A stretch of 64,000 bases of DNA from Bacillota bacterium (GTDB taxonomy: Bacteria > Bacillota > Clostridia > Ch29). Positions within the stretch are counted from its first letter, which is position 1. The number at the start of each line of letters is the position of its first letter. The stretch covers positions 1 through 64,000 of the forward strand of contig JABVCK010000027.1 of NCBI GenBank assembly GCA_013540605.1, written 5' to 3'. Of the stretch, positions 1 to 64,000 are shown piece by piece. The notes beneath the pieces are model-generated. The model had not been told where the DNA came from. It made no database searches and worked only from the letters and a program-made list of their open reading frames with translations. The translations under genes and the position numbers were made by a program.

Positions 1-392
1 GACATATCCACCAGGTTTACGGTAAGAATATTTGTTTTAGTTTCTTTGCCCAGGATATTTGCAGAGATATAGTATTCGATATAGTCTGCATCGGTGTCAA
101 AAGCCGGTATCATCGCTACGTAGTAGTTGTCATTGTATTTTGTTTCAAAACTGGTTTGCTTGAATTTCTTATCAAAATTGTTTCTGTAATAAAGTTTTAC
201 ATTTTCTGCGTTATCTATAACCGCAGTTATTTTCAGGTCAATATTTCTGCCTGAGGTTTCCTTGATGTTGAACAACTTTACACCGTTAGCTTCAGTGGTT
301 TTAAGTGAGTTGTTTTCTGCATATGCGAATATGCCGGTTGTCAATAACAGTGCGCATGCTAACATCAACGATATTAACTTCTTAGTGCTCAT
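1..392 (-). CDS. Secreted protein of unknown function, N-terminal part (cut by window edge)
   Basis: The frame is open from an ATG at 392 to the window edge, giving about 130 residues. It starts MSTKKLISLMLACALLLTTG, a clear signal peptide with a likely cleavage after FAYA. The mature part is a beta-rich stretch with many Asn, Asp, Lys and Tyr residues (for example ENVKLYYRNNFDKKF). I do not recognise the family; an immunoglobulin-like or carbohydrate-related exported domain is possible but only a guess. The 230 bases upstream hold hairpins and no other gene. The C-terminus lies outside the window, so any catalytic or anchoring domain cannot be seen. Confidence 0.75.
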   Translation of the reverse strand, partial: MSTKKLISLMLACALLLTTGIFAYAENNSLKTTEANGVKLFNIKETSGRNIDLKITAVIDNAENVKLYYRNNFDKKFKQTSFETKYNDNYYVAMIPAFDTDADYIEYYISANILGKETKTNILTVNLVDM

Positions 393-590
393 AACATAGA
401 CCTCATCTTAAATTATTTCTCTTCCGGCGCTTAAGCCTGGTCTTAAGCTTATACCCTTTACACAGGCTAAAGAGGAGGATATAATATAATCAACCTTTTT
501 CCTCTGCCCGTGCAGGGGTATGGGTTGTCCATTTTGGCCGGTGATTGGTGGGCAAACCTGTTCACCGGTCAAAATTTTTCTTGTCCATAT
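393..590. other. Leader/intergenic region with two hairpins
   Basis: No gene is seen here. Bases 532-544 and 562-574 form a 13-bp inverted repeat around a 17-base loop, with one mismatch pair, followed on the plus strand by five T residues. Bases 501-507 and 512-518 form a second small hairpin. A CTTAAG pair sits at about 430-452. Read on the minus strand these lie in the leader of the secreted protein gene. They could be terminator or leader structures; no known riboswitch fits. Confidence 0.4.
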
Positions 591-707
591 TATACCACCA
601 TTTTAAAACATTTTTAGGCTGTATTCCCTAAACGGTCGGTTTTACGTCCTAAACGGTCACTTTTACAGCTTTATCGGTCGGTTTCATGGCTTTATCGGTT
701 TTTATTC
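591..707. repeat. Fossil transposon-end repeat, copy 1
   Basis: Four imperfect units of about 21 bases follow each other (CCTAAACGGTCGGTTTTAC, CCTAAACGGTCACTTTTAC, CTTTATCGGTCGG and CTTTATCGGTTTTTATTC). A close copy is at 8536-8655 in the same orientation and also shares the lead-in TATACCACCATTT. Serial 20-base units like these are typical of IS21-type transposase binding ends; that assignment is inference, and no transposase gene is present beside either copy. Confidence 0.55.
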
Positions 708-872
708 AAGCAGCTTCTGCAACGCTTTTGCTTTTCTCATGCTGTGTGCCGCTCTTTCTTTTATGCAGAGTGTTTATTTCATTACCTCCTTTCAACTATC
801 CTCTACTATATACACAATTTAGAAGCAAAAAAGGTTTCACTTTTTTGGAAATTTTTAAAGAAAATTTTTTGG

Positions 873-1030
873 TTATCCGATTGCTATTTCGGTAATAGCA
901 GCAATCTTCCTGATTGACAGGTTAGTCTTTTCTCTAAGCTCCTTTGTCAAGCTGTCTGGAATTTCATCTTTCGGTTTATTTTCAAGTCCCTGGTTTATAA
1001 GCATCGTTAAAAGCAGGAAAATAAAAGGCT
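873..1030 (-). pseudogene. C-terminal remnant of a Y1 (REP-associated) transposase
   Basis: On the minus strand the frame ending at 873 reads LLLTMLINQGLENKPKDEIP, then an SLTKELREKTNLSIRKIAA segment and a stop. This looks like the C-terminal helix-turn-helix tail of long Y1-type (TnpA_REP) transposases of Clostridia. Everything N-terminal, including the HUH and catalytic tyrosine motifs, is gone; an in-frame stop lies at about 1031. REP-like palindromes of the kind mobilised by such enzymes lie directly beside it at 1142-1494, which supports the assignment. Confidence 0.55.
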
Positions 1031-1091
1031 ATCGGAAACTCCAGTATGGTAAGCAGCTTGACTAACCAAAGAGGTGAAAAACCGATAGCCT
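1026..1091. repeat. Inverted repeat next to transposase remnant
   Basis: AGGCTATCGG at 1026-1035 is the perfect reverse complement of CCGATAGCCT at 1082-1091, enclosing about 46 bases. It abuts the broken end of the transposase remnant, so it may be an element end or a structured RNA relic. No riboswitch consensus fits. Confidence 0.45.
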
Positions 1092-1141
1092 GCTATATAT
1101 CGCCGGGTATGAAAGCAAAGAAGCCCTTTTCCACCGGACAT

Positions 1142-1494
1142 AGGGGACAGGTTCCTCGTCCCACGCGTCTTTCTTCAAGATCCTGTGTCGAGGGGACAAG
1201 GGGACGTGTCCGTGTCAAGGGGACGCGTGTCAAGGGGACGGGACGCGTGTCAAGGGGACGGAGTTAGTGTCACGCTATGCCCAAAAAATTTTCCTATTTA
1301 TTACGGCTATCCTCTTATTTTTCCTGATTGGAAAACCGTACACCGTACCCTTCTTTCAACTCCTCCAAATATGCATTCTTGTGATTATGCCAAATTTCTG
1401 CATGTCTGTTGCATTGTTGATTTTGCATGTTGACAATAACTCCCTCCCTCTGACACGATTTTTCGTGTGACAATAACTCCGTCCCTCTGTCACG
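1142..1494. repeat. REP-like palindrome array with 15-bp tandem units
   Basis: A GGGGACAGGTTCCTCGTCCC palindrome starts the array. The 15-base unit CGTGTCAAGGGGACG then occurs at 1211-1225, 1226-1240 and 1246-1260. Two more related palindromes of the GTGACA...TGTCAC type (centre ACTCCGTCCCTC) lie at about 1430-1457 and 1467-1494, the last followed by a T-run. These are the dispersed repeats that accompany Y1 transposases in many Clostridia. No convincing gene lies in 1090-1500; the short open frames here are repeat-encoded. Confidence 0.6.
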
Positions 1495-1502
1495 AATTTT
1501 TT

Positions 1503-1557
1503 TCTAATCAAATTCTAATCTTCTCCTAATTTGTGTTTAAGAATATCCCGTTATAAT
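1503..1557 (+). promoter_or_regulatory. Promoter with three 11-bp direct repeats (response-regulator site)
   Basis: TCTAAT, TCTAAT and CCTAAT start at 1503, 1514 and 1525, an exact 11-bp period. A TATAAT -10 box is at 1552-1557, 21 bases after the last repeat, placing the repeats over the -35 region. Helical-phase direct repeats of this kind are the usual binding sites of OmpR/PhoB-family regulators, and such a regulator is encoded two genes downstream. Autoregulation is therefore inferred. Confidence 0.6.
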
Positions 1558-1616
1558 GCAATTAGAAAAAGCCGGTGGATATGAGCTGCCTGGCAAAATT
1601 AAATGGAGGGATTAAG

Positions 1617-2123
1617 ATGACAATAAGAATCGAACAGGTGGATTTGATTATGCAAAGGGCAAACGTGGGGTATGCCGAAGCAAAGGATGCCCTGGAAAAG
1701 TGCAACGGCAGTATGGTCGATGCCCTGGTTTACCTGGAAGGCCAGAACAAGGTTAAACCGAACAAGAAGAAGGAATGCGAGCACAAGTTTATTGATGGGA
1801 CCATGAACCTGATACGCAAAGGGAACCGTACAAAGTTCATAATAAGAAAAAGGGAGAAGGATGTTCTCAATATTCCTGTTAACGTCGCGATCATCGCAGG
1901 GTTGCTGGCGGCCCCCGTTGCAGCGGCCGGTATCGTGCTGGCGCTGCTTACCAGCCACAGGATAAGGATTGAGAAGGAAGACGGCGCAGGAGTTCAGGCA
2001 AACGAGATATTCGACAAGGTATCCTCCGCGGTTGAATCGGCAAGGGATAGCATAACCTCAAGCATGGGCAGTTCCAGAGAAGGCGCGGGGACAGACCCGA
2101 CGAACGGCCCGGCCGCGGAATAA
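1617..2123 (+). CDS. DUF4342 domain protein with UBA-like N-terminus
   Basis: 168 residues. The ATG at 1617 is preceded by GGAGGG with six-base spacing, so an in-frame upstream ATG at 1575 is less likely. Residues 1-45 resemble a UBA/TS-N-like helical domain (VGYAEAKDALEKCNGSMVDA). The middle matches DUF4342 (GTMNLIRKGNRTKFIIRK), followed by one hydrophobic segment (about residues 85-108) and a low-complexity Ser/Gly/Pro tail. The family often sits beside two-component systems in Clostridia. Here it directly precedes a response regulator and a kinase, and shares their promoter region with the 11-bp repeats. The function is not known; a small membrane-associated partner of the signalling pair is plausible. 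Confidence 0.8.
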   Translation: MTIRIEQVDLIMQRANVGYAEAKDALEKCNGSMVDALVYLEGQNKVKPNKKKECEHKFIDGTMNLIRKGNRTKFIIRKREKDVLNIPVNVAIIAGLLAAPVAAAGIVLALLTSHRIRIEKEDGAGVQANEIFDKVSSAVESARDSITSSMGSSREGAGTDPTNGPAAE

Positions 2124-2203
2124 CCGGTACGATACATGGGCAGATGCTTTTATGAGCAAAATGATGTATAATTTTGACTAGAACCTGGCGGAGGGGAATC
2201 TTT

Positions 2204-2887
2204 ATGGACAGGGAAAAGATCCTGGTAGTGGAAGATGAAATCAAACTTGCACGGTTCATCGAGCTTGAGCTGCAGCATGAGGGCTATGACGTTATGACGG
2301 CCCACGATGGCAGGGAGGGCCTGCGGAAAGCCCTTGAAACAAACGTATCCCTCGTCATACTGGATGTTATGCTGCCGGGACTGAATGGTATGGAGGTGTG
2401 CAGGCGCATAAGGCAGGCCTCCGACATACCCATAATCATGCTGACTGCAAAGGATGACACGATGAACAAGGTCATGGGCCTGGATATGGGTGCGGATGAC
2501 TATGTGACCAAGCCCTTCGCCATAGAGGAACTGTTAGCCCGCATACGGACAGTTTTAAGGCGCAGGGGAGGCAATACAGGACATAAGCATGAGTTGAGAG
2601 TCGGACAGCTTGTGATTGACCCTGAAAGGTACCTTGTTACATGCGGACGGGAAACAATAGAGCTTACCAAAAGGGAGTTCGACCTGCTGAAATTTCTTGC
2701 GGAGAACAAGAACATAGCCCTTAGCAGAGACAGGCTGCTGGAAGAGGTATGGGGGTTTGACTATACCGGCGATACAAATGTGGTTGACGTATACATACGC
2801 TACCTTAGAAGTAAGATTGACCAAAGATTTAATACCAACCTTATCAGAACCGTCCGAGGGGTGGGATATATTCTGGAAGATGAGTAA
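2204..2887 (+). CDS. OmpR/PhoB-family response regulator
   Basis: 227 residues starting MDREKILVVEDE at an ATG 8-9 bases after GGAGGGG. The receiver domain has the acidic pocket (Glu10, Asp11), the phospho-acceptor Asp54 (LVILDVMLPG), the switch Thr81 and Lys103 (DDYVTKPF). Residues of about 130-227 form the winged-helix DNA-binding domain (ELTKREFDLLKFLAENK, VVDVYIRYLRSKID, RTVRGVGYIL). The kinase gene begins inside its last codons (8-bp overlap), so the two are translationally coupled. The direct repeats at 1503-1530 are a likely self-binding site. The stimulus cannot be read from sequence. Confidence 0.93.
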   Translation: MDREKILVVEDEIKLARFIELELQHEGYDVMTAHDGREGLRKALETNVSLVILDVMLPGLNGMEVCRRIRQASDIPIIMLTAKDDTMNKVMGLDMGADDYVTKPFAIEELLARIRTVLRRRGGNTGHKHELRVGQLVIDPERYLVTCGRETIELTKREFDLLKFLAENKNIALSRDRLLEEVWGFDYTGDTNVVDVYIRYLRSKIDQRFNTNLIRTVRGVGYILEDE

Positions 2888-4400
2888 ACACAGAACCTCA
2901 GCGAAAACAACAAAGGGCATTTTCAAGGCAGTATTTTTTACATTCAAGGTGCTTATAAACAGCCTGGCACTTATTATCCGGTTACTGGGTAAGGCGGCCG
3001 GGCTACTTCTATATCCCCTTAAAGGTATATCTGAGCGTTTGAGGAAACTCCTCCGGTTTTCACTGACCTTTAAAATAACAACAACCTATGCCTTCATGTT
3101 TACTATTCTGCTTTTTGTTTCAAGCATCCTTATTGTAGCAGGCTCAAGGTTTTACCTGCTTGAACAGGCGGAAAAAAGAATAGACAATAATTTCAAAATA
3201 ATCGCGCATCTGATGGAAAACAGAAGCGAAATACCCGAACAGGAGCTTGATAATATTTCCCGGGTGGAAGGGGTAACCGTAACGTTATTTGATACCCGAA
3301 AGAAACAAATCCATTCTACCCGAAAGGATGATTATCTTAACAGGTTTTTCAAAGTATCCTCCGCCCCTGTCGTTCACCATGTGGAAGACCTCAGGATAAT
3401 TGCTCAGACAGCGGAAATAGCCCTCGGAAGCGGGACTGTTTACCTGCAGATAGCAAAGGGGCTGGACATGGAAGATGCTTATACGGGCATCATATTCGCA
3501 GTTTTATCCGCCATTAATTCGGCCGCGATAATAACAGCCCTGATAATAGGCTCAAGGGTGAGCCGCAGGATGCTGCTGCCCATAGAACGGATGACAGACA
3601 CGGTAAAGGAAATTTCAGCGCAAAACCTTGATAAGCGTTTGGATGTCGGCGGCGCCCACGATGAGCTGAAGGACCTGGCTGTGACCTTCAACGAAATGAT
3701 CGACCGCATACAGGATTCCTATGAGCGGCAAAACAGGTTTGTATCCGACGCTTCCCACGAGCTCAGAACACCGGTCGCGGTTATCCAGGGATATGCCAGC
3801 CTGTTGGACCGTTGGGGAAAGGATCACAAAGATGTTGTTGAGGAATCGGTCGGAGCGATCAAAGGCGAGACGGACAACATGAAGGAATTGATTGAAAAGC
3901 TCCTCTTCCTGGCCAGGGCCGATAAGAACCAGTTGAAACTTGAGAAGGAGGAATTTGTCCTTGATGATCTTCTGGAAGAAATCGCAAAAGAGACCCGGCT
4001 TCTCGACACAGGCCATACCATAGGCTGCCGCTTGGACGCCGGCGGCATTATCAGCATCAATGCCGACCGCGGGTATCTTAAACAGGCCCTAAGGGTATTT
4101 ATAGATAACAGCATCAAGTATACTCCTCCCGGCGGTTCCATAGATATCCTGGCAGCCCGGAACAAAAAACATGTGGTAATTACCATTGCCGATACCGGTA
4201 TTGGGATACCCAAGGAAGATATCCCGTTCGTCTTCGACCGTTTCTACCGCTCCGACGAGTCAAGGACCAAGAAAAGCGGCGGCCACGGGTTGGGGTTGTC
4301 CATTGCAAAATGGATCATCGATAACCATAATGGGAAAATAGAAGTTCAAAGCGCCGTCAATGCAGGTACAAAAATATTTATTTACCTGCCCTACGTATAG
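2880..4400 (+). CDS. Membrane sensor histidine kinase
   Basis: 506 residues, starting MSKHRTSAKTTKG at an ATG that overlaps the end of the response regulator. Hydrophobic segments near residues 65-85 and 200-220 flank an extracytoplasmic sensor loop of about 120 residues. They are followed by a HAMP linker (SRRMLLPIERMTDTVKE), the H box (SDASHELRTPVAVI, His at about 293) and the ATPase domain with N box (DNSIKYTPPGG), G1 (DTGIGIP), F box (FDRFYRSDESR) and G2 (GHGLGLSIAKWI). The architecture is like ArlS/YkoH-type kinases. It pairs with the upstream regulator. The N-terminal 60 residues before the first clear sensor segment are unusually long and rich in hydrophobic and basic residues. Confidence 0.93.
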   Translation: MSKHRTSAKTTKGIFKAVFFTFKVLINSLALIIRLLGKAAGLLLYPLKGISERLRKLLRFSLTFKITTTYAFMFTILLFVSSILIVAGSRFYLLEQAEKRIDNNFKIIAHLMENRSEIPEQELDNISRVEGVTVTLFDTRKKQIHSTRKDDYLNRFFKVSSAPVVHHVEDLRIIAQTAEIALGSGTVYLQIAKGLDMEDAYTGIIFAVLSAINSAAIITALIIGSRVSRRMLLPIERMTDTVKEISAQNLDKRLDVGGAHDELKDLAVTFNEMIDRIQDSYERQNRFVSDASHELRTPVAVIQGYASLLDRWGKDHKDVVEESVGAIKGETDNMKELIEKLLFLARADKNQLKLEKEEFVLDDLLEEIAKETRLLDTGHTIGCRLDAGGIISINADRGYLKQALRVFIDNSIKYTPPGGSIDILAARNKKHVVITIADTGIGIPKEDIPFVFDRFYRSDESRTKKSGGHGLGLSIAKWIIDNHNGKIEVQSAVNAGTKIFIYLPYV

Positions 4401-4417
4401 GCTTCTAGGGCGGCAGG

Positions 4418-5350
4418 CTAATCGGAAAACATATATCTGCCCCTATCGTCCACGCTAACCACAGGGAGAGCTTGATTCTGCTCAAAATAGTCATACCCTT
4501 CCTTCAGGTTGTTCCAGAACCCGGCTATCTGACTATCCTCTCCGAATTCCTCCTTGAGGTATTCCATCCCGTCATCATCCATCCTGCAGGGAAAAATATG
4601 CACGGGGATCCTGTCCTGTCCTTTAGATTTGGCCTCAACGGCAATCAGGTACAGTTCCATGATCTTGTCGTCGGTAATTGGAATGCAGCCAATGGTGGCA
4701 CATCCCCCATGGATAAATATCTCGCCTCCCAGGTTCCCCTGGACGCCGAGAATACGGTCTGACTGGTTGGGGTAGTTTATCCCAAGGGAAAGCAAGAAAC
4801 TGCTGGATGGATTGAAAACATTAATGTGATAGAATCCTTCGGGAACCTGCCTGTCCCCCTCCTGCCTTTTTGGCCCGAGTTCACCGGAGAGACGGCATAT
4901 TTCATATTCTGTTACCAGAACAAAGGGTTGCCCTGAACCCGGTTGAGCCCACAGTTCAACGGTTCTTTCCTTCTTAAAAGCCCTGATAAATATTGCGTGG
5001 GGAGGGTATTCCATTCCCTTGTCCGCGAACAATTCTTTTATGACCAGGTATTTCTCCTCAACGGCCTTTCGCACGTTTTGATACCTCACCTGCTGCTTTT
5101 TAAAACTATTATCCGCAAATTCGCGTATAAGCTCTTCCCTGTTAATTGTCATCCCTCCATTATCATCGTGCCCGGGAACCGGTTGTGACTGAGGGGCCGG
5201 CTGTGCCTGAGGAATCGGCTCCACGCTGCTGCCCCCGGCTGAATCCGGCGGCTGTCCCCCGTTCTTTTCATCTATAGTATCCGCTTTACATCCCCAGAGA
5301 AGCACAACGGCAAATGCTACGATCAATAGCCTGACGGCACCCTTTTTCAT
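4418..5350 (-). CDS. YafK-type L,D-transpeptidase lipoprotein
   Basis: 310 residues. The start MKKGAVRLLIVAFAVVLLWG is followed by Cys, a lipobox, so the product is a predicted lipoprotein. A Pro/Gln/Gly-rich linker (about residues 25-65) leads to a YkuD-type catalytic domain. The active-site motif HGGCATIGCIP (about residues 213-223) carries the His and the catalytic Cys of the HxxxxxGC signature. Such enzymes cross-link peptidoglycan stems or attach proteins to them; YafK-type members can also cleave such links. The gene lies tail to tail with the kinase gene with 17 bases between. Substrate and bond specificity cannot be decided here. Confidence 0.85.
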   Translation of the reverse strand: MKKGAVRLLIVAFAVVLLWGCKADTIDEKNGGQPPDSAGGSSVEPIPQAQPAPQSQPVPGHDDNGGMTINREELIREFADNSFKKQQVRYQNVRKAVEEKYLVIKELFADKGMEYPPHAIFIRAFKKERTVELWAQPGSGQPFVLVTEYEICRLSGELGPKRQEGDRQVPEGFYHINVFNPSSSFLLSLGINYPNQSDRILGVQGNLGGEIFIHGGCATIGCIPITDDKIMELYLIAVEAKSKGQDRIPVHIFPCRMDDDGMEYLKEEFGEDSQIAGFWNNLKEGYDYFEQNQALPVVSVDDRGRYMFSD

Positions 5351-5496
5351 ATGCGATCATCCCTCACTGCAACAATATATATGTCTATTATATAACGGTA
5401 CGCTAAATATATGAAATATACCGTCAACCTAAATAAATGGAAAATTATGACGATAGATATATTAACCGGTTTTGATGTTTTAAAGGGGGATTTATC

Positions 5497-6585
5497 ATGA
5501 AAATATCCGATTCCAGTGTTAATATGTCAATGAACCATTCATTGATCAGGACTGAAACAACAAAGGAAAGGCTGTTATACTGGGTGGGAGAGCGCCCTGA
5601 CGACGCGCGGGACAGCCAGACCACAGCCGGACAATATCTTGCAGATATCAAGGACTTAATCGAACTCTCCGAAGAGGGAAAAAAGAAGCTATACAATAAG
5701 GAAAGCGCTGTCAGCTGTATTTCTGAGGAATCTGTCGAGGAATTATCCTTAGGCGAAGGAGACAAACAAAAGCTTCTCCTTCTTCAGAAATTCATGGAGG
5801 CCCTGACCGGCAAAAAGTTCAGGTTTTTTATCGTTAAAGGCATTAGGTTTAACAATGGAACAGCCGTGATTTTGCCTGATCAGTCCGGTGGAAGCTCTGC
5901 TGTTTCGGGACGCCGCGGCTGGGGGCTGGAATACGATTATAGTAAAACCGAATATGAGCGTGAAAGCCTTTCCTACACGGCAAACGGTATTATTAAAACC
6001 CAGGACGGCAGGACAATAAACTTTTCTCTCCAGATGAACATGACAAGGGAGTTTGCCTCGGCGCTAAATATCAGCATAAGGGCCGGCGACGCGGTACTCA
6101 AGGATCCCCTGGTAATATCCCTGAACGGCGCAGCCCCACAATTGGCGCAGGACAAAATCTCCTTCGACCTTGACCTGGACGGAAAGCCCGACCAGATATC
6201 CTTTGTGAAACCTGGAAGCGGATTCCTGGCCCTTGACAGGAACGGAGACGGGATCATCAATGACGGCAGCGAACTCTTCGGGCCAGCCACAGGAGAAGGC
6301 TTCTCCGAGCTGGCAGCCTACGATGCGGATAACAATAACTGGATTGATGAAAACGACCCGATATACAGCAGGTTAAGGATATGGACGCGGGATGAAGCGG
6401 GAAATACTCAGCTTCTGGCGTTAGGCGCCGCCGGTATCGGCGCCATATACCTGGGGAACATAGACACTCCATTCGGGATGAAGGATGGACAGAACAACAC
6501 CCTGGGGCAAATGTCCAACTCCGGCATATACCTGAGGGAAAATGGGACAGCGGGGACAATTCACCATATAGACCTGGCGCTGTAA
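5497..6585 (+). CDS. Protein with calcium-binding-type Asp-rich repeats
   Basis: 362 residues; the ATG at 5497 follows AAGGGGG at good spacing. There is no signal peptide. The N-terminal half is helical and charged, with a short hydrophobic beta strand (FRFFIVKGIRF). The C-terminal half carries Asp/Asn/Gly loops (FDLDLDGKPD, LDRNGDGIINDGSELFG, YDADNNNWIDENDPIY) like EF-hand or dockerin-type Ca2+ loops. Proteins with the DxNGDGxINDGSELFG motif are frequent in Clostridia and other bacteria, and are often annotated as VCBS or hemolysin-type without known function. The gene stands alone between the L,D-transpeptidase and a hairpin element. Export by a non-classical route is possible but not shown. 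Confidence 0.7.
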   Translation: MKISDSSVNMSMNHSLIRTETTKERLLYWVGERPDDARDSQTTAGQYLADIKDLIELSEEGKKKLYNKESAVSCISEESVEELSLGEGDKQKLLLLQKFMEALTGKKFRFFIVKGIRFNNGTAVILPDQSGGSSAVSGRRGWGLEYDYSKTEYERESLSYTANGIIKTQDGRTINFSLQMNMTREFASALNISIRAGDAVLKDPLVISLNGAAPQLAQDKISFDLDLDGKPDQISFVKPGSGFLALDRNGDGIINDGSELFGPATGEGFSELAAYDADNNNWIDENDPIYSRLRIWTRDEAGNTQLLALGAAGIGAIYLGNIDTPFGMKDGQNNTLGQMSNSGIYLRENGTAGTIHHIDLAL

Positions 6586-6588
6586 AGG

Positions 6589-6607
6589 TCCGTACATGCT
6601 GCGGACT
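6589..6607. repeat. Direct repeat flanking hairpin element (left copy)
   Basis: TCCGTACATGCTGCGGACT just after the stop of the preceding gene recurs with one base fewer at 6865-6883 (TCCGTACATGTGCGGACT). The two copies bracket the 207-bp hairpin element, as if a target or terminator had been duplicated on insertion. Confidence 0.45.
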
Positions 6608-6628
6608 CAGTTTGCAGACAAACCCTAA

Positions 6629-6835
6629 GAGGCTTCATGAAAATCCGACTTATGCGAAGATGGTTTAGAGGAAACTTAAGCCTTGCTTCTTGAAAATCCT
6701 AACGCATTTTATGCGCCCTCCGTGGCGCGAAAAGCCTGGCTTGGCGTCCTGCCAAGCCTACGGATTTTCTGCAAAGCATCGGCTAGTTTCCTTGCTAAAC
6801 CATCTTAAGCACGCGCTATCTTTTCATGAAGCCTC
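6629..6835. mobile_element. 207-bp hairpin MITE
   Basis: The ends are a perfect 15-bp inverted repeat: GAGGCTTCATGAAAA at 6629-6643 and its complement at 6821-6835. Further inside, AAGATGGTTTAGAGGAAAC (6657-6675) pairs with 6786-6806 with a small bulge, GAAAATCC pairs with GGATTTTC, and the core holds two short hairpins (GCGCC..GGCGC near 6713 and GGCTTGGC/GCCAAGCC at 6738-6758). The whole element can fold into one long stem. It has no open frame. A non-autonomous MITE is the simplest reading; a structured RNA is the alternative. Confidence 0.65.
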
Positions 6836-6864
6836 ATCATAAAGATACTTTGTCTTAAATCTGG

Positions 6865-6892
6865 CTCCGTACATGTGCGGACTTTTTCTTTT
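6865..6892 (+). terminator. Short hairpin plus T-run
   Basis: TCCG and CGGA pair around TACATGTG and are followed by a run of T residues (6883-6892). The stem is short, so the terminator call is tentative. It is the right-hand copy of the direct repeat that flanks the hairpin element. Confidence 0.4.
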
Positions 6893-7170
6893 GCGCCTGT
6901 ATATATAAACAATGAGCAGTTTTATGGCAAATATTTCATGCAGCCGTCATCTTCTCAAAGGATTGTTATTGTTCATATTTGACGTTGTATTATATATCAA
7001 ACGCTCCTTTATCCTTAAACCCAAAATTTGCCGGACGACCGGTAAAAATACGCTAGAAAAATCCGCATCTAGTGTAACACATTACATCCGGATTCGCCGG
7101 CTGTCAGAGAATAATGAAACAAAATTAATTCAATAATAATAGTAAGCCTCATTTAATGGAGGGATACCTT

Positions 7171-7347
7171 GTGAAAATCCGGGAAGGATTATTACCGACC
7201 ATTCTTGGTACGGCTGTAACCGCAACAGGCTCAATTTTGAAAAGAAGAAGAACAAATCCGATGATAGCAGCCGGTATAGTGGGCTTTGGTTTGGCCCATG
7301 TTGTCCTTGGCACCATCGACCTTATGCATCACAGGGATAACAGGTAA
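7171..7347 (+). CDS. Small conserved membrane protein
   Basis: 58 residues from the GTG at 7171, which has GGAGGG seven bases upstream; the ATG at 7156 lies on the ribosome binding site itself and is unlikely to be used. The sequence VKIREGLLPTILGTAVTATG continues with a basic patch (KRRRTNP) and a second hydrophobic helix (MIAAGIVGFGLAHVVLGTID). Two short helices with a basic loop suggest a small membrane protein. Similar short proteins occur in other Clostridia as far as I recall, some carrying an unjustified asparagine synthase name. The gene stands alone and ends at a clear terminator. Its function is unknown. Confidence 0.65.
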   Translation: MKIREGLLPTILGTAVTATGSILKRRRTNPMIAAGIVGFGLAHVVLGTIDLMHHRDNR

Positions 7348-7370
7348 AACATCTCTTTATTATTATGTAT

Positions 7371-7397
7371 AAAGAAGCCGTCCCGGCTTCTTTGTTT
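7371..7397 (+). terminator. Intrinsic terminator
   Basis: AAGAAGCC pairs with GGCTTCTT around a six-base loop and is followed by TTTGTTTT. It lies 24 bases after the small membrane protein gene. Confidence 0.8.
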
Positions 7398-7505
7398 TAA
7401 ACTGCGTAAGGCCCATCGGCCTATTTATCCTCTCAATTCCACCATATGAGTAATTCCATAATGGCAATCTAGTCCGGCTGCAGGGAATGCGACATTTCGA
7501 GGACC

Positions 7506-7554
7506 GTCCCCTGTCGCACCCTGTCGCAGGGAATATTCCAAGCCTGGCCCCTTT
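7506..7554. repeat. REP-like remnants
   Basis: GTCCCCTGTCGCACCCTGTCGCAGGG is a degenerate GGGGAC-type repeat. GGGAATATTCCAAGCCTGGCCCC at 7529-7551 recurs with two changes at 8717-8740. The second motif belongs to a widespread AGGGGTCAGGCTTG-type dispersed repeat. Confidence 0.5.
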
Positions 7555-7559
7555 CCCGC

Positions 7560-8264
7560 TTAATCTATACCTTCTGTTGCCTGTTCAATCTCTCTTTTCA
7601 AGAAATCATCATGCCACCTGATAAAGTCCTCTGCAAATCCCTTTACTTCATATTTTACATATGCATCGTCGCTGTCAAAATACACTTCCAGGATGTTTTT
7701 GTCCGGATTGTGGAAAACAACTATATTGTTAGCTGAAATAGTTTTACTCCCAAGGGGTATTTCAACTACATCTTTGTATTCGATCTCTAGGAATTTATAT
7801 TTTATTCTTGTTTCGTGCAGTTCTGCCAGCTTCTCTTCAGGTAGATGATTAATTTTCTGGAACAAAACCTCATTAACAAAAACATCTTCTTTATCAATTA
7901 GGTCCTCGGTATCCATATCAACGGCGTCAAATATGTTCTGCAATAAATCCGAAAAATCAGGCCATTCCATCAGTCTGCTGGTCATTTTGTCAAAGAGGCC
8001 TTGAAAGCCGGCAGTACATATTGCATATATATTTACTTCATCCATACAATTACTTGTCAGAGGCCCGGTGAAATTTATGCTTTCTCCATCATATAGTATT
8101 TCACTTTCCTCCTCATTATTTTCAGCAGGTATTTCAGCTTGTGCATCGATAGTATCATTATTCTCCGGTTCAGCGATATCTTCAGGTAGAATACTTTTGC
8201 AGCCCTGTATTCCTATAAATAATACCAGTAAAAGCAAGGATGTTGCAATCCTTTTTCTTAGCAT
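7560..8264 (-). CDS. Lipoprotein of unknown function
   Basis: 234 residues from the ATG at 8264, which has AAGGTGGG eight bases upstream; a GTG at 8276 lies inside that site. The start MLRKRIATSLLLLVLFIGIQGC is a signal peptide with a lipobox (IQGC). It is followed by an acidic low-complexity linker (ENNDTIDAQAEIPAENNEEE) and a mixed domain ending in VKYEVKGFAEDFIRWHDDFL. I do not recognise the family. The gene is monocistronic, with a REP-like remnant right after its stop. Confidence 0.7.
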   Translation of the reverse strand: MLRKRIATSLLLLVLFIGIQGCKSILPEDIAEPENNDTIDAQAEIPAENNEEESEILYDGESINFTGPLTSNCMDEVNIYAICTAGFQGLFDKMTSRLMEWPDFSDLLQNIFDAVDMDTEDLIDKEDVFVNEVLFQKINHLPEEKLAELHETRIKYKFLEIEYKDVVEIPLGSKTISANNIVVFHNPDKNILEVYFDSDDAYVKYEVKGFAEDFIRWHDDFLKREIEQATEGID

Positions 8265-8366
8265 TACAAAACCCACCTTTTTAAAAAAATTTAACGCCGG
8301 AAGAGATCGTAAATTTACATGTCAGCTATATTATAATAAGGAAATATTTGTATGGTCAAGCTTATA

Positions 8367-8576
8367 TTAGGGTACAGCATAGTCATAGCATGCGGACCAT
8401 GGCGGGCGAGTAGATACATACTGGCTGCCATTATAATATATGTTGTAGTAGGCAGGACTGAAGGCTTTCATATCATAGGGGAGTCCTGACCTGTACAGTT
8501 CCAGATAATATGCGACCGGACACCCGCTGAAGTCACTATTATACCACCATTTATATGCAATCTTGATGTATCTTCC
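8367..8576 (-). pseudogene. Orphan C-terminal protein fragment
   Basis: The minus-strand frame ending at 8367 reads RYIKIAYKWWYNSDFSGCP, continues VAYYLELYRSGLPYDMKAFS and ends in WSACYDYAVP. It has protein-like composition, rich in Tyr and Trp, but no start codon or ribosome binding site, and it is closed upstream by TAG at 8577-8579, inside the fossil repeat. It looks like the 3' end of a gene whose front part was replaced by the repeat. I do not recognise the family. Confidence 0.45.
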
Positions 8577-8655
8577 CTAAACGGTCGGTTTTACGCCCTA
8601 AACGGTCACTTTTACGGCTTTATCGGTTTTTATTCAATCCGTAAAACCGACCTTT
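8536..8655. repeat. Fossil transposon-end repeat, copy 2
   Basis: This is the same serial array as at 591-707 (CCCTAAACGGTCGGTTTTAC, CCCTAAACGGTCACTTTTAC, CTTTATCGGTTTTTATTC), followed here by an inverted unit CCGTAAAACCGACC. It has the same orientation as copy 1 and replaces the 5' part of the orphan fragment. Confidence 0.55.
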
Positions 8656-8716
8656 GTACCCGCGAATGGGAACTTTTCACTCATAAAGCATTCCCCTTTA
8701 CAATATGCATTAATAA

Positions 8717-8740
8717 GGGAATATTTCAAGCCTGACCCCT
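8717..8740. repeat. REP-like repeat at the end of the broken regulator gene
   Basis: GGGAATATTTCAAGCCTGACCCCT matches 7529-7552 with two differences. The last codons of the frameshifted DtxR/MntR gene (TYR-Arg-Gly-Gln-Ala-stop) are encoded by it, so the repeat has replaced the natural C-terminus. Confidence 0.5.
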
Positions 8741-9212
8741 ATATTTTTCAAAACTCTCTACTATATCCGGATTCTGCTCCAGGAAGTCATTGAAAACCTC
8801 AATGCATCTGAAGGTTTCCATGCTGATATGGTGTTCTATCATCTCGGTATCCTTTAATACCGAATCCTTCACCCCTATTTTGACCAGAAAAGCCTCCAGC
8901 ACCCTGTGCCTGTTCAGCAGAAACTCTCCCATCTCCCTGCCGTCCCCGGTAAGCTGTATTATGCCATACTTCTCATAGCTTATGAGGCCAAGCCTGGCCA
9001 GCTTCTGAACGTTCTTGGATGCTGACGGCGCGCTTACATTCAGCTGCCCTCGCCAGACTGTTTATGCGGACGTAGCCCTCTTCTTTACACTGCCTGTATA
9101 TCATCTCCATATAGTCTTCCATGCTGGCCGTAAGGTTTTTCTTGTTTTGCTTGAGCAGTTGATACCCACGGAAGGTATAGAATTCACCATCATTCTTTGC
9201 CATAGAATTCAC
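8726..9212 (-). pseudogene. DtxR/MntR-family metalloregulator, frameshifted
   Basis: Two frames together give one DtxR/MntR-type protein. The first starts at 9212 (NLTASMEDYMEMIYRQCKEE, then VRINSLARA). The second continues ALNVSAPSASKNVQKLARLG, ISYEKYGIIQLTGDGREMGE and the metal-binding region LLNRHRVLEAFLVKIG, with HHISMETF. The break is one extra G at about 9047-9052: removing it turns RAAECK into RALNVS, exactly the family helix-turn-helix. The gene is divergent from feoAB, where an iron or manganese regulator would be expected. It may be inactive, or the shift could be a sequencing error. Confidence 0.8.
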
Positions 9213-9260
9213 CTCTTACATGCTAAAGTTAAGAAACCTTTTATAACTTCCACTTACCGG

Positions 9261-9289
9261 TTACACATTTTCAACTCAATTCATATATT
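9261..9289 (+). promoter_or_regulatory. Probable feoAB promoter
   Basis: TTACAC at 9261-9266 and TATATT at 9284-9289 are 17 bases apart, about 80 bases before feoA. A weak dyad AAGTTA...TAACTT lies just upstream at about 9226-9249 and could be the site of the adjacent metalloregulator. Confidence 0.45.
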
Positions 9290-9366
9290 AGCCATAGGAA
9301 AAAGTCTTGCTCTATACTAACTTATGTGCAAAACCCAACAAGAATCACACAAAGGGGGAGATCTTT

Positions 9367-9606
9367 ATGCAATCTGGTTTAATACCCTTACACATGCTGC
9401 CCTTAGGCAGTGAGGGTAAGGTTAAGGACCTAACCGCAATGGGAAATGCGAGGAGGCGCATGCTCGATCTGGGTCTGATACTTGATACGGTAGTGGAAGC
9501 GATAGCTAAGAGTCCGTCCGGTGACCCTACTGCATATCAAATCCGTGGGGCTGTTATAGCTCTGCGTTCGGAAGAAGCAGGCAAAATACTCGTTGAACCG
9601 GTTTAA
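9367..9606 (+). CDS. feoA: Ferrous iron transport protein A (FeoA)
   Basis: 79 residues from the ATG at 9367 with GGGGGAG seven bases upstream. This is the small SH3-like FeoA fold: MLPLGSEGKVKDLTAMGNAR, then RRRMLDLGLILDTVVEAIAK and a final strand ALRSEEAGKILVEPV. FeoA binds or modulates the membrane GTPase FeoB in Fe2+ uptake. It is 23 bases ahead of feoB and forms one operon with it. The neighbouring divergent metalloregulator is frameshifted. Confidence 0.93.
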   Translation: MQSGLIPLHMLPLGSEGKVKDLTAMGNARRRMLDLGLILDTVVEAIAKSPSGDPTAYQIRGAVIALRSEEAGKILVEPV

Positions 9607-9629
9607 TTCCAATCAGGGGGGTAATATAA

Positions 9630-11777
9630 GTGGGCTTAACCTATCAATCCACCGGAACAGGCGCTCTGAAAGAAATGTTTCAGGTGCGGGCGGATCCATC
9701 GAAAGATGTAGTAGTGGCGCTGGCGGGAAACCCCAACACCGGGAAAAGTACCGTCTTCAACAGCCTGACGGGCTTAAAACAGCACACCGGCAACTGGCCC
9801 GGCAAAACCGTTACAAATGCGCAGGGAAGCTTCTCATACGGCAATAAGGATTTTGTTTTGGTTGACCTGCCGGGCACCTATTCCTTAATGTCTAATTCCG
9901 TTGAGGAAGAAGTCGCGCGGGATTTCATCTGTTTCGGCAAACCTGATGCAACGGTAGTGGTTGCGGATGCAACCTGCCTGGAAAGAAACCTCAACCTGGT
10001 CCTTCAAATACTTGAAATCACTGATAGGGTTGTAGTATGCGTAAACCTTATGGATGAAGCTAAAAGAAAACAGATTGGAATCGACCTCGACAAGCTCTCG
10101 GAAGTCCTGGGGATACCGGTTGTAGGTACCAATGCAAGGGATGGGGTTGGGCTGAAGGAGCTAAAGGATGCGATATATAATATATCCCTGGGGACTGCTG
10201 AAGCAAATCCTTTAAGAATTAAGTACGGCAATCCCATCGAAAAGGCCATTGCCATGCTTGAACCGTGCATCGTTTCACTGGTGGGGGACAGGATAAACAG
10301 CCGGTGGGCTGCTTTGAGGTTGATAGATGGAGATAAAACAATACGGGATTCCCTGGACCGGTATCTTGGGTTTAGCCTTGCTGATGCCCAAGAACCGGCA
10401 AGCCTATTAGAGAACATAAGAAAGACGATGGAAGCCAACGGCATCACCACCGATGAACTGCGCGATAAAATCGTGTCTGAAATAGTGCGCTTTGCCGAAG
10501 ACACGGCAGACAGCGTTGTAACCTTCATGAACAAGCATTACAATGACCTTGACAGAAAAATTGACCGCGTGCTTACATCCAAAACCTTGGGCATACCAAT
10601 TATGATTGGACTGCTGGGGTTTGTGTTCTGGCTTACCATGCAGGGGGCTGACTATCCTTCGCAGCTCCTGGCAGCAGGGCTTTTCCGAATAGAGGAACGT
10701 CTGAGCGGCCTTTTCATGTCCCACGGGCTGCCCGGCTGGCTCCACGACATACTGATACTGGGCTGCTACCGCACCGTCGCCTGGGTGGTCTCGGTAATGC
10801 TGCCGCCGATGGCAATATTCTTCCCGCTGTTTACGATGTTGGAAGATCTCGGATACCTGCCGCGGGTTGCCTTTAACCTGGACAATTTTTTTAAAAGGGC
10901 TTGTGCCCATGGCAAGCAGGCCCTCACCATGTGTATGGGCTTTGGGTGTAATGCGGCGGGGATAATTGCCTGCAGGATAATAGATTCTCCGAGGGAGAGG
11001 CTGATAGCCACGATCACCAACAACTATGTGCCCTGCAACGGACGTTTTCCCACCCTGATCGCCCTGGCCACCATTTTTATCGCCCACTCCGCCGGGGCGT
11101 TCAGTTCGCTGGCGGCAGCGCTGTCGGTCCTTGGAACGGTCATTCTGGGCATAGTAATAACCCTTGCAGTCTCCAGAATGCTGTCAAAGACCATACTGAA
11201 GGGTCTGCCCTCCTGCTTTACTCTTGAACTTCCGCCCTACAGAAAGCCCCAGGTTGGCAGGATACTGGTACGTTCCCTCCTTGACAGGACGCTCTTTGTG
11301 CTGGGGCGTGCCGTGACTATCGCTGCCCCGGCCGGACTGCTCATTTGGGTTATGGCAAACGTAAATATTGGGGACATGAGTTTGCTTGACCACGGCGCTT
11401 CTTTGCTTCAACCGGTGGGGTATATGCTTGGGATGGATGGATACATTCTTATGGCCTTTATCCTGGGCTTTCCTGCCAATGAGATAGTAATGCCCATAAT
11501 AATAATGAGCTACATGGCCGCCGATGCCATGCTGGAGCTTGACAGCCTTATCGCTTTAAGGGAGCTGCTTGTGGCAAACGGCTGGACCTGGCTGACCGCC
11601 GTATGCACCATGCTCTTTTCACTCAACCATTTTCCCTGCGGTACTACTCTGATGACCATAAGTAAAGAAACCCAGAGCTGGAAATGGACATTGGTATCTT
11701 TCCTTACCCCTACGCTTACCGGCGTACTGATATGCTTCATCGTGGCCCAAAGCGTCCGCATGCTGGGCCTGGCATAA
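9630..11777 (+). CDS. feoB: Ferrous iron transporter FeoB
   Basis: 715 residues from a GTG at 9630 preceded by GGGGGG. The N-terminal G domain has G1 GNPNTGKST (about residues 33-41), G3 DLPGTYS (about 78) and G4 NLMDE (about 137). A helical guanine-dissociation-inhibitor region follows. The C-terminal half has the membrane segments with the two Gate regions and the conserved MCMGFGCNAAGI and CNGRFPTLIAL Cys motifs. Length and domain order are normal for FeoB. The product imports Fe2+ across the cytoplasmic membrane. The stop is 26 bases before a perfect palindrome that precedes the XRE gene. Confidence 0.96.
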   Translation: MGLTYQSTGTGALKEMFQVRADPSKDVVVALAGNPNTGKSTVFNSLTGLKQHTGNWPGKTVTNAQGSFSYGNKDFVLVDLPGTYSLMSNSVEEEVARDFICFGKPDATVVVADATCLERNLNLVLQILEITDRVVVCVNLMDEAKRKQIGIDLDKLSEVLGIPVVGTNARDGVGLKELKDAIYNISLGTAEANPLRIKYGNPIEKAIAMLEPCIVSLVGDRINSRWAALRLIDGDKTIRDSLDRYLGFSLADAQEPASLLENIRKTMEANGITTDELRDKIVSEIVRFAEDTADSVVTFMNKHYNDLDRKIDRVLTSKTLGIPIMIGLLGFVFWLTMQGADYPSQLLAAGLFRIEERLSGLFMSHGLPGWLHDILILGCYRTVAWVVSVMLPPMAIFFPLFTMLEDLGYLPRVAFNLDNFFKRACAHGKQALTMCMGFGCNAAGIIACRIIDSPRERLIATITNNYVPCNGRFPTLIALATIFIAHSAGAFSSLAAALSVLGTVILGIVITLAVSRMLSKTILKGLPSCFTLELPPYRKPQVGRILVRSLLDRTLFVLGRAVTIAAPAGLLIWVMANVNIGDMSLLDHGASLLQPVGYMLGMDGYILMAFILGFPANEIVMPIIIMSYMAADAMLELDSLIALRELLVANGWTWLTAVCTMLFSLNHFPCGTTLMTISKETQSWKWTLVSFLTPTLTGVLICFIVAQSVRMLGLA

Positions 11778-11803
11778 CGCCCCGGCACCAAAAGTATATT
11801 GCA

Positions 11804-11847
11804 ATTTTTCTACTTATAGTGTAATATTACACTATAAGTAGAAAAAT
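11804..11847. promoter_or_regulatory. Perfect 44-bp palindrome (operator/promoter)
   Basis: Two 22-base arms meet with no loop at 11825/11826; the centre is AGTGTAATATTACACT and the outer ends are ATTTTTC/GAAAAAT. A TTGCAA (11799-11804) and TAATAT (11822-11827) pair with 17-base spacing places a promoter within it. It lies 26 bases after feoB and about 26 before the XRE start. A dimeric repressor site, probably for the XRE protein itself, is the simplest reading. As RNA it could also end feoB transcription. Confidence 0.65.
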
Positions 11848-11873
11848 GCTACTATTCTACGGGAGGGATTGTG

Positions 11874-12332
11874 GTGGACAAGGCGTCCATAACCGGCCTT
11901 TTGTCGGAAAGGCTGCGTCTAATAAGGGCTGAATACGGCTTTACCCAGGAAAGGATGGCGGAAATCCTCGGCATCTCTAAAAAAACCCTTGTACAGATAG
12001 AAAAGGGAAGGACCAGACTGGGCTGGACCGCCGCAGCAGCGCTGTGCGCTATATTCGCGGAGAGCGAAGTCCTGCAGATGACGCTGGGCGAAAGCCCCGT
12101 GGAGGTTATAGAAACGGCAGCCCTGGATAACCTGGAAACCCCGAAGAACAGAACCTTGGGTGGAAAGGTATGGTGGCTCAAGCTGAAAGAAGAAGGGCGT
12201 TTCAGGCTGCAGCAAAACGTAATAAGCGGGCACTACAGGATTCTGGACGGCGATAACAATAGATGGTACAGGTCATCCAGCCGGGATTATATCGAGGAAA
12301 AGTTTGAACTGCTGGTAAAGAGGTATAGTTAG
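11874..12332 (+). CDS. XRE-type transcriptional regulator
   Basis: 152 residues. Two adjacent GTG codons (11871, 11874) follow GGGAGGG; the second has the better six-base spacing. Residues of about 8-65 are a Cro/C1-type helix-turn-helix (ERLRLIRAEYGFTQERMAEI, LGISKKTLVQIEKGRTRLG). The C-terminal part is short and basic with aromatic residues (GGKVWWLKLKEEGRF, NNRWYRSSSRDYIEEKFELL) and matches no domain I know. The palindrome immediately upstream suggests autoregulation. Two radical SAM genes follow on the same strand, so it may control them and possibly respond to iron or heme status; that is inference from position only. Confidence 0.8.
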   Translation: MDKASITGLLSERLRLIRAEYGFTQERMAEILGISKKTLVQIEKGRTRLGWTAAAALCAIFAESEVLQMTLGESPVEVIETAALDNLETPKNRTLGGKVWWLKLKEEGRFRLQQNVISGHYRILDGDNNRWYRSSSRDYIEEKFELLVKRYS

Positions 12333-12367
12333 GCTGCAATTTTTTTCTCAGATTAGGGGGTTACAAC

Positions 12368-13639
12368 ATGATAAGCACTCTGCTGCGCAGGACCATTGCA
12401 AGAAAGAAGGACCCGTTCCTTTTCACCTCTTACAATAACGACGTTGACTTCACTACCATCCCTGAAGACACAGGGCTATACATACATATTCCCTTCTGCA
12501 GGGCGCTTTGCCCGTTCTGCCCGTACAATAAGACGGGATATTCGGCCGAAACCGCAGAAATCTATATGGACGCCGTAATTAAAGAGCTGCATATGCTGAA
12601 GAAATATACCGGAAACCAAGCGTTTAGTTCCCTTTACATCGGAGGCGGCACTCCCACGCTGATGCTGGACAGGCTTCGATGTATCCTGGAGTATATCTTT
12701 GAAGACTATAATTTTAGCGGAGACATCGGCATAGAAGTCCACCCCTCGGATGCCGGCGGAACCCTGCTCAAACGCATAAGAAAAATGGGTATCAACATGG
12801 TAAGCCTGGGGGTGCAGACCTTTGACGATGATGTGCTCGGTCTTCTGGGAAGGGGATACGCCGGAAGCGATGCCGCAGCAGCGGTTAAGGAATCCCTGGA
12901 CCTTGGTTTTGACTGCGTCGACGTGGACATTATGTTCAACCTGCCCGGGCAGACCGTCGAAGACGCTGTTGACGATGTAAGAACATGCTTTGCCCTCGGG
13001 GTTGACCAGGTTTCCATATATCCCATGATAGTTTTTCCCATGACTCCCCTGTATAAGCAGGTTAAGGATGGAAATATCAGCCGTTTCAACAATATTCAGG
13101 AGTACAGGGTACTGAAGGAAATCAAAACCCTTGCAGGTAAAATGGGATACGAAAGGACGTCAATCTGGACTTACGGCAGGAAAGACGCCAAAAGGTATTC
13201 CTCGGTCACGCGGGAAAGCTTTCTGGGGGTTGGCGCCGGGGCAACATCATTGTTCGGCGGCTACTTCTATCTAAACACCTTTGATGTGGATGCATACGTC
13301 AAAAGCCTGAGCATGGAAAGGCTTCCAATAAACCTGGTAAACAGGATGTCTCCCAGGGAGAGAATGGTGTTCTGGCTGTTCTGGAGGTGTTATGATACCT
13401 CCTTTGACCTGATGAGGTTCCATGAATTGTTCGGGTGCTCCTTCGAAGAAGAGTTCCCCTATATGTTCAGGGGACTGAAGGCTTTGGGCCTGGCCGTGAC
13501 GGACGGCGGCACCGTCAAGCTCACCGATAGAGGGGCCTATATATATCATCTGATAGAAAAACATTACTCAGAAACTTATCTCAACGATATGTGGGAAGCC
13601 TGCAGGAAGAACCCCTGGGTTGAGAGTTTCTCACTGTAG
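12368..13639 (+). CDS. HemN-like radical SAM protein
   Basis: 423 residues; the ATG at 12368 follows AGGGGG. The radical SAM cluster motif is FCRALCPFCPYNK (Cys at about 43, 47 and 50), preceded by LYIHIPF as in the HemN/HemW family. The SAM-binding stretch SLYIGGGTPTLM, the EVHPSD strand and VSLGVQTFDDDVL are all typical. The C-terminal third has a HemN_C-like winged helix (VFWLFWRCYDTSFDL). Family members include oxygen-independent coproporphyrinogen oxidase, HemW chaperones and anaerobic heme-degrading ChuW/HutW-type enzymes. The location after feoAB favours an iron or tetrapyrrole role, but the exact reaction cannot be assigned. It is eight bases ahead of the next radical SAM gene. Confidence 0.85.
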   Translation: MISTLLRRTIARKKDPFLFTSYNNDVDFTTIPEDTGLYIHIPFCRALCPFCPYNKTGYSAETAEIYMDAVIKELHMLKKYTGNQAFSSLYIGGGTPTLMLDRLRCILEYIFEDYNFSGDIGIEVHPSDAGGTLLKRIRKMGINMVSLGVQTFDDDVLGLLGRGYAGSDAAAAVKESLDLGFDCVDVDIMFNLPGQTVEDAVDDVRTCFALGVDQVSIYPMIVFPMTPLYKQVKDGNISRFNNIQEYRVLKEIKTLAGKMGYERTSIWTYGRKDAKRYSSVTRESFLGVGAGATSLFGGYFYLNTFDVDAYVKSLSMERLPINLVNRMSPRERMVFWLFWRCYDTSFDLMRFHELFGCSFEEEFPYMFRGLKALGLAVTDGGTVKLTDRGAYIYHLIEKHYSETYLNDMWEACRKNPWVESFSL

Positions 13640-13647
13640 GAGGAATC

Positions 13648-14550
13648 ATGAAACTCAAACATTTATTGCATCTCGCTGCTTTTGGCATCAAAACCATCCT
13701 GTTCAAGACGGACAATCCCATCCTGGGTACCGTGATACTGACCGACGACTGCAACCTGAACTGCAAGCACTGCGCAGTAAACAATATAACCGGCGTACAT
13801 TACTCCTGCGAGAACATACTAAAGGAAATGGCCGGTATGTATGCCGAGGGCGTAAGGATACTCTTTTTCTGCGGCGGCGAAGCCTTTGTCTGGAGGGATG
13901 GGGACAAGGACCTGTCATATCTGGTCGGAAAGGCAAGGGAAATGGGGTTTTATATTGTAAATGTAGTCACCAACGGGACCCTGGAGCTGAACGTCAAAGA
14001 TGTGGACATTATGTTTGTCAGCATAGACGGTCAAAGGGAAATCCATAACCTTATAAGGGGCGATACCTTCGATACTATCATGAAAAATATAGATGCATCC
14101 AAAGGCCAAAACATATGCGTCTACATGGCCATTAACAGGCTCAATTTTAAGGACATAGAGCCCCTGGCCCGTATAGCCCGTGACAACGGTAACATCAAAT
14201 CCATTTCCTTCAACTTCCATACTCCTTACGAGGGCACTGAATGGCTCTCATTATCGCAGGATGAAAAGGCGGAATGCGTTAAACAGATTAAGGGTTTGAT
14301 AAAGCAAGGGTACCCCGTTTTCAACCTCTATAGCACCCTGGACCGGTTTTTGGAAAACCGCTGGCCGAGGCCCTGTCGCCAGTGCATCGTGATAGAGAAC
14401 GGCATAAGGTACATCTGCGGCCGCTGCAGTGAAATACCCGGCCTGTGCGACCGCTGCGGATACCTCTTTGCCGTCGAGTTTTCCCTGCTTTTCAGGGGCA
14501 ATATCAGGGTGATATTCGAGGTGCTTAGAACGTACCTTAAGTTCGTCTGA
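13648..14550 (+). CDS. Radical SAM protein of unknown reaction
   Basis: 300 residues with AGGAGG before the ATG. The cluster motif is CNLNCKHC (Cys35, 39, 42), followed by the SAM-binding GG motif (ILFFCGGEAFVW) and a normal half-barrel. The C-terminal region has an unusual Cys set, PCRQC then CGRC and CDRCGY, suggesting an auxiliary Fe-S cluster. It is cotranscribed with the HemN-like gene. Its stop forms a shared TGATCA with the stop of the opposite-strand lipoprotein gene. The last 96 bases of the gene are duplicated at 20986-21081. Confidence 0.85.
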   Translation: MKLKHLLHLAAFGIKTILFKTDNPILGTVILTDDCNLNCKHCAVNNITGVHYSCENILKEMAGMYAEGVRILFFCGGEAFVWRDGDKDLSYLVGKAREMGFYIVNVVTNGTLELNVKDVDIMFVSIDGQREIHNLIRGDTFDTIMKNIDASKGQNICVYMAINRLNFKDIEPLARIARDNGNIKSISFNFHTPYEGTEWLSLSQDEKAECVKQIKGLIKQGYPVFNLYSTLDRFLENRWPRPCRQCIVIENGIRYICGRCSEIPGLCDRCGYLFAVEFSLLFRGNIRVIFEVLRTYLKFV

Positions 14551-14577
14551 TCAGAACTCCAAACCGCTCCTGAATTC
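14455..14577. repeat. 123-bp duplicated segment, source copy
   Basis: Covers the 3' end of the radical SAM gene and the first 27 bases of the convergent lipoprotein gene. It matches 20986-21108 with about five mismatches, in the same orientation and 6.5 kb apart. Confidence 0.85.
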
Positions 14578-15411
14578 CAGATGAAGATAGGGAAAACCTG
14601 TCGGAAGAGGCAAACGCCCTTTCTTTACCAAATACCTGCCGGCTGATTCTGTCAGGTGGATATATACCGAAACTCCGCTGTCTTCTTCCCGGACCTCCAG
14701 CCTGCTAAAGTATGGGTTATCGCCTCCATATAATATACCATTGTACCCAACGGCGCCTTCCACAGCCGCATCTTCAAACCTTACAAGCATCACGCTGTTG
14801 TCTTCTTCCGCCATAATTTCGGTTGCGGGAATATCCGTGAAGGCAGCATAAAATCCTGCCTCTTTGCCGCGCTCTGGTTTAAACAGGAATTCAACGCTTT
14901 CGAGACCAACAATCACAGCAGACAGTACCCCCCGTTTACCCGAATCTGTCCCGGTTTTTTCACCTATATCTAAATACCTGTCTTCATTGATACATATAAA
15001 GCTGTTATCCTTATCGTCTACCCCGCTGTTTTTTATAAACCTCTTATAATAGGGAAAGTTCTGGTATGAAGATTCGCTGTCCCTTCCGGTGGCAAGCAGT
15101 ACTACGTGGTTTTGGTTCACTATCTCATGCAGTTCTGTGTATTCCACACCGGTAGGCAGGACATCTCTTTCGCCGGTTTCAAGGTTGTATAATTCAAACC
15201 TGTTTGCATATGTATCCCTCTGTACCTCAACCAAAACATACCTGCTTTCCAGTTCATGGATATCAAGTATTTTCTCGTCGGGATAATTGTTTTTTATTTC
15301 TTCCACCGTAAGCTTCGATGTCTGCTCCTTCCCAGGTTGTGCCGCACACCCTGCTGTCACGGCTGCTATCATCAAGACGCTTATGAATTTGATTAATCCA
15401 AACCCTCTCAT
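14551..15411 (-). CDS. Lipoprotein of unknown function
   Basis: 286 residues. The N-terminus MRGFGLIKFISVLMIAAVTA then GC is a lipobox signal. The mature part alternates short beta strands and charged loops (RYVLVEVQRDTYANRFELYN, VVLLATGRDSESSYQNF), as in beta-propeller-like or TolB-like folds, but no family is recognised. It lies 20 bases downstream of a 49-residue lipoprotein gene and probably shares its message. Its stop codon abuts that of the radical SAM gene; this end is copied at 21082-21108. Confidence 0.7.
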   Translation of the reverse strand: MRGFGLIKFISVLMIAAVTAGCAAQPGKEQTSKLTVEEIKNNYPDEKILDIHELESRYVLVEVQRDTYANRFELYNLETGERDVLPTGVEYTELHEIVNQNHVVLLATGRDSESSYQNFPYYKRFIKNSGVDDKDNSFICINEDRYLDIGEKTGTDSGKRGVLSAVIVGLESVEFLFKPERGKEAGFYAAFTDIPATEIMAEEDNSVMLVRFEDAAVEGAVGYNGILYGGDNPYFSRLEVREEDSGVSVYIHLTESAGRYLVKKGRLPLPTGFPYLHLEFRSGLEF

Positions 15412-15431
15412 ATCAATACCTCTCTCCCTTC

Positions 15432-15581
15432 TTACCCACCATGCCAGCTATAAGACTTGTTATGTGTTTCGGGGGTTTCCTCCGGTATGTCATCGGGCCG
15501 GTATTGTTCTTCGCATCCTAGCAATACGAAGGACACAAATAACAATATACAACTTAATAATAAATACATTTTTCTTTTCAT
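15432..15581 (-). CDS. 49-residue small lipoprotein
   Basis: A short gene starting MKRKMYLLLSCILLFVSFVL and then LGCEEQYRPDD. The ATG at 15581 has GGAG seven bases upstream. The signal peptide has a good lipobox (VLLGC); the mature part is only about 27 residues, acidic and Pro-rich, ending KSYSWHGG. It is 20 bases upstream of the larger lipoprotein and likely cotranscribed. The function is unknown; a small exported partner or lysis-protein-like lipopeptide is possible. Confidence 0.65.
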   Translation of the reverse strand: MKRKMYLLLSCILLFVSFVLLGCEEQYRPDDIPEETPETHNKSYSWHGG

Positions 15582-15654
15582 TTTCTACTCCTTATAGACG
15601 CTAGAACCTAATAATATTGCTCGATTTTCCTCGTAGCATATTAATATCGAATTG

Positions 15655-16287
15655 TTAGACTAATTCTTTGAAAAAGCGTGCATAGGTACCCGTTACTTGT
15701 CCCAAGACTTCCATGGTTTTATTTATATTATCCGGGACTTCCAAATGGCGATTAGCGTCTTTAATTGAAATAAACTCAACATTTCTATGTTCCTGTATTT
15801 TACTTATGCAATTCTGGGTGAAAATGCTGTCATTTGTTCCCACGACTACTATGCACCTGGAGTTTGCAATATGTTTAATTGTGTGATAAGTAGGTGACAG
15901 GAAAATGTTTCTGATTTTTTCGTAACCTAATCTATTTGACACAATGCCAGCCACTTCGGTTCCTATTCCTTTACTAACAAAGAAGATTCTCTTGTAGGTC
16001 TTTTTCAAACATTTTCTTACAATATCAGTGCCTGAGTCGGCTTCTATGTCAATAGTATATAAGCCCATGTCCCTCCATGTCAGCTTACGCCTATAAGATA
16101 TGCATAGCACGTCATATCCCTCTATTAATGCAGCTTTTTTGGCATAATACAGCAAAGGCCTATCAGAGTTATAGTTTTCATCAGGGAAGATAGCAACTAA
16201 TGAATTTTCCTGGCTCTGCTGACAATAAAATTTACTAACTTTGCCCCGACCTGTGGGTATTTTTACAACAGTTAAACAGGTATGCAT
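15655..16287 (-). CDS. Alpha/beta-hydrolase-like protein
   Basis: 210 residues; the ATG at 16287 follows AGGGG at eight bases. There is no signal peptide. The pattern of strands and helices fits a small alpha/beta hydrolase: LVAIFPDENYNSDRPLLYYA, then YDVLCISYRR, the nucleophile-elbow region RIFFVSKGIGTEVAG (Ser in SKGIG), CIVVVGTNDSIFTQNCI (Asp) and a C-terminal His in ANRHLEVP. The substrate is unknown. It stands alone between the lipoprotein genes and an insertion sequence. Confidence 0.65.
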   Translation of the reverse strand: MHTCLTVVKIPTGRGKVSKFYCQQSQENSLVAIFPDENYNSDRPLLYYAKKAALIEGYDVLCISYRRKLTWRDMGLYTIDIEADSGTDIVRKCLKKTYKRIFFVSKGIGTEVAGIVSNRLGYEKIRNIFLSPTYHTIKHIANSRCIVVVGTNDSIFTQNCISKIQEHRNVEFISIKDANRHLEVPDNINKTMEVLGQVTGTYARFFKELV

Positions 16288-16460
16288 AACCTTGGCCCCT
16301 TTTTATTTATAAAAGAAAGCATTCTGATGTTTACACTTGAGGTACATAATAAGAATGATGCGTCTCAATTATACATAACAGTTGCTTAAAAATAGTATAA
16401 AAGCTGAAAGTTACTAAGCTCCCAGCTTCTTATGCACTATAATCTAACTTCCCGCAATCT

Positions 16461-18133
16461 TTATAACTATGTCGCAAAAAAGTCTGCAAATAAGCTGTAT
16501 ACAGCAATATTTTGTGTTGTAATTCTCCTGAAACATAGTTATAATTATAACCATGAGGGGGAGGTTTAACATGGCTTATCGTGTACATCAAGTTAATAAG
16601 AAAACAGGTGTTACTTACATCTATGAAGCAACCTCTGTATGGGATAAAGAAAAGAAGCAACCGCGCAACAAGCAAGTCTGTATCGGGAAGCTTGACCCCA
16701 AGACAGGGGAATTTATTCCATCCAAACGATTAAATCCCGAACAAGCTGCTGTTCGTGATCCGGCTGTGAGCGCCACTGCAAAGATCATAGGACCGACATT
16801 GTTGCTGGACAGTATTACTGCTGAACTGGAACTAGACAAAGTATTAAAGAGTTGTTTCCCGAAAGTGTACCAGCAAATTCTGTGTATGGCCTACTATCTT
16901 GCTATGCACGGCGGCTCCTTAAGTCACTGTGAAGCTTGGAGTAAAAGTCATGCCCATCCATTCAACAAAACATTAACAAGTCAACGTATCAGTGAAATCC
17001 TTCAGTCCTTAAATATTGACGGGCAACAAACCTTCTTTTCCAAGTGGGGAGAAAGTGTACTAGAAAACGACTATTTGTGTTATGATATCACCTCCGTTTC
17101 TTCCTATGGAGAACTAAATGAATACATCAAGTACGGCTACAATCGGGATGGCGATAAACTCCGACAGATCAATCTAGCGTTACTCTTTGGCCAGAAAAGT
17201 CAGTTACCCGTTTATTACCATCGTTTGCCTGGAAACATTAGTGACGTCAGCACCCTACATCACTTCTTGAAGACTTTTAGTTACCTAGAGCTGCCCAAGC
17301 TACATCTGGTGATGGACAAAGGTTTTTACAGCCAAAAAAATGTGGATGAACTGTTGGCAGCAAAGGACAAATTTATCCTTGCAGTTCCTAACCGACTTAA
17401 GTGGGTTCAACATATCATTGATGAGACCCGGGACACTATCCAGAATCCGGAAAGTTACCGGAAGCTGGATGGTGAGATTTTATATGTTCACACAAAGCTG
17501 TATCCTTGGGGAAAAGAGCGTAGACGCTGTTATGTGCATCTGTACTACAATGCCCATGCTGCAGCAGAGGCTATAGATAGTTTTACTGAAGAACTACTGA
17601 CGTACAAAGAAGAACTAGAAAGCGGTCAAATGGTTAGTAATCATGAAGATGCCTACAAAACCTTCTTTGTTATTAAAGAGACACCTGTACGAGGTCGTAA
17701 AGTGTTCTTTAACAACGAAACCATCCAGAAATATCGCAACCAGTATGCTGGCTTCTACGCCTTATTGACCAATGATATCAAGGACCCTGTAGAAGCCCTC
17801 AGGGTGTACCGTAATAAAGACACCGTCGAGAAATGCTTTGATGATCTAAAAAACCAGTTGGACATGAAACGACTTCGCATCCATAGTGCGGCATCCATGG
17901 ACGGTAGGCTCTTTGTCCAGTTTATTGCGCTTATCTTCATAAGTGCTCTGCGTAAAAAGATGCGAGACACCGGGCTCATCGATAAATATACGACTCGCGA
18001 GCTCCTTTTGGAAATGGAGACGCTGACTAAAGTCCGTTATTCAGGCAAGTACGGGCATATCCTTACGGAGGTTACCAAACCGCAGAGTCATATTTTGGAA
18101 AGCTTGGGGATTAATCTGGAAACATAGTTATAA
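16461..18133 (+). mobile_element. IS1634-like insertion sequence (IS4 superfamily)
   Basis: TTATAACTATG at 16461-16471 and its exact complement at 18123-18133 are 11-bp terminal inverted repeats around one transposase gene, about 1.67 kb in all. The transposase stop codon lies inside the right repeat. An extra inverted copy of the end motif (ACATAGTTATAA) is at 16533-16544, just before the gene. No clear target duplication is visible. The gene is intact, so the element may be active. Confidence 0.75.
16571..18127 (+). CDS. IS1634/IS4-type transposase
   Basis: 518 residues from the ATG at 16571 with GGGGGAGG upstream. The N-terminal MAYRVHQVNKKTGVTYIYEA and KQVCIGKLDPKTGEFIP are typical of IS1634-type DDE transposases. 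The catalytic core has YDITSVSSYGE (first Asp), LVMDKGFYSQKNVDEL (second Asp) and the YREK-like box YRNKDTVEKCFDDLKNQLDM (Glu). A long insertion of about 150 residues separates the last two, as expected for IS4-like enzymes. The full-length frame is intact. Confidence 0.93.
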   Translation: MAYRVHQVNKKTGVTYIYEATSVWDKEKKQPRNKQVCIGKLDPKTGEFIPSKRLNPEQAAVRDPAVSATAKIIGPTLLLDSITAELELDKVLKSCFPKVYQQILCMAYYLAMHGGSLSHCEAWSKSHAHPFNKTLTSQRISEILQSLNIDGQQTFFSKWGESVLENDYLCYDITSVSSYGELNEYIKYGYNRDGDKLRQINLALLFGQKSQLPVYYHRLPGNISDVSTLHHFLKTFSYLELPKLHLVMDKGFYSQKNVDELLAAKDKFILAVPNRLKWVQHIIDETRDTIQNPESYRKLDGEILYVHTKLYPWGKERRRCYVHLYYNAHAAAEAIDSFTEELLTYKEELESGQMVSNHEDAYKTFFVIKETPVRGRKVFFNNETIQKYRNQYAGFYALLTNDIKDPVEALRVYRNKDTVEKCFDDLKNQLDMKRLRIHSAASMDGRLFVQFIALIFISALRKKMRDTGLIDKYTTRELLLEMETLTKVRYSGKYGHILTEVTKPQSHILESLGINLET

Positions 18134-18135
18134 TT

Positions 18136-18453
18136 TTACCGGGAATTTAGGCTATAAATAACCTGCCCATGTTTCAATATCTCTTCTAAAAAACCGCTTT
18201 CATCTTTCTTGCATTCCAAAAGGATCGGTTCTATTCTATCATCTATATTCCTTCTTAATTTATATAACAATGTTTCTGTATCTAAAAAGTCCTCATCAAT
18301 TGTATCAACAACTATGGCAATATCTATATCGCTTTCTTCCTTCCAGTTTCCTTTTGCGTAAGAGCCATATAAAACAACCTTTTGAGGTTTTATCTTTTCA
18401 CTTACTAATGCTGCATATTGCATGGCCTTTTCTAAAGCCTGGCTTTTATCCAT
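18136..18453 (-). CDS. MNT-type nucleotidyltransferase (antitoxin of HEPN/MNT pair)
   Basis: 105 residues. The minimal nucleotidyltransferase motif VVLYGSYAKGNWKEESDIDI carries GSYAKG and the DxD pair (Asp-Ile-Asp). The ATG at 18453 has GGAGG about ten bases upstream and overlaps the end of the HEPN gene by 22 bp. In such pairs the MNT protein neutralises the HEPN toxin, in characterised cases by adding AMP to it. The insertion sequence ends two bases past the stop, so the last few residues may be altered by that event. Confidence 0.85.
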   Translation of the reverse strand: MDKSQALEKAMQYAALVSEKIKPQKVVLYGSYAKGNWKEESDIDIAIVVDTIDEDFLDTETLLYKLRRNIDDRIEPILLECKKDESGFLEEILKHGQVIYSLNSR

Positions 18454-18824
18454 TCAAATAAAACCTCCGTTTCATCAATTATTTTTTTACACTTTTCCTT
18501 TGTTAACGACTTCAAAAGTTTGTCCTTAACGGTTGGATACCTCGCTTGAATATTAAGGGGCTCAAGTGAATCAATAATATCCTTCTGCTCTTCGGTAAGA
18601 AGCTGATATATCCCTGATTTCTTTGATAGTATTGTAAGATTATGAATATAAGGCGGATTATCTTCAGATATACAAGCATAATACCCTTTTAGGGCCTTTT
18701 CTATAACTTGATGGCACATAAAACCAACATACAAATATCGCTCTCCTATTAGTATGACCTTAGCCGTTTCCAAATCGTATTCAGCTAATTCAAACCAGTA
18801 TTTATGCTTTTCTTGTTTATCCAT
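18432..18824 (-). CDS. HEPN-domain protein (toxin of HEPN/MNT pair)
   Basis: 130 residues. It has the helical HEPN pattern HKYWFELAEYDLETAKVIL, VGFMCHQVIEKALKGYYACI, and the conserved PPYIHNLTIL histidine. The Arg of the RNase-type Rx4-6H motif is not at its usual place (ISEDNPPYIHN), so a strong ribonuclease claim is not justified. The start MDKQEKHKYW follows GGGAAGTG. It is the first gene of a two-gene toxin-antitoxin-type unit with the MNT gene, immediately next to an insertion sequence. Confidence 0.8.
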   Translation of the reverse strand: MDKQEKHKYWFELAEYDLETAKVILIGERYLYVGFMCHQVIEKALKGYYACISEDNPPYIHNLTILSKKSGIYQLLTEEQKDIIDSLEPLNIQARYPTVKDKLLKSLTKEKCKKIIDETEVLFEWIKARL

Positions 18825-19176
18825 TATATCACTTCCCTTTATATGTAAATCCTATCTTAATTGTACCATGTACTTCATTTAAATAGAAGAGTACCACACA
18901 GGTTAAAAGAGTAGCTCAGTGATTACTCGACTGATGGAACATACATTTCCGTTACTACGCTGTTTTACTATTATCAATTGCCCTTAGCTGACAATTTTGA
19001 TAGCACTTTAAATATCATTCCTGCTCCTTTTCGCTATTAATTGCACTCTCTTTATTATAACAACATTTGAAACCAGATTTTATGCCCTACCTCTATCTGA
19101 CCGCATCGAGATACTATGGGTTTTAAAAAGATAAAATAATCCACTTACGCAGTGAAACACCTCTCCAAACCAAATC
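18825..19176. other. 352-bp gap without recognised gene
   Basis: AT-rich intergenic DNA. The first 80 bases hold the HEPN gene promoter region on the minus strand (a TACAAT -10-like box near 18861). I see no open frame with a start, no strong hairpin and no repeat in the rest. Confidence 0.4.
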
Positions 19177-19566
19177 CTATCTATAGAGGCGTTTTGATTC
19201 TAATACCTCCAACCTGTATTTATATTCGTATTCATCTGTTTTCCCTGTTTCCAACAGGTTGTTCAATTTTATAAACGGGCTCAATAACAAATACTCGTCT
19301 ATATCAAGTTCTATGGTCTCTCCGCAGACAGGACATACTATTTGAAAAATCGGATGCCATTCCCCAAAGGATAGAATAAGAAAGGGTTTTATATATGTTG
19401 TGTAAATATTATAGTACTCATTATTATTACAGTTTTCACACTTTGGATTTATCCTTGGCAGCAGCCACTCCTGCGTGTTGGACCTGAACATTTGTGATTG
19501 TCTAACTCTACCTTTCAATCTTCTTTCCCTTTTAATTGGTCGATCTGATAGCTTACCGAAATACAT
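19177..19566 (-). CDS. Small zinc-ribbon-like protein
   Basis: 129 residues. The ATG at 19566 has GGGAGG eight bases upstream and lies inside the upstream gene (52-bp overlap), so translation is likely coupled. The body has two CxxC pairs, CENC and CPVC, about 37 residues apart, a likely structural zinc site, with hydrophobic strands between (PFLILSFGEWHPIFQIV). The basic N-terminus (RPIKRERRLKGRVRQSQ) is unusual. The family is not recognised. Confidence 0.6.
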   Translation of the reverse strand: MYFGKLSDRPIKRERRLKGRVRQSQMFRSNTQEWLLPRINPKCENCNNNEYYNIYTTYIKPFLILSFGEWHPIFQIVCPVCGETIELDIDEYLLLSPFIKLNNLLETGKTDEYEYKYRLEVLESKRLYR

Positions 19567-20453
19567 AGTTTTACCTCCCTGTTATCCAGTCCGAATAATT
19601 CGGTCAAATCAACATCCGAAACGAATAAATCATTGTTTATAACAATAGGCTGATGCCAAAGCTCACGCTCTTTAAACGGCTTGCCGTCAAAGAAATATTG
19701 CGCCTTTTTATCATTTCCCCGAATCCTGAAGCTATAGCTGCCCTTTTGTACGGTAAAGTATCCGTTGTCATATGAATAGACATAGCCGAACTCTTGAGCC
19801 AGGGTTTTTAAAGACAGCATAGCCGCTCTGTCATGAAATCCCGCTTCTTTCCCGTTATAATAATACTTGGTCCCTTTATTCTCCAAAGCCATCTGAACCT
19901 CGGAAAGCTTATCAATCCTAAAACTGAAATCATAGCCGTTTTTAGCCTCTGTCAGGCTGCTCAAATTGTCGGATATAAATCTAACCTCTCGCTTATCTTC
20001 ATCCCATGTAACGCTTCCCCATTCTTCAAGCTCCCGTATCAATAACGTCGTATATCCTCCAATATTGTAGGACTGAACCTCTCTATTGCCTACATAAGTC
20101 TTGATGTCTGTATAAAGTACATCGCCTAATAATTTGCCTGTCTCTTCATGATCGGTACTCTCAATAACGACCGGCTTTAATCCTTTTAATAGATTTTCTG
20201 TAATTCTTAAGCTTCTATCCCCTAGATTCCAGACAACGTCAAAACCGTAATTCCTTAAATTCTCGGCTACCATAACGGTATGACCGTCAATATTCATGGA
20301 TGGTATTTGATAACCGTTTACAAAAGCCTTAATATCCGTCGAGAGAACCTTGTTAATAACCGTTCCTACTTTAACCTCCTCCGCATATACGGTCTGTGTC
20401 AAGGTAAGAAATAACACAAGAAGTACTAATACAGCTTTCCTTCCCAGGAACAT
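19515..20453 (-). CDS. Exported stalk-domain (copper amine oxidase N-like) protein
   Basis: 312 residues from the ATG at 20453, which starts MFLGRKAVLVLLVLFLTLTQ and is followed by a signal-peptidase site after VYA. The mature protein has repeated units of the copper amine oxidase N-terminal (stalk) type: TDIKAFVNGYQIPSMNIDGH, TDIKTYVGNREVQSYNIGGY, and a third with KYYYNGKEAGFHDRAAM. Such domains are common in exported clostridial proteins, probably wall- or spore-coat-associated. An upstream in-frame start at 20522 would give a tail before the signal peptide and is rejected. Confidence 0.8.
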   Translation of the reverse strand: MFLGRKAVLVLLVLFLTLTQTVYAEEVKVGTVINKVLSTDIKAFVNGYQIPSMNIDGHTVMVAENLRNYGFDVVWNLGDRSLRITENLLKGLKPVVIESTDHEETGKLLGDVLYTDIKTYVGNREVQSYNIGGYTTLLIRELEEWGSVTWDEDKREVRFISDNLSSLTEAKNGYDFSFRIDKLSEVQMALENKGTKYYYNGKEAGFHDRAAMLSLKTLAQEFGYVYSYDNGYFTVQKGSYSFRIRGNDKKAQYFFDGKPFKERELWHQPIVINNDLFVSDVDLTELFGLDNREVKLCISVSYQIDQLKGKED

Positions 20454-20524
20454 TTGATTCAACCCCTCGTTTCCCTTAATATATTTTATTCCAGACAGAT
20501 TATGCCGAAGCCCTTGTCCCATAC

Positions 20525-20920
20525 TTATGCCTCTTCAATAATGTTCATTCTTTCACTTCTTAACTCTTTAAGCTCTTCATGATTTTGGCTAAGCTTTTTA
20601 CTTAAATTTTCAAGCACTGCCTTCACCTTATATATGACTTCTCCAGCCCTTTCCTGAGACCCCCTTATTTTTTACTGCACAGCCAAATCAACAAACAGGC
20701 CATCAAACAAGTAATCGGCAAAGGTTAAAAAGGACCCGATTTCTATGCTCAAGTTAATTTCTCCTCCTATATCCTCAAGTTCCCTATAAAATCTTTTTAT
20801 AAGTATTTGGACGTTATTTATTTCGTTTTGTGCCTTATCTATCTTCGAATGCTTCATCATGGCGGCAATCACACTACTGCCAAATATATTCCAGGTCCCC
20901 CCGCCTCCTGCGGAGTTCAA
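20525..20920 (-). pseudogene. Truncated gene with in-frame stop
   Basis: The minus-strand frame reads GGGGTWNIFGSSVIAAMMKH, DKAQNEINNVQILIKRFYRE, EINLSIEIGSFLTFADYLFD, then TAA at about 20672. It continues in the same frame KIRGSQERAGEVIYKVKAVL and LENLSKKLSQNHEELKEL to a stop at 20525. The protein-like sequence on both sides of the TAA shows a nonsense mutation. No start or ribosome binding site is present: the 5' part was lost where the REP-like repeat and duplicated segment begin. The family is unknown; it is helical and probably coiled-coil. Confidence 0.6.
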
Positions 20921-20936
20921 GCTTTCCCACTAACTA

Positions 20937-20986
20937 CACAAACAAGGTGCCTGTCCCCTTGTTTGCCCTTGTTTGCCCTTGTTTGT
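20937..20986. repeat. REP-like palindrome with 10-bp tandem units
   Basis: CAAACAAGG pairs with CCTTGTTTG around TGCCTGTCC; the unit CCCTTGTTTG is then repeated three times. It sits exactly at the junction between the truncated pseudogene and the 123-bp duplication. Confidence 0.6.
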
Positions 20987-21108
20987 GCGGATACCTCTTT
21001 GCCGTCGAGTTTTCCCTGCTTTTCAGGGGCAATATCACGGTGATATTCGATGTGCTTAGAACGTACCTTAAGTTCGTCTGATCAGAGCTCCAAGCCGCTC
21101 CTGAATTT
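20986..21108 (+). pseudogene. Duplicated 3' end of the radical SAM gene
   Basis: About 96% identical to 14455-14577. Translated, it gives CGYLFAVEFSLLFRGNITVI and DVLRTYLKFV, the tail of the 300-residue radical SAM protein, followed by the first 27 bases of the convergent gene end. It has no start and no function of its own; it is a scar of a segmental duplication. Confidence 0.85.
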
Positions 21109-21116
21109 CGGTCGGA

Positions 21117-21890
21117 CTAGTCCTTCGGTTGAATGAAATCCTCCAGCGGAACATTCAGGATAGGGTGCTTCTCCCAGTCGGTATCTTCAAAATGCCACCA
21201 CTCGCTGTTTATCGTCTGGAAACCGTTTCTTACCATAGCGTCGGTCAGGTACCGGAGGTTTTCCTTTACATGCTCCGGCGTCCCTTCGTATTTCCTCGAT
21301 GCCTTCGCAGAAAAGTCGTCAAACCCCGTAGGCATTTCTATCTCGCTGCCGTCCGTGTCAACCAGCGTGATATCAACGGCGCACCCGCGGTTGTGCTTGG
21401 ACCCGCTTTTGGGATTGGCGACATAGCTCTTATCCTCTGCCGCGTCCCACAGGATTTGCTGCACATAATAGGGCCTGTAAGCGTCCCATACCTTTATCCT
21501 ATATCCGTCCTTTGAGATTTCCTTGTTCACCCTGGCCAGCTTTTCAGCGGTCCCCCGGGTCAGCAGGCATACCTCTGCGCCGTATATCCTTTTGCCAGTA
21601 AAATTATTGTCCGACGCGTACCGCAGGTCCACAACGATGCTCTCATCAATATCCCCAACCCATACCAGGCCGTATTTCAGTTCTATATCCCTCTTAAATG
21701 TGATTTCCTCAAGGCCTCTTTCCAGCTGGCGGTTTTCCTCTTCAAGGCTCTCGTATCTTATGCGCAGCTCCTCAAGGGACTGCTCTGCCTCTTTGTAGTT
21801 TTTCACGAGATACAGGTTGTACACGGCCAGGGACAGCAGCACTGCCAGAAGGACTGCCTTCCCAATCAACTTTTTTGCATGATGCTGCAT
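21117..21890 (-). CDS. VanX-type M15D D-Ala-D-Ala dipeptidase-like protein
   Basis: 257 residues; the ATG at 21890 has GGGGAG eight bases upstream, overlapping the stop of sbcC. One N-terminal membrane helix (GKAVLLAVLLSLAVYNLYLV) and a coiled coil (EAEQSLEELRIRYESLEEEN) anchor the enzyme outside the cell. The catalytic domain has the zinc motif SKHNRGCAVDITL (SxHxxGxAxD) and WWHFE, with VDLRYASDNNFTGKRIYG as in VanX/DdpX. It would cleave D-Ala-D-Ala or related peptides during wall turnover. It is the last gene of the addB-addA-sbcD-sbcC run by strand and spacing. Confidence 0.88.
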   Translation of the reverse strand: MQHHAKKLIGKAVLLAVLLSLAVYNLYLVKNYKEAEQSLEELRIRYESLEEENRQLERGLEEITFKRDIELKYGLVWVGDIDESIVVDLRYASDNNFTGKRIYGAEVCLLTRGTAEKLARVNKEISKDGYRIKVWDAYRPYYVQQILWDAAEDKSYVANPKSGSKHNRGCAVDITLVDTDGSEIEMPTGFDDFSAKASRKYEGTPEHVKENLRYLTDAMVRNGFQTINSEWWHFEDTDWEKHPILNVPLEDFIQPKD

Positions 21891-21903
21891 AACACTAACT
21901 CCC

Positions 21904-24900
21904 CTACGCTTTTTCTATCCTTACCCGGCTGCCGCTGCCGCCGGGTGTGGGAGACTCCACGATAAGCCTCCTGGGAATCCTGTTTTTCAGTTCGGGAACA
22001 TGGCTTATAAGGCCAATAACCCTTTCCCTGGAACTCAGCCTCTCAAGGGCGTCCACAACGAGGTCAAGCAGCTCGCCGTCAAGGGTGCCGAAGCCCTCAT
22101 CGAGGAAAAAGAATTCAAGGGGGCTCTGTCCCTTCAGCTGTATCTGCTTTGACAGGGCCAGCGCCAGGGACAGGGAGGTAAGGAATGTCTCTCCGCCGGA
22201 CAGGGAAGCAACCGCCCTGTGGACGCCGCCGTTTAAAAAGTCCCGTATGACAAATCCCTGTTCGGGGTCCAGCTCAAGGGAATACCTGAACCTTGTAAGG
22301 ACTCCAAGGGTCTCCGAAGCTTCCTTTGCGATATAGCGCAGTCTTTCCTCCGATATGAATTCGATAAAGCTGTTGCCCCTGAGAAGCTTTTGTATTTGCT
22401 CAAGCATATCGCCCTTGCCGCTGTATGACTTGTTTTCCTTTTCCAGTTCAACCCAGGTCCTATAGCTGTCCTTTACCCTCCGGTATTCCGCCCTTACACC
22501 CTCGTACCTGGAAATCCCATCATCCCTTTCTTTCTGTTTAACAGCATACGCCTCCCGGATAATATCCCATTCGCGTTCGGTAATGCTCCTATCCCCCAGC
22601 TTTTTCGCAACCATCTCCTTCTGTGCGGCAATACTCCTTAATTTTCTGTCAAATTCCTCAACATCCGCTTTCAAAATACTGTATTCCTCCTGGGTGATAA
22701 GAGCCCTCTCTGCCTGCTCAAGGCGTTCAAACCCCTTATCCCTGAGGCCCTTCTCCAGTCTTTCTTTTTCCCTTTCATAGCTTTCCCGGTATATCCTCTG
22801 CTGGTTGGCCAGCGTATGCTTTTGGCTCTTCGCAGCGTTATATCTTTCTTCCCAATCCTTGACCGCTGAGCTTAGCTCCTTTTCCTGTAACGACAGGGTG
22901 GTCAATTCATCCTCGGTTTGCTTCAAAGCGGCATCCGGATCTCCGTCTCCAACCACGTCCCTTATCTTCTTCTCCAGCTTTACCCTCTGCTCTTTCAAAC
23001 TCCTGCCTTCGGTCTCAACAGCGGCAAGTCCTTCGCTCAGTTCCCGGCGTGAATCGTTGAGGCCGTCCAGCTTGCCCCTGACTGTTTTGATGCTCTCCTG
23101 GAATTCCTCCGCTTTCTTGCGCAGTTCTTCCAATTCCCTGTCCTTCTCTTCTATTCTGCCAAGTTCAGAAACTGCGCTTCTTATGCCCGTTTTTTGGACA
23201 AAGTCCTTAAGCCAGTCATTCCTGTCGGCGATTTTTAATACTATCTCTTCCAGGTCTTTTTCCAGCTCTTGAAGGCTTGCCCTGCTCATATCCAATTCCG
23301 CCGCCTTTGTTTTCTCTTTGATTATATCCTGAGACAGCTCATCCTTCTTATACTGCACTGTTTTTCTTTTTTGTGCAAGCTCCTCTTCCAGCTGGTCCAG
23401 CTTTTTCAGCGCTTCTTCGCATACTGCGGCCCTGTTGTTCAATTCCTCTTCCACGCGGGTGATTTCAAAGGCCCTCATGCTTTGGGGCAGCTTTTCTACA
23501 AGACCGGCATATTCCGTCTCCCTATGCTTCATGTCATCCCGTATCTGCGCTGCCTGTTTATCATAGGACTTAATCTGCTCATTTATCACTAAACACTTGC
23601 TTTCCGCTTCCCTGTACCGTGCCTCGGTCTGCTTCTGCTCATCCAGGAGTATTTCAAGCCTACGCTCAATGTCCTCCCGTTCCCCCTCGCCCGCAAATAC
23701 CGCAGGCTTCGGATGGTGGGTGGAACCGCACACCGGACACGGTTCATTTTCTTTCAGGCTTTTCGCGAGTATTTGGGCCGTACTTTTCTCAAGCTCCCGC
23801 CTGTTCCCGTCAATCAGGACGTTAATATCCTGCAGTTTTGCGTTAAGAAAACCGGCCCTTTCGGTCCAATCAGAATAGCTTTTCTTCAAGACACCGGTCT
23901 CTGTCCCCAAAACCTCCAGCCTGCTGCCCAGGGCTTCCAAATCTGCTTTTTTTGCTTTGAGGGCTTCTACCGTTGATTTCAATTCACCTATCCGGCTCAG
24001 TTCATTCAGAATCAGATGCCGCTCTCCGGGCTTTGCCGCTTCCATCCCGTCTATCTCAGCCTCAGCTATGCTTATTTCCTCCTGCGTCTTATTCCTGTGC
24101 AGCGTCAGCCCTTCCAAGTCCTGCACCATTGTTTTGATCCTGCCCGCAAGTCCGTCATATCTTTCCTGAATACCCCTCTTTTCCTCTTCAAGCCCGCGGA
24201 TTTCATCTTCCAGCTTTGCCCCGGCCTGTACTTCCCTCCGGTATTCCGGGCTTGTTTTGATGTTGTCCGTTAACTGCCTGTTTTTTATCAGGGCATCTTC
24301 CAGGTTCCTGAGTTCCGACTTTACACCCTCGATCTCTTTGTCTTTTTCTTCCCCTTGTCTTTTAATCGTGTTGTACCGGTCCAGCAGCCTGCTGCGCTGT
24401 AGGTCCAGCCCCTTTATCTCCTCCTGCATCTCAAGGGCATTTCGGAGTTTGGATTTCCTCTCAATAAGGCGGGGCCTATCCCTCTCAACCCGTTCCATCA
24501 AGAGGCCGTAGGCTTCCCTGGCGCCGTCCAGTTCCCCTTGTATAACCGGAAGCCTCGCGTCCAATGCCTGCAGGTCTGAAATAGTCTTGTCAAGCATTTC
24601 TTTGGCATCCCTGTATTTGACAATTATATCCGCCAATTCCCGGGCCCTGGCATAGTTATCCAGGATAGCCTTTTTTTCATTAATCTCTCCGATCCTTTGC
24701 ATGTGCTCCTTCTCATCTGCAGTCAACCCGTCCAGCTCCCTGGTCAGGTCCCACACTTCTCTGGCCTGCTCGTAACGTGCTTCAAATTCCTTCAGCTCTC
24801 GCAATATCCTTTCCTTGTTTTCAAGGGCATCCTTCATATTTCTTTCCGCTTGCTCAAGGGTTTTTTCCGACACGTCCCCCAGGGCAGACATAGCCCCCTG

Positions 24901-25515
24901 GATGCCTGCAAGCTTTTCCCTGACCTCGTTCAGCTTCCTCCCCACCTTGTCGGTAAGCTCCCTGCCGTATTCCTCAAGGTAGAAGATCCTTTCAAGCATT
25001 TCCCTTTTCTTGGACTTTTCAAGCAGCAGGAACTCCTGAAACCTGTTCTGGGGCAGTACGACCGAACGGGTGAAATCATCCGATTTAAGGCCTATAAGCT
25101 CCTCCACTTTGCTGTTGACGTCATTCAGCTTATCCGCCAGGACCTGGTACTCATCTTCGCCCGAGACCCTGATGAGCCTTGACAGCTTGTTTTCAACCGA
25201 AACATCCGAATCCTTTTTCCTCCTGTATACCCTTTCCACTATATAGGTCCTTCTGGCGCCGTCCTTAAGCAGGTCGAACCTGAAAAGCACCCTCGCATCT
25301 TCGAGCTCGGTGTTTATGATACCCTGGGTGCCCCTGGAGGCCCTCTGTACATTCCCGTAAAGCGCAAGGGTTATGGCATCAAGCACCGTGGATTTTCCGC
25401 TCCCCGTGGCCCCGAAAATGCCAAAAAGACCCGTTTCCCCAAGGGTGTCAAAATCTATCCTCTGCATATCCTTAAAGCTCTGCAGCCCTTCTATCTCCAA
25501 ATACCTGGGCCTCAT
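21904..25515 (-). CDS. sbcC: SbcC exonuclease subunit (Rad50-like ATPase)
   Basis: 1203 residues. Walker A GATGSGKST is at about 35-43, followed by the Q-loop region. Long coiled coils extend on both sides of the zinc hook CPVCGSTHHPKP (about residue 590). The C-terminal lobe has the signature SLSGGETFLTSLSLALALS and Walker B FFFLDEGFGTLD (about 1135). With SbcD it forms the DNA-end and hairpin-cleaving nuclease complex. The start codon overlaps the sbcD stop (ATGA). Length and layout are normal. Confidence 0.95.
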   Translation of the reverse strand: MRPRYLEIEGLQSFKDMQRIDFDTLGETGLFGIFGATGSGKSTVLDAITLALYGNVQRASRGTQGIINTELEDARVLFRFDLLKDGARRTYIVERVYRRKKDSDVSVENKLSRLIRVSGEDEYQVLADKLNDVNSKVEELIGLKSDDFTRSVVLPQNRFQEFLLLEKSKKREMLERIFYLEEYGRELTDKVGRKLNEVREKLAGIQGAMSALGDVSEKTLEQAERNMKDALENKERILRELKEFEARYEQAREVWDLTRELDGLTADEKEHMQRIGEINEKKAILDNYARARELADIIVKYRDAKEMLDKTISDLQALDARLPVIQGELDGAREAYGLLMERVERDRPRLIERKSKLRNALEMQEEIKGLDLQRSRLLDRYNTIKRQGEEKDKEIEGVKSELRNLEDALIKNRQLTDNIKTSPEYRREVQAGAKLEDEIRGLEEEKRGIQERYDGLAGRIKTMVQDLEGLTLHRNKTQEEISIAEAEIDGMEAAKPGERHLILNELSRIGELKSTVEALKAKKADLEALGSRLEVLGTETGVLKKSYSDWTERAGFLNAKLQDINVLIDGNRRELEKSTAQILAKSLKENEPCPVCGSTHHPKPAVFAGEGEREDIERRLEILLDEQKQTEARYREAESKCLVINEQIKSYDKQAAQIRDDMKHRETEYAGLVEKLPQSMRAFEITRVEEELNNRAAVCEEALKKLDQLEEELAQKRKTVQYKKDELSQDIIKEKTKAAELDMSRASLQELEKDLEEIVLKIADRNDWLKDFVQKTGIRSAVSELGRIEEKDRELEELRKKAEEFQESIKTVRGKLDGLNDSRRELSEGLAAVETEGRSLKEQRVKLEKKIRDVVGDGDPDAALKQTEDELTTLSLQEKELSSAVKDWEERYNAAKSQKHTLANQQRIYRESYEREKERLEKGLRDKGFERLEQAERALITQEEYSILKADVEEFDRKLRSIAAQKEMVAKKLGDRSITEREWDIIREAYAVKQKERDDGISRYEGVRAEYRRVKDSYRTWVELEKENKSYSGKGDMLEQIQKLLRGNSFIEFISEERLRYIAKEASETLGVLTRFRYSLELDPEQGFVIRDFLNGGVHRAVASLSGGETFLTSLSLALALSKQIQLKGQSPLEFFFLDEGFGTLDGELLDLVVDALERLSSRERVIGLISHVPELKNRIPRRLIVESPTPGGSGSRVRIEKA

Positions 25516-26765
25516 GCCTCTTCACCGTCCTCAATGGCCATCCCGGCATCCTGCTCCTGGTTAACCACGTCCAGAAATATTCCCATCAGTTCGTCCGAGA
25601 TTTCTGTGCCTGTCTTGTACCTGTAGTAATCCCGGAAAAGCTCGTCCACTTTCCTGTTCTCCCTGTTGATGCAGGTATATGCTTCCACAGCTTCCTTTCT
25701 TACTATTGGCCTTATGTTTATTATCCCGGGGTTCATGCTTCTCAGGGCTTTTTGCTCTTCCATTGTCAGAACCCTGTCGGTATAGATTTCAAGGTCTATC
25801 CATGCACCCATATCCCTGCCTTCTTCACACCATTTCACAGCTTCCTGGATCCCGTTTCTTGCCGTCCAGCGCCTGAGGGGTCTGCCTGAATCAATACATA
25901 CCGTCTCGATCTCCGTTTCTTTTCCCGGTAAGGCATCCACAATATACAGAACTTTGGAGTAATCCGCCTCCGAAAAACTGTATGCAAGGGGAGACCCTGA
26001 ATAATAAGCGGGACAGGGCGCGCCTTTGACCGGTTGAGGTCTGTGGAGGTGCCCCAGCGCCATAAAGTGAGCCTTGGCAGGAAGTACGGAGGGATCCACC
26101 GTCAGGGCTCCGCCCACCTGCAGCGTCCTCTCGGATTCGGTTTCCTTTCCCCCCTTGAGGAATATGTGGCTTACGGCCAGGTTTACGGTATCTTCCCTGT
26201 ATTTGCCGCTCAATTGCGCCAGTATCTCCCCTATCCTGTCGGAATAAGCCCTCTGCAGTTCCCTCTCATCTGATGCCTTTGATATTAACTGCTCCAGCCT
26301 TGCTTCGGACGGATATGGCAGTGTAATGACCACCGCCGTGTGGTCGCAGCCCCGGATGCCCAGTTCGAGCCATCCCGGCGCTGAATCAACCACCCTGATA
26401 CTGTCGCCTCTGCCGATATAAGCCCCTGCGTGGCTTGCAGGATAACCGAGAAGTATTATCCCGTGTTTCCAGGCCAGCGGGCTTGCGGCGCATAATCTCT
26501 CCGGGTTGTCATGGTTCCCCGCAATGACTATAACCGCACGCTTGCCCCTTTCATTGAGCCTGTCCACCGCATCGTAGAAAAGCTCCTCGGCAGCAGCCGA
26601 AGGGTTATAGGTATCGTATACATCCCCTGCGATCAATACCAGGTCTATTTTTGCCTGCTCCGCAATATCGCAGAGGTCGTCAACAAACTTTATCTGCTCG
26701 TCAATGCGGTTTATGCTCTCCAGGGACCTTCCCAGGTGCCAGTCCGACGTGTGCAGTATTCGCAT
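25512..26765 (-). CDS. sbcD: SbcD nuclease subunit (Mre11-like)
   Basis: 417 residues from the ATG at 26765 (AAGGAGGGG upstream), giving the standard MRILHTSDWHLGRSL start. The phosphoesterase motifs are all present: DWHLG, GDVYD, GNHD (VIAGNHDNPERL), VSHIF and GHLHRPQ. The C-terminal part is the SbcC-contacting domain. It lies 28 bases downstream of addA and overlaps sbcC by 4 bp, so the four repair genes form one transcription unit. Confidence 0.95.
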   Translation of the reverse strand: MRILHTSDWHLGRSLESINRIDEQIKFVDDLCDIAEQAKIDLVLIAGDVYDTYNPSAAAEELFYDAVDRLNERGKRAVIVIAGNHDNPERLCAASPLAWKHGIILLGYPASHAGAYIGRGDSIRVVDSAPGWLELGIRGCDHTAVVITLPYPSEARLEQLISKASDERELQRAYSDRIGEILAQLSGKYREDTVNLAVSHIFLKGGKETESERTLQVGGALTVDPSVLPAKAHFMALGHLHRPQPVKGAPCPAYYSGSPLAYSFSEADYSKVLYIVDALPGKETEIETVCIDSGRPLRRWTARNGIQEAVKWCEEGRDMGAWIDLEIYTDRVLTMEEQKALRSMNPGIINIRPIVRKEAVEAYTCINRENRKVDELFRDYYRYKTGTEISDELMGIFLDVVNQEQDAGMAIEDGEEA

Positions 26766-26793
26766 CAAGCTCCCCTCCTTGAGACTAACGGTA

Positions 26794-29700
26794 TCAGAAC
26801 CCAATAATCTCGCCGTTCCAGAACAGGTATATGTACCTTTCAACAACCTTCCTTCCTGTCAGCAGCTCAAGGGCTCTGGAATAATAATCTATCTGAATCC
26901 TGTATTTATCCCTGATACTACGGCTCCCGTCCTCGGGGACAAAATCCGTCTTATAGTCTATCAGCACAAGGCCATCCTTCTCTTCAAAATAACAGTCAAT
27001 TACCCCCTGGAGGAGGATGGTCTCGCCGTCGTAGATTTCACCCGGCAAACCGCCGTAGACCTCAGTACTTTTCAGTTCGAGGTTAAAGGGTACTTCCCTC
27101 CTGACGATTTGGGCTGCGCAGACCCTCAAGCCTAAATCGGAGCGGAAAAACCTGGCGATCCTTTCCACTTCAACCGATGCTGCTTCCCGTTCAGTAAGAA
27201 GCTCCCGTTCAACCATTCCCCGTATCTGTGATTCTATCGCAGCAGCATCGTATACACTGTCAAGGGAAAGGTGCTGCATGACAAAGTGAAGGATGGTACC
27301 CCTTTCCGCAGCGCTGAAGCCCCGTACCTGTTCAAGGAAAGAGGGCTTCCTGACCACCGGAGCGTCCACTGCAAATGCCGGAATGTACTCTTCGGAAAAT
27401 TCCACGCCCGACCTTTTCTTGAGCTCGGTAACCGACAGTTTGACAGGAAGCCTCGATGAAGCCTCAAAGGGATACTTCCAGCCCAGCCTTCTTTCAACCT
27501 CTTCCGCCATGCCCCCTGTTGCTCCTGCATCGAACAGGTCCCCGCCGCTTTCAGCCGTTTCAGGTTCATCCCGGTCTGGAAGCGTGCTCTGAACCAAAAC
27601 ATCCTCCCTGTCCCACAGCTTAACCTGCCACCGGGAATTATCCTCCAGCCGGCAACCGGAAGGCCCGAAAGCGGACGGGGCAAACTTTGCAAGGGGTTCT
27701 CCGTCCCTGTGCCTTAACAGGGCAGGGCCTATCCAATCGAGAAAGCAGGAGGCAGCCGCAATTTCAAATTCGTTCAGCCTGCGGTCTGCTCCGCTGACAG
27801 CCTTTGCCCACCTCTCCACCGACCTTTCAATGCCCCTGACGCATCCGGTTATTATGAGCTTCTCCCTTGCCCGGGTAAATGCAACGTACAGGATGCGCAT
27901 TTCCTCGGAAAGGGTCTCCATCTTGATCTTGTACTTCAGGGCCTGCTTGGGAGCGGTCGGATAGGATACCCTCCGTTCATGGTCCACAAAATCCGGGCCA
28001 AAGCCAAGGTCCTGGTGAAGCAGAATGCTCCTGGACATATCCTGCAGGTTGAACCTCTTTCCGCATCCGGCTGCTATGACCACCGGAAATTCCAGCCCCT
28101 TGCTCTTATGTATGCTCATTATCCGAACAACGTTTTCGTTTTCCCCCATTATTTTAGCGCTTCCCATATCACCGCTACTGCTCTTCAGCTTGTTTATAAA
28201 GTTTATGAAGTTGAACAGTCCTTTAAAACTCGTTTCCTCGTAATCCCTTGCCCGCTCGAACAAAACTCTCAGGTTGGCCTGACGCTGCGTGCCGTCGGGC
28301 ATTGCTCCTACGTAGCTGTAATAGCCGGTTTCCGAATAAAGGTACCATATCAGTTCATCGGTCAGCATGTGTATTGACTTATCCCTCCAGCGGTCAAGCC
28401 TCTCCAAAAACGCCCTGGCCTTTTCCGCCGCTTCTTCCTCCTGCGCGGCATAATTCTCCAAAGCCTCATACAGACTTGCATCCCTGCCGGCCAGCCTTAT
28501 GTCGATAAGCTCATCCGGCGTAAAGGATGCTATGGGTGAACGGAGCACCGCGAGGAGGGGAATGTCCTGCATCGGATTGTCTATGATTTGAAGCAGAGCC
28601 ATAATAACCTGCACCTCAACGGTTTGAAAATATCCGGTACCTGCATCGGCATAGGCAGGAATCCCCTGTTTGGTAAACTCCTCCATAAACGTTTCAGCCC
28701 AGTTTTTTGTCGTTCTGAGCAGTACGACTATATCGCGGTATTCAATATCCCTGTATCGCCTTTGCCTTTTATCGTAGACCTGGAATCTTTTATCCCCGTG
28801 ATTTACCAGTTCCTTGATTCTTTTCGCCACTATAATGGCTTCGGATTGCACCGCATCGGGCTCCTCAGCTTCCAGGCCGTCATCCGCTGCCGCTTCTTCT
28901 GTTTCTGCGTCCTCTGGGACAAGTGGGACAAGGGGACGGTTCTTCTGTCCCAAAGTTTCCTCCGCATCAATAATGGAAGTGTCCTCATCCAGATCGATTA
29001 TATGGAGTTCGGTATCCCCTCCACAATGGACAGCGTCATCATCCGGCGAATCATACACTGCTCCCGGTTTAAGCGCTTCCTCTTCGGTATAATCCAGCTC
29101 CCCCACACTGCCGGACATTATCTGGCTGAATATAAAATTGACCGCATCTATTATACACTCCCTGCTCCTGAAATTCTTGTAGAGCAGAATTTTTCTATTC
29201 TTTTCGGCATCTTCTCCGGAATAGGTGTTATATTTCTCCATGAAGAGTTCGGGCCTGGCCTGCCGAAACCTGTATATACTCTGTTTTACATCTCCGACGA
29301 CAAAAACGTTGGGCCTGTCGCTCTCTTTTCTTGAAACCGCGCTCAGTATCACTTCCTGCACCGTGTTGCTGTCCTGGTACTCATCCACGAGTATTTCTTC
29401 AAATCTATCCCTGTAAGCATGGGCAACCCCGGAAGGCGTCACCCTCCCATCTTCGCCGATGACGGTGAGGATCTCCAGGCATAGGTGCTCAAGGTCGTTA
29501 AAATCCAGCACCGATTTACCCCTCTTCTTCGATGCATATATCCGCTCAAAATCCATCACCAGTCCGGAAAGGCATCTTATCATCGGATACAGGTATCTCA
29601 GGTCCTCGGTTATCCTCCCGGAGGGCATGCTCACGACCTCATCCCTTATCTTGCGAATCCTGTATTTCATCCTGTCCCGTATGGATTTGACCAGATCCTG

Positions 29701-30591
29701 GGCAGCCCTGTCCACCTCCTTGCCGCATCTCGGCAGCCGGTTAAATTCAACTCCGGACAGGGCTTCGTAGAGCGCATCCCATGAACCGCCGCACCTGTTC
29801 AGCAGACCTTCCAGCATGCCGACCTCCTCTGCAAAGCATTCAAGATAGCTCTCAAGCCCACCGGTGTTATTGATGATATGGACAGCACTCTTCATTGATT
29901 CCAATAGGCCGGAGATTTCCTGTCTGATGCTGTCCATCAAAACCCCGGCCCATACCGTCTCTCCAAAGTCGCTCCCAATCGGCAGGTTAAAGGCCTCTGC
30001 CTTTTCCCGGAGCCATTTCTGCGGCCACGGATAGCTCTGGACAAACTCGTACAGGGTCAGCACCATATCCTGGAGCATCCTGTCGTCCTTACTGCCGCCG
30101 TAGCTCTCCACCAGTTTTATAAAATCCTCATCAAGCGCTTCTTCCTCATACTTGCTTTCAAACAACTGCGCAAGGGCTTCCATTTTCATCAGCACGATCT
30201 CGGTTTGGTCTGCCACCCTGAAATTAGGGTCAACGTTTACACAGTGAAAGTTATTCTTTACCACCTCCATGCAGAATGAATGAATGGTGGTAATGCTGGC
30301 CCTGTTAAGAAGGGTGTACTGGCGCTGCAGCCGCTTTGAATCGGGGTTTGTTTCAAGGGCCCTTTCAATGGCGTCCCCTATCCTTTCTTTCATTTCGGTT
30401 GCCGCAGCATTGGTAAAGGTGACAACCAGGAGCCTGTCAATATCCACGGGGTCCTGTTCATCGGTTATCATTCTTATAATTCTTTCAACAAGGACCGCAG
30501 TCTTACCGGCTCCTGCCGCTGCTGCCACCAGGAGATTGCATCCCCTTTCATTGATTGCCCTAATCTGTTCTCTGGTCCAGTTGGCCTCCAT
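26794..30591 (-). CDS. addA: AddA helicase-nuclease
   Basis: 1265 residues from the ATG at 30591 (MEANWTREQ); a TTG two codons earlier is too close to the ribosome binding site. UvrD-like helicase motifs include Walker A AAAAGAGKTAVLVERI, ITTIHSFCMEVV, ILVDEYQDSNTVQ, VGDVKQSIYRFRQA and MSIHKSKGLEFPVV. The C-terminal nuclease motif is LVLIDYKTDFVPED (about residue 1212). With AddB it processes double-strand ends for recombination. A 36-bp REP-like sequence at 28916-28951 is inserted in frame in an acidic linker and encodes GQKNRPLVPLVP (about residues 547-558). Confidence 0.96.
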   Translation of the reverse strand: MEANWTREQIRAINERGCNLLVAAAAGAGKTAVLVERIIRMITDEQDPVDIDRLLVVTFTNAAATEMKERIGDAIERALETNPDSKRLQRQYTLLNRASITTIHSFCMEVVKNNFHCVNVDPNFRVADQTEIVLMKMEALAQLFESKYEEEALDEDFIKLVESYGGSKDDRMLQDMVLTLYEFVQSYPWPQKWLREKAEAFNLPIGSDFGETVWAGVLMDSIRQEISGLLESMKSAVHIINNTGGLESYLECFAEEVGMLEGLLNRCGGSWDALYEALSGVEFNRLPRCGKEVDRAAQDLVKSIRDRMKYRIRKIRDEVVSMPSGRITEDLRYLYPMIRCLSGLVMDFERIYASKKRGKSVLDFNDLEHLCLEILTVIGEDGRVTPSGVAHAYRDRFEEILVDEYQDSNTVQEVILSAVSRKESDRPNVFVVGDVKQSIYRFRQARPELFMEKYNTYSGEDAEKNRKILLYKNFRSRECIIDAVNFIFSQIMSGSVGELDYTEEEALKPGAVYDSPDDDAVHCGGDTELHIIDLDEDTSIIDAEETLGQKNRPLVPLVPEDAETEEAAADDGLEAEEPDAVQSEAIIVAKRIKELVNHGDKRFQVYDKRQRRYRDIEYRDIVVLLRTTKNWAETFMEEFTKQGIPAYADAGTGYFQTVEVQVIMALLQIIDNPMQDIPLLAVLRSPIASFTPDELIDIRLAGRDASLYEALENYAAQEEEAAEKARAFLERLDRWRDKSIHMLTDELIWYLYSETGYYSYVGAMPDGTQRQANLRVLFERARDYEETSFKGLFNFINFINKLKSSSGDMGSAKIMGENENVVRIMSIHKSKGLEFPVVIAAGCGKRFNLQDMSRSILLHQDLGFGPDFVDHERRVSYPTAPKQALKYKIKMETLSEEMRILYVAFTRAREKLIITGCVRGIERSVERWAKAVSGADRRLNEFEIAAASCFLDWIGPALLRHRDGEPLAKFAPSAFGPSGCRLEDNSRWQVKLWDREDVLVQSTLPDRDEPETAESGGDLFDAGATGGMAEEVERRLGWKYPFEASSRLPVKLSVTELKKRSGVEFSEEYIPAFAVDAPVVRKPSFLEQVRGFSAAERGTILHFVMQHLSLDSVYDAAAIESQIRGMVERELLTEREAASVEVERIARFFRSDLGLRVCAAQIVRREVPFNLELKSTEVYGGLPGEIYDGETILLQGVIDCYFEEKDGLVLIDYKTDFVPEDGSRSIRDKYRIQIDYYSRALELLTGRKVVERYIYLFWNGEIIGF
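28916..28951. repeat. REP-like palindrome inside addA
   Basis: The sequence has GGGACA at one end, GGGGACGGTTCTTCTGTCCC at the other, the same family as 1142-1494. It adds 12 residues in frame to AddA (on the minus strand GQKNRPLVPLVP) between two acidic stretches, so it is probably tolerated as a surface loop. Confidence 0.7.
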
Positions 30592-30593
30592 CG

Positions 30594-33500
30594 TCAATTC
30601 CCACCCTTTTCATTGATTAGTTCCCAGAATTCTTCGTCCTTCATATCCCTCAGCTGTCTGTAACTGTTTCCCCTGAACCTTGGGTCAAACTGGCATATGG
30701 AAGTAAAACTGCAGTACTTGCAGGGCGTACTCCTGTTCTTTCTATAGGGCTTGATTGCCACATTTCCCCTAAGTATCTCGTCTACGGTATCCGCAAGCAG
30801 CTTCTTTACATGTTTTCTCAGTGCTGAAAACTGCTCTGCCGTGGCCGCCGAGGATCGGCTGCCAAGCTCCTCACCCTTATTCAGCCTAACGGGTATTATC
30901 AACGAATCCCCTTCGATGTTCCTGTCCATTCCCTTTATCAGGTTTACGTCCGCGAGGACCAGCCCCTTCATTCTAAGCTGCTTCATCACGGCCTCTTCGA
31001 TTTCTTCATCGCGCATTCCATTTCCGTCTTTAACCATAGGGTCATCGATCCTGAAGTAGAGAATACCCCCCGGCAGGATTTCCCCGCCCAGTTCATGCCC
31101 CCCGTTCTCCCACAGGGCATCCAGGTATGCCAATAACTGGACCTGAAGGCCATGATATACATCGGATAGTTTGAACGTTTTAGCCCCGGACTTGTAGTCA
31201 ACAATCCTGATATATGTACCTTCCGGGGTTTCCATGGTATCAACCCTGTCAATCCTTCCGGTTAAGTATGCCTTGTCTCCCGATGGCAGTTCAACGGTTA
31301 TAGGGGGGAACCTTCCGTCTTCACCAAAGGCTACCTCGTATCCCAACGGTTCAAATCCGCTTCTTTTTATATGTTCGGCTATAAGCCACACAGACCTGCA
31401 CAAAATCCTTTTAAGCCTTTTTATCAGGTATTTGTACCGTGAAGAACTGTAGACAACCGATCCGGACATCTCCCCAAGGATTTCATCAACGATTGCGGAG
31501 ACCTCCGACGCACACTGCTCTTTCTCCAGCTCTCTCCAGCCAAGTCCCTTAACGGATATTCTCCTGGAAAACCTGTCTATTACATTATGGATGAAGGTTC
31601 CAACATCCGGAGGCGTTAGGTCGAAGGCCCTTCGTTCCCTGGCTTTAAGACCATACTGGACGTAATAGGAAAAGGGGCATGCCGCATATTTTTCCAGCCT
31701 TGATATGCTCGTATACACCGGCATCCCGTACAATCTCCTTGCCTTGTCCAGGGCTACCGGAGCTGCATGGTTGGTATACCTGATCCCCTTCAGGGCTTCT
31801 TCAAATTTTCGCCTCCAATCATCGTTGGCAGCGTACCACCTCTGGACATCCGCCCAAAAAGGATCGATTGAAGCCCCTTCCGATTTCCTTCTTGCCGCCG
31901 ATATAAGCTCGTTAAAGGTCGGCAGCGGTACTGTTATTCTGCTGAGCTTATCTTCGATATCCTCCACCGGAATAATATCCGTAACCTCGGTAATGCCGGG
32001 GAACACCCTTTTCAGCCTGGAGATTATTATGGAAGGCCGCAGTGTTGCACCGTTATGGTCGGCTAACGGAAAGCTGATTCTTAAATATTTGCTTGCTGCT
32101 GAAAGCACGTTATACATCATATACTGCTCTTCAAAGGCCCGTGTCCTTGTATCCTGGGCAAGGTCAATGCCGATTGAACGCATGGTTTCCCTATCCCTGT
32201 CGGTAAGGATACCCTCATCATTTGTTACGGACGGAAACACTCCATCGTTGACGCCCAGTATGTATAGTGCGGAAATTTCATGGCTTTTCGTTCTCTCCAC
32301 GCTTCCTACCAGGACCTGGTCAAGGGCAGGGGGTATAAGCCCGACCTTATATTCGCTGAAGCCTACCGATAGAAGCCTCAGAAATTTTTCGGCGGTTACG
32401 TATTCGTCCCCCACCACCTCTGCGACCTGGTCAAGAACCTCCATCGCTATATTCCAGATCTGCCTGTATTCGTTGGACAGGTTTAGCTCACCTTTTTCTG
32501 TAAGAACCTTTATCGTATCTTCAATTCTAGATGGTACATCCAGGTCAACAAGCAGCTCATAAACTGCCGTACACATATCAGATGCTTTTGTTCTGCCCCT
32601 GGTCTTCATGCGGAATGCGGCCAGGGGCTGCACCACTCTTTTTCTGATTTCGTTTATCCTCTCAATGTTTCCGGTCTCATAACCGGATCTTTCCCTCCCG
32701 TCAAAATTGGGCATCATTGCAGCATCCCAATCGCTGTCCCTTGTCCAAATTCCGCCTTTTATCCCGCAAGCCAGGACGTAGTTTTCAAGCATGTCAATAT
32801 CCCTACGAGCGATACCCGTTAGCCCTGTCTTCAGATACCTGAACACCGCCTCATAGGACCAGCTGTTTACAAATATCTCCAGGGCGGATAGTATAAGCTG
32901 AACCAGTGGGTGGCTGCTGACCTGTTTTTTTCTGTCTATGAAACAGGGTATCCCGTACTGGGAAAAGATTGCCGATACCAGTTTCTCGTATCCCGCAAGA
33001 TTTCTCATGACTACCGCAATATCCCTATATCTCATACCCTCATCCCTGCAAAGCCTGATAATATCCCTGGCGGTATTCTCAACCTCAGAGTAAATGCTTG
33101 ACGCCATGAATACGCTTATATCATTCGTTTTACCGGTATAAGGACTATGAGGAAAAGTGAAGAATTTACTCTCAAGATGCAGCAGCTCATTACTGCCGCG
33201 GAGCCTGTACAGCGGATTGCCGCCAAGTTCTACGGGCTTTTCCATAACCACCCCGTTCTCCCTGGCAATATCAATAAGCCTTGAGGCCGTCCTCTTCACG
33301 GGTGAAAACACATCGGTACCGTCAAACGTATAATCCCCGGCAATACAGTCTGTACACAGGCTTACACTAACCCTTTGGGCTTTCATCATCAGTTTTTCCA
33401 CAACCTTATACTCCTGCGGGGTAAACCCGGAAAAACCGTCTATCCATATCTCAGCTCCGTCAAACTGAACGCTGCGGTCCAACCTTTCGGCGAGCAGCGT

Positions 33501-34142
33501 CAGGTCATCGTCCGCATCTATGTATCTTTCATGAAGCGTCTCGTTAAACCGTCTGTATATGTGGGATAGTTCCCTGATCTTACACTTCAGCAGGCCTTCT
33601 TCCATCATTTCGCAGGCGCGGTTCAGGTCGTCCGGTGCAACATTATAGCGTTTGAATTCAGCTATGGCGCCCGAAAGAACACCGGTAAACCCCTGCTGCG
33701 AAGCAGCTGTTGAAAATATTTCAAGGTTATCCTTGAGTTCATCAATTATGCGCAGCAAAAGCATGCACTTACCGGCAGGGTTAATGTGGCGCCGCGCAGC
33801 CCCTCCTACTTCGTTAAAAACCCTATAGGCCATGCGTCTGAAAGACAATACCTCAGCCCGGATAATTCCTCCCGTGCCGGTCATGCTTACCAGGCTTTTC
33901 TCGGCCTGTAGGGTAAACTGTTCAGGGACAACCAGAATAAGAGGATTCATTGGGGACATTCCTTGTTGATAGTTCGTAGTTGGTAGTTGGTAGTTCGTAG
34001 TTTGCAGATTACAGGTACTAGGTGCTAGCCACTGGTCACTGGCCACTGGCCACTGATCACTGATAAGTTTTGACTTGATCTCATTCAAGCAGAAATGTGT
34101 CTTGCCGCTTCCTGCACGCCCGTATATGATTCTTAAGGTCAT
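30594..34142 (-). CDS. addB: AddB helicase-nuclease
   Basis: 1182 residues from the ATG at 34142 with AAAGGAG eight bases upstream. The start MTLRIIYGRAGSGKTHFCLN contains the Walker A. The C-terminal RecB-type nuclease has the four-Cys iron-sulfur site: ACPFSYYVQYG (about 820) and PCKYCSFTSIC (about 1142), with IRIVDYKSGAKTF as nuclease core. It ends two bases before addA. A block of about 115 bp of tandem repeats at 33952-34066 is inserted in frame straight after the Walker A helix, adding roughly 38 residues (SDQWPVASDQW, NYQLPTTNYQQ). Confidence 0.95.
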   Translation of the reverse strand: MTLRIIYGRAGSGKTHFCLNEIKSKLISDQWPVASDQWLAPSTCNLQTTNYQLPTTNYQQGMSPMNPLILVVPEQFTLQAEKSLVSMTGTGGIIRAEVLSFRRMAYRVFNEVGGAARRHINPAGKCMLLLRIIDELKDNLEIFSTAASQQGFTGVLSGAIAEFKRYNVAPDDLNRACEMMEEGLLKCKIRELSHIYRRFNETLHERYIDADDDLTLLAERLDRSVQFDGAEIWIDGFSGFTPQEYKVVEKLMMKAQRVSVSLCTDCIAGDYTFDGTDVFSPVKRTASRLIDIARENGVVMEKPVELGGNPLYRLRGSNELLHLESKFFTFPHSPYTGKTNDISVFMASSIYSEVENTARDIIRLCRDEGMRYRDIAVVMRNLAGYEKLVSAIFSQYGIPCFIDRKKQVSSHPLVQLILSALEIFVNSWSYEAVFRYLKTGLTGIARRDIDMLENYVLACGIKGGIWTRDSDWDAAMMPNFDGRERSGYETGNIERINEIRKRVVQPLAAFRMKTRGRTKASDMCTAVYELLVDLDVPSRIEDTIKVLTEKGELNLSNEYRQIWNIAMEVLDQVAEVVGDEYVTAEKFLRLLSVGFSEYKVGLIPPALDQVLVGSVERTKSHEISALYILGVNDGVFPSVTNDEGILTDRDRETMRSIGIDLAQDTRTRAFEEQYMMYNVLSAASKYLRISFPLADHNGATLRPSIIISRLKRVFPGITEVTDIIPVEDIEDKLSRITVPLPTFNELISAARRKSEGASIDPFWADVQRWYAANDDWRRKFEEALKGIRYTNHAAPVALDKARRLYGMPVYTSISRLEKYAACPFSYYVQYGLKARERRAFDLTPPDVGTFIHNVIDRFSRRISVKGLGWRELEKEQCASEVSAIVDEILGEMSGSVVYSSSRYKYLIKRLKRILCRSVWLIAEHIKRSGFEPLGYEVAFGEDGRFPPITVELPSGDKAYLTGRIDRVDTMETPEGTYIRIVDYKSGAKTFKLSDVYHGLQVQLLAYLDALWENGGHELGGEILPGGILYFRIDDPMVKDGNGMRDEEIEEAVMKQLRMKGLVLADVNLIKGMDRNIEGDSLIIPVRLNKGEELGSRSSAATAEQFSALRKHVKKLLADTVDEILRGNVAIKPYRKNRSTPCKYCSFTSICQFDPRFRGNSYRQLRDMKDEEFWELINEKGGN
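33952..34066. repeat. Tandem-repeat insertion inside addB
   Basis: Two repeat types lie side by side: AGTTGGT/AGTTCGT units at about 33969-34001 and five 7-base units (CCACTGG, TCACTGG, CCACTGG, CCACTGA, TCACTGA) at 34029-34063. The reading frame of addB runs through both. Peptides like SDQWPVASDQW and NYQLPTTNYQ are familiar as repeat-encoded junk in other genomes. Confidence 0.75.
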
Positions 34143-34225
34143 AGCCCTGTCTCCTTTCACTACCTTTTATTATATACTATTATCATTATTAGCTGCCATA
34201 AAATTGTAAAACAACCATTTAAGAA

Positions 34226-34254
34226 TTGACATCGCTACGTAATGATGTTATATT
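34226..34254 (+). promoter_or_regulatory. Promoter with MerR-type dyad in spacer
   Basis: TTGACA at 34226-34231 and TATATT at 34249-34254 with 17-base spacing. The dyad ACATCGCTACGTAATGATGT (34229-34248; 8 of 10 positions symmetric) occupies the spacer, where MerR-family regulators bind. Confidence 0.6.
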
Positions 34255-34297
34255 ATATATAAATATAATCTAATTTTTCCTGGGAGCCGTGATCCTA

Positions 34298-34768
34298 ATG
34301 CCGATAAAGAAATACAGAGTTGGAGAGCTGTCCAAAAAAGCCGGCGTCACAAAACGCACCGTGCATTATTATGTTAATAGAGGGCTAATTCCCCCTTCAG
34401 AAGGGTCCGGCCAAAACAGCTATTATACCGACAACCATCTGGTAAGGATTCTCCTGATAAAAAAACTCCAGGAAAGATTCCTGCCCCTTGAAAAAATCAG
34501 GGGTATTATTGTAGGATTAGACTATAATGGCGTCATAGAAATGCTGGAACATACTGAAGATGCAAGCTTTGAAGACCCGGCGAATTCAAATGCGAAAGCA
34601 CATCCGCAGGGACCTTCCCTGGGAGACGTATACAAAAAAATAAAGCTGATCCCGGGCCTTGAATTGCACTGCTCTGTGGATATTTTTGATAAGAGCATGG
34701 ATAAGATTGAGTTGCTGGTCAGCTATGTCAGGAAACTTTTCGATGAAGAAGTAAAGGGGGAATACTGA
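34298..34768 (+). CDS. MerR-family transcriptional regulator
   Basis: 156 residues from the ATG at 34298; a GTG at 34289 is only two bases from GGGAG. The N-terminal winged helix is YRVGELSKKAGVTKRTVHYY and VNRGLIPPSEGSGQNSYYTD, then the MerR helices (KKLQERFLPLEKIRGII). The C-terminal part has one Cys (GLELHCSVDIFDKSMDKI) but no obvious metal-binding set. The stop overlaps the start of the VIT/vWA gene (TGATG), so the two are coupled. Self-control through the upstream dyad is likely. Confidence 0.88.
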   Translation: MPIKKYRVGELSKKAGVTKRTVHYYVNRGLIPPSEGSGQNSYYTDNHLVRILLIKKLQERFLPLEKIRGIIVGLDYNGVIEMLEHTEDASFEDPANSNAKAHPQGPSLGDVYKKIKLIPGLELHCSVDIFDKSMDKIELLVSYVRKLFDEEVKGEY

Positions 34769-37296
34769 TGAAAGCCGGGTTTATTGATAATAAAGGCGAA
34801 TATTGCAATATCCCGTTGAAGGGAATTTCGGTTTCGGGTAAGATATGGGGAAACGTTTCGGAGATAACCGTAAAACAGGTATTTAAAAACGAAGGCAGTA
34901 AAAACCTCGAAGCGGTATATGTTTTCCCGATACCCCCAGGCGCCGCCGTAACAGCCTTTGAAGCCCGTATGGGAGATAGCAGTATAAACAGCTTCCTTGT
35001 GGAAAAGGATGAGGGTTATAGGACCTATGACAGAAGCGTGCGGGCCGGCGACAGCTCTTTTCTTTTGGAGCAGTTCGGGCAGAACATCTTCCACCTGTCG
35101 ATAGGCCAAATACTGTCCGGACAGACCGTTGAAATAACCATTGAATACATTGAAGACCTGGAATTCAGCGACCTTCAGTTGCGGCTTATGATTCCTATGG
35201 TGGTTGCCCCGAGGTACATACCAGGTTGTCCGGTAGGCCATAAAACAGGCCCCGGAACAGCCAACCCCACCGACAGGGTACCCGATGCCGACTATATAAC
35301 CCCTCCCATAGACTCCGTTGACTACAAGGTGGCAGTCTCTCTTACTGCAAACCTGTTAAGACCTGTAAGGGTTATAGAATCCCCATCCCATGACATCCTT
35401 GTCGAGGAACATCCGGAGAATACCTTCAAGGTTACCCTGAAAGATGGAGCGGATGTTCCGGACCGGGACTTTGTCCTGTTATTCACCTGTGTGAACGAAG
35501 AAAGCAGTAGGGGTATAATATACAAGGGAGAGGGGGATGAAGGCATAATGTATATGACCTTTGTCCCCGAAATCCCTCCAACCGCAGAGGATAACACGAA
35601 GAATTTCCTGTTCCTCATTGATATCTCCGGGTCTATGTCGGGCGAGAAACTGGAGCAGGCAAAAAACGCCCTGAAGATTTGCATAAGGAATCTGTCAAAT
35701 AATGATACTTTTAATATGATTGCCTATGCAAACAAGACGCATTATTTTTCAGATACTTCAAACCTGCCTTTCACACAGATTACATTGGACCGGACCTCCG
35801 TCTGGATAGACGGCCTTGAAGCTGAGGGAGGTACTGAGGTTCTGGGGGCCATCAAGCATTCGTTAGACCCTGAAAGAACCGAAGACAGTATAATCATCCT
35901 CTTTACAGACGGACAGGTGGGTAACGAAGACGAAGTCCTGAACTACGTTTCAGAGAATATTGGAAACAGCAGGATTTATCCCTTTGGTATCGATACCGCA
36001 GTGAACAGTTATTTTATTAAAAAGCTGGCTGAGGTGGGAAGGGGTAAAGCGGAGTTCATATATCCCGGAGAAAGAATCGATGACAAGGTCATCAGGCAAT
36101 TTGCCAGGATTACATCTCCGTCTGCAAATGAAATAGAACTGGAATGGAATAATCTCAAAACCGTAGAAGTATTTCCCAAAAGGATAGCCGAAGTGTATGA
36201 TATGGAGCCTGTAAACATACTTGCCAGGGTTTACAAGCCTATAGAGGGTGAAGTGGTTTTCAGCGGAAAATCCGGCAAGGTCAAGGTTAGCCAAAGTCTC
36301 CATACTTCTTCAATGTCAGAGGGCTGTACTTACAATCTTCTGGAAAAACTCTGGGCCAGAAAGATGATAGAAGAGCTTGAAGATATGCTGGTGGTCACAG
36401 TCCCCAGGAGAGAAAACAGGATTAGGGAAGAAATAATAAAGCTGTCAAAGAAGTACGGTATAATGTCTTCCCTTACATCCTTTATTGCTGTTCATGTCAG
36501 AAATAACAAGGTCACCGGTCTTCCCATAACGAAGACAATACCGGTATCCCTACCCAGAGGGTGGAAAGCCACCGCAGATATGGCTTGCACCTCGTTACGG
36601 GAACTCTCTTCTCCGTACAGTACTCCAAGGCCGCAATCCGCTGATTTTGTGCTGCATAATCCTGAACCTGAAAATCAACTGGATTTACCGTGTTTTCTCA
36701 CAGAACAAAGGGAGCATGGCCGGAAGGCAGCCGTGAGCCTTCCGGATATACTAAGAGTTATTGCCAGGAACCAGCAGGCAAATGGAGCCTTCTCAAATAA
36801 TGACGAAAGCGACATGTTCGATAAAATCGAAACCACTGCACTGGTCATCATAGCGTTGACAGCCGGCAGGGAAAACCTGTCCCTTTATAAGAAACAGGTA
36901 GAAAAAGCCGTAAGGTACCTGATAGAGCGGATTGTCAACGCCAAGGTTAAACCTAATACAGACAGAAGTTCAGCAATACTGCTGAAGTCCTTACTCGCCT
37001 TCAACCTGTGCCTGTTGAGCGGCGCTGTAAAGGAAGATACCTGTGAATTGATCGATACAATGATTAAAGATATAAGGGAGGCCTCCCTGTCTGCAGAATC
37101 AATTTCAGGTAAAAAAAATTGCGTCCTTTTATATCTGGATAAGCATCCAAACTGGAGCAGCTATGACACGATAAAAGAAATAGCGGGTATAGTTGAAAAT
37201 GAAGGTATGCTTGAGAAAAGGATAGATGAACAAACCGATGAGGGGAATACCATAAAAGACCTGGCAAAGCTGGGTATCCTTAAATCGGTACGGTGA
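34768..37296 (+). CDS. VIT and von Willebrand A domain protein
   Basis: 842 residues without a signal peptide. Residues 1-130 form a VIT (inter-alpha-trypsin inhibitor-like) domain (SEITVKQVFKNEGSKNLEAV, YVFPIPPGAAVTAFEARM). A vWA domain spans about 275-440 with an intact metal-adhesion site DISGSMSGEKL (about 283) and LFTDGQVGNED. The C-terminal third is helical (WARKMIEELEDMLVV; LPDILRVIARNQQANGAFSN) and similar to the C-terminal region of other bacterial VIT-vWA proteins. It is coupled to a MerR regulator. The role is unknown; a cytoplasmic metal-dependent binding scaffold is likely. Confidence 0.85.
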   Translation: MKAGFIDNKGEYCNIPLKGISVSGKIWGNVSEITVKQVFKNEGSKNLEAVYVFPIPPGAAVTAFEARMGDSSINSFLVEKDEGYRTYDRSVRAGDSSFLLEQFGQNIFHLSIGQILSGQTVEITIEYIEDLEFSDLQLRLMIPMVVAPRYIPGCPVGHKTGPGTANPTDRVPDADYITPPIDSVDYKVAVSLTANLLRPVRVIESPSHDILVEEHPENTFKVTLKDGADVPDRDFVLLFTCVNEESSRGIIYKGEGDEGIMYMTFVPEIPPTAEDNTKNFLFLIDISGSMSGEKLEQAKNALKICIRNLSNNDTFNMIAYANKTHYFSDTSNLPFTQITLDRTSVWIDGLEAEGGTEVLGAIKHSLDPERTEDSIIILFTDGQVGNEDEVLNYVSENIGNSRIYPFGIDTAVNSYFIKKLAEVGRGKAEFIYPGERIDDKVIRQFARITSPSANEIELEWNNLKTVEVFPKRIAEVYDMEPVNILARVYKPIEGEVVFSGKSGKVKVSQSLHTSSMSEGCTYNLLEKLWARKMIEELEDMLVVTVPRRENRIREEIIKLSKKYGIMSSLTSFIAVHVRNNKVTGLPITKTIPVSLPRGWKATADMACTSLRELSSPYSTPRPQSADFVLHNPEPENQLDLPCFLTEQREHGRKAAVSLPDILRVIARNQQANGAFSNNDESDMFDKIETTALVIIALTAGRENLSLYKKQVEKAVRYLIERIVNAKVKPNTDRSSAILLKSLLAFNLCLLSGAVKEDTCELIDTMIKDIREASLSAESISGKKNCVLLYLDKHPNWSSYDTIKEIAGIVENEGMLEKRIDEQTDEGNTIKDLAKLGILKSVR

Positions 37297-37304
37297 AAGC
37301 GGGA

Positions 37305-37332
37305 GAGCGCCCTCAGGCGCTCCCTTTAATTT
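37305..37332 (+). terminator. Intrinsic terminator of the MerR-VIT/vWA operon
   Basis: GAGCGCC (37305-37311) pairs with GGCGCTC (37316-37322) around CTCA and is followed by CCTTTAATTT. Confidence 0.75.
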
Positions 37333-37405
37333 CCGTCTGCTTTTCACCGTCCGGGTAGTCTATTACAGAAAAATCCGCCTAAAAGCCTACGGTTTTAATG
37401 GCGGG

Positions 37406-37624
37406 GTGAAAGACGTCTATTTTAATAAAAATGTCGCAGTACTAATTATAAACCATCATTTTGTTTTCTGCCCAAGATATAGGCGTAAAGTTCTTAATGC
37501 ACTTCCTCATTTAAGTCCGGCAGACATAATGGCAAAAGTGAAAGGAGTGACTTCCAGAAGACTAAGGCAGGAATTCAAACACCTGCAACATTTGCCAAGT
37601 CTAAACTACAAAACGCTATGTTGA
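37406..37624 (+). pseudogene. IS200/IS605 TnpA remnant with internal deletion
   Basis: 72 codons. The front matches the TnpA N-terminus (VAVLIINHHFVFCPRYRRKV) and the back matches its C-terminal half (VKGVTSRRLRQEFKHLQHLP). The middle with the HUH motif is missing, and the catalytic Tyr region at the end is lost. The whole frame is open, so this is an internal in-frame deletion derivative, not able to transpose. Confidence 0.7.
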
Positions 37625-37651
37625 TGAACAAAAAAACAAGGGGGTGAAACT

Positions 37652-38006
37652 TTGGACATAACAGTAAAATTTAAAATAATTCTAGATAAGGAGCAATCCA
37701 AACTACTTCAAGATATTTCTAACGAGTATATTGCTACTGTTAATGCCATTGTTTCAAGCATGGTTTCTACTGATTTGCCGGTTAAATTATCGTCAAAAGA
37801 TATTTCTGCTGACATGCCAAGCGCTGTTAAAAATCAAGCTATAAGGGATGCCAAAAGTATATTTAAAATATAAAAAAGCTGTAAAAGTCAATTCCAAAAA
37901 GCCTGTAGATGAACAGAAGGAAGTAACTATACCAGTATTAAAAAAGCCTGTATGTGTTAAACTAATAAATCATGACAAATTGTGCCCAAATTATATTTTA
38001 ACATAA
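37652..38006 (+). pseudogene. TnpB N-terminal remnant, frameshifted
   Basis: The frame from 37652 (MDITVKFKIILDKEQSKLLQ, AVKNQAIRDAKSIFK) is the start of an IS605-type TnpB. After an A-run at about 37868 the match continues in another frame (YKKAVKVNSKKPVDEQKEVT, PVLKKPVCVKLINHD) to a stop at 38006. Two A residues appear to have been lost. The RuvC nuclease part is absent, so no RNA-guided nuclease remains. Confidence 0.7.
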
Positions 38007-38023
38007 AAGATTTAGGGTATAAA

Positions 38024-38049
38024 TGTATAAGATACGTGTATAAGATACG
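38024..38049. repeat. 13-bp tandem duplication
   Basis: TGTATAAGATACG occurs twice without gap (38024-38036, 38037-38049), 21 bases before the hemerythrin start and next to the TnpB remnant. Confidence 0.7.
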
Positions 38050-38069
38050 TTTAACAAAGGGGGAATACC

Positions 38070-38474
38070 ATGTCAATAGTATGGACCGATAACCTTGCGG
38101 TTGGAAACAAAAAAATAGATGACCAGCACAAGGAGCTCTTCAGGCAGATAAACGCTCTGTATGATGCCTGTTCCCGAGGTGAAGGGAAAAAATCCCTGTC
38201 CGAACTTGTTAATTTTCTTGAGAATTATGTGGTGGAACACTTTTCTTCAGAGGAAGAACTGATGAGAAAATCCAACTATCCGGGATATGATGTCCATAAA
38301 AGAAGCCACCAGGAATTTGTTTTGTCATTTACAACCCTGAAGCAGCAAATACAAAACGAAGGAACAAGCCTGTCAAACGTTATAAAGACAAACAAAATGC
38401 TTGCAGATTGGCTAAGGAATCATATTATGGCTACCGACAAACTTCTGGGACAGTATCTTAAGGACAAGCAGTAG
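38070..38474 (+). CDS. Bacteriohemerythrin
   Basis: 134 residues; the ATG at 38070 follows AAGGGGG. The di-iron ligands of hemerythrin are at the expected places: DDQHKELF, VVEHFSSEEELM, HKRSHQEF and RNHIMATD. Bacterial single-domain hemerythrins bind O2 and serve oxygen sensing, delivery or detoxification in microaerophiles and anaerobes. The gene is monocistronic, ending at a strong hairpin. Rubrerythrin and PerR genes lie 6 kb away. Confidence 0.93.
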   Translation: MSIVWTDNLAVGNKKIDDQHKELFRQINALYDACSRGEGKKSLSELVNFLENYVVEHFSSEEELMRKSNYPGYDVHKRSHQEFVLSFTTLKQQIQNEGTSLSNVIKTNKMLADWLRNHIMATDKLLGQYLKDKQ

Positions 38475-38480
38475 CAATCT

Positions 38481-38532
38481 TTAATAAAGGTATGAACCGG
38501 GTATCCTTACATACGGTTCATACCTTTATTAA
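38481..38532. terminator. Strong hairpin terminator
   Basis: A perfect 19-bp stem (TTAATAAAGGTATGAACCG at 38481-38499 with its complement at 38514-38532) around a 14-base loop. A- and T-rich ends on both sides allow it to work in both directions for the convergent genes. Confidence 0.85.
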
Positions 38533-38577
38533 CCATACCTAGGTTACACCGTCAGAACCCAGTACCGCAGCATTCCA

Positions 38578-39111
38578 TCAGCAACCCAGTTTCACATAGA
38601 GCATATGCTTAATCGGTCTAAACTTGACGATTACGACGGCGTTAACCTGTGCTGTCATACCCCGGAATGTTTCATTGATCAGGTTCAACACCTCTATGGC
38701 AGTTTCATAGTCGGTATCCGTTGAAACAGTACAGTGGGGCACCCATAACCCCGGTTTATAATATTCCCATGCCAGGTCGTCATGGTCTTTGAAAGCATGG
38801 TGGAACCTGCCATGCACATCCAAGAGACCGCTGGTAACCGTAGGAGCAAGAAAAACAGTGCCTCGCCCTCCGGGAAACATGCCGACAGACGAAAAATTCA
38901 GTGGAAAGCCTTCTACCCCACCAAAAAAATGCTCAACCCTTTCTTCGAACCTGGGGTAGTTCACCGTATCGTATATGGCCAGTGTAATATGAGGTTTTCC
39001 GCCGGATTCAATCATATACCTGTTCAAACCCGTCCGGTGCAGAATATCCCAAATCCCGTATATGTATTCCTCGGTTTCTTTATCAAACAACAGCTCAACA
39101 GCGTAGGGCAT
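38578..39111 (-). CDS. 2H phosphoesterase (2'-5' RNA ligase family)
   Basis: 177 residues from the ATG at 39111 with GGAGGGG upstream. The two HxT/S motifs are PHITLAIYD and PHCTVSTDT, the defining pair of the 2H superfamily, with a typical length. Bacterial members act on cyclic phosphates or 2'-5' linked RNA; the physiological substrate is unknown. It is followed on the same strand by unrelated genes. Confidence 0.88.
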   Translation of the reverse strand: MPYAVELLFDKETEEYIYGIWDILHRTGLNRYMIESGGKPHITLAIYDTVNYPRFEERVEHFFGGVEGFPLNFSSVGMFPGGRGTVFLAPTVTSGLLDVHGRFHHAFKDHDDLAWEYYKPGLWVPHCTVSTDTDYETAIEVLNLINETFRGMTAQVNAVVIVKFRPIKHMLYVKLGC

Positions 39112-39194
39112 ACCTTTCCCCTCCCCTCGCAAACGACCGGTTCCCCGGATGGACCGTCAACTTCTATTGGAGCATCAAATCCAGTGAAAGATAT

Positions 39195-39878
39195 TTATAC
39201 CTGTACTCTGAGAAAGTTACTGAAGAATTTTTTGTTGTGGTCTGCGCTATTCTCGTCATCTAAATCGTTAATAAAGTATTTATACAGCCCTGGGTCTTTT
39301 TTTGAAAAGACATCGAATATCTCATCTCCGTCAGCCTTGTCATACTCAGGATGAAACTGCACCCCCCATACCGGTAAGTCTTTGTACTGAAAACCGTGAA
39401 CTCCGCACCGTGGTGTGGATGCGATTATTTTAAAACTCTCCGGCAGGTCAAATACCTCGTCATAGTGTGCAACCATGCATACCGGCCGGTTGATTTGATT
39501 GAACAATGTATTCTCACAAAGGTCCACCCTTGTCCATCCCATCTCCGGGTTGGCCGCCCTCCTGACATGCTCCTTCCCAGCCAAAGCCCTTACCAGAAAT
39601 TGATGCCCGTAGCAAATTCCAAGAACGGCCTTTTTACTCTGTACAAAACTATGCACCAAACGCTCCAGGTGTTTATTCCAGGGATAATCGTCCAGGGTTG
39701 AGGCCTCGGACCCGGAGATAATCATATGGGTATAGGGAGAAAGATCGTGCATATTATGAATCTCAGACATCCTTACAAACCTGCGCTCTACGTACTCCTT
39801 ACCGATGCTCCTTATAATAGCATTATCAAAGGATTCCGCAAACCTATCCTCCAGAAAGCAATTCACTACAAGCAGCAT
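39195..39878 (-). CDS. Class I glutamine amidotransferase-like protein
   Basis: 227 residues from the ATG at 39878 (MLLVVNCFLEDRF), nine bases after AAAGGGG; an ATG three codons earlier touches that site. The catalytic nucleophile is in LGICYGHQFLVRA and the His-Glu pair in VQFHPEYDK, so the triad is intact. There is no synthetase domain. Such stand-alone domains hydrolyse gamma-glutamyl compounds or act as amidotransferases with unknown partners. No partner gene is visible nearby. Confidence 0.88.
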   Translation of the reverse strand: MLLVVNCFLEDRFAESFDNAIIRSIGKEYVERRFVRMSEIHNMHDLSPYTHMIISGSEASTLDDYPWNKHLERLVHSFVQSKKAVLGICYGHQFLVRALAGKEHVRRAANPEMGWTRVDLCENTLFNQINRPVCMVAHYDEVFDLPESFKIIASTPRCGVHGFQYKDLPVWGVQFHPEYDKADGDEIFDVFSKKDPGLYKYFINDLDDENSADHNKKFFSNFLRVQV

Positions 39879-40012
39879 ATTCTGCATCCCCTTTACAGTA
39901 AATTTATTGCGTACATTCCGCCAACGGTAACTACACCTCTATTTTAGAAGCTGTTCCCAGCCGGTTTCATATTTAGAATATGACAATATCGGGATAAAAA
40001 CAACAAGGAATA

Positions 40013-40039
40013 TTAAAAAAAATCCCCAGGACAGGGATG
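40013..40039 (-). terminator. Intrinsic terminator
   Basis: On the minus strand ATCCC pairs with GGGAT around TGTCCT and is followed by eight T residues. It ends the DUF3298-type gene. Confidence 0.75.
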
Positions 40040-40065
40040 TCTGAATCTCAGTATTATCATCTTTT

Positions 40066-40674
40066 TTACCATATCATCCTTCCCAGCGGTCCGTCTTCGT
40101 CAATAATGTCCTGTATTTCATATACGGATATGGGAAAGTACGGGAACCCATAAGCATAGGGAACCAACTCATACAACTGGTAATATAGAACAAGACATTT
40201 GTCAGCTATATAATAATCTTGGTCAGGCTTTATTCCGTTATACTCTTCCAGGAGAGGTAAATCCCTTTCCTTTATCTGCACACCCACTATCTCCGAAAGC
40301 ACCTTGACATAGTCGCTGTCCTTTTTGAACAATTCTTTCAATTGATAGGATTTGCCCGATACCACGTCAAAGGTCAGGGATCTCATAATGGTTAATCCGT
40401 GGGCTCCACCGGAAAATGCGTAGTTTATCAGAGCCAGACTCAAAATATTTCTCTCGTTTGTTTTAATCTCGTAGTAGCCGGTAATCTGGGTCATAGGGTT
40501 CTGGTAATACCCCTGGTCGCGGATCAATCTGTCCACCTGCTTCAGTATTTCTGTGTTAATCTTTTGCTGAACTACAGTATCTGCCATCCCGTAAACCTCC
40601 GGGTAATACACGATAAGATTCGGCCAAAACAGCCTCATAGTCCTTATGCTGACGGGTAACTGAATTCCATTCAT
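40066..40674 (-). CDS. DUF3298-type protein
   Basis: 202 residues from the ATG at 40674. No signal peptide is visible. The middle has the DUF4163/DUF3298 layout: NERNILSLALINYAFSGGAH, LTFDVVSGKSYQLKELFKKD, YYIADKCLVLYYQLYELVPY and YGFPYFPISVYEI. Related proteins are often exported and linked to the wall or spores; here export is not evident, and the function is unknown. Confidence 0.8.
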   Translation of the reverse strand: MNGIQLPVSIRTMRLFWPNLIVYYPEVYGMADTVVQQKINTEILKQVDRLIRDQGYYQNPMTQITGYYEIKTNERNILSLALINYAFSGGAHGLTIMRSLTFDVVSGKSYQLKELFKKDSDYVKVLSEIVGVQIKERDLPLLEEYNGIKPDQDYYIADKCLVLYYQLYELVPYAYGFPYFPISVYEIQDIIDEDGPLGRMIW

Positions 40675-40861
40675 ATTTAACCACCCCACTGCATGCTAGT
40701 GTTTCTTTTATAGTGTATTCACCGGCATGCAATATGATGTTAACGCCACATTTTTCAAAACAAAGGGATCTTTGCATGCAAAATATTACCCGAATAATCT
40801 GACTGCTTAAATAAAATGCTATTATTGCATCTTTATTCGATAAACTGCTAGGAGTGCTGAT

Positions 40862-40947
40862 ATGGATAAGGACAGATTGATTTGTAATTTGACGAGGACC
40901 TCCATACCGCCTGGTTCCAAAGGGAGCTATCCAAGATGAAGAATTAG
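40862..40947 (+). other. Possible small frameshifted ORF
   Basis: An ATG at 40862 has TAGGAGTG upstream and reads MDKDRLICN before running to a stop at 40939. A second frame from 40888 reads FDEDLHTAWFQRELSKMKN to a stop at 40947 and looks more like a protein. Together they may be a broken small gene. The evidence is weak. Confidence 0.25.
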
Positions 40948-41510
40948 TTATTCTTCACGATATCTACCATAACAAACTTTGCCACCCCGTCCACCTGCCT
41001 GTATAGAAACGACGCTGTTCCCCCAACCTCTAAATGTTTAGACAGGGGTTCATCCATATAGTTTCTTACTTCGAGCACCTTAATAGTAGGACCGGATAGG
41101 TCTATCACCCTTTCCTGTATTATGGCCTTCGGCAGTATATGGATTTTGGGATTGACCTTAACAGAGTTGTCATCAAAATGCTGCTCGATCTTTATAACCC
41201 TGTTTTTTTCATCTATAGACAAAACAGTCCCCTCAACCCAGAACTCACCGATACCATGATGCGGAATCAAGCCTTCCCATTCTTCAAGCTGCAGTTCCAG
41301 TTCCATCCTTTGCTCATCCAGCTCCATCAATTGTTTTTCCATCTCGGCTATTTGCGCCCTGAGCTTCTCAACTTCATTCTTCAGTCGGTCAATTTCTGCG
41401 GTTTTCTCGATATCCACTTTATTACTGCTGCAAGAGGTTGCAGCTACAACTATAAACAGGAGCAAAAGCAATATAATTGTCAGAATGCCCTTTGTGTATC
41501 TCCGCTTCAA
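40944..41510 (-). CDS. Lipoprotein with coiled coil
   Basis: 188 residues from a TTG at 41510 that has GGGAGG eight bases upstream. The signal segment KGILTIILLLLLFIVVAATS ends in a Cys, probably a lipobox. A coiled coil follows (EIDRLKNEVEKLRAQIAEME, KQLMELDEQRMELELQLEEW), then a beta-rich domain (EGTVLSIDEKNRVIKIEQHF; VGGTASFLYRQVDGVAKFVM). The family is not recognised; it is likely anchored outside the membrane. Confidence 0.7.
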   Translation of the reverse strand: MKRRYTKGILTIILLLLLFIVVAATSCSSNKVDIEKTAEIDRLKNEVEKLRAQIAEMEKQLMELDEQRMELELQLEEWEGLIPHHGIGEFWVEGTVLSIDEKNRVIKIEQHFDDNSVKVNPKIHILPKAIIQERVIDLSGPTIKVLEVRNYMDEPLSKHLEVGGTASFLYRQVDGVAKFVMVDIVKNN

Positions 41511-41601
41511 AGAATTCACCTCCCGTAATACCATTCTCTTCAGTCCATCCTATATCCCATCGGCCTGTTTTTATGATGCAACTCCAAATTAGCTTTTAGC
41601 C

Positions 41602-41709
41602 TTAAAGAGTTTCCCCAATATTAATAACACTCCAATAATAATCAGATGCTATTGCACCGCACAGGCCGAGCATTGTAATGCAAATCAAAACGACACCTGG
41701 TTTTTTCAT
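41602..41709 (-). CDS. Small membrane peptide, possibly frameshifted
   Basis: The ATG at 41709 follows GGGGGGAGGG, a very strong site. The frame gives 35 residues (MKKPGVVLICITMLGLCGAI, then ASDYYWSVINIG). After GAIA another frame reads LIIIGVLLILGKLFKAKS to a stop at 41589, a second hydrophobic helix with a basic end that looks more natural. One inserted base may have split a 40-residue two-helix protein. It lies between two other minus-strand genes. Confidence 0.4.
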   Translation of the reverse strand: MKKPGVVLICITMLGLCGAIASDYYWSVINIGETL

Positions 41710-41817
41710 TTGCCCTCCCCCCTCAGACAGATATTAATTAAAAATCATCTATATACTCCCCTTTTTCTATTCAATCTTCAATTGCGTCTTAACAAACTCT
41801 CTACGTTTTGCGGTCTG

Positions 41818-42669
41818 CTATCTGGTTTGCGTATTGTTCACTTCTTTCTTCAGATTGATAATATTCACCTGAGGCCTGGCAAAAAATCTTACCGGAGGAG
41901 TAATCGTACCGACACCGTTGGATACGATAACCCTAGTATAATCGGTCTCAATCATTCCGCTCCTGTACTTTTGCCCGTATTGGGACGGTATAAGCGGAGC
42001 CCAGAGCCCAAACAGGGTTACCTGTCCTCCATGGGTATGTCCGCTGAGAACCAGATCAATCTTACGCGTTGTAATCCGTTCAACGTAGTCGGGGCTATGG
42101 GATACGAGAATGATGAAATCGCTCTCCTCTGCTCCTTCAACAGTAGGTAAGATGTCTTGTACATCCCCCCACAGGTCACCCACTCCTCCAATTCTTATCC
42201 TTGCCCCGTCTTTATAAAGCCACTGCGCTTTGTTGTCAATAGCTGTGATGCCCGCTTTCCTCATGCTTTGCAGTGTTAGATCCTTGCCTTCCCAGTGGTC
42301 ATGGTTGCCAAGCACTCCAAACTTCCCCAAACCGGCTTTAAGGCTGCTAAGTTCCTGGAAACAAGGTTCTATATACTTGGCATCCCTGTGTACATAATCT
42401 CCTCCCAGCAAAACGATATCAGGGTTTATACTGTTTATTGTTGTAACAAGTCCTCTCAAACGTTCCCGGGAGAAAAAAGGTCCATGATGAATATCCGAAA
42501 TGAACACTATTCTGGTTCCGTTAAATGCGACGGGTATATCCCTGCTGATTATATCAATTGAGTTCATCTCCAGCCTATACGGTTCAATGAAGGTATATGC
42601 CAGTACCAACAATGCTACAGCAATAAGTATAAAGAATATTTTTCTACTGTTCATCTTACCAGATGTCAT
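41818..42669 (-). CDS. Membrane-anchored metallophosphoesterase
   Basis: 283 residues; the ATG at 42669 has AAGGAAGG eight bases upstream. One N-terminal membrane helix (IFFILIAVALLVLAYTFIEP) precedes a calcineurin-like domain with all metal motifs: FISDIHHGPF, LLGGDYVHR, LGNHDHWEG, VSHSPDY and SGHTHGGQV. It is similar to YkuE/YpbG-type enzymes of Bacillota, which act at the membrane. It is three bases downstream of an acetyltransferase gene, so the two are cotranscribed. Confidence 0.92.
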   Translation of the reverse strand: MTSGKMNSRKIFFILIAVALLVLAYTFIEPYRLEMNSIDIISRDIPVAFNGTRIVFISDIHHGPFFSRERLRGLVTTINSINPDIVLLGGDYVHRDAKYIEPCFQELSSLKAGLGKFGVLGNHDHWEGKDLTLQSMRKAGITAIDNKAQWLYKDGARIRIGGVGDLWGDVQDILPTVEGAEESDFIILVSHSPDYVERITTRKIDLVLSGHTHGGQVTLFGLWAPLIPSQYGQKYRSGMIETDYTRVIVSNGVGTITPPVRFFARPQVNIINLKKEVNNTQTR

Positions 42670-42672
42670 ATA

Positions 42673-43200
42673 TTAATCCTTCCTTATTTTTATATTTTCT
42701 ACTTTCCAATACAGATACCTATCGTCTTCCACATATACTCTCATGCCTGCTTTCTCCAGCACCCTGTGGGAAGGGATATTCCCTTTGTCCGTACAGGCAA
42801 TAATCGTTCTTACCGCTACAATTTCCTGTGAAAACGCCCACCTGACTAACTCCTTCAATGCCTCGATCATATATCCCCTGCTCCTGTATTCCTTTTCCGT
42901 GCCATAACCTACTTCAATCTGGCCGTTATCCTTGGGCATACCCTTGAATCCGATCTCCCCTACTATTTTATTATCATCTTTGTGCACCAGCTGCCAGTAT
43001 GTATAGAAAAGATAATTATCAGGGTCCTTTTCAATATTCTCAATCTTTATCCCGTATACGTTTTTCATGGTTTCATTGAGACTTTCCACATCGTTATCCA
43101 GGCCTAGTTCGCTCGCCATCCTGCTCCTATCGGTAATTGCCAGCCTTAAATGATCAAGAGTCAAGGGAATCAATACAAGCCTTTCGGTTTCCAGTTTCAT
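42673..43200 (-). CDS. RimJ/RimL-type GNAT acetyltransferase
   Basis: 175 residues. The start METERLVLIPLTLDHLRLAI type and the acetyl-CoA loop VGYGTEKEYRSRGYMIEALK are GNAT, and RVLEKAGMRVYVED is the usual C-terminal strand-helix of the RimJ/RimL group. Targets could be an N-terminus or a small molecule. It is the first gene of a pair with the metallophosphoesterase. Confidence 0.88.
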   Translation of the reverse strand: MKLETERLVLIPLTLDHLRLAITDRSRMASELGLDNDVESLNETMKNVYGIKIENIEKDPDNYLFYTYWQLVHKDDNKIVGEIGFKGMPKDNGQIEVGYGTEKEYRSRGYMIEALKELVRWAFSQEIVAVRTIIACTDKGNIPSHRVLEKAGMRVYVEDDRYLYWKVENIKIRKD

Positions 43201-43308
43201 TTACAGAACTCCTCCCGCTTCATAGAGTTAATGATTATGTAACATATTACCATTCGACGTCAGGCAAATAATTCCCTCTACAAATAGGCGGTATATTAAT
43301 TTAACATG

Positions 43309-43359
43309 CAAAAGAACGAATGGATACAATGTTGAGGTTGTATTCATTCGTTCTTTTGC
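43309..43359. terminator. Strong hairpin terminator
   Basis: A 22-bp stem with one G-T wobble (GCAAAAGAACGAATGGATAC arm at 43309-43330, complement at 43338-43359) and an eight-base loop, placed after the rubrerythrin gene. It can end perR-rubrerythrin transcription. Confidence 0.75.
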
Positions 43360-43443
43360 CGTCCGATATAATATTTCTGTATGTTTTCTATCGATTAGCC
43401 TTTAGACTTTGTTTGCGGTAGGCAGCATGAGGGCTCTAAGCCA

Positions 43444-44028
43444 TCAATATGCTTCTACAAGCACCTCGAAATATCCCTGTGGATGCGCGCATGCCGGGCA
43501 TGTTTCCGGAGCACTTTCGCCTTCGTGAATATATCCGCAGTTATTGCATTTCCATTTAGTAACTACAGCTTTTTTAAATACCGAATCGTTTTCCAGGTTG
43601 CTTAACAGCTTTCTATACCTTTCTTCGTGATGTTTTTCAACCTCTGCGATTTTTCTAAATACTATGGCAACTTCAGGGAAACCTTCCTCATCCGCAACCT
43701 TTGCAAACTCAGGATATAGGTCTGACCACTCTTCGTTTTCACCGTTTGCTGCTGCCAGCAGGTTTGATTTGGTATCCCCTAAGGAAACAGGATATGATGC
43801 GTTTATTTCCACCATTTCTCCTTTCAGGCTTTCATTCAAGAATTTAAAGAACCTCTTTGCATGCTCCTTTTCATTCTCAGCTGTTTCCATAAATATATTG
43901 GATATCTGTACATACCCTTCTTTTTTAGCTGTGGATGCATAGTAAGTATACCTGTTTCTTGCCTGTGATTCTCCGGCAAATGCTTTCATCAAGTTTTCTG
44001 CAGTTTTTGTACCCTTTAATGATTTCAT
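43444..44028 (-). CDS. Rubrerythrin
   Basis: 194 residues from the ATG at 44028 with GGAGGG five bases upstream. The ferritin-like di-iron domain ([46 protein letters not shown]) is followed by a C-terminal rubredoxin domain with CNNCGYIH and CPAC Cys pairs. Rubrerythrin reduces hydrogen peroxide in anaerobes with electrons from NADH via rubredoxin-like partners. It is 14 bases downstream of the PerR-type gene, an arrangement typical of peroxide-stress operons. Confidence 0.96.
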
Positions 44029-44042
44029 AAGATCCCTCCATC

Positions 44043-44474
44043 TCAAATTTTATTTTCTATATTGTCGAGACATTCTTCACAAATGCCCCTATAATATACA
44101 TTTTTTTCTTTGATTTTAAAGTTTTTTAAGTCATCTGTTTTTAGAGCTCCTACGTCAATGCGGAAATCATAGATTGCACCGCACTTCTCGCATTTGAAAT
44201 GCCCGTGGCTTGTGACATCCGCATCGTATCTTGTCTCGTTTTCCTCACTTGCTACAACCCTTACAATGTTGGCGCTTATCAATAGATTTAGAGTATTATA
44301 CACCGTTGTCTTGGACAATGTCGGAATTTCCTTAACCAGATTGCTATATATTTCATCTACGGTAGGATGGCTGCGTTTTGTTATTAAATACTCCAGAATT
44401 TTAATCCTTGGATAAGACGGTTTTATGCCATGCTCCAACAGATGTTCAACGATATTATCCTTAGACAGTTTAAT
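44043..44474 (-). CDS. perR: Fur/PerR-family peroxide regulator
   Basis: The conserved region is [20 protein letters not shown], then [19 protein letters not shown], the metal site region [17 protein letters not shown] and the second Cys pair CEECLDNI. The context (rubrerythrin downstream, PerR-like box upstream) favours PerR over Fur. The start is uncertain: no ATG is in frame. An ATT at 44474 has GGGAGGG six bases upstream and gives 143 residues; a TTG at 44438 gives 131 residues but has no ribosome binding site. I use 44474. Confidence 0.85.
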
Positions 44475-44536
44475 AAATCTCCCTCCCTTTCTAACTTTAT
44501 GCTCTTATATTTTTGTGTATTGTTACGTTTTTAAAT

Positions 44537-44551
44537 TTGTAATTATTACAT
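44537..44551. promoter_or_regulatory. PerR/Fur-like operator
   Basis: TTGTAATTATTACAT contains the perfect odd palindrome TGTAAT-T-ATTACA, close to the PerR box consensus. It lies just downstream of the -10 box of the perR-rubrerythrin promoter, so binding would block transcription start. Confidence 0.65.
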
Positions 44552-44555
44552 TTTT

Positions 44556-44585
44556 ATTATAGTTTATTTGCCCCGAAGTTGTCAA
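44556..44585 (-). promoter_or_regulatory. Consensus promoter of perR-rubrerythrin
   Basis: On the minus strand TTGACA (44580-44585) and TATAAT (44556-44561) are 18 bases apart, a perfect housekeeping promoter match. Confidence 0.8.
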
Positions 44586-44592
44586 TACTTTA

Positions 44593-44637
44593 TATAAAAA
44601 AATATCTGCTGCTTAAACTAATAAAGCGGCTGATATT
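44593..44637 (-). terminator. Intrinsic terminator of the XRE gene
   Basis: On the minus strand ATATCAGCCGCTT pairs with AAGCAGCAGATAT (two mismatches) and is followed by seven T residues. Confidence 0.6.
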
Positions 44638-44652
44638 CGTCACGCTCAATAT

Positions 44653-45042
44653 TTAGTTTTCACATAAATAAGGAAGGATTGTTTTTATAAGCTTTTTGAA
44701 TAATTCCAGTTCCTTAGGTGAACATTTTTTAAGCAAGCTATTTATATCTGTGTCATTGTTGCTGTCATATGCATCATGAGCATCGTGAGCATAACAATCA
44801 TTATAAAGAGGCTTCCCGAAAATCAGGTAATCTAAAGATACATGCAAGCAGTTAACTACTTTTACTAAGGCGGTAAGACTCATCTGTCTCTCTCCCCGTT
44901 CCAATTGCCCTACATAGTAGTCCGAAAGCTCTATGATTTCTGCAAATTCTTCCCTGGATAGCCCGAGCTTTTCTCTTTCTTCTCTTATTCTTTGCCCTAT
45001 GGCTTTTTTATCTATATCCATATTGTTTGTATTTTTCTCCAT
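44653..45042 (-). CDS. XRE-type regulator (SinR-like)
   Basis: 129 residues. The N-terminal helix-turn-helix is GQRIREEREKLGLSREEFAE and SDYYVGQLERGERQMSLTAL. A linker with the repeat AHDAHDAYDSNND leads to a short helical C-terminus (SPKELELFKKLIKTILPYLC). The gene is divergent from the Spo0E-like/GGDEF pair and may control it. The type resembles sporulation and transition-state regulators of Clostridia; the target is not known. Confidence 0.82.
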   Translation of the reverse strand: MEKNTNNMDIDKKAIGQRIREEREKLGLSREEFAEIIELSDYYVGQLERGERQMSLTALVKVVNCLHVSLDYLIFGKPLYNDCYAHDAHDAYDSNNDTDINSLLKKCSPKELELFKKLIKTILPYLCEN

Positions 45043-45188
45043 TATTCTTTCACTCCCTGTCTCTAAATACTTTATCTAACTTTACGCGGTATCTGAACTT
45101 GCTGTGTGCACAAATAATTAGTTTGCAATAAGACAATATGTTTTGTAAAATTATGTTATATGGTTGTTTCTTACAGGGAGTTGATGGT

Positions 45189-45383
45189 ATGAAAAAAGAA
45201 AATAAAATCGAAATAGCAAGAAATATCCTTAACAATGCCACAAATATAAACATGAACAAGGGGATTATCTTAAAAATAAGTCAGAAAGTTGATAAATATA
45301 TTGTAGAGCATTACCAAAAAGACCCAAAAAAAAACAAATTAAAAAGGAGCTATGGTGATACTGATGAAAGAGAAATTATATAA
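45189..45383 (+). CDS. Spo0E-like aspartyl-phosphate phosphatase
   Basis: 64 residues from the ATG at 45189, eight bases after GGGAG. It has the two short helices and the signature ISQKVDKYIVEHYQ (SxxxDxxI) of Spo0E-family proteins, which remove phosphate from Spo0A and delay sporulation. Length is normal for the family. Its last 29 bases overlap the start of the GGDEF gene, so both are coupled. Confidence 0.72.
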   Translation: MKKENKIEIARNILNNATNINMNKGIILKISQKVDKYIVEHYQKDPKKNKLKRSYGDTDEREII

Positions 45384-46035
45384 GCATGCTCCTCTTGTTC
45401 TGCTGCTAGCCGGGCTGCTTTTATGGTTTGCAGCGCTTTCAATAGATAGATTTTATCATAAGCAAGTTTTAGTTTGGATGCCCTTCGTAATAATTCAGTT
45501 GATAGTCAGCACAGCATGTGGTATTCTGATAAGAACATTGTACCAGCAGGTACATATGGACGCATTGACCGGTCTGCGCAACAGAAAATATTTTTTTGCA
45601 AAACTGTCTGAAATAAAAACTAAAACCCCGGTTTCGCTTATCTTAATTGATATAGATAATTTTAAAGGCATTAATGATACATACGGACACATGGTTGGAG
45701 ACCATGTACTGCACCAATTCGGAGAAATCCTGCAAAATAGCACAAGAAAAAACGATATAATTGCCCGATGGGGTGGGGAAGAATTTGCTGTGATCCTTTT
45801 CCATACCGATACCGAAGAGGCTTTTAATATCGCCGATAGAATTAGAACTGTAGTAGAGGATCACGTTTTCTCTTGTGAAACCATCACTTGTAAAATCACC
45901 ATAAGTATCGGTATAGCCTCAATAGAAGAAGGAAAAGATGTTGGTACTGAACAGTTTATTAGAGTTGCCGACGAAGCCCTGTACAGAGCAAAAGAAAAGA
46001 AGAATTATATTGTTATAGATGCGGATTGCCGGTGA
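45355..46035 (+). CDS. Membrane diguanylate cyclase (GGDEF)
   Basis: About 226 residues. Three starts are close together (ATG 45352, GTG 45355, ATG 45364); GTG 45355 has the best spacing to AAGGAG. Two membrane helices (LVLLLAGLLLWFAALSI; WMPFVIIQLIVSTACGIL) lead to a GGDEF domain with an intact active site ARWGGEEFAVIL and an I-site RKND five residues before it. The enzyme should make cyclic di-GMP and be feedback-inhibited. Its coupling to a Spo0E-like gene links second messenger and sporulation control. Confidence 0.93.
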   Translation: MILMKEKLYKHAPLVLLLAGLLLWFAALSIDRFYHKQVLVWMPFVIIQLIVSTACGILIRTLYQQVHMDALTGLRNRKYFFAKLSEIKTKTPVSLILIDIDNFKGINDTYGHMVGDHVLHQFGEILQNSTRKNDIIARWGGEEFAVILFHTDTEEAFNIADRIRTVVEDHVFSCETITCKITISIGIASIEEGKDVGTEQFIRVADEALYRAKEKKNYIVIDADCR

Positions 46036-46073
46036 CGCCATGATAATTCCTTTACTTTTTAGTAACATTATTA

Positions 46074-46104
46074 TTGACAGCAGTAGGATCATATATCGTA
46101 TAAT
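46074..46104 (+). promoter_or_regulatory. Possible promoter of the apgM-thrC fusion gene
   Basis: TTGACA (46074-46079) and TATAAT (46099-46104) are 19 bases apart, longer than usual, 37 bases before the start codon. Confidence 0.45.
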
Positions 46105-46141
46105 ATATCATACACTATTACTTTCTACAGGAGTGTTTGTT

Positions 46142-48850
46142 ATGAAATATATAGTTATTATCGGAGACGGCATGAGTGATGTGCCATATGAAAGCTTGTC
46201 CGGAAAAACACCGCTCGAATACGCGGATACTCCGGCCATGAATATCCTTGCCCAGCACGGACAGACCGGCATGGCAAAAACCATACCTCACGGGATGGTA
46301 CCGGGAAGCGATACCGCTAACCTGTCTGTAATGGGCTATGATCCGGCTGAATACTATACCGGCCGCTCCCCCTTCGAAGCCGCCAGCTTAGGCCTTGACC
46401 TTAAGGGTGGAGACGTCACGTTCAGGTGCAATTTCGTTACCCTTACCGATGAAGAAAATTACAGGGATAAAACCATACTTGACCATGGCGCAGATGAGAT
46501 AACCACTGCAGAAGCCGAAGTACTGCTTAACTACTTAAAACCACATATTGAAAAGGAATTCATTAAGTTCTATACCGGTACAAGCTACCGTCATATAGCG
46601 GTCTGGAACATGGCGCCCGAGACATATATCCTTACACCCCCGCATGATATACTCGGCCAGAAAATAGAGAAGTACCTGCCGTCAGGCCCCCAGGGGGAAT
46701 TTATACTGGATATGATGGAAAAAAGTTATATGCTTCTGAAAGACCACCCTGTAAATACAGACAGGGTCAAAAGAGGCCTGCGCCCTGCAAATTCTATATG
46801 GATCTGGGGCGAAGGAAAGAAACCTGCCCTGCCGGACTTCCGCAGCAAATACGGGCTTAGGGGCGCCGTCATTTCCGCGGTTGACCTGATAAAGGGGCTT
46901 GGAAAGTGCGCAGGGCTTGATGTCCTTGAAGTTGAAGGTGCTACCGGCACGCTGCATACAAATTACCGGGGAAAAGCCGAGGCCTGTGTGAACGCGCTGA
47001 AGAATGGCTATGATTTTGTGTACCTGCATGTGGAAGCGCCGGACGAATGCGGGCACCGCAGTGAGCTGGACAGTAAAATCAAGGCTATAGAATATATTGA
47101 CGGGGAAATAGTATCGTATATCAAAACAGAAATGGATAAAACAGCGGAACCGTACCGCATACTGCTGACTCCGGACCATCCTACTCCCGTGACCATAAGG
47201 ACCCATACCGCCGACCCTGTTCCCTTTGTCATATTCGACAGCGGAAGGGCTGATAGTACATACGGGAACTGCGGGTATGGCGAATCAGCGGCAAGGGAAA
47301 CAGGCTTATATTTTGAAAAAGGCCATTGCCTGATGGATTATTTCATAAACGACGGTCTTGGGTTCTACAGGAGCACCAGGGGAGAAAGCCCGTGCGTAAC
47401 GGCACCGGAGGCTATAATCAACGGCATCGCGCCGGACGGGGGCCTTTATATACCGTGCCGGATTCCATCAATAGATTTTGCCCTTTCGGACCTGGCAGGC
47501 AAGTCCTATAAAGAGACTGCATACATGGTGATGAAACCGTTTCTCCCCGACTTCAGCAGAGAGGAATTGCAATACTGCATAGAAAACGCATACGACGACA
47601 AATTCACGAGCAGTGACATAGCCCCGGTGAGGGAAGCCGGCGGCAAGTATATGCTTGAGCTTTTCCATGGCGCCACTATAGCTTTTAAAGACATGGCCCT
47701 GTCAATACTTCCTTACCTTATGAAGACAGCTGCAAAAAAGCTTCATATTGACAGGGAAATCGTGATACTCACCGCAACATCCGGAGATACCGGAAAAGCG
47801 GCACTGGAAGGCTTCGGAAATGTGGAAGGCACAAAGATAATAGTTCTTTATCCTGCGGGGGGAGTGAGCCCGGTGCAGGAAAGGCAGATGGTATCGCATA
47901 AAGGAAACAATACCTATGTCATAGGCATCAAAGGCAACTTTGACGATGCCCAGAGCGCTGCCAAAGCGCTCTTCGGCGACAGAGAACTGGCTGCAGAACT
48001 CAGCGGCTTTGCAATGTTTTCTTCTGCCAATTCGATCAATATAGGGAGGCTGATACCTCAGATCGTATACTATTTCCATGCTTACGGGCAGCTTTTGTCC
48101 CGCGGCGCCGTGAAATGCGGTGAAAAAATAAATATTTCAGTACCCACAGGAAATTTTGGAAACATTCTCGCCGCATATTACGCCAGGCTTATGGGACTGC
48201 CTGTCAAAAAACTCATTTGTGCCTCCAATGAAAACAAGGTGCTGTACGAGTTTTTCAGAACAGGCCGCTACGATAAAAACAGGGAATTTATAAACACGGT
48301 GTCACCTTCAATGGATATCCTTGTATCAAGCAACCTTGAAAGGCTGCTCTACCTGCTTTGTGGCAGCGACAGCAAAAGAGTGCGCGAGCTTATGAGGAAA
48401 CTGTCAGACACAGGAGTTTACACGCTTGAGAATTATGACGAAGAAGTATTCAGCCTGTTTTACGGTGAGACTGCGACAGAGGAAGAGACACTGGCTTCTA
48501 TCAAAGGGTTGTATGAGAATACAGGCTATCTCATGGATACCCACACATCGGTAGCATACTCCGCATATGAAAAATATAAAGCAGCTTCAGGAGATACCGG
48601 TACCAAGGCAGTGATAGTTTCCACCGCCAGCCCGTATAAATTCACAAAAGCAGTTATGGCATCCCTGGATCCAAAATATCAAGATGAAGATGACTTCACG
48701 CTTTTAGAAATAATGTCGGAATACACCGGGATACCCATACCGCCGGCTGTAAAAGGCATCGAAGGCCGTCCGGTGGTGCATGATACCGTATGCGGCAAAG
48801 ATGAAATCAGACAGATTGTACGGAATATAATACTCAGGAAAGATTCATAA
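46142..48850 (+). CDS. Fused ApgM-type homoserine kinase and threonine synthase
   Basis: 902 residues from the ATG at 46142 (GGAG eight bases upstream). Residues 1 to about 400 are an alkaline-phosphatase-fold ApgM-type enzyme: KYIVIIGDGMSDVPYESL, the Ser site PGSDTANLSVMGYDP and LHVEAPDECGHRSELD, TPDHPTPV. From about 412 a complete threonine synthase follows (YRSTRGESPCVTAPEAI), with the PLP lysine in GATIAFKDMAL, the SGDTGKAALEGF loop and VPTGNFGNILAAY. ApgM-like proteins have been proposed or shown to act as homoserine kinase in organisms without ThrB, so one polypeptide may make threonine from homoserine in two steps. No frameshift or stop lies at the junction. Confidence 0.9.
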   Translation: MKYIVIIGDGMSDVPYESLSGKTPLEYADTPAMNILAQHGQTGMAKTIPHGMVPGSDTANLSVMGYDPAEYYTGRSPFEAASLGLDLKGGDVTFRCNFVTLTDEENYRDKTILDHGADEITTAEAEVLLNYLKPHIEKEFIKFYTGTSYRHIAVWNMAPETYILTPPHDILGQKIEKYLPSGPQGEFILDMMEKSYMLLKDHPVNTDRVKRGLRPANSIWIWGEGKKPALPDFRSKYGLRGAVISAVDLIKGLGKCAGLDVLEVEGATGTLHTNYRGKAEACVNALKNGYDFVYLHVEAPDECGHRSELDSKIKAIEYIDGEIVSYIKTEMDKTAEPYRILLTPDHPTPVTIRTHTADPVPFVIFDSGRADSTYGNCGYGESAARETGLYFEKGHCLMDYFINDGLGFYRSTRGESPCVTAPEAIINGIAPDGGLYIPCRIPSIDFALSDLAGKSYKETAYMVMKPFLPDFSREELQYCIENAYDDKFTSSDIAPVREAGGKYMLELFHGATIAFKDMALSILPYLMKTAAKKLHIDREIVILTATSGDTGKAALEGFGNVEGTKIIVLYPAGGVSPVQERQMVSHKGNNTYVIGIKGNFDDAQSAAKALFGDRELAAELSGFAMFSSANSINIGRLIPQIVYYFHAYGQLLSRGAVKCGEKINISVPTGNFGNILAAYYARLMGLPVKKLICASNENKVLYEFFRTGRYDKNREFINTVSPSMDILVSSNLERLLYLLCGSDSKRVRELMRKLSDTGVYTLENYDEEVFSLFYGETATEEETLASIKGLYENTGYLMDTHTSVAYSAYEKYKAASGDTGTKAVIVSTASPYKFTKAVMASLDPKYQDEDDFTLLEIMSEYTGIPIPPAVKGIEGRPVVHDTVCGKDEIRQIVRNIILRKDS

Positions 48851-49339
48851 TAGTTTCTCCATAATAGTGACGTTTACAAACTTTCCGTCCAGGGTGCCCT
48901 GATTGATATAGGTCCCGACTTCCCTGAAACCAACTGACCTGTACAGTCTTTTACCTGCTTCATTAAATTCAAATGTGCTTAATACGAGCTTATGAAATCC
49001 TTGTTCTTGGGCCACCTTTACAAGGTAATTGAGGAGGGTTTTTCCCAAACCCTTCCCCCTTTCTTCCCTTTCAATATAAATAGATATATCAGCCACTCCA
49101 CTATAGCAGCATCTTGAATTGAATGTATTAATAGAAGCCCAGCCCTTTACTGCTCCATTGCAATCTTCAATAATTAAGACCTTATGCTTATCGCTCCTGT
49201 TGGTCATCCAATCCTTCATCTCATCTACGCTTTTTAAGCTTGTTTCCAAAGTTGCAACTCTATCCTCGATACCCTGATTATAAATATTTGTTATCAGGGC
49301 TATGTCATCCATACTTGCTTCCCTCATTCTATAGTTCAT
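48845..49339 (-). CDS. ArsN1/phosphinothricin-type N-acetyltransferase
   Basis: 164 residues from the ATG at 49339. GNAT features are MREASMDDIALITNIYNQGI, GVADISIYIEREERGKGLGK and FNEAGKRLYRSVGFREVGTY, as in phosphinothricin and arsinothricin acetyltransferases. It ends six bases inside the convergent threonine synthase gene. Position after arsM in the same operon favours an ArsN1 role (acetylating an arsenic antibiotic or amino-acid analogue); the substrate is inferred from context. Confidence 0.75.
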   Translation of the reverse strand: MNYRMREASMDDIALITNIYNQGIEDRVATLETSLKSVDEMKDWMTNRSDKHKVLIIEDCNGAVKGWASINTFNSRCCYSGVADISIYIEREERGKGLGKTLLNYLVKVAQEQGFHKLVLSTFEFNEAGKRLYRSVGFREVGTYINQGTLDGKFVNVTIMEKLL

Positions 49340-49349
49340 AACAAACCCC

Positions 49350-50168
49350 TCACTCCTTATAGGCTTTGACATGGGCCCCGGCGAAAGCGCCGTCGAGTAG
49401 TTCCGCATCTAGCCGGCCATATGCATCAACCGAGTCTTTCTGTTCCGCTATACTTTTAATAATCTCTTTTGTATAGATAATCTCCGGTGTAATCTCAATC
49501 CCGGTAAATCCGACCTTTTCAAGAACCTGCCTGTATTCATCCGGCTTTAATGCTCCCGCAATACAACCTACCCACATTTCAGCACTTTCGGTTATTTCAT
49601 CGGGAACATCCTTTAGCTGAACAATATCCGCTATGGCCAATCGGCCTCCTTTCTTCAGCACTCTGTAGGCCTCTCTCAGCGCATCTTCTTTATCCTCACA
49701 CAGATTTATCACACAGTTTGAAATGATAACATCAATAGATTCATCTTCCAGGGGTATAGCCTCAATATACCCTTTTAAAAACTCAACATTGTCAATTCCC
49801 ATTTTTGCTTTGTTTTTGTTGGCAAGCTCAAGCATCTCATCGGTCATGTCAAGCCCATAGACTTTTCCTTTGTCACCCACATACTTTGATGATATGAACG
49901 CGTCAATTCCTCCCCCGCTTCCTAAATCCAAAACTATCTCGCCTGCCTTTAACCCGGCCAACACAACGGGATTGGCGCAACCCAAGGAAGCATTAACCAC
50001 ATCATCGGTCAGACCTTCGAGGTATTCTTTAGTATAAATCGCTGATTCCTTGCTGACATCGCCGCAGCAGGACGCTCCACAGCCGCATGAAGCCTTGGTT
50101 GTACTGCCGACTTCCTTTGCGATGCCACCGTAATAAGACTTGATTTTTCCTTTAATATTGCTGTCCAT
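49350..50168 (-). CDS. arsM: Arsenite S-adenosylmethionine methyltransferase (ArsM)
   Basis: 272 residues from the ATG at 50168 (AAAGGGG eight bases upstream). The SAM-binding motif is VLDLGSGGGIDAFISSKYVG. The arsenic-binding cysteines are there: CGCGASCC (28-35), SLGCANP (Cys64) and WVGCIAGAL (about 200), as in characterised ArsM. The enzyme methylates As(III) stepwise to volatile forms. It sits between a MarR regulator and an ArsN-like acetyltransferase, with 18 and 10 bases of spacing. Confidence 0.93.
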   Translation of the reverse strand: MDSNIKGKIKSYYGGIAKEVGSTTKASCGCGASCCGDVSKESAIYTKEYLEGLTDDVVNASLGCANPVVLAGLKAGEIVLDLGSGGGIDAFISSKYVGDKGKVYGLDMTDEMLELANKNKAKMGIDNVEFLKGYIEAIPLEDESIDVIISNCVINLCEDKEDALREAYRVLKKGGRLAIADIVQLKDVPDEITESAEMWVGCIAGALKPDEYRQVLEKVGFTGIEITPEIIYTKEIIKSIAEQKDSVDAYGRLDAELLDGAFAGAHVKAYKE

Positions 50169-50186
50169 TTTCAAAACCCCTTTCCT

Positions 50187-50627
50187 TTAACAGCATTTAT
50201 TTTCTTTTACCGCATCCACAAGCAGCCCCAAACTCTCAATTACCTGTTCCCTTTTTTCTTCCGGAATTGAATGGAAAATGCTTCTGTAGTATTTCTCCAT
50301 ACTGCTTTCAATAGTCTCGAATACTCTCTTGCCACTATCCGTCAGTCTGATGGTCACGTATCTTCTGTCTTCAGGATGCAAATCCCTGACTACTATATCC
50401 GCTTCCACTAAATTGTTTATGGTCCTGCTCATCGTACTCTTATCCAAAGCCAATAAATCCGCAAGTTCGTTCAACGAAATGTCTTCTGATCTGCCTATTT
50501 CTACGATTGCGTGGCATTGTGAGATCGTTGTACCGCAGCATGTTGCCTCACTCTTTTCTAATATTCCTAAGTTCCTTACCAGTACTCTGATTAACTCCCT
50601 TAAGTAATTGCTTCCTTTATCCTCCAT
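50187..50627 (-). CDS. MarR-family regulator with Cys pairs (arsenic operon)
   Basis: 146 residues from the ATG at 50627. The winged helix is ISLNELADLLALDKSTMSRT and the wing HPEDRRYVTIRLTDSGKRVF. Unusual for MarR, there are Cys at 30, 31 and 38 (ATCCGTTISQCH) and a C-terminal Cys145-Cys146. They suggest thiol or As(III) sensing. It is the first gene of the arsM-arsN operon and its operator repeats overlap the promoter. ArsR-type regulators are the usual choice, so a MarR sensor here is notable. Confidence 0.88.
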   Translation of the reverse strand: MEDKGSNYLRELIRVLVRNLGILEKSEATCCGTTISQCHAIVEIGRSEDISLNELADLLALDKSTMSRTINNLVEADIVVRDLHPEDRRYVTIRLTDSGKRVFETIESSMEKYYRSIFHSIPEEKREQVIESLGLLVDAVKENKCC

Positions 50628-50644
50628 GTTATCACCTCGCAATA

Positions 50645-50685
50645 ATTGTAACATGAAACTGTTGTAATTTGCAACTGTTGTATAA
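50645..50685 (-). promoter_or_regulatory. Promoter and MarR operator of the arsenic operon
   Basis: On the minus strand TTGCAA (50669-50674) and TACAAT (50645-50650) are 18 bases apart. AACTGTTGTA occurs at 50657-50666 and 50673-50682, and CAACAGTTG is itself palindromic. The repeats cover the -35 box and spacer, as expected for repression. Confidence 0.65.
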
Positions 50686-50711
50686 AAATTTTTTATGAAT
50701 AGCTTGAAGCC

Positions 50712-51545
50712 TTAGAAATGTATGCCGTCCAACCTCAAGCTGGACAGATATATCTCAGGGTGTCCCAGCCTCCGGCCCTGGACAAAATCCCCATGGCAGT
50801 CCGATCCCCCTGTAATTAGAAGGCCTTGTTCTTTGCAAACCCCAAGGCAGTACTGTGTGATTTCATGATCATTTTCCGGATGAAAGCATTCGATACCACC
50901 TATCCCCTGTGTAAGCATATATTTAATAACAGCCTTGTAATCCTTGCTATAAAAGGATGCGCCAGGGTGGGCAAGCACTGGAATTCCCCCTGCGCTGCGA
51001 ATAGCCTCTACCGCTTCGTGGGGCATTGCAAAATCAAGCTTTTCAAAAGGATTGCCATATCCTATGAACAGGCTAAAAAAATCCCTGTAGCTTGAGCAGA
51101 GTCCCTTATCAATCAGATAGTTGAGCGCTTTCCAACCTCCGCGCTCCGGGTTGTTTATATATTCCCTGTACTCGCAGAATGAAACGCACCCATGCCGTGC
51201 TTCAAGATAAAGTATGCTCTCATCGTCTTTTTGTTCCATCAGCACCCTATTCCTTTCCAGAATTGCCTGAAGCCCGTGGTTCTGAGGATTGATCCCAAGA
51301 CCGAGTATATGGTAATTCGCCTTGTTATACGAAACGCTTACCTCCACACCCGGGATAAAGCTTATACCGTTTTCTTCTGCGAGAGCTGCAGCTTTTTCAA
51401 TGCTTTCAGTTGTATCGTGGTCTGTAATGGAGAACAGTCCTATGTCATTGCTTTTCAACTCTTCAATGACCTCTTCCGGTCCCCATGTGCCGTCTGAGGC
51501 TGTGGTATGAATATGCAAATCAGTTCTAAGATTTTTTTGATCCAT
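50712..51545 (-). CDS. PHP-domain phosphoesterase
   Basis: 277 residues from the ATG at 51545. The PHP metal motifs are DLHIHTTASDG, SITDHDTTE, PGVEVSV, LAHPGASF and GGSDCHGD. The size and motif set match TrpH/YciV-type enzymes (3',5'-nucleotide or RNA 5'-end phosphatases). The region between the third and fourth motif is longer than the minimal fold. It is followed after 24 bases by an acetyltransferase gene start on the same strand upstream. Confidence 0.88.
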   Translation of the reverse strand: MDQKNLRTDLHIHTTASDGTWGPEEVIEELKSNDIGLFSITDHDTTESIEKAAALAEENGISFIPGVEVSVSYNKANYHILGLGINPQNHGLQAILERNRVLMEQKDDESILYLEARHGCVSFCEYREYINNPERGGWKALNYLIDKGLCSSYRDFFSLFIGYGNPFEKLDFAMPHEAVEAIRSAGGIPVLAHPGASFYSKDYKAVIKYMLTQGIGGIECFHPENDHEITQYCLGVCKEQGLLITGGSDCHGDFVQGRRLGHPEIYLSSLRLDGIHF

Positions 51546-51569
51546 GTCCAAAATCCTTTCCAACCTTAG

Positions 51570-52013
51570 CTAAATCTCAACTAAAAAACTATAGCCATGC
51601 TTCTTAAAGCCTATCCGTTCATAAAATTCATGCGCTTTATTCCTCTTCAAATTGCTTGATAGAGTCACTTTATAACACCCCATGTCCCTGCACCGCTCCA
51701 CTGCAAACCTCATCATTTCTTTTCCAATCCCTCTGCCCTGATACTTCTCTGAAACCACTACATCTTCTATGATTCCCGAAGGAGCGCCCCTGTGCGCAAA
51801 ATTATCCATTATCAATAGCTCAAAGGTTCCAACCACCTCATTGTCCATCAAAGCAACAAACACCTTATAATATGGATAATGTTTTGTCTTCTTCAATATC
51901 TCCTTTGCTTTTTCCAGGGATATTGCATCTCCATTATCCATATCCGGCTGGGAATATAAAACAATCATAGACGGCAAATCCTTCTCTTCCGCTTCACGGA
52001 TTAAGATTTCCAT
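51570..52013 (-). CDS. GNAT acetyltransferase
   Basis: 147 residues from the ATG at 52013 (MEILIREAEEKD); an ATG three codons earlier touches the ribosome binding site. The acetyl-CoA motif is VVVSEKYQGRGIGKEMMRFA, and NLKRNKAHEFYERIGFKKHG is the usual C-terminal strand and helix. The substrate is unknown. It lies 24 bases upstream of the PHP gene and may be cotranscribed. Confidence 0.88.
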   Translation of the reverse strand: MEILIREAEEKDLPSMIVLYSQPDMDNGDAISLEKAKEILKKTKHYPYYKVFVALMDNEVVGTFELLIMDNFAHRGAPSGIIEDVVVSEKYQGRGIGKEMMRFAVERCRDMGCYKVTLSSNLKRNKAHEFYERIGFKKHGYSFLVEI

Positions 52014-52070
52014 AGCCTTCATCCCTTATCTTATAAGCCTTTCTTTGTCCAAATTTCGGTTTAGTTGGTC

Positions 52071-52709
52071 CTATTGGCTAGGGCTGTTTCTATAAAACTT
52101 GCACTTCACCAGATAAACAAGATCGTAGTTTTCTATTTCTCTTAAGTTCCTATCAGGATCATTAAAAAATTCATCGGTAAGAAAACCCATAGAACTGCCC
52201 GCATTTTGATTTTTATAACAGATACCTGCCAATACAATTTCATAATCATCTATCGATATACTTTTTGAACTTCTGGTTCCCGATACACTTGAAAAAGAAG
52301 CATCCTCATCCGCTATATATTCTTCAGCAAATCTCCCCGTGGATGTTCCTCCGCCGCTTTCAACAGTTATCGTCCAATTACTCTTCATTCTATCGGCATC
52401 ATTCACCGTTATCACAAGCATGCCTTTCTCATTCATAGCCAACCCTGTTCCTAATTTGCTCCTAACTGAAGCTTTTTCGCCAAACTCGTACCTATCCACC
52501 CATATTTCAACCCATTTATAGTTTTCATCAACATTAAAATCAAAGACAAAGTATTTATTGTTTACTATGGATAAAAACATCTTTTCTCTGTCTGTGAGCT
52601 GCGCTTCATATATTGTGTTGGAGTTCTTGCCGACATTACTGCTGCAGGCTGCTAAAGATAGAGCAAGTACAGCAACCGTTAAAAAAGATAGCAACTTTTT
52701 CACCGTCAA
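52071..52709 (-). CDS. Lipoprotein of unknown function
   Basis: 212 residues from a TTG at 52709 that has AGGAGG eight bases upstream. The frame is open another 68 codons upstream, but that part has no signal peptide and the upstream ATG lies in an (ATCC)4 repeat. The start LTVKKLLSFLTVAVLALSLA leads to a lipobox (LAACSS). The mature part has two beta-rich blocks (YFVFDFNVDENYKWVEIWVD; SISIDDYEIVLAGICYKNQN) with a Gly/Ser/Thr loop between. The family is not recognised. Confidence 0.7.
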   Translation of the reverse strand: MTVKKLLSFLTVAVLALSLAACSSNVGKNSNTIYEAQLTDREKMFLSIVNNKYFVFDFNVDENYKWVEIWVDRYEFGEKASVRSKLGTGLAMNEKGMLVITVNDADRMKSNWTITVESGGGTSTGRFAEEYIADEDASFSSVSGTRSSKSISIDDYEIVLAGICYKNQNAGSSMGFLTDEFFNDPDRNLREIENYDLVYLVKCKFYRNSPSQ

Positions 52710-52956
52710 TGCCCCTTCCTCCTGTCCGGTTTTGAGGACCGCCCAAACAGAGGCTCGCACTTCAAGTAATAATCGGTTTATACTCTTTATCGCTCCCCTG
52801 ATGGGCAAACTTTTTCCCGCTATTAGATTTCTCGTTGCATTCCATTCTATCTTGAAATCTTTTTCTGCCCCTTTTTTCGAAAGGAGTATGCATCCATCCA
52901 TCCATCCATTCATATTTAATAAAAATCTCCCCCTGCTTCAACTATAATACTTAAAC

Positions 52957-53232
52957 CTAAAATATTATCATCAATAAAATTACAATCATGCTAATGCAGC
53001 CGGCAGATGAAATTAACTTCATACGCGGCTGCTTGGATTTAAAGTAATAAATCGCCGATCCAAAAAGGATTATAAATTGCAGCGCTTCAATAAAACTGAA
53101 CCTGCCAACAAATCCCACTGCCTTGCCAGGAGTAAGACTGGTATAAACATAAGCTAAGACTAAAGAGATGTAAAAAACACTCAATACCGTAACTACAACA
53201 TTTAGTAATCCCACTATAAAAGATCGCACCAT
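52957..53232 (-). CDS. Small membrane protein
   Basis: 91 residues from the ATG at 53232, five bases after GGGGGG. Three hydrophobic segments are visible (IVGLLNVVVTVLSVFYISLV; LQFIILFGSAIYYF; MIVILLMIIF). The family is not recognised. The gene is 31 bases or more from its neighbours and seems independent. Confidence 0.65.
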   Translation of the reverse strand: MVRSFIVGLLNVVVTVLSVFYISLVLAYVYTSLTPGKAVGFVGRFSFIEALQFIILFGSAIYYFKSKQPRMKLISSAGCISMIVILLMIIF

Positions 53233-53284
53233 ATCATCCCCCCTTATCCCCATTTTATCTTAAGATAATCTCATACCGTAGTAC

Positions 53285-53899
53285 TTACCACCGGTCGATA
53301 TGTAATTTCTCTTCCAGCTTTGCTTCTTTCTGAGGTAAGATCTTTGCATCTTTTGCTTTGTATCCAAAGGGTATGAAAGCTGCTACTTCCATCTCCTGTG
53401 GGATATTTAAAACGTCCTTTACCAATGCAGTATTCTGAGGTATGAATGTAACGCCGAACACATTGTCCTCCGCTAATGATAATAGTATGTTTTCTATACA
53501 GCACCATACCGAAGCTAAACAGTTCAAATCATACACCCGCTGACTCTCTTTTATCTGTGTCTTTGGCTTATAAACTACTATTAACAGTTCAGGGGCTTCC
53601 ATTATCATCCTTCGTTGTTTTGGTATCGCATCAAGGTACATTTCTTTTGACAGAGGATCATACATTTCAAATCTTTTCTTAAGGTCTTCATCTATTTTAT
53701 CTTTCATTTCTTCTGTTTTAGTGAGCTGTAGTCTAATATCCTTATCTTTCACCAAGATGAAATCCCACTGTTTTTGGTGGTTATAACTTGGTGCCTTCAG
53801 TCCCGCCTGTAAAGCCTTTTTGACAACGTCATACGGAACCCGATCAGCGAAAAAATCTCTTACTGTCCTTCTCAGATTTATAGCATCCGTTAACTCCAT
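53285..53899 (-). CDS. Nitroreductase-family flavoprotein
   Basis: 204 residues from the ATG at 53899. The FMN-binding start INLRRTVRDFFADRVPYDVV, KAPSYNHQKQWDFILVKD and the C-terminal VAAFIPFGYKAKDAKIL are typical. The central region is short (PELLIVVYKP; LASVWCCIENILLSLAEDN). These enzymes reduce nitro-aromatics, quinones or other acceptors with NAD(P)H. It is next to the defence island but not part of it by strand and spacing alone. Confidence 0.9.
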   Translation of the reverse strand: MELTDAINLRRTVRDFFADRVPYDVVKKALQAGLKAPSYNHQKQWDFILVKDKDIRLQLTKTEEMKDKIDEDLKKRFEMYDPLSKEMYLDAIPKQRRMIMEAPELLIVVYKPKTQIKESQRVYDLNCLASVWCCIENILLSLAEDNVFGVTFIPQNTALVKDVLNIPQEMEVAAFIPFGYKAKDAKILPQKEAKLEEKLHIDRW

Positions 53900-53960
53900 A
53901 TCTTTCACTCCTTCAAGTTATTAACAGTTTCATTGATTATTGACACCAGGGTATTACCAC

Positions 53961-54146
53961 TTAGCACAAAATTCGTTGTTGAACCCACTTATGCTCTTCC
54001 TCCAATTCTGTGTCTTTATATTCTCCAATCATATCCCCTGGGAATGAATATCTACCTGAACAATATATATTCTTACTCGGTTCCTTACACAAATGACCAT
54101 TCCAGCCACTGTCATGCCAGGCTAATCTGGCAGAAAGATGTTGCAT
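53961..54146 (-). CDS. Orphan 61-residue N-terminal fragment
   Basis: Reads MQHLSARLAWHDSGWNGHLC, then KEPSKNIYCSGRYSFPGDMI and a short tail ending at 53961. The block ARLAWHD-GWNG-C-P-N-YC-G-YSFPGDMI looks like the conserved start of much longer defence-island proteins that I cannot name with certainty. Two Cys and one His suggest a metal site. Here it stops after about 60 residues, probably by truncation. It is the last frame of the BREX run. Confidence 0.45.
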   Translation of the reverse strand: MQHLSARLAWHDSGWNGHLCKEPSKNIYCSGRYSFPGDMIGEYKDTELEEEHKWVQQRILC

Positions 54147-54225
54147 AATTTGTCTCCCCCCTTACCGTAATTATAATAAGAGCTATAAATGCAATACTAA
54201 ATTCTGATTACAGAAAAAGGCTGTA

Positions 54226-54933
54226 TTACAGCCCAATAACAACTTCTCCGCCCATTTTATTGAGTTTAAACTTATTAACCTTATGAAAATCGTCTAACCC
54301 TATATCTAACTTAAAAGGGAACATTTCATCCAGCTTATTAACTTCGACAAATTGTAGGTGAGGCTTTCCAGATGCAATAATGTATGCTTCTAACATAAGC
54401 AGTTTTACTTCAATATTCCTAATCTCCAGTGGCTCTATCCGTCTATATTCACCAGGCTTTTCTCCGCCCTCAATAACTCCCCAATCTATAAGCGAGCGAA
54501 CCATCTTGTCAATGGCATACTGAAGAGTAGACCTTTCACCCCACAGCTCATAAATTCTTCTTCTTACCATACTTAAAGAAAATTCATCCTGCAGGTTAAG
54601 CAATTTGCCAGCAGCAGCCGTAAGATTGGCAAAAATAGGATATGCCAGTAGCAACATAGACCAATGAATAGCAATCCTTTCGTTTGTGTCAGCAGTTTTT
54701 AAAAATTCGAGAGCTTTATCTCTAATTGCTGTATGATTCGGATCCACATTTACCCAGGTTCTAACCAATATATTTATAGTCTTCCTCCTATTGTCGCCAC
54801 CCACATCGTCCTTTAAATAATAATCCAAGGCCAGCTTTACGTTCTTAAAGTCTTTTTCCTGACTATAAATTTCGGCTGTCTTATTAAGCCAATTCAATTT
54901 TACAACTCTATCAAAACCAATCCTGTCAAGCAT
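54226..54933 (-). CDS. BREX-associated winged-helix protein (BrxA position)
   Basis: 235 residues; the ATG at 54933 starts one base after the pglZ stop with GAAAGG upstream. Helical throughout, with a winged-helix-like segment ERSTLQYAIDKMVRSLIDWG then VIEGGEKPGEYRRIE. In BREX type 3 loci the gene after pglZ is brxA, a small DNA-binding winged-helix protein, so this is the best fit by position and fold. Direct similarity to BrxA (DUF1819) could not be judged by eye. Confidence 0.6.
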   Translation of the reverse strand: MLDRIGFDRVVKLNWLNKTAEIYSQEKDFKNVKLALDYYLKDDVGGDNRRKTINILVRTWVNVDPNHTAIRDKALEFLKTADTNERIAIHWSMLLLAYPIFANLTAAAGKLLNLQDEFSLSMVRRRIYELWGERSTLQYAIDKMVRSLIDWGVIEGGEKPGEYRRIEPLEIRNIEVKLLMLEAYIIASGKPHLQFVEVNKLDEMFPFKLDIGLDDFHKVNKFKLNKMGGEVVIGL

Positions 54934-54934
54934 T

Positions 54935-56866
54935 TTATTTTTCCTTTCTCATGTGTATAAATGGTACAATTACTTCTTCTATAGCTAATCCACCGTGAGT
55001 AACTATCTTCTTTCCTTCTTTCACAAACGCCAGGTTTTCTTCCGACAATATATAATTATACTTTTTAGGCAGCCCTGCTGCTTCCCATTTAAAGGCTTTA
55101 TATTTCGATATAATTGTATCACAATTCATTTCACTATTATAGAAGCGTACTCTCTCTCCTGGGCTTTCAACGGCTAATCCTTCTTGAAGAGTACCCTGCC
55201 CTACGGCACCAATATTACCGTGATCAGAAGTTATAAAAACTTCAAAACCTTTTGAAAACAGACTCTCAATGAATCTTCGCAAGTTGCCTTTGTTAGCCCA
55301 CAATCGTATATCCTGGTGCATTCCTTCAATTGAAAGCTGCTGACCGTGCATAATATCATCAACCATATTTACTACCATTCCCAATACCCGCAGCTTATTA
55401 TCGTTTAAAATATCTTCCAACCCATCTTCGGAAAACTCTTTAATATTACGCTTAAAAGCAATGCTATTATCATTATAGCCAATATTCCGCCAGAATTTCT
55501 TCCATTGCTTTTCATCATAATTCGTAGATAATACCGTATCAGAAAAGTTTGCAGGTATCTCCCCTGAAAATATAGCCTGCCTGGATACTGATGTCATGGT
55601 TGGAATCCACGCAAAGCATAAATTCTCTTCAAATATATATTTATTGCCTTCATTAAGAGCTTCCTTTATGACATACCAGTCATCCAGTGACATTCCATCA
55701 ATAACAATCATAGCAACATTTTTATTTTCCTGTTTGGGGAAAAGGTGATTAATGTGCCAGGGTATTTTATGGACCATAACTGGAGCTTTTGCATAGGACA
55801 ATGATGCCAGCATACTATAGTTTTCAGAGAGCCACTCCTTAAAGGTTTCTTTTAATAGTTTACCAATTTCTCTGAATTTCTTATTATCCAGGGAGTAGTT
55901 ATTACCCTGGTCATGCTTAATCACCAGGACTTCTGCCCACAATGCTGCAATGCTGAACCAATCCTTATAAGACTTTACATTTTCGATAGCCCTCAAAATT
56001 TTTGCAATACAATTTTCGTACCTGCGTTCTGTACTACCTGCTATGTCATACACAACACCCGATTGCATCCAGGATGGGTATTCCCGTAGCTTAAGCTGCT
56101 TTACAGGTGTTAAGAAATTCTCCTGGAACAGGTTATCTATATAAGCTCTGATTTCATAATTTCCAAAGTCAATGACAGTTTCTACATCTTCTCCATTTGT
56201 TCTTCTGATATATAACTCCCATTGTTCCTGGATAAAATGAAGGAAGGTTCCCTTTCCATCTACTATAGTCTTAACTGGATATTGCTTGAGCTGGCCATTG
56301 CTGCTTATAGCTTCTGCTGCGTATTCAGCGATCAACCTTGGCAGCTCTTCTCCTCTATAGTATAGTGGGATGAAAGTCTTCACCAACTGTTGAAAGTCGC
56401 CAATAATCTCTGGTATTACACCATATACATTTTTTAATATGAAATCCTTTGTCCCTTTATCTCCCAGTTTAGGTCCATTATAATGGGAGTAAACCTTAAA
56501 CAGTTTATCAAATACCTCATTGTAAAGCTCCTTTATCACGGTATAGCTTAATTTAGGAAAAATTTCCCGCAACGTCAGCTCTACAAAGAAACATTTGGAT
56601 CTTATATCATAAGGGATTATCCGCTCTTCCGTATACCTAATCAGAACCTTACTATCGAGTACCTTCCCTCGGTCCAGAATACTGCGGATATTCTCCTCGT
56701 AGTAATATCGAAAAACTTCAGGGTCTTCATAATTGACAATAGAAAACCCAGCCTGGTTTATATATTCTACAATACCCTCTGCTCCAAGAAGGTTGTCAGG
56801 ATCAAAAACCAATATAAATTCATTTTCCTTAAGGTATAGCTTTTCTATTATAATTTCGTTTATCAT
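54935..56866 (-). CDS. pglZ: BREX PglZ-domain protein
   Basis: 643 residues from the ATG at 56866 (GGAG seven bases upstream). The C-terminal PglZ domain is alkaline-phosphatase-like, with the metal residues in NVAMIVIDGMSLDDWYVI, the TMTSVSRQAIFSGEIP segment, and FITSDHGNIGAVGQG; a closing His is in THGGLAIEE. PglZ is a core, essential BREX protein. It follows the helicase by four bases and precedes the BrxA-position gene by one base. The N-terminal half is helical without recognised domain. Confidence 0.9.
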   Translation of the reverse strand: MINEIIIEKLYLKENEFILVFDPDNLLGAEGIVEYINQAGFSIVNYEDPEVFRYYYEENIRSILDRGKVLDSKVLIRYTEERIIPYDIRSKCFFVELTLREIFPKLSYTVIKELYNEVFDKLFKVYSHYNGPKLGDKGTKDFILKNVYGVIPEIIGDFQQLVKTFIPLYYRGEELPRLIAEYAAEAISSNGQLKQYPVKTIVDGKGTFLHFIQEQWELYIRRTNGEDVETVIDFGNYEIRAYIDNLFQENFLTPVKQLKLREYPSWMQSGVVYDIAGSTERRYENCIAKILRAIENVKSYKDWFSIAALWAEVLVIKHDQGNNYSLDNKKFREIGKLLKETFKEWLSENYSMLASLSYAKAPVMVHKIPWHINHLFPKQENKNVAMIVIDGMSLDDWYVIKEALNEGNKYIFEENLCFAWIPTMTSVSRQAIFSGEIPANFSDTVLSTNYDEKQWKKFWRNIGYNDNSIAFKRNIKEFSEDGLEDILNDNKLRVLGMVVNMVDDIMHGQQLSIEGMHQDIRLWANKGNLRRFIESLFSKGFEVFITSDHGNIGAVGQGTLQEGLAVESPGERVRFYNSEMNCDTIISKYKAFKWEAAGLPKKYNYILSEENLAFVKEGKKIVTHGGLAIEEVIVPFIHMRKEK

Positions 56867-56870
56867 GCTA

Positions 56871-59543
56871 TCACTCCATGTAAACAATGCACAGAGGTTT
56901 GAGTACAGGAATAATCACCTTTTCCTTTTCAATCTTAAGCCTCCATGTTTCTTCTTCTTTTCCTATGGATTTTGTCCTATAACTCCTTACACTTTCAAGA
57001 CCTATCCTCTGTGCTGCTTCTTTTCGCAGCTTAAAAGCATACTCGTACTTTGCCTGCTCTTTGGATAGTTTGTTTAAATAATTTTCCTTCATGGTCTCAA
57101 ATAGATTATAAGCATAATCCTTCGCTTTCTCATAAACAAAAGCATAGGTACTGTCTTCAAATTCCTTGTATCCCCTGAATGCAGGGCTTATACCCTCCTT
57201 AAGAAAAGTTTCCCAAAGTATTTTTGAAGAAGCTGCCCTCATAATCCCACTTTCGTTTATAAACAAAGGGAATATCTGTTTATTGGTATCACTGTCGTTG
57301 ATACTTACCTCCCAAAGGGACCAGTATCCTTTCTCATTAGATACCTCTGCAAGCTCCAAAGCTGGTACTTTATGACCTTTTACCCATACAGGTATGTTTT
57401 TCAGCATACTCTTTACTTGTTGGTTGTTCAAATCAATCATAGCAAGCTCAATCATGTTCACTTCTTTGCCCTGGGATAACTGGAAGCTACTGTACATCTG
57501 CTTCAGCCAGCTCTCTATTGGAAGATTGTTGATTCCTGCTACAAGGCTCTTATCGATCACCTTTTCATCCCGCAACAAGCCTTTAATTTCATTGATTTTC
57601 TCTGTCTTATCCCAAACTTCTTTTTCCAGCTTTTCAATATAATAGTCTGCGTTTTTAGGATCGGTAATGCCTCTTATAAAGATGTCAGTAAAGTCAAACT
57701 CTGCGTCGGCACGGTCAAGGACATCTTCCATCTTGTCTACCCCAAACTGCTCAAAAATGGTGGCCAGTTTTTCCTCTAAAACTTCTTTGATTCTGAACTC
57801 TACTGTTTCTGACAGCATGAAATTAAACACATAGACATCCCTTTTTTGTCCAATTCTATCCACCCTACCGATACGCTGCTCAATTTTCATAGGATTCCAG
57901 GGCAAGTCATAGTTAATGACTATGTTTGAAAACTGAAGGTTTAAGCCTTCTCCACCTGCATCGGTAGAAATAAGTATATCGGCAGTTTCCTTGAAATCCT
58001 TCAAAGTTATATTTCTTTCTTCAATGTCCATTGAGCCGTTTAGAGTTGTAATCTTAAACCCTTTGCTTTCAAGGTACTCCTTCAAAAACTGCTGTGTCGC
58101 TACAAATTCGGTGAAGACAATCACCTTAAAGTCTTCGTACTCCATCTGTATCTTATATATAAACTCCAACAGCTTTTCGGCTTTAGTGTCAACATACTGA
58201 TGCTCTGCCTGATTAGCCACAACCAGCATATCTTTTATCTCTTCGATCTCTTTCTTTATATTGAAGGATTGAACCGCAATCAGTTCCTCAACGGTTTCTT
58301 CAGCATCTGCTTCCAATAAATCAGCTTCGCTTAAGCTAACAAGCCTCGTTGCACTGTTTTGGAGTATTTCAAGCCTTCTCTCCAGGTTTTCTCTTATAGC
58401 TCTGGTGCTGCTTGTAACAAGTCTTTGCATCAGCACCATAAGAAATCCGATATAATTCTTCTTCTCTTTTCTTGCCTTGTTATAGCCTTCTGTGACATAC
58501 TTTGTAACCATCTCATATAATTGCTTTTGAAGGCTGTGTCTCTGCTCCCACTCTATATTTACAGCTTTGGTGATCCTATTTTTAAACAGTCTGTTTCCTT
58601 CACCATCTACTGCTTCCCTCTTTTCAGTTCTTATAACATAAGGGCCGACCTGCTCCTTAACAATAGCATTGCTGTCGGGGAAGGCCTCCCGATCCAAAAG
58701 CCGTATTAATCTTAAGAAAGGTTCAGTTTTTCCCTGGTGAGGTGTGGCCGTGAGCAGCAGCAGGTACGGACTGACATCTGCCAGGCTGCTGCCCAGCTTA
58801 TACCTTGCCACATCAGATGTGGAGCCTGCAATCCTGTGTGCTTCATCTATTATGATAATATCCCAGCCCGCAAAGATAAGGCTTCCGAGCCTCTCTTTAT
58901 TGTATTCGTCAATTTTCTCTTTGCTCCAGCCGTTGCGGCGTTCCAATGGTTTGACCGAGTCAAGAGAGCATATAACCTGTGAAAAGTTGGACCATATATT
59001 TCCTTCATCATATATTCTCTTAATGGAGTCAAAGTCTTCAGGCAATACAATATTGAAGTTCTCATTAAACTTCATCTTCATTTCATTATGCCACTGGGTC
59101 ATAAGCCCTTTAGGGCAGACAATAAGGATTCTATTTATTAGTCCTCTTGTCTTAAGCTCTTTTATAATCAATCCTGCCTCTATTGTTTTTCCAAGTCCGA
59201 CCTCATCAGCGATAATGTATCTTATCTTATTGCTGGATAATGCTCGATTAAGTGCATAGATTTGGTGCGGTAACGGGATAATGCTGTCCCCTATAGAAGA
59301 CAAAATGCCGTTTGCAAGCTCATTTTTTATTCGGGCAGAAGTTACAATGTATTTGAAAGAATGGATGCTGAAATCATCTCCAGCATCCACATTGCAAATC
59401 TTATCCTCTGACAAAAAGTATGATCTTTTTTCAACAGGATCAAATACATTGTAAGACTTGTATTCCCACAAATCATTGATTTCAATAACTTTAACCGTCT
59501 TCTTGTTTTCTTTATCTAAAACCCAGTCACCAATTCTGAACAT
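56871..59543 (-). CDS. SNF2-family helicase of the BREX locus (BrxH-type)
   Basis: 890 residues. It begins with a small beta domain (FRIGDWVLDKENKKTVKVIE), then the SNF2 ATPase: Walker A IADEVGLGKTIEAGLII, DEAH box IIIDEAHRIAG, LLLTATPHQGKTEP, and the second lobe with STDAGGEGLNLQFSNIVINY and QRIGRVDRIGQKRDVYVF. In BREX type 3 this is BrxHII. The gene is preceded by a 175-bp region of A-rich repeats and followed closely by pglZ. Confidence 0.9.
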   Translation of the reverse strand: MFRIGDWVLDKENKKTVKVIEINDLWEYKSYNVFDPVEKRSYFLSEDKICNVDAGDDFSIHSFKYIVTSARIKNELANGILSSIGDSIIPLPHQIYALNRALSSNKIRYIIADEVGLGKTIEAGLIIKELKTRGLINRILIVCPKGLMTQWHNEMKMKFNENFNIVLPEDFDSIKRIYDEGNIWSNFSQVICSLDSVKPLERRNGWSKEKIDEYNKERLGSLIFAGWDIIIIDEAHRIAGSTSDVARYKLGSSLADVSPYLLLLTATPHQGKTEPFLRLIRLLDREAFPDSNAIVKEQVGPYVIRTEKREAVDGEGNRLFKNRITKAVNIEWEQRHSLQKQLYEMVTKYVTEGYNKARKEKKNYIGFLMVLMQRLVTSSTRAIRENLERRLEILQNSATRLVSLSEADLLEADAEETVEELIAVQSFNIKKEIEEIKDMLVVANQAEHQYVDTKAEKLLEFIYKIQMEYEDFKVIVFTEFVATQQFLKEYLESKGFKITTLNGSMDIEERNITLKDFKETADILISTDAGGEGLNLQFSNIVINYDLPWNPMKIEQRIGRVDRIGQKRDVYVFNFMLSETVEFRIKEVLEEKLATIFEQFGVDKMEDVLDRADAEFDFTDIFIRGITDPKNADYYIEKLEKEVWDKTEKINEIKGLLRDEKVIDKSLVAGINNLPIESWLKQMYSSFQLSQGKEVNMIELAMIDLNNQQVKSMLKNIPVWVKGHKVPALELAEVSNEKGYWSLWEVSINDSDTNKQIFPLFINESGIMRAASSKILWETFLKEGISPAFRGYKEFEDSTYAFVYEKAKDYAYNLFETMKENYLNKLSKEQAKYEYAFKLRKEAAQRIGLESVRSYRTKSIGKEEETWRLKIEKEKVIIPVLKPLCIVYME

Positions 59544-59566
59544 TTTTAATCCCCTATTCGTAAAAT

Positions 59567-59719
59567 CCTTTTCTTAAATTCACATTTCTTTTCTAATTCT
59601 CTTTAAAAATCATAATTTAAGAAAAGAAAATTTAACTGAAAATGCTTATAATTTAGCGTTTTAGGCAAACTTTATTTCCTAAACATCAAATTTTCTTTTC
59701 TAAAAGGCAATTTTCTTTT
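59567..59719. repeat. Iterated AGAAAAGAAAAT motif before the helicase gene
   Basis: TTTTCTTTTCTAAA-type units lie at about 59587-59598, 59691-59705 and 59707-59722, a looser one at 59568-59580, and an inverted copy (TTAAGAAAAGAAAATT) at 59616-59632. This is the only sizeable gap inside the BREX gene run. The units may be regulator binding sites or a simple A-rich spacer. Confidence 0.5.
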
Positions 59720-60954
59720 CTAAATTAAAACCCATTTAGATTTAGAAAAAGTTCCTATATTCTTTATTGCGTTATCTTTGTTTGCCATTTCTGAAATAAT
59801 ATTGCTAATTTTCTTTTTCTTTTGTTTTTCGTCTAATATATCAGGTAATTTATCAATGAGCAATTCATCAATGTCCTTCCTGCTTGCCGAACCATATTCT
59901 TTTATAAAGTCAATAATCAACTTTTTATAATAATTCTTATCAAACGCTCTATTCTTTATATATTTAGCCTTTTCCCCTGTTGCTGCTGCCACCTGGGATA
60001 CGACATAAATATTTGGGTATCTGCCCTCGACTAAATTTTGTTTCTTCAGGAATTTATACTCGTCTTTTGTTAATGGTGCTTTCTTCTGAACCTTATCCAG
60101 ATACATAACCGTTTTAAGGTCTAAATTCGTATTTCTAATTAATAGCTTTGTATAATTCTCATCAATTATTTCCCCTAAAATTCTTACCTTCACCTTATCG
60201 GGTTGGCTCAAGTCATAGTCTGGCAAAGGGAAATACCTCTGCATTTGCAACAAAAACATTTTCTTTATTCCGCTGCCAATAGTATCAATCATATTCAAGC
60301 TGTCCGAGTAATCTTGCCATTAATAGTCAATTTTGCCTTATCAAGAAAGATAGTATCGTCCCATTTGTCCACTTCATCAGCCAGTTTCGGGTTTTTCTTT
60401 TTATATTCAATTCGGGCTTTCTTGATCGCAGCTTTATCCAAATCTTCTAAAGTTGCACCATAGCAAATTTTTGCGGACCAATCGTCTTTTTTTATCTGAC
60501 TACGAATCTGGTCTATTTCCTGGATATTAAGAGGTCCTAAAGAACTTGCATTCCTTCCATAATAATGTCCATCCCATGAAACAGGAATGCCTTGTGGTGC
60601 AGCAGGAATTTGAAACATCAGTACTCTTCCCTCACTCAAATTCAACTCATAAATTTCTAAAAATGTTATATTATCGGTAGTATGTTGTGATATTTCATAT
60701 TTCAGATTGTCTAAACTGGCTCTGTCCATTCTGTAATTTGTTCCCACAATCTCCCTGCTGTCATCCTTTACTCCAAATATTAACCATGCAAACCTTTTAT
60801 CCTTTAAATTTGCTTCATTGCTCAAAGCAGAAAAATACTTGCCAAGTTTGTTAAAATCATATTGATTTCTGGCTTCCTTAAACTCAAGCCATTCGGTTTC
60901 CGCTGGCATTTTTCTAAATTTGTCAAGCAACTGCTTTAGTTCTTGATCAGTCAC
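59720..60954 (-). pseudogene. Schlafen/AlbA_2 gene with internal deletion
   Basis: The first frame (60954-60295, 219 residues) has the AlbA_2/Schlafen fold: ETEWLEFKEARNQYDFNKLG, FAWLIFGVKDDSREIVGTNY, SWDGHYYGRNASSLGPL, and ends at KLTINGKITRTA, where intact relatives go on. The second (60298-59720) starts NMIDTIGSGIKKMFLLQMQR, the RecG-like ATPase C-terminal motif, followed by a helix-turn-helix end. The usual 100-150 residues between (the HATPase-like core) are missing and the frame shifts. Both fragments may still be made, but the original protein is gone. Confidence 0.75.
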
Positions 60955-60970
60955 TTATCCCACTCCTTTA

Positions 60971-63520
60971 TCAATCCCCTATTCTTGTCAGAGCATTATC
61001 ATAGTACATAAGTATGCTTGGATCCTCCTGTACCACACTTTCCGGCATTCTTTCACCAATATTAACAATGGTTTTATAATCTTTTTCCTTCCAGCAGTGC
61101 TTGAACCCTGCCCTAATAGCTTCTGTCCTAAACACTTTGAGCTTTCCTTTGCTGTTTCTGTACTCGTCAAATTCCTTTAAGAGCTTTTTGTCTCTTAATT
61201 TTTCAAGGTCAGACTGCTTATTAACATCAGGCACATACCATTTACCATGCTCGTCCTGCAGGAAGTTTTCTTCGAGCAAGTCCCTTAATTCTGGCATTTT
61301 CTCATATTTGAGCTGTTTCAATTCCTGAAGGAATTTGGGTTGTATATCTTGGTATGTCTGCGGTGTCGCAAGCTCTTTATGGAGCCATTGTATCGCCGTT
61401 TTTTCATCCAGTACGAACAGCAATAGCTGTTCATTTAAGTCCTGTGTCATTCTTTTTGCATCGTATATGCTCACCTGTCCAGATAAAAAATACATACCGT
61501 CACGTTCTGGAAATCTTTGTTTGAGTCCCAGATAAAAATCGGCTGAACCTAAAGGTACTGTTGCACCTTTTTGGATATGGAAAGCTACCATACTATCATA
61601 TAGCAAGTATTTCTGCCTTTCTGGAATAATATCTAACATACCTTTATTCTCTATTACTACAGGCAGCTTTGACAAATGCTCTCGGATAAAATCCCAAATA
61701 CCTTCTTCCGTCCCCGCTTCTATTAAGAACCTTTGAACGAATGCATCCTTTGGTTTGTATGCAGAAATTATTAAATCCTGCTTGACAGCCGTTGTTGATG
61801 TAACTTGCTTGAAACTTCCTTGTTGCTTATCAAGAGTTTTTACGTTAGCAATTACGAAACCTGCTTTCAATATAGCCTCCTGTATAGCGTTCCAAACACT
61901 ATTCTTGGAATTATGGAACTCTACTGTCATCCACCTTCCAGGCTTTAAAATTCTATAGCATTCAGAAAATGATTTCTCCATGAGTTCTTGATATTCATTC
62001 AAACTTTTATTCTGAACCTTATTAATTATGGCCTCGGTTGAATTATTTGTAAACACTTTAAGCCATGCTTCCCATATAAAATTGAGTTCAGAATACATTA
62101 AATTATCCCCAAATGGAGGATCAGTGAAAATATAATCCACAGAATCATCTTTTATGTTGCTTAAATCTTTACATGAGCCACATGAAACTACAGCATTGTT
62201 ATCTTTAAGCATTAAGGCAAATGCTTTTTTAAAATCGTCAATTTTACCACGAAATACTTTAAATACATTAGTTTCTGCAACTAATGAGGCAACATACAAA
62301 GTACCACTAACAGGACCATTACCTCTATTCCCAAGATTATATCTTGCCAGTTTGGAGCAAAGTGTAACCGCTACTGATTGGAACACTAATAGGGCTTTGT
62401 GATAATCCCTCATTTTTTGACATAAAGCTGATAAAATAATAAGATTTCGTTTTGTATAAAAATGATGTACATTGCTAAATCCATGCGATGTAATTGGCTG
62501 CTGGGTATTATATCCATTTGGCAATTCTGCTATTGGAACGAATGTCTTAAAATCCATCTCCTCAATTTTCTTAAGGACCTCAAAATCAAATTCATCTGGC
62601 TTCTTCATGTATCTCTTTCTTCCTACAAAATAGTAGATAAGCACTGGCACTTGTTTTGCTTGTCTTATGGTTCTATTTAATAATGAATCATAAACAGTTA
62701 TAAAGGCTTTTTCAGAATTATTTTTTGTTATACCTACACCACAATGGGGACAGGCGAGTTCTTCTTTTATACTATTTTCTTCTTTATTAATTGCATTTTC
62801 CCAATATACTATCTCCTGGCTACAATTATGGCATATAAATACATCTGACCACACAGTATAATTTATTTTACCTTTAACTTGTTTTCCTGTAATCTCTTTT
62901 TGCGGTTCACCTTTTATAGTGTGAATTGTTTCATACATCCACCCATATTCTTTTTCAATTTCGTCAATAATACGAACTATTTGGCTCTCAAATACTTGCA
63001 AATCAACAAGGGAATTATAATTATATGCAATAAATGTTGCTGCAGGAGAAAGATCATTAAGAATTGCACGTCTTGCTCCCCATTCGATTACTTTACTGTC
63101 CTTTTTAAATTCTTCCTCAACACTAATACCAAACACAGCATCAGGTTTGCTGCACATTCCAGCAGCTACACCCGTCATACCTGTACCACAAAAACCATCA
63201 AATACAATATCTCCTGGTTTTGTATAATGTAATATATATCTCATTATAGCTTTATGTGGTACTTTTGTATGGTAAGAATGGGCATTATAAATTGGATCAT
63301 TTTTCCCTTCACTCACATCTGCCGTATATGGTTCTACATTATAATCATCATTCTCTTCATCATATGGCTTTCCATTCTTCTCAATAAACTCATTTATAAA
63401 TGGGTTTGGACACGCCGTATAATACGGCGGATCCGACAGTTCAATAATATCTTCATCCTTGCCAATAGGAAATCCCTCTATATCTCTTACTTTGTCTAAA
63501 ATCTCTTTCGTGAGTTCCAT
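60971..63520 (-). CDS. pglX: BREX adenine-specific DNA methyltransferase (PglX, COG1743-like)
   Basis: 849 residues; the ATG at 63520 has GGAGGAA upstream. The N-terminus has LSDPPYYTACPNPFINEF and the SAM-binding motif VFDGFCGTGMTGVAAGM (about 110). A zinc ribbon (CHNC, CPHC at about 240-275) follows, and the catalytic DPPF lies in DYIFTDPPFGDNLMYSEL (about 480). This is the COG1743/DUF1156-type layout used as PglXI in BREX type 3. It is 13 bases after the BrxC-like gene and 16 bases before the AlbA_2 gene. Confidence 0.85.
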   Translation of the reverse strand: MELTKEILDKVRDIEGFPIGKDEDIIELSDPPYYTACPNPFINEFIEKNGKPYDEENDDYNVEPYTADVSEGKNDPIYNAHSYHTKVPHKAIMRYILHYTKPGDIVFDGFCGTGMTGVAAGMCSKPDAVFGISVEEEFKKDSKVIEWGARRAILNDLSPAATFIAYNYNSLVDLQVFESQIVRIIDEIEKEYGWMYETIHTIKGEPQKEITGKQVKGKINYTVWSDVFICHNCSQEIVYWENAINKEENSIKEELACPHCGVGITKNNSEKAFITVYDSLLNRTIRQAKQVPVLIYYFVGRKRYMKKPDEFDFEVLKKIEEMDFKTFVPIAELPNGYNTQQPITSHGFSNVHHFYTKRNLIILSALCQKMRDYHKALLVFQSVAVTLCSKLARYNLGNRGNGPVSGTLYVASLVAETNVFKVFRGKIDDFKKAFALMLKDNNAVVSCGSCKDLSNIKDDSVDYIFTDPPFGDNLMYSELNFIWEAWLKVFTNNSTEAIINKVQNKSLNEYQELMEKSFSECYRILKPGRWMTVEFHNSKNSVWNAIQEAILKAGFVIANVKTLDKQQGSFKQVTSTTAVKQDLIISAYKPKDAFVQRFLIEAGTEEGIWDFIREHLSKLPVVIENKGMLDIIPERQKYLLYDSMVAFHIQKGATVPLGSADFYLGLKQRFPERDGMYFLSGQVSIYDAKRMTQDLNEQLLLFVLDEKTAIQWLHKELATPQTYQDIQPKFLQELKQLKYEKMPELRDLLEENFLQDEHGKWYVPDVNKQSDLEKLRDKKLLKEFDEYRNSKGKLKVFRTEAIRAGFKHCWKEKDYKTIVNIGERMPESVVQEDPSILMYYDNALTRIGD

Positions 63521-63533
63521 ATCGCTTCCTCCG

Positions 63534-64000
63534 TCATTTCAATATGATCCTAACTTTGCTTTCATCTTTACCCTTCGTTAGTTCACGGACATACTTCTCA
63601 AATCTCGTCCTGATATCCTCTACAGTGACAGGACCATCTCCCGATATTGCTTTTTTCATATCCTCAACAAGCACTTCAACCTTTTCAAGTCCCTTCATCA
63701 AAGTGTTTACGCCAGATATGAAATTGCCGTCAATAGCGTCAGGCAATCTCCTCGTCTCAAGCAGTTTATTTATGACATTTTGTTGCTCTGATTTGAGGAA
63801 GGCAATATTCTCCTTCACCATTGGATCCTCAACACTGGTGACAATAATTTCTGTCCACTCTTTATATATCCTGTCAATGTCGTCTTCGATGCCATCTAAA
63901 ACCCCGTGGACAGGCTGATTATTCTCTGAAGGATTAAACTGGCAGTGAGGACACATAAATTTACCTTCCATATCTTGCTGGGTAAGATTATAACAAGTTC
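63534..64000 (-). CDS. C-terminal end of a probable BREX P-loop ATPase (BrxC-like), cut by window edge
   Basis: The frame is open to the window edge, so the ATG at 63971 is not the true start. The visible 155 residues begin TCYNLTQQDMEGKFMCPHC and QFNPSENN, a Cys-x15-CPHC zinc ribbon, followed by helices (GIEDDIDRIYKEWTEIIV; EDIRTRFEKYVRELTKGKDE). A zinc ribbon near the C-terminus fits the very long BrxC/PglY-type proteins of BREX type 3 (DUF6079). The ATPase domain itself lies outside the window. Confidence 0.55.
   Translation of the reverse strand, partial: TCYNLTQQDMEGKFMCPHCQFNPSENNQPVHGVLDGIEDDIDRIYKEWTEIIVTSVEDPMVKENIAFLKSEQQNVINKLLETRRLPDAIDGNFISGVNTLMKGLEKVEVLVEDMKKAISGDGPVTVEDIRTRFEKYVRELTKGKDESKVRIILK

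Follow-up and report, generated by a model that had tools for sequence, protein, structure and literature searches.

In the REPIN/RAYT system of Pseudomonas (Bertels and Rainey 2011), a RAYT reportedly acts in trans to move paired hairpins. Classical REPs have GTAG-type ends, unlike the repeat described here, many copies of which are single or partial tandem units. Palindromes that are read in frame within genes are already known, and the sections of Di Nocera 2013 (PMC3733652) on which we draw describe intragenic REPs of the GTAG/CGTC type, many of them in repair genes including recBCD, UvrA and PolA. The Rickettsia palindromic elements (RPE) cited there are likewise small palindromes that sit within genes and keep the frame. 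The same account describes TIRYT transposases, whose genes lie between inverted repeats that contain the motif GGGGWSAS. In the passages of Quentin 2018 (PMC6006769) that concern them, the transposases of TnpA_REP subclass 2.1 are held to be probably TIRYTs, and neither automatic nor manual search is reported to have found REP-like sequences near their genes. Other work on TnpA_REP shows, in the part that bears on recognition, that loop bases and stem can both matter (PMC8266576).

Here we describe a hairpin repeat that has been inserted in frame into the addA gene of a clostridial genome. Like the intragenic GTAG/CGTC REPs, it is a palindrome that adds to a protein, and repair proteins are among those affected by such REPs; the addA event is another such case. 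The tag of GTAG/CGTC REPs, as characterised in the same sections of PMC3733652, is an end motif that stays unpaired, and their loops are in many cases short, whereas the addA repeat has a 12-nt core in its loop and no end tag. RPEs, as portrayed there, lie within many genes, whereas one of 58 copies of the addA repeat is internal to a recognised gene, and it is by description that we set the two apart. The closest resemblance is to the TIRYT, TnpA_REP subclass 2.1 or RAYT group 1 systems, with which the repeat has in common inverted repeats around a Y1 transposase and dispersed copies; its GGGG-rich motif comes near to GGGGWSAS, and its transposase has a Y---NP motif and a putative C-terminal extension. 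Unlike subclass 2.1 as presented in those passages of Quentin 2018 (PMC6006769), the clostridial repeats form hairpins whose loop contains the motif and whose arms are peculiar to each transposase. This design is unusual, and it is a larger result than the addA event itself. No description of a repeat with constant loop and variable stem was found in the open-licence literature, where none of the papers containing the letters of the core has a title on bacterial repeats and TIRYTs were found only in Di Nocera 2013 (PMC3733652) and Quentin 2018 (PMC6006769); the words 'Firmicutes' and 'Clostridi' are absent from the text of the former.

An in-frame hairpin repeat within addA

The window is the whole stretch of DNA that was analysed, 64,000 nucleotides of a 3.35-Mb genome (G000) that was compared with five other genomes of its family (G001-G005). 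Open reading frames were called mechanically, and that at 26794-30597 on the minus strand was identified as AddA by profile search (TIGR02785 addA_Gpos, 1295 bits against a cut-off of 707.65). NCBIfam profiles give the gene order addB-addA-sbcD-sbcC at 21904-34160, a cluster of recombination nucleases within which the hairpin is located; SbcCD is known for hairpin cutting. The features of the locus are as follows.

26794..30597, minus strand: addA coding sequence, an ORF of 1267 aa matching TIGR02785
28916..28951, plus strand: inserted 36-bp hairpin repeat, translated as GQKNRPLVPLVP in addA
28916..28924, plus strand: extra upstream half-unit GGGACAAGT, which repeats part of the 5' arm in tandem and is characteristic of the repeat family
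28924..28930, plus strand: 5' arm TGGGACA, read from the window sequence, with its register from the all-copy stem analysis
28932..28943, plus strand: constant 12-nt loop core GGGGACGGTTCT, with 58 exact copies in the genome and none of the reversed control
28946..28952, plus strand: 3' arm TGTCCCA, the complement of the 5' arm, with sequence and register from the same sources

The plus-strand sequence of the insert, GGGACAAGTGGGACAAGGGGACGGTTCTTCTGTCCC, consists of GGGACAAGT, GGGACAA, GGGGACGGTTCT and TCTGTCCC in that order, and its translation on the addA strand forms residues 550-561 of AddA. The original prediction held that a REP-like palindrome had been captured in frame here, adding 12 residues to an acidic linker, and that repeat DNA had thereby become protein sequence. 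An alignment with 55 other AddAs (50 named clostridial orthologs and those of the five other family genomes) bears this out: GQKNRPLVPLVP is an insertion, absent from every one of them, relatives lacking the repeat included. The region between the conserved anchors GELDYT and QSEA is 85 aa long in the window AddA, compared with 71, 73, 72, 69 and 72 aa in G004, G005, G001, G002 and G003 respectively and 68 aa in Thermoclostridium, and we therefore conclude that 12 residues have been added. The linker is variable, and a few distant orthologs (L050, L063) have longer linkers of unrelated sequence. In a predicted fold of AddA residues 330-720, computed from 32 sequences, pLDDT is below 50 over fragment residues 211-247; the insert, at fragment residues 221-232, falls inside this stretch and is predicted to be unstructured, with pLDDT rising to about 90 just downstream. 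When aligned with Bacillus subtilis AddA (3u44), the gap between two matched stretches coincides with the linker. As with the intragenic palindromes of RPEs and REPs, the insert is in frame, the gene is otherwise intact and the element is missing from orthologs.

The best other copy in the genome (contig C19, 99304-99347; L119) aligns with the addA copy over 44 nt at 95% and has the half-unit GGGACAAGT too. Together with the 58 exact matches to the core against none for the reversed pattern, this argues that the resemblance of the addA sequence to the repeat is not due to chance.

A constant loop between covarying arms

The core is present in 37-58 copies in each of the six family genomes (controls, 0-2), and at least one match occurs in 47 of 118 genomes of a class sample, with a maximum of 149. 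When the 58 copies of G000 were compared, the core was fixed and the neighbouring arms varied, in complementary pairs such as GGGACA..TGTCCC, TATATCA..TGATATA, GAAGCA..TGCTTC and AGACA..TGTCT, among others. For a systematic analysis of the stem, 248 of the 253 copies in the six genomes were retrieved, 245 of them flanked in full. Over these 245 the perfect stem averaged 5.67 bp, falling to 3.17 bp when the 3' sides were swapped between copies (highest of 200 swaps, 3.42). A stem of at least 5 bp was present in 161 of 246 copies, whereas within-genome swaps gave 69.9 such copies on average and never more than 86. All four Watson-Crick pairs are found at variable arm positions. The repeat thus has a constant core and variable complementary arms across 245 copies in six genomes. 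On its own, the addA copy folds only as well as many of its shuffled versions (z -0.8 to -1.4), and single-sequence folding was therefore dropped as proof of a hairpin; the hairpin of this copy rests instead on covariation among copies. A second 5' arm with GGGG frequently precedes the unit, in the addA copy among others.

The designation REP-like in the original prediction stands in so far as the element is a mobile repeat, mostly extragenic, present in many copies and hairpin-forming, all of which are features in common with classical REPs. It is not a classical GTAG-type REP, since no constant GTAG was seen at the arms among the G000 copies compared by eye and the constant motif lies in the loop; with its constant loop and variable arms it resembles the TIR/TIRYT type. 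The same prediction had placed it in one family with an intergenic array at 1142-1494, three elements of which are listed here.

1143..1162, plus strand: array element akin to the addA repeat, core differing by 3
1255..1266, plus strand: array element with variant core GGGACGGAGTTA
1474..1485, minus strand: array element in inverse orientation, likewise with variant core GGGACGGAGTTA

Only the first of these approaches the addA core within the array, with three mismatches, and GGGACGGAGTTA occurs twice genome-wide, both times in the array. The array is accordingly a loosely related subfamily, and its assignment to the same subfamily as the addA repeat was rejected because its core differs.

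Of the 58 copies, that in addA alone lies deep within a long ORF whose product can be recognised. Two others in G000 (L105 7550, L118 2507) form the C-terminal ends of proteins, one with a MutS domain and one a molybdopterin oxidoreductase, and there was no Pfam match for four of the other ORFs that overlap copies or for a 248-aa ORF antisense to addA. Of 32 copies with GGGACA arms, 28 have no stop codon in any of the six frames, compared with none of 18 with TATATC and none of 40 with TGTCA arms, so that the type of arm bears on the ability of a gene to take in a copy. In G001, a burst of near-identical AAAAAGGGACAGGGGACGGTTCTTTGTCCCTTTTT copies was observed (L166, L170, L171, L175, L181, L182, L190, L191), several of them directly after apparent stop codons; the corresponding RAYT is L292. 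Low-complexity dispersed repeats of the AGTTCGTAGTTGGTAG, GGTGCTAGGTCCTAG and CAGATCGCAG types adjoin hairpins in intergenic regions of G000 (L104, L120 and others).

Y1 transposase genes and their flanking pairs

Genes for Y1 transposases are present in all six family genomes, and several of them are bracketed by an inverted pair of hairpins whose arms agree within a gene and differ between genes. The arms are TATATCAA in G000, CAGACAA in G003, TTGTCAC in G004, GAAGCAA and AAACCAG in G005, and AAAAAGGGACA in G001, where the downstream copy is 600 nt away. RAYTs score 75.6-79.8 bits against the REP_Tyr_transpos model (NF047646), for which the cut-off is 80, and matches to this model were found in 66 of the 118 class genomes. 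A motif filter, from which seven loci without an ORF and duplicate ORFs were dropped, left 33 distinct ORFs, 28 of them at least 245 aa long. Among these 28 full-length RAYTs of family and class, 22 have an inverted flanking pair bearing GGGAC, including L101 of G000, and six have none under the criterion used. The flanking pairs form a mean stem of 5.14 bp, compared with 2.83 bp when they are swapped between RAYTs (highest of 1000 swaps, 3.77). The translations contain YIHxNP and match helix-turn-helix models weakly (E 0.055-1.2); no solved structure was similar by sequence to the RAYT at E 0.001. The clostridial repeats appear to match the published terminal repeats of TIRYTs, although the fit to GGGGWSAS is approximate: GGGGACAG fits the consensus, and the commoner GGGGACGG has G for A at position 7.

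Across the class, genomes with at least 10 copies make up 17 of the 66 that have a RAYT match and 2 of the 52 that have none (p 0.0018), or 12 of 61 and 2 of 52 with the family left out (p 0.019), figures that derive from lists of RAYTs and copies compiled by hand and from one of several thresholds tried (p 0.002 to 0.06). Two of the 19 genomes with at least 10 copies are those without a RAYT match.

A large subclass of RAYTs reported to be without REP-like partners appears to have hairpin partners in Clostridia, which is the answer that we offer to an open point about these transposases. Because only the loop is conserved, searches based on a sequence consensus would miss such partners. The naturally matched sets of arms and transposases are also a ready-made test of specificity. 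Four Y1_Tnp matches in G000 that are 145-149 aa long and have equal scores (C12:7369, C34:18321, C35:44790 and C35:159402) probably represent an IS200-type element.

Origin of the addA copy

We consider it likely that a non-autonomous hairpin repeat, paired with a RAYT/TIRYT transposase of the HUH, Y1 type, entered addA during the descent of this genome. According to this model, the mobile unit would be the 12-nt constant loop core flanked by its complementary arms, and each transposase gene would have arms of its own, one copy at each end and inverted. Because each transposase gene has its particular arms, arms and loop together are most likely the site that the transposase recognises on single-stranded DNA. 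The addA copy is of the GGGACA-arm type, which is usually stop-free in six frames, and since the 36 bp also preserve the frame, insertion into the flexible acidic linker would have been tolerated and the copy kept. We infer that movement was catalysed by a transposase, that the arms were recognised and that the insert is neutral for AddA. The search of G000 yielded no GGGACA-arm RAYT, and the sole full-length RAYT there has TATATCAA arms; the mover of the addA copy may accordingly be missing, or may work across arms.

The original prediction also raised the prospect of further in-frame copies, and these were found. At a second addA site, after DWLGPCL, the core is in frame in G005 (L068, about 2433), G001 (L069 2493) and G003 (L071 2232), with degenerate traces in G002 (L070), whereas G000, G004 and outgroups have native RHRD-type sequence. 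The arms at this site are AGACA in G005, AATCCA plus AGACAG in G001 and AAACCA in G003. A BREX-1 PglX-like methyltransferase gene has an in-frame copy near its N-terminus in G005 (L283 1207), decayed in G001 (L165 890). A view of addA as a general hotspot was rejected, since a scan of AddA frames at 30 loci from 22 repeat-rich genomes gave three hairpin-like hits (L334, and L342 twice) that by eye are native coding.

An alternative that we hold to be rather unlikely, and that would need no transposase at this site, is that the 36 bp came from a copy already in the genome, such as that at C19:99304, through recombination or template switching, in which case the RAYTs would explain only the older spread of the repeat. 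The half-unit and the 44 nt at 95% that the two copies have in common speak for such an exchange, and the lack of a GGGACA-arm RAYT in G000 points the same way. So too may the second addA site of G004 (L067), where the native codons AGACACAGGGACAG match the 5' half of the repeat, AGACACGGGGACGG, at 12 of 14 positions, suggesting microhomology. However, one suggestive site does not make a pattern, and by eye the linker DNA of relatives at the first site has no evident prior match. Selection of the insert for a benefit to AddA or its regulation, through protein function or an mRNA hairpin, seems very improbable to us. In its favour, addA was struck at two separate sites within the family, and the sections of Di Nocera 2013 (PMC3733652) on intragenic REPs place many of them in replication and repair genes. 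Nevertheless, the inserted segment is predicted to be disordered, none of the relatives has the insert, and the scan of AddA frames at 30 loci from 22 other repeat-rich genomes gave no accepted insertion, several of these loci being incomplete or not true AddA. Finally, the idea of native coding sequence that happens to look like the repeat can be dismissed, for although a few of the 248 matches are by eye native coding, in ORFs of relatives that we take to be PfkA-like (L184) and SpoIIIAF-like (L212), the addA match covers 44 nt with arms and half-unit included, and its residues are found in none of the other AddAs.

Returning to insertion of a transposase-paired repeat, we tentatively suggest that the clostridial group-1 RAYTs (TIRYTs) may use a two-part code, in which an invariant GGGGAC-type loop would be common to the superfamily and the complementary arms would be an address private to each transposase. 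If loop and arms are separable in this way, resident copies might be re-addressed in place upon turnover of the RAYT, by paired change of the arms with the core kept, even in protein-coding genes such as addA. Among 26 filled pairs of copies with common flanks between family genomes, one (L183/L243) has identical arms, and another (L206 of G003 and L222 of G002) has a paired change of TAACCA..TGGTTA to or from TAATCA..TGATTA with both near flanks at 85%, which makes re-addressing at orthologous sites possible as judged from these alignments. Rewriting of arms as a common event was rejected, as it is clean in 1 of the 26 pairs and most of the others have unclear junctions. At one orthologous spot the copies are oppositely oriented in two genomes, indicating that independent insertion also happens.

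Follow-up and report, generated by a model that had tools for sequence, protein, structure and literature searches.

A complete type III BREX operon with a broken Schlafen-type gene between pglXI and brxHII

The DNA analysed here (the window: 64,000 nucleotides, positions 1-64000 of a 236-kb contig in a 36-contig draft genome) runs at its right end into what we can say with high confidence is a type III BREX operon, complete and probably functional, in which the insert between pglXI and brxHII represents a Schlafen-type backup effector gene that later lost its GHKL domain. Reading the contig beyond the window's right edge gives the gene order brxF-brxC-pglXI-(AlbA_2)-brxHII-pglZ-brxA, with all genes on the minus strand and the six core genes intact. 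An earlier note, made from the letters of the window, had described a single-strand run of genes in the order published for BREX type 3, and this description holds: every gene it named is there, in position, spacing and (minus) strand, and all defining genes follow the published order, with profile matches to BREX families. The left part that the note had found missing, namely the N-terminus of brxC and the whole of brxF, lies on the contig past position 64000, so that the open reading frame at 63534-64000 turns out to be the C-terminus of a 1223-aa BrxC, with brxF next to it.

The core operon

The core genes are as follows.

67207-67683 of the contig (L003 17208-17684), minus strand: brxF, 158 aa; PADLOC BrxF (PDLC02497), 183 bits; motifs GASGNGKT and LVLDN
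63534-67205 of the contig (window part 63534..64000), minus strand: brxC, 1223 aa; PDLC02482, 1724 bits over residues 1-1223; Pfam DUF6079
60971..63520, minus strand: pglXI (brxXI), adenine methyltransferase, 849 aa; PADLOC PglXI (PDLC02541), 1344 bits; N6_N4_Mtase
56871..59543, minus strand: brxHII, SNF2-type helicase, 890 aa; PDLC02500, 1229 bits; SNF2 and Helicase_C
54935..56887, minus strand: pglZ, long form, 650 aa; PADLOC PglZ (PDLC02556), 807 bits; Pfam PglZ (PF08665), 95 bits, above cut-off
54226..54933, minus strand: brxA, DNA-binding protein, 235 aa; PADLOC BrxA (PDLC02437), 279 bits

Each of the six proteins finds its best PADLOC match in its own BREX family, over full or near full length and with near-complete model coverage for BrxF, BrxC, PglZ and BrxA, and the Pfam domains (DUF6079, N6_N4_Mtase, SNF2 with Helicase_C, PglZ) agree with these assignments. 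The profile search that the earlier note had proposed for PglZ and the methyltransferase thus returned BREX families in both cases, and the P-loop ATPase whose absence upstream would have spoken against its reading is present, in the form of a BrxC with Walker A (GNYGTGKS) and Walker B (LIVVDELLD). Reading the sequences by eye, we find the signature motifs of BrxF and BrxC intact, along with those of PglXI (motif I DGFCGTG, motif IV DPPF), BrxHII (ADEVGLGKT, DEAH, QRIGRVDRIGQ) and PglZ (VIDGMS, TSDHGN). In addition, PglXI has a four-Cys element (CHNC...CPHC) in its inserted target-recognition domain, in keeping with published work, in which type III methyltransferases carry such a domain with four cysteines (PMC12839542). 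Note that PDLC02500 is a joint BrxHI|BrxHII model; it is the SNF2 and Helicase_C domains that set BrxHII apart from the Ski2-like BrxHI.

The same canonical order recurs across related loci, and on a BrxC tree the window's protein sits beside those of two other type III loci (L094 and L098) with 100% support. Might the operon belong to another defence family, such as DISARM, Dpd or Zorya? We rejected this candidate: the competing DrmD and DpdE profiles reach 316 and 168 bits on the BrxHII protein against 1229 for BrxHI|BrxHII, scores four- to sevenfold lower, and the neighbouring genes have BREX families as their best matches.

Judging by family membership and by published work on other BREX types, from which the roles of the parts are carried over, the locus most likely works as a type III BREX, with PglXI marking the host's own DNA and unmarked phage DNA being excluded by the set of BrxC, BrxF, BrxA, BrxHII and PglZ. 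PglXI would methylate adenine at recognition sites in host DNA; when phage DNA enters without this mark, BrxC, BrxF and BrxA would act with it; and BrxHII, a Snf2-type motor, together with PglZ, a metal-dependent nuclease-like effector, would then block that DNA. On this reading, a gene for a Schlafen-type backup effector was inserted between pglXI and brxHII, its GHKL domain being lost later by internal deletion; such a module, if intact, might serve as a backup RNase effector.

A Schlafen-type gene as cargo

The insert between pglXI and brxHII comprises the following features.

60973..60984, minus strand: 12-bp direct repeat GAATAGGGGATT, copy 1, in the last codons of pglXI
60295..60954, minus strand: Schlafen AlbA_2 half, 219 aa, with a frameshift stop at its end; Pfam SLFN_AlbA_2 (PF04326), 62.8 bits
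59720..60298, minus strand: C-terminal half of winged-helix type, in another frame, assigned by alignment with homologues of 551-572 aa
59544..59719, minus strand: AT-rich spacer, 176 bp, part of the insert, with several direct and inverted repeats of the AGAAAAGAAAATT type
59548..59559, minus strand: 12-bp direct repeat GAATAGGGGATT, copy 2, just upstream of brxHII and containing its ribosome-binding sequence

What the earlier note had taken for an extra AlbA_2 gene is present, and its AlbA_2 domain is confirmed, but it consists of two open reading frames that are the two ends of one broken protein of 550-570 aa, from which about 140 codons including the GHKL domain are missing and in which the frame is shifted. 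The full-length homologues that we aligned (551-572 aa) were found on three plasmids and in two more genomes of this class; in two of them (L037 and L033) Pfam places HATPase_c_4, the GHKL domain, in the middle of the chain, and this domain is absent from the window's gene. The join of the halves reads ...GCTTGAATATGATTGAT..., that is, a stop followed directly by the in-frame ATG of the second half. We read the break as one deletion with frameshift. With the GHKL domain deleted, the protein has probably lost its activity as a regulated enzyme, and as a regulated single-chain protein the gene is probably dead.

There are other ways to account for such a gene. The two halves might constitute a two-gene form, in which an AlbA_2 nuclease and a winged-helix protein are made separately through coupled re-initiation (TGA-AT-ATG): neither half contains a further stop or frameshift, the second ATG comes directly after the first stop, and the AlbA_2 half still has the Schlafen motif LEFKEA. 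We nevertheless regard this as quite improbable, given that the entire GHKL core is missing, that close homologues are otherwise one chain, with no equivalent break seen in the AlbA_2-family homologues of other genomes, and that a recent deletion explains the intact halves equally well. An assembly error is more improbable still: although the genome is a draft in 36 contigs, the region sits well within its 236-kb contig and has no long repeats on its flanks, and assembly rarely drops about 410 bp of unique sequence. A possible relic of recombination occurs in another sequence (L039 2409-3353), where an open reading frame apparently fuses an HsdS-like start to a C-terminal half of the AlbA_2 family.

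With the reading of a single deletion in place, how did the gene come to lie within a BREX operon? The sequence GAATAGGGGATT occurs only twice in the 64-kb window, exactly at both edges of the insert, and a shared 12-mer was found in 16 out of 20000 random pairs of like-sized segments drawn from the locus. A search for close relatives by PglZ among contigs yielded one locus only, L019, and here, at the closest homologous junction, the pglXI stop lies 1 bp from the brxHII ATG (the PglXI segment is 78% and the BrxHII segment 73% identical); rejoining the window's flanks at GAATAGGGGATT would yield a similarly tight junction. Because the repeat marks both edges and pglXI and brxHII abut in nearby relatives, the 1.4-kb insert, AT-rich spacer included, is most likely a later addition of cargo. 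The single spacer that had stood out within the gene run is thus real (59544-59719) but belongs to the insert rather than to BREX; a consensus scan of it for a promoter or terminator gave nothing above shuffles.

To place the insert in context, we mapped genes in type III loci of the same class and phylum, leaving open reading frames of fewer than 60 aa uncounted; note that this is a sample, not a full survey. The pglXI-brxHII interval holds extra open reading frames in 13 of 28 loci with canonical order (the window included) and none in the remaining 15; six loci have them between brxC and pglXI, and the other core intervals of the sampled loci were free of them. Cargo kinds include KwaB, an OLD-type ATPase with TOPRIM, an AAA_15 ATPase, an Mrr endonuclease, SIR2-like with HerA, AAA_13, SMC-like, DUF3644 and RAMP-type proteins, and several cargo proteins are without Pfam match. 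Besides the window, the interval is occupied in L016, L018, L075, L076, L080, L081, L083, L085, L089, L105, L106 and L107, by genes that are unrelated and often of defence type (for example, KwaB in L018, OLD-TOPRIM in L089, SIR2 plus HerA in L083). The comparison indicates where type III operons tend to acquire extra genes. We also asked whether AlbA_2 might be a constant part of type III, and rejected the idea: it is not among the cargo of the other sampled type III loci, where the slot is empty or holds other genes. The gene that had been singled out as a special feature of this type 3 locus is accordingly cargo in a variable slot rather than a new component. As the 12-bp repeat was not found at cargo edges in the other type III loci compared, insertion by way of a repeat is suggested for the window's locus only.

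BrxF and the flanks of the operon

In a 2026 survey, type III BrxF is classed as an inactive STAND NTPase (PMC12839542), whereas a paper on the structure of BrxL goes no further than to note in BrxF an AAA+ motif belonging to the ORC/DnaA clade (PMC10164562). The BrxF of this operon has the Walker A motif GASGNGKT at its N-terminus and matches Pfam AAA at 22.4 bits, over the cut-off. A canonical Walker A is found in 20 of 46 BrxF proteins (this one and 19 of 45 others), the remaining 26 being without one, so that the published description as an inactive NTPase does not fit close to half of the sampled proteins. On the BrxC tree the state of the motif changes at least three times, keeping in mind that a quick tree and long branches limit the exact count. 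Where PglZ length could be measured, all 12 loci with Walker A have a long PglZ (> 600 aa), and loci without it divide into 11 with a short and 11 with a long PglZ. One could go further and imagine that the pglXI-brxHII gap is a standing exchange slot, filled via short direct repeats with backup modules for defence, such as Kiwa-like, OLD-TOPRIM, Mrr, SIR2-HerA, Schlafen and other genes, and that BrxF is an ATP-using switch in some type III systems and inactive in the rest, which would divide the type into two mechanistic classes; we put this forward as a tentative and rather doubtful proposal.

Two features flank the operon.

53961..54146, minus strand: N-terminal remnant of an SF1 helicase, 61 aa (LSARLAWHDSGWNGHLC...), homologous to the N-terminus of a protein of about 1200 aa; not BREX
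67993-69753 of the contig, plus strand (opposite to brxF): IS transposase, 586 aa; its open reading frame begins some 310 bp upstream of brxF

The island had been drawn to begin at 53961, and its left end has to be moved: 53961-54146 encodes the SF1 helicase fragment and no BREX component. Intact homologues, helicases of roughly 1200 aa, occur on plasmids in the neighbourhood of DNA methyltransferase genes, and no such fragment was found in other type III loci. On the other side, two further full or near-full copies of the IS transposase exist in the genome at 100% identity, and because of these identical copies the element has probably moved recently. The genes beyond the transposase look like housekeeping genes when read from sequence (glutamine-fructose-6-phosphate aminotransferase, for example).

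Do these neighbours mean that the type III operon as a whole is in decay? In this scenario, the broken Schlafen gene, the downstream helicase cut to 61 aa and an upstream IS element that may have removed the promoter would all be symptoms of the same process. The split AlbA_2 gene, the helicase fragment downstream of brxA and the recently active transposase 0.3 kb upstream of brxF are compatible with it, as is a simple promoter scan of the region upstream of brxF, which turned up nothing promoter-like on that gene's strand. Against this, the six core frames are full length with their motifs intact, and brxF retains its ribosome-binding site and about 300 bp of sequence between itself and the transposase frame. 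We therefore think decay of the operon unlikely and keep to the reading of a functional system with a damaged insert: a BREX-associated Schlafen module that decayed while the core operon stayed intact fits a backup role, not an essential one. The same genome contains a second, complete BREX, of type I (brxA-brxB-brxC-pglX-pglZ-brxL; contig C11, about 69124-82104; L041 9124-19998 and L043 1-2104).

Comparison with known systems

The locus is an already known kind of system, an ordinary type III BREX, and its unusual parts (the Schlafen insert with its repeat, the cargo slot and the BrxF P-loop) are modest. Compared with types I and II, type III BREX is described as having been explored less (PMC12839542), and the locus adds an intact example of it, one that coexists with a complete type I system. 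The locus shares with type III the six core genes, their order, strand and profile matches, the Snf2-type helicase and a PglXI with an inserted target-recognition domain bearing four cysteines; it differs in the broken Schlafen insert between pglXI and brxHII and in a BrxF that retains Walker A, the loss of which would be expected of an inactive STAND (iSTAND) protein.

The insert itself has two known counterparts. The 2026 survey describes Schlafen RNases fused with a winged helix and with a GHKL-type domain (a minimal histidine kinase), which it finds in close linkage with BREX and systems related to it across at least 1017 taxa (PMC12839542), and since it reports such linkage, an AlbA_2 gene within a BREX operon is already known. 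The AlbA_2 and C-terminal parts of the window's gene align end to end with these proteins and occupy a position of the published type inside a BREX operon, whereas the GHKL domain is deleted and the frame broken in this copy. The other counterpart is the mod - AlbA_2 - helicase cassette of Sulfitobacter and Phaeobacter plasmids, in which an AlbA_2 protein of full length is encoded between genes for a site-specific DNA methyltransferase and a DEAD/DEAH helicase (L032 10508-16750, L033 10331-16750). Common to both are the AlbA_2 protein family and its place between DNA methyltransferase and helicase genes; unlike the window's locus, the cassettes use other methyltransferase and helicase families, have no PglZ or BrxC annotated nearby and encode the protein at full length.
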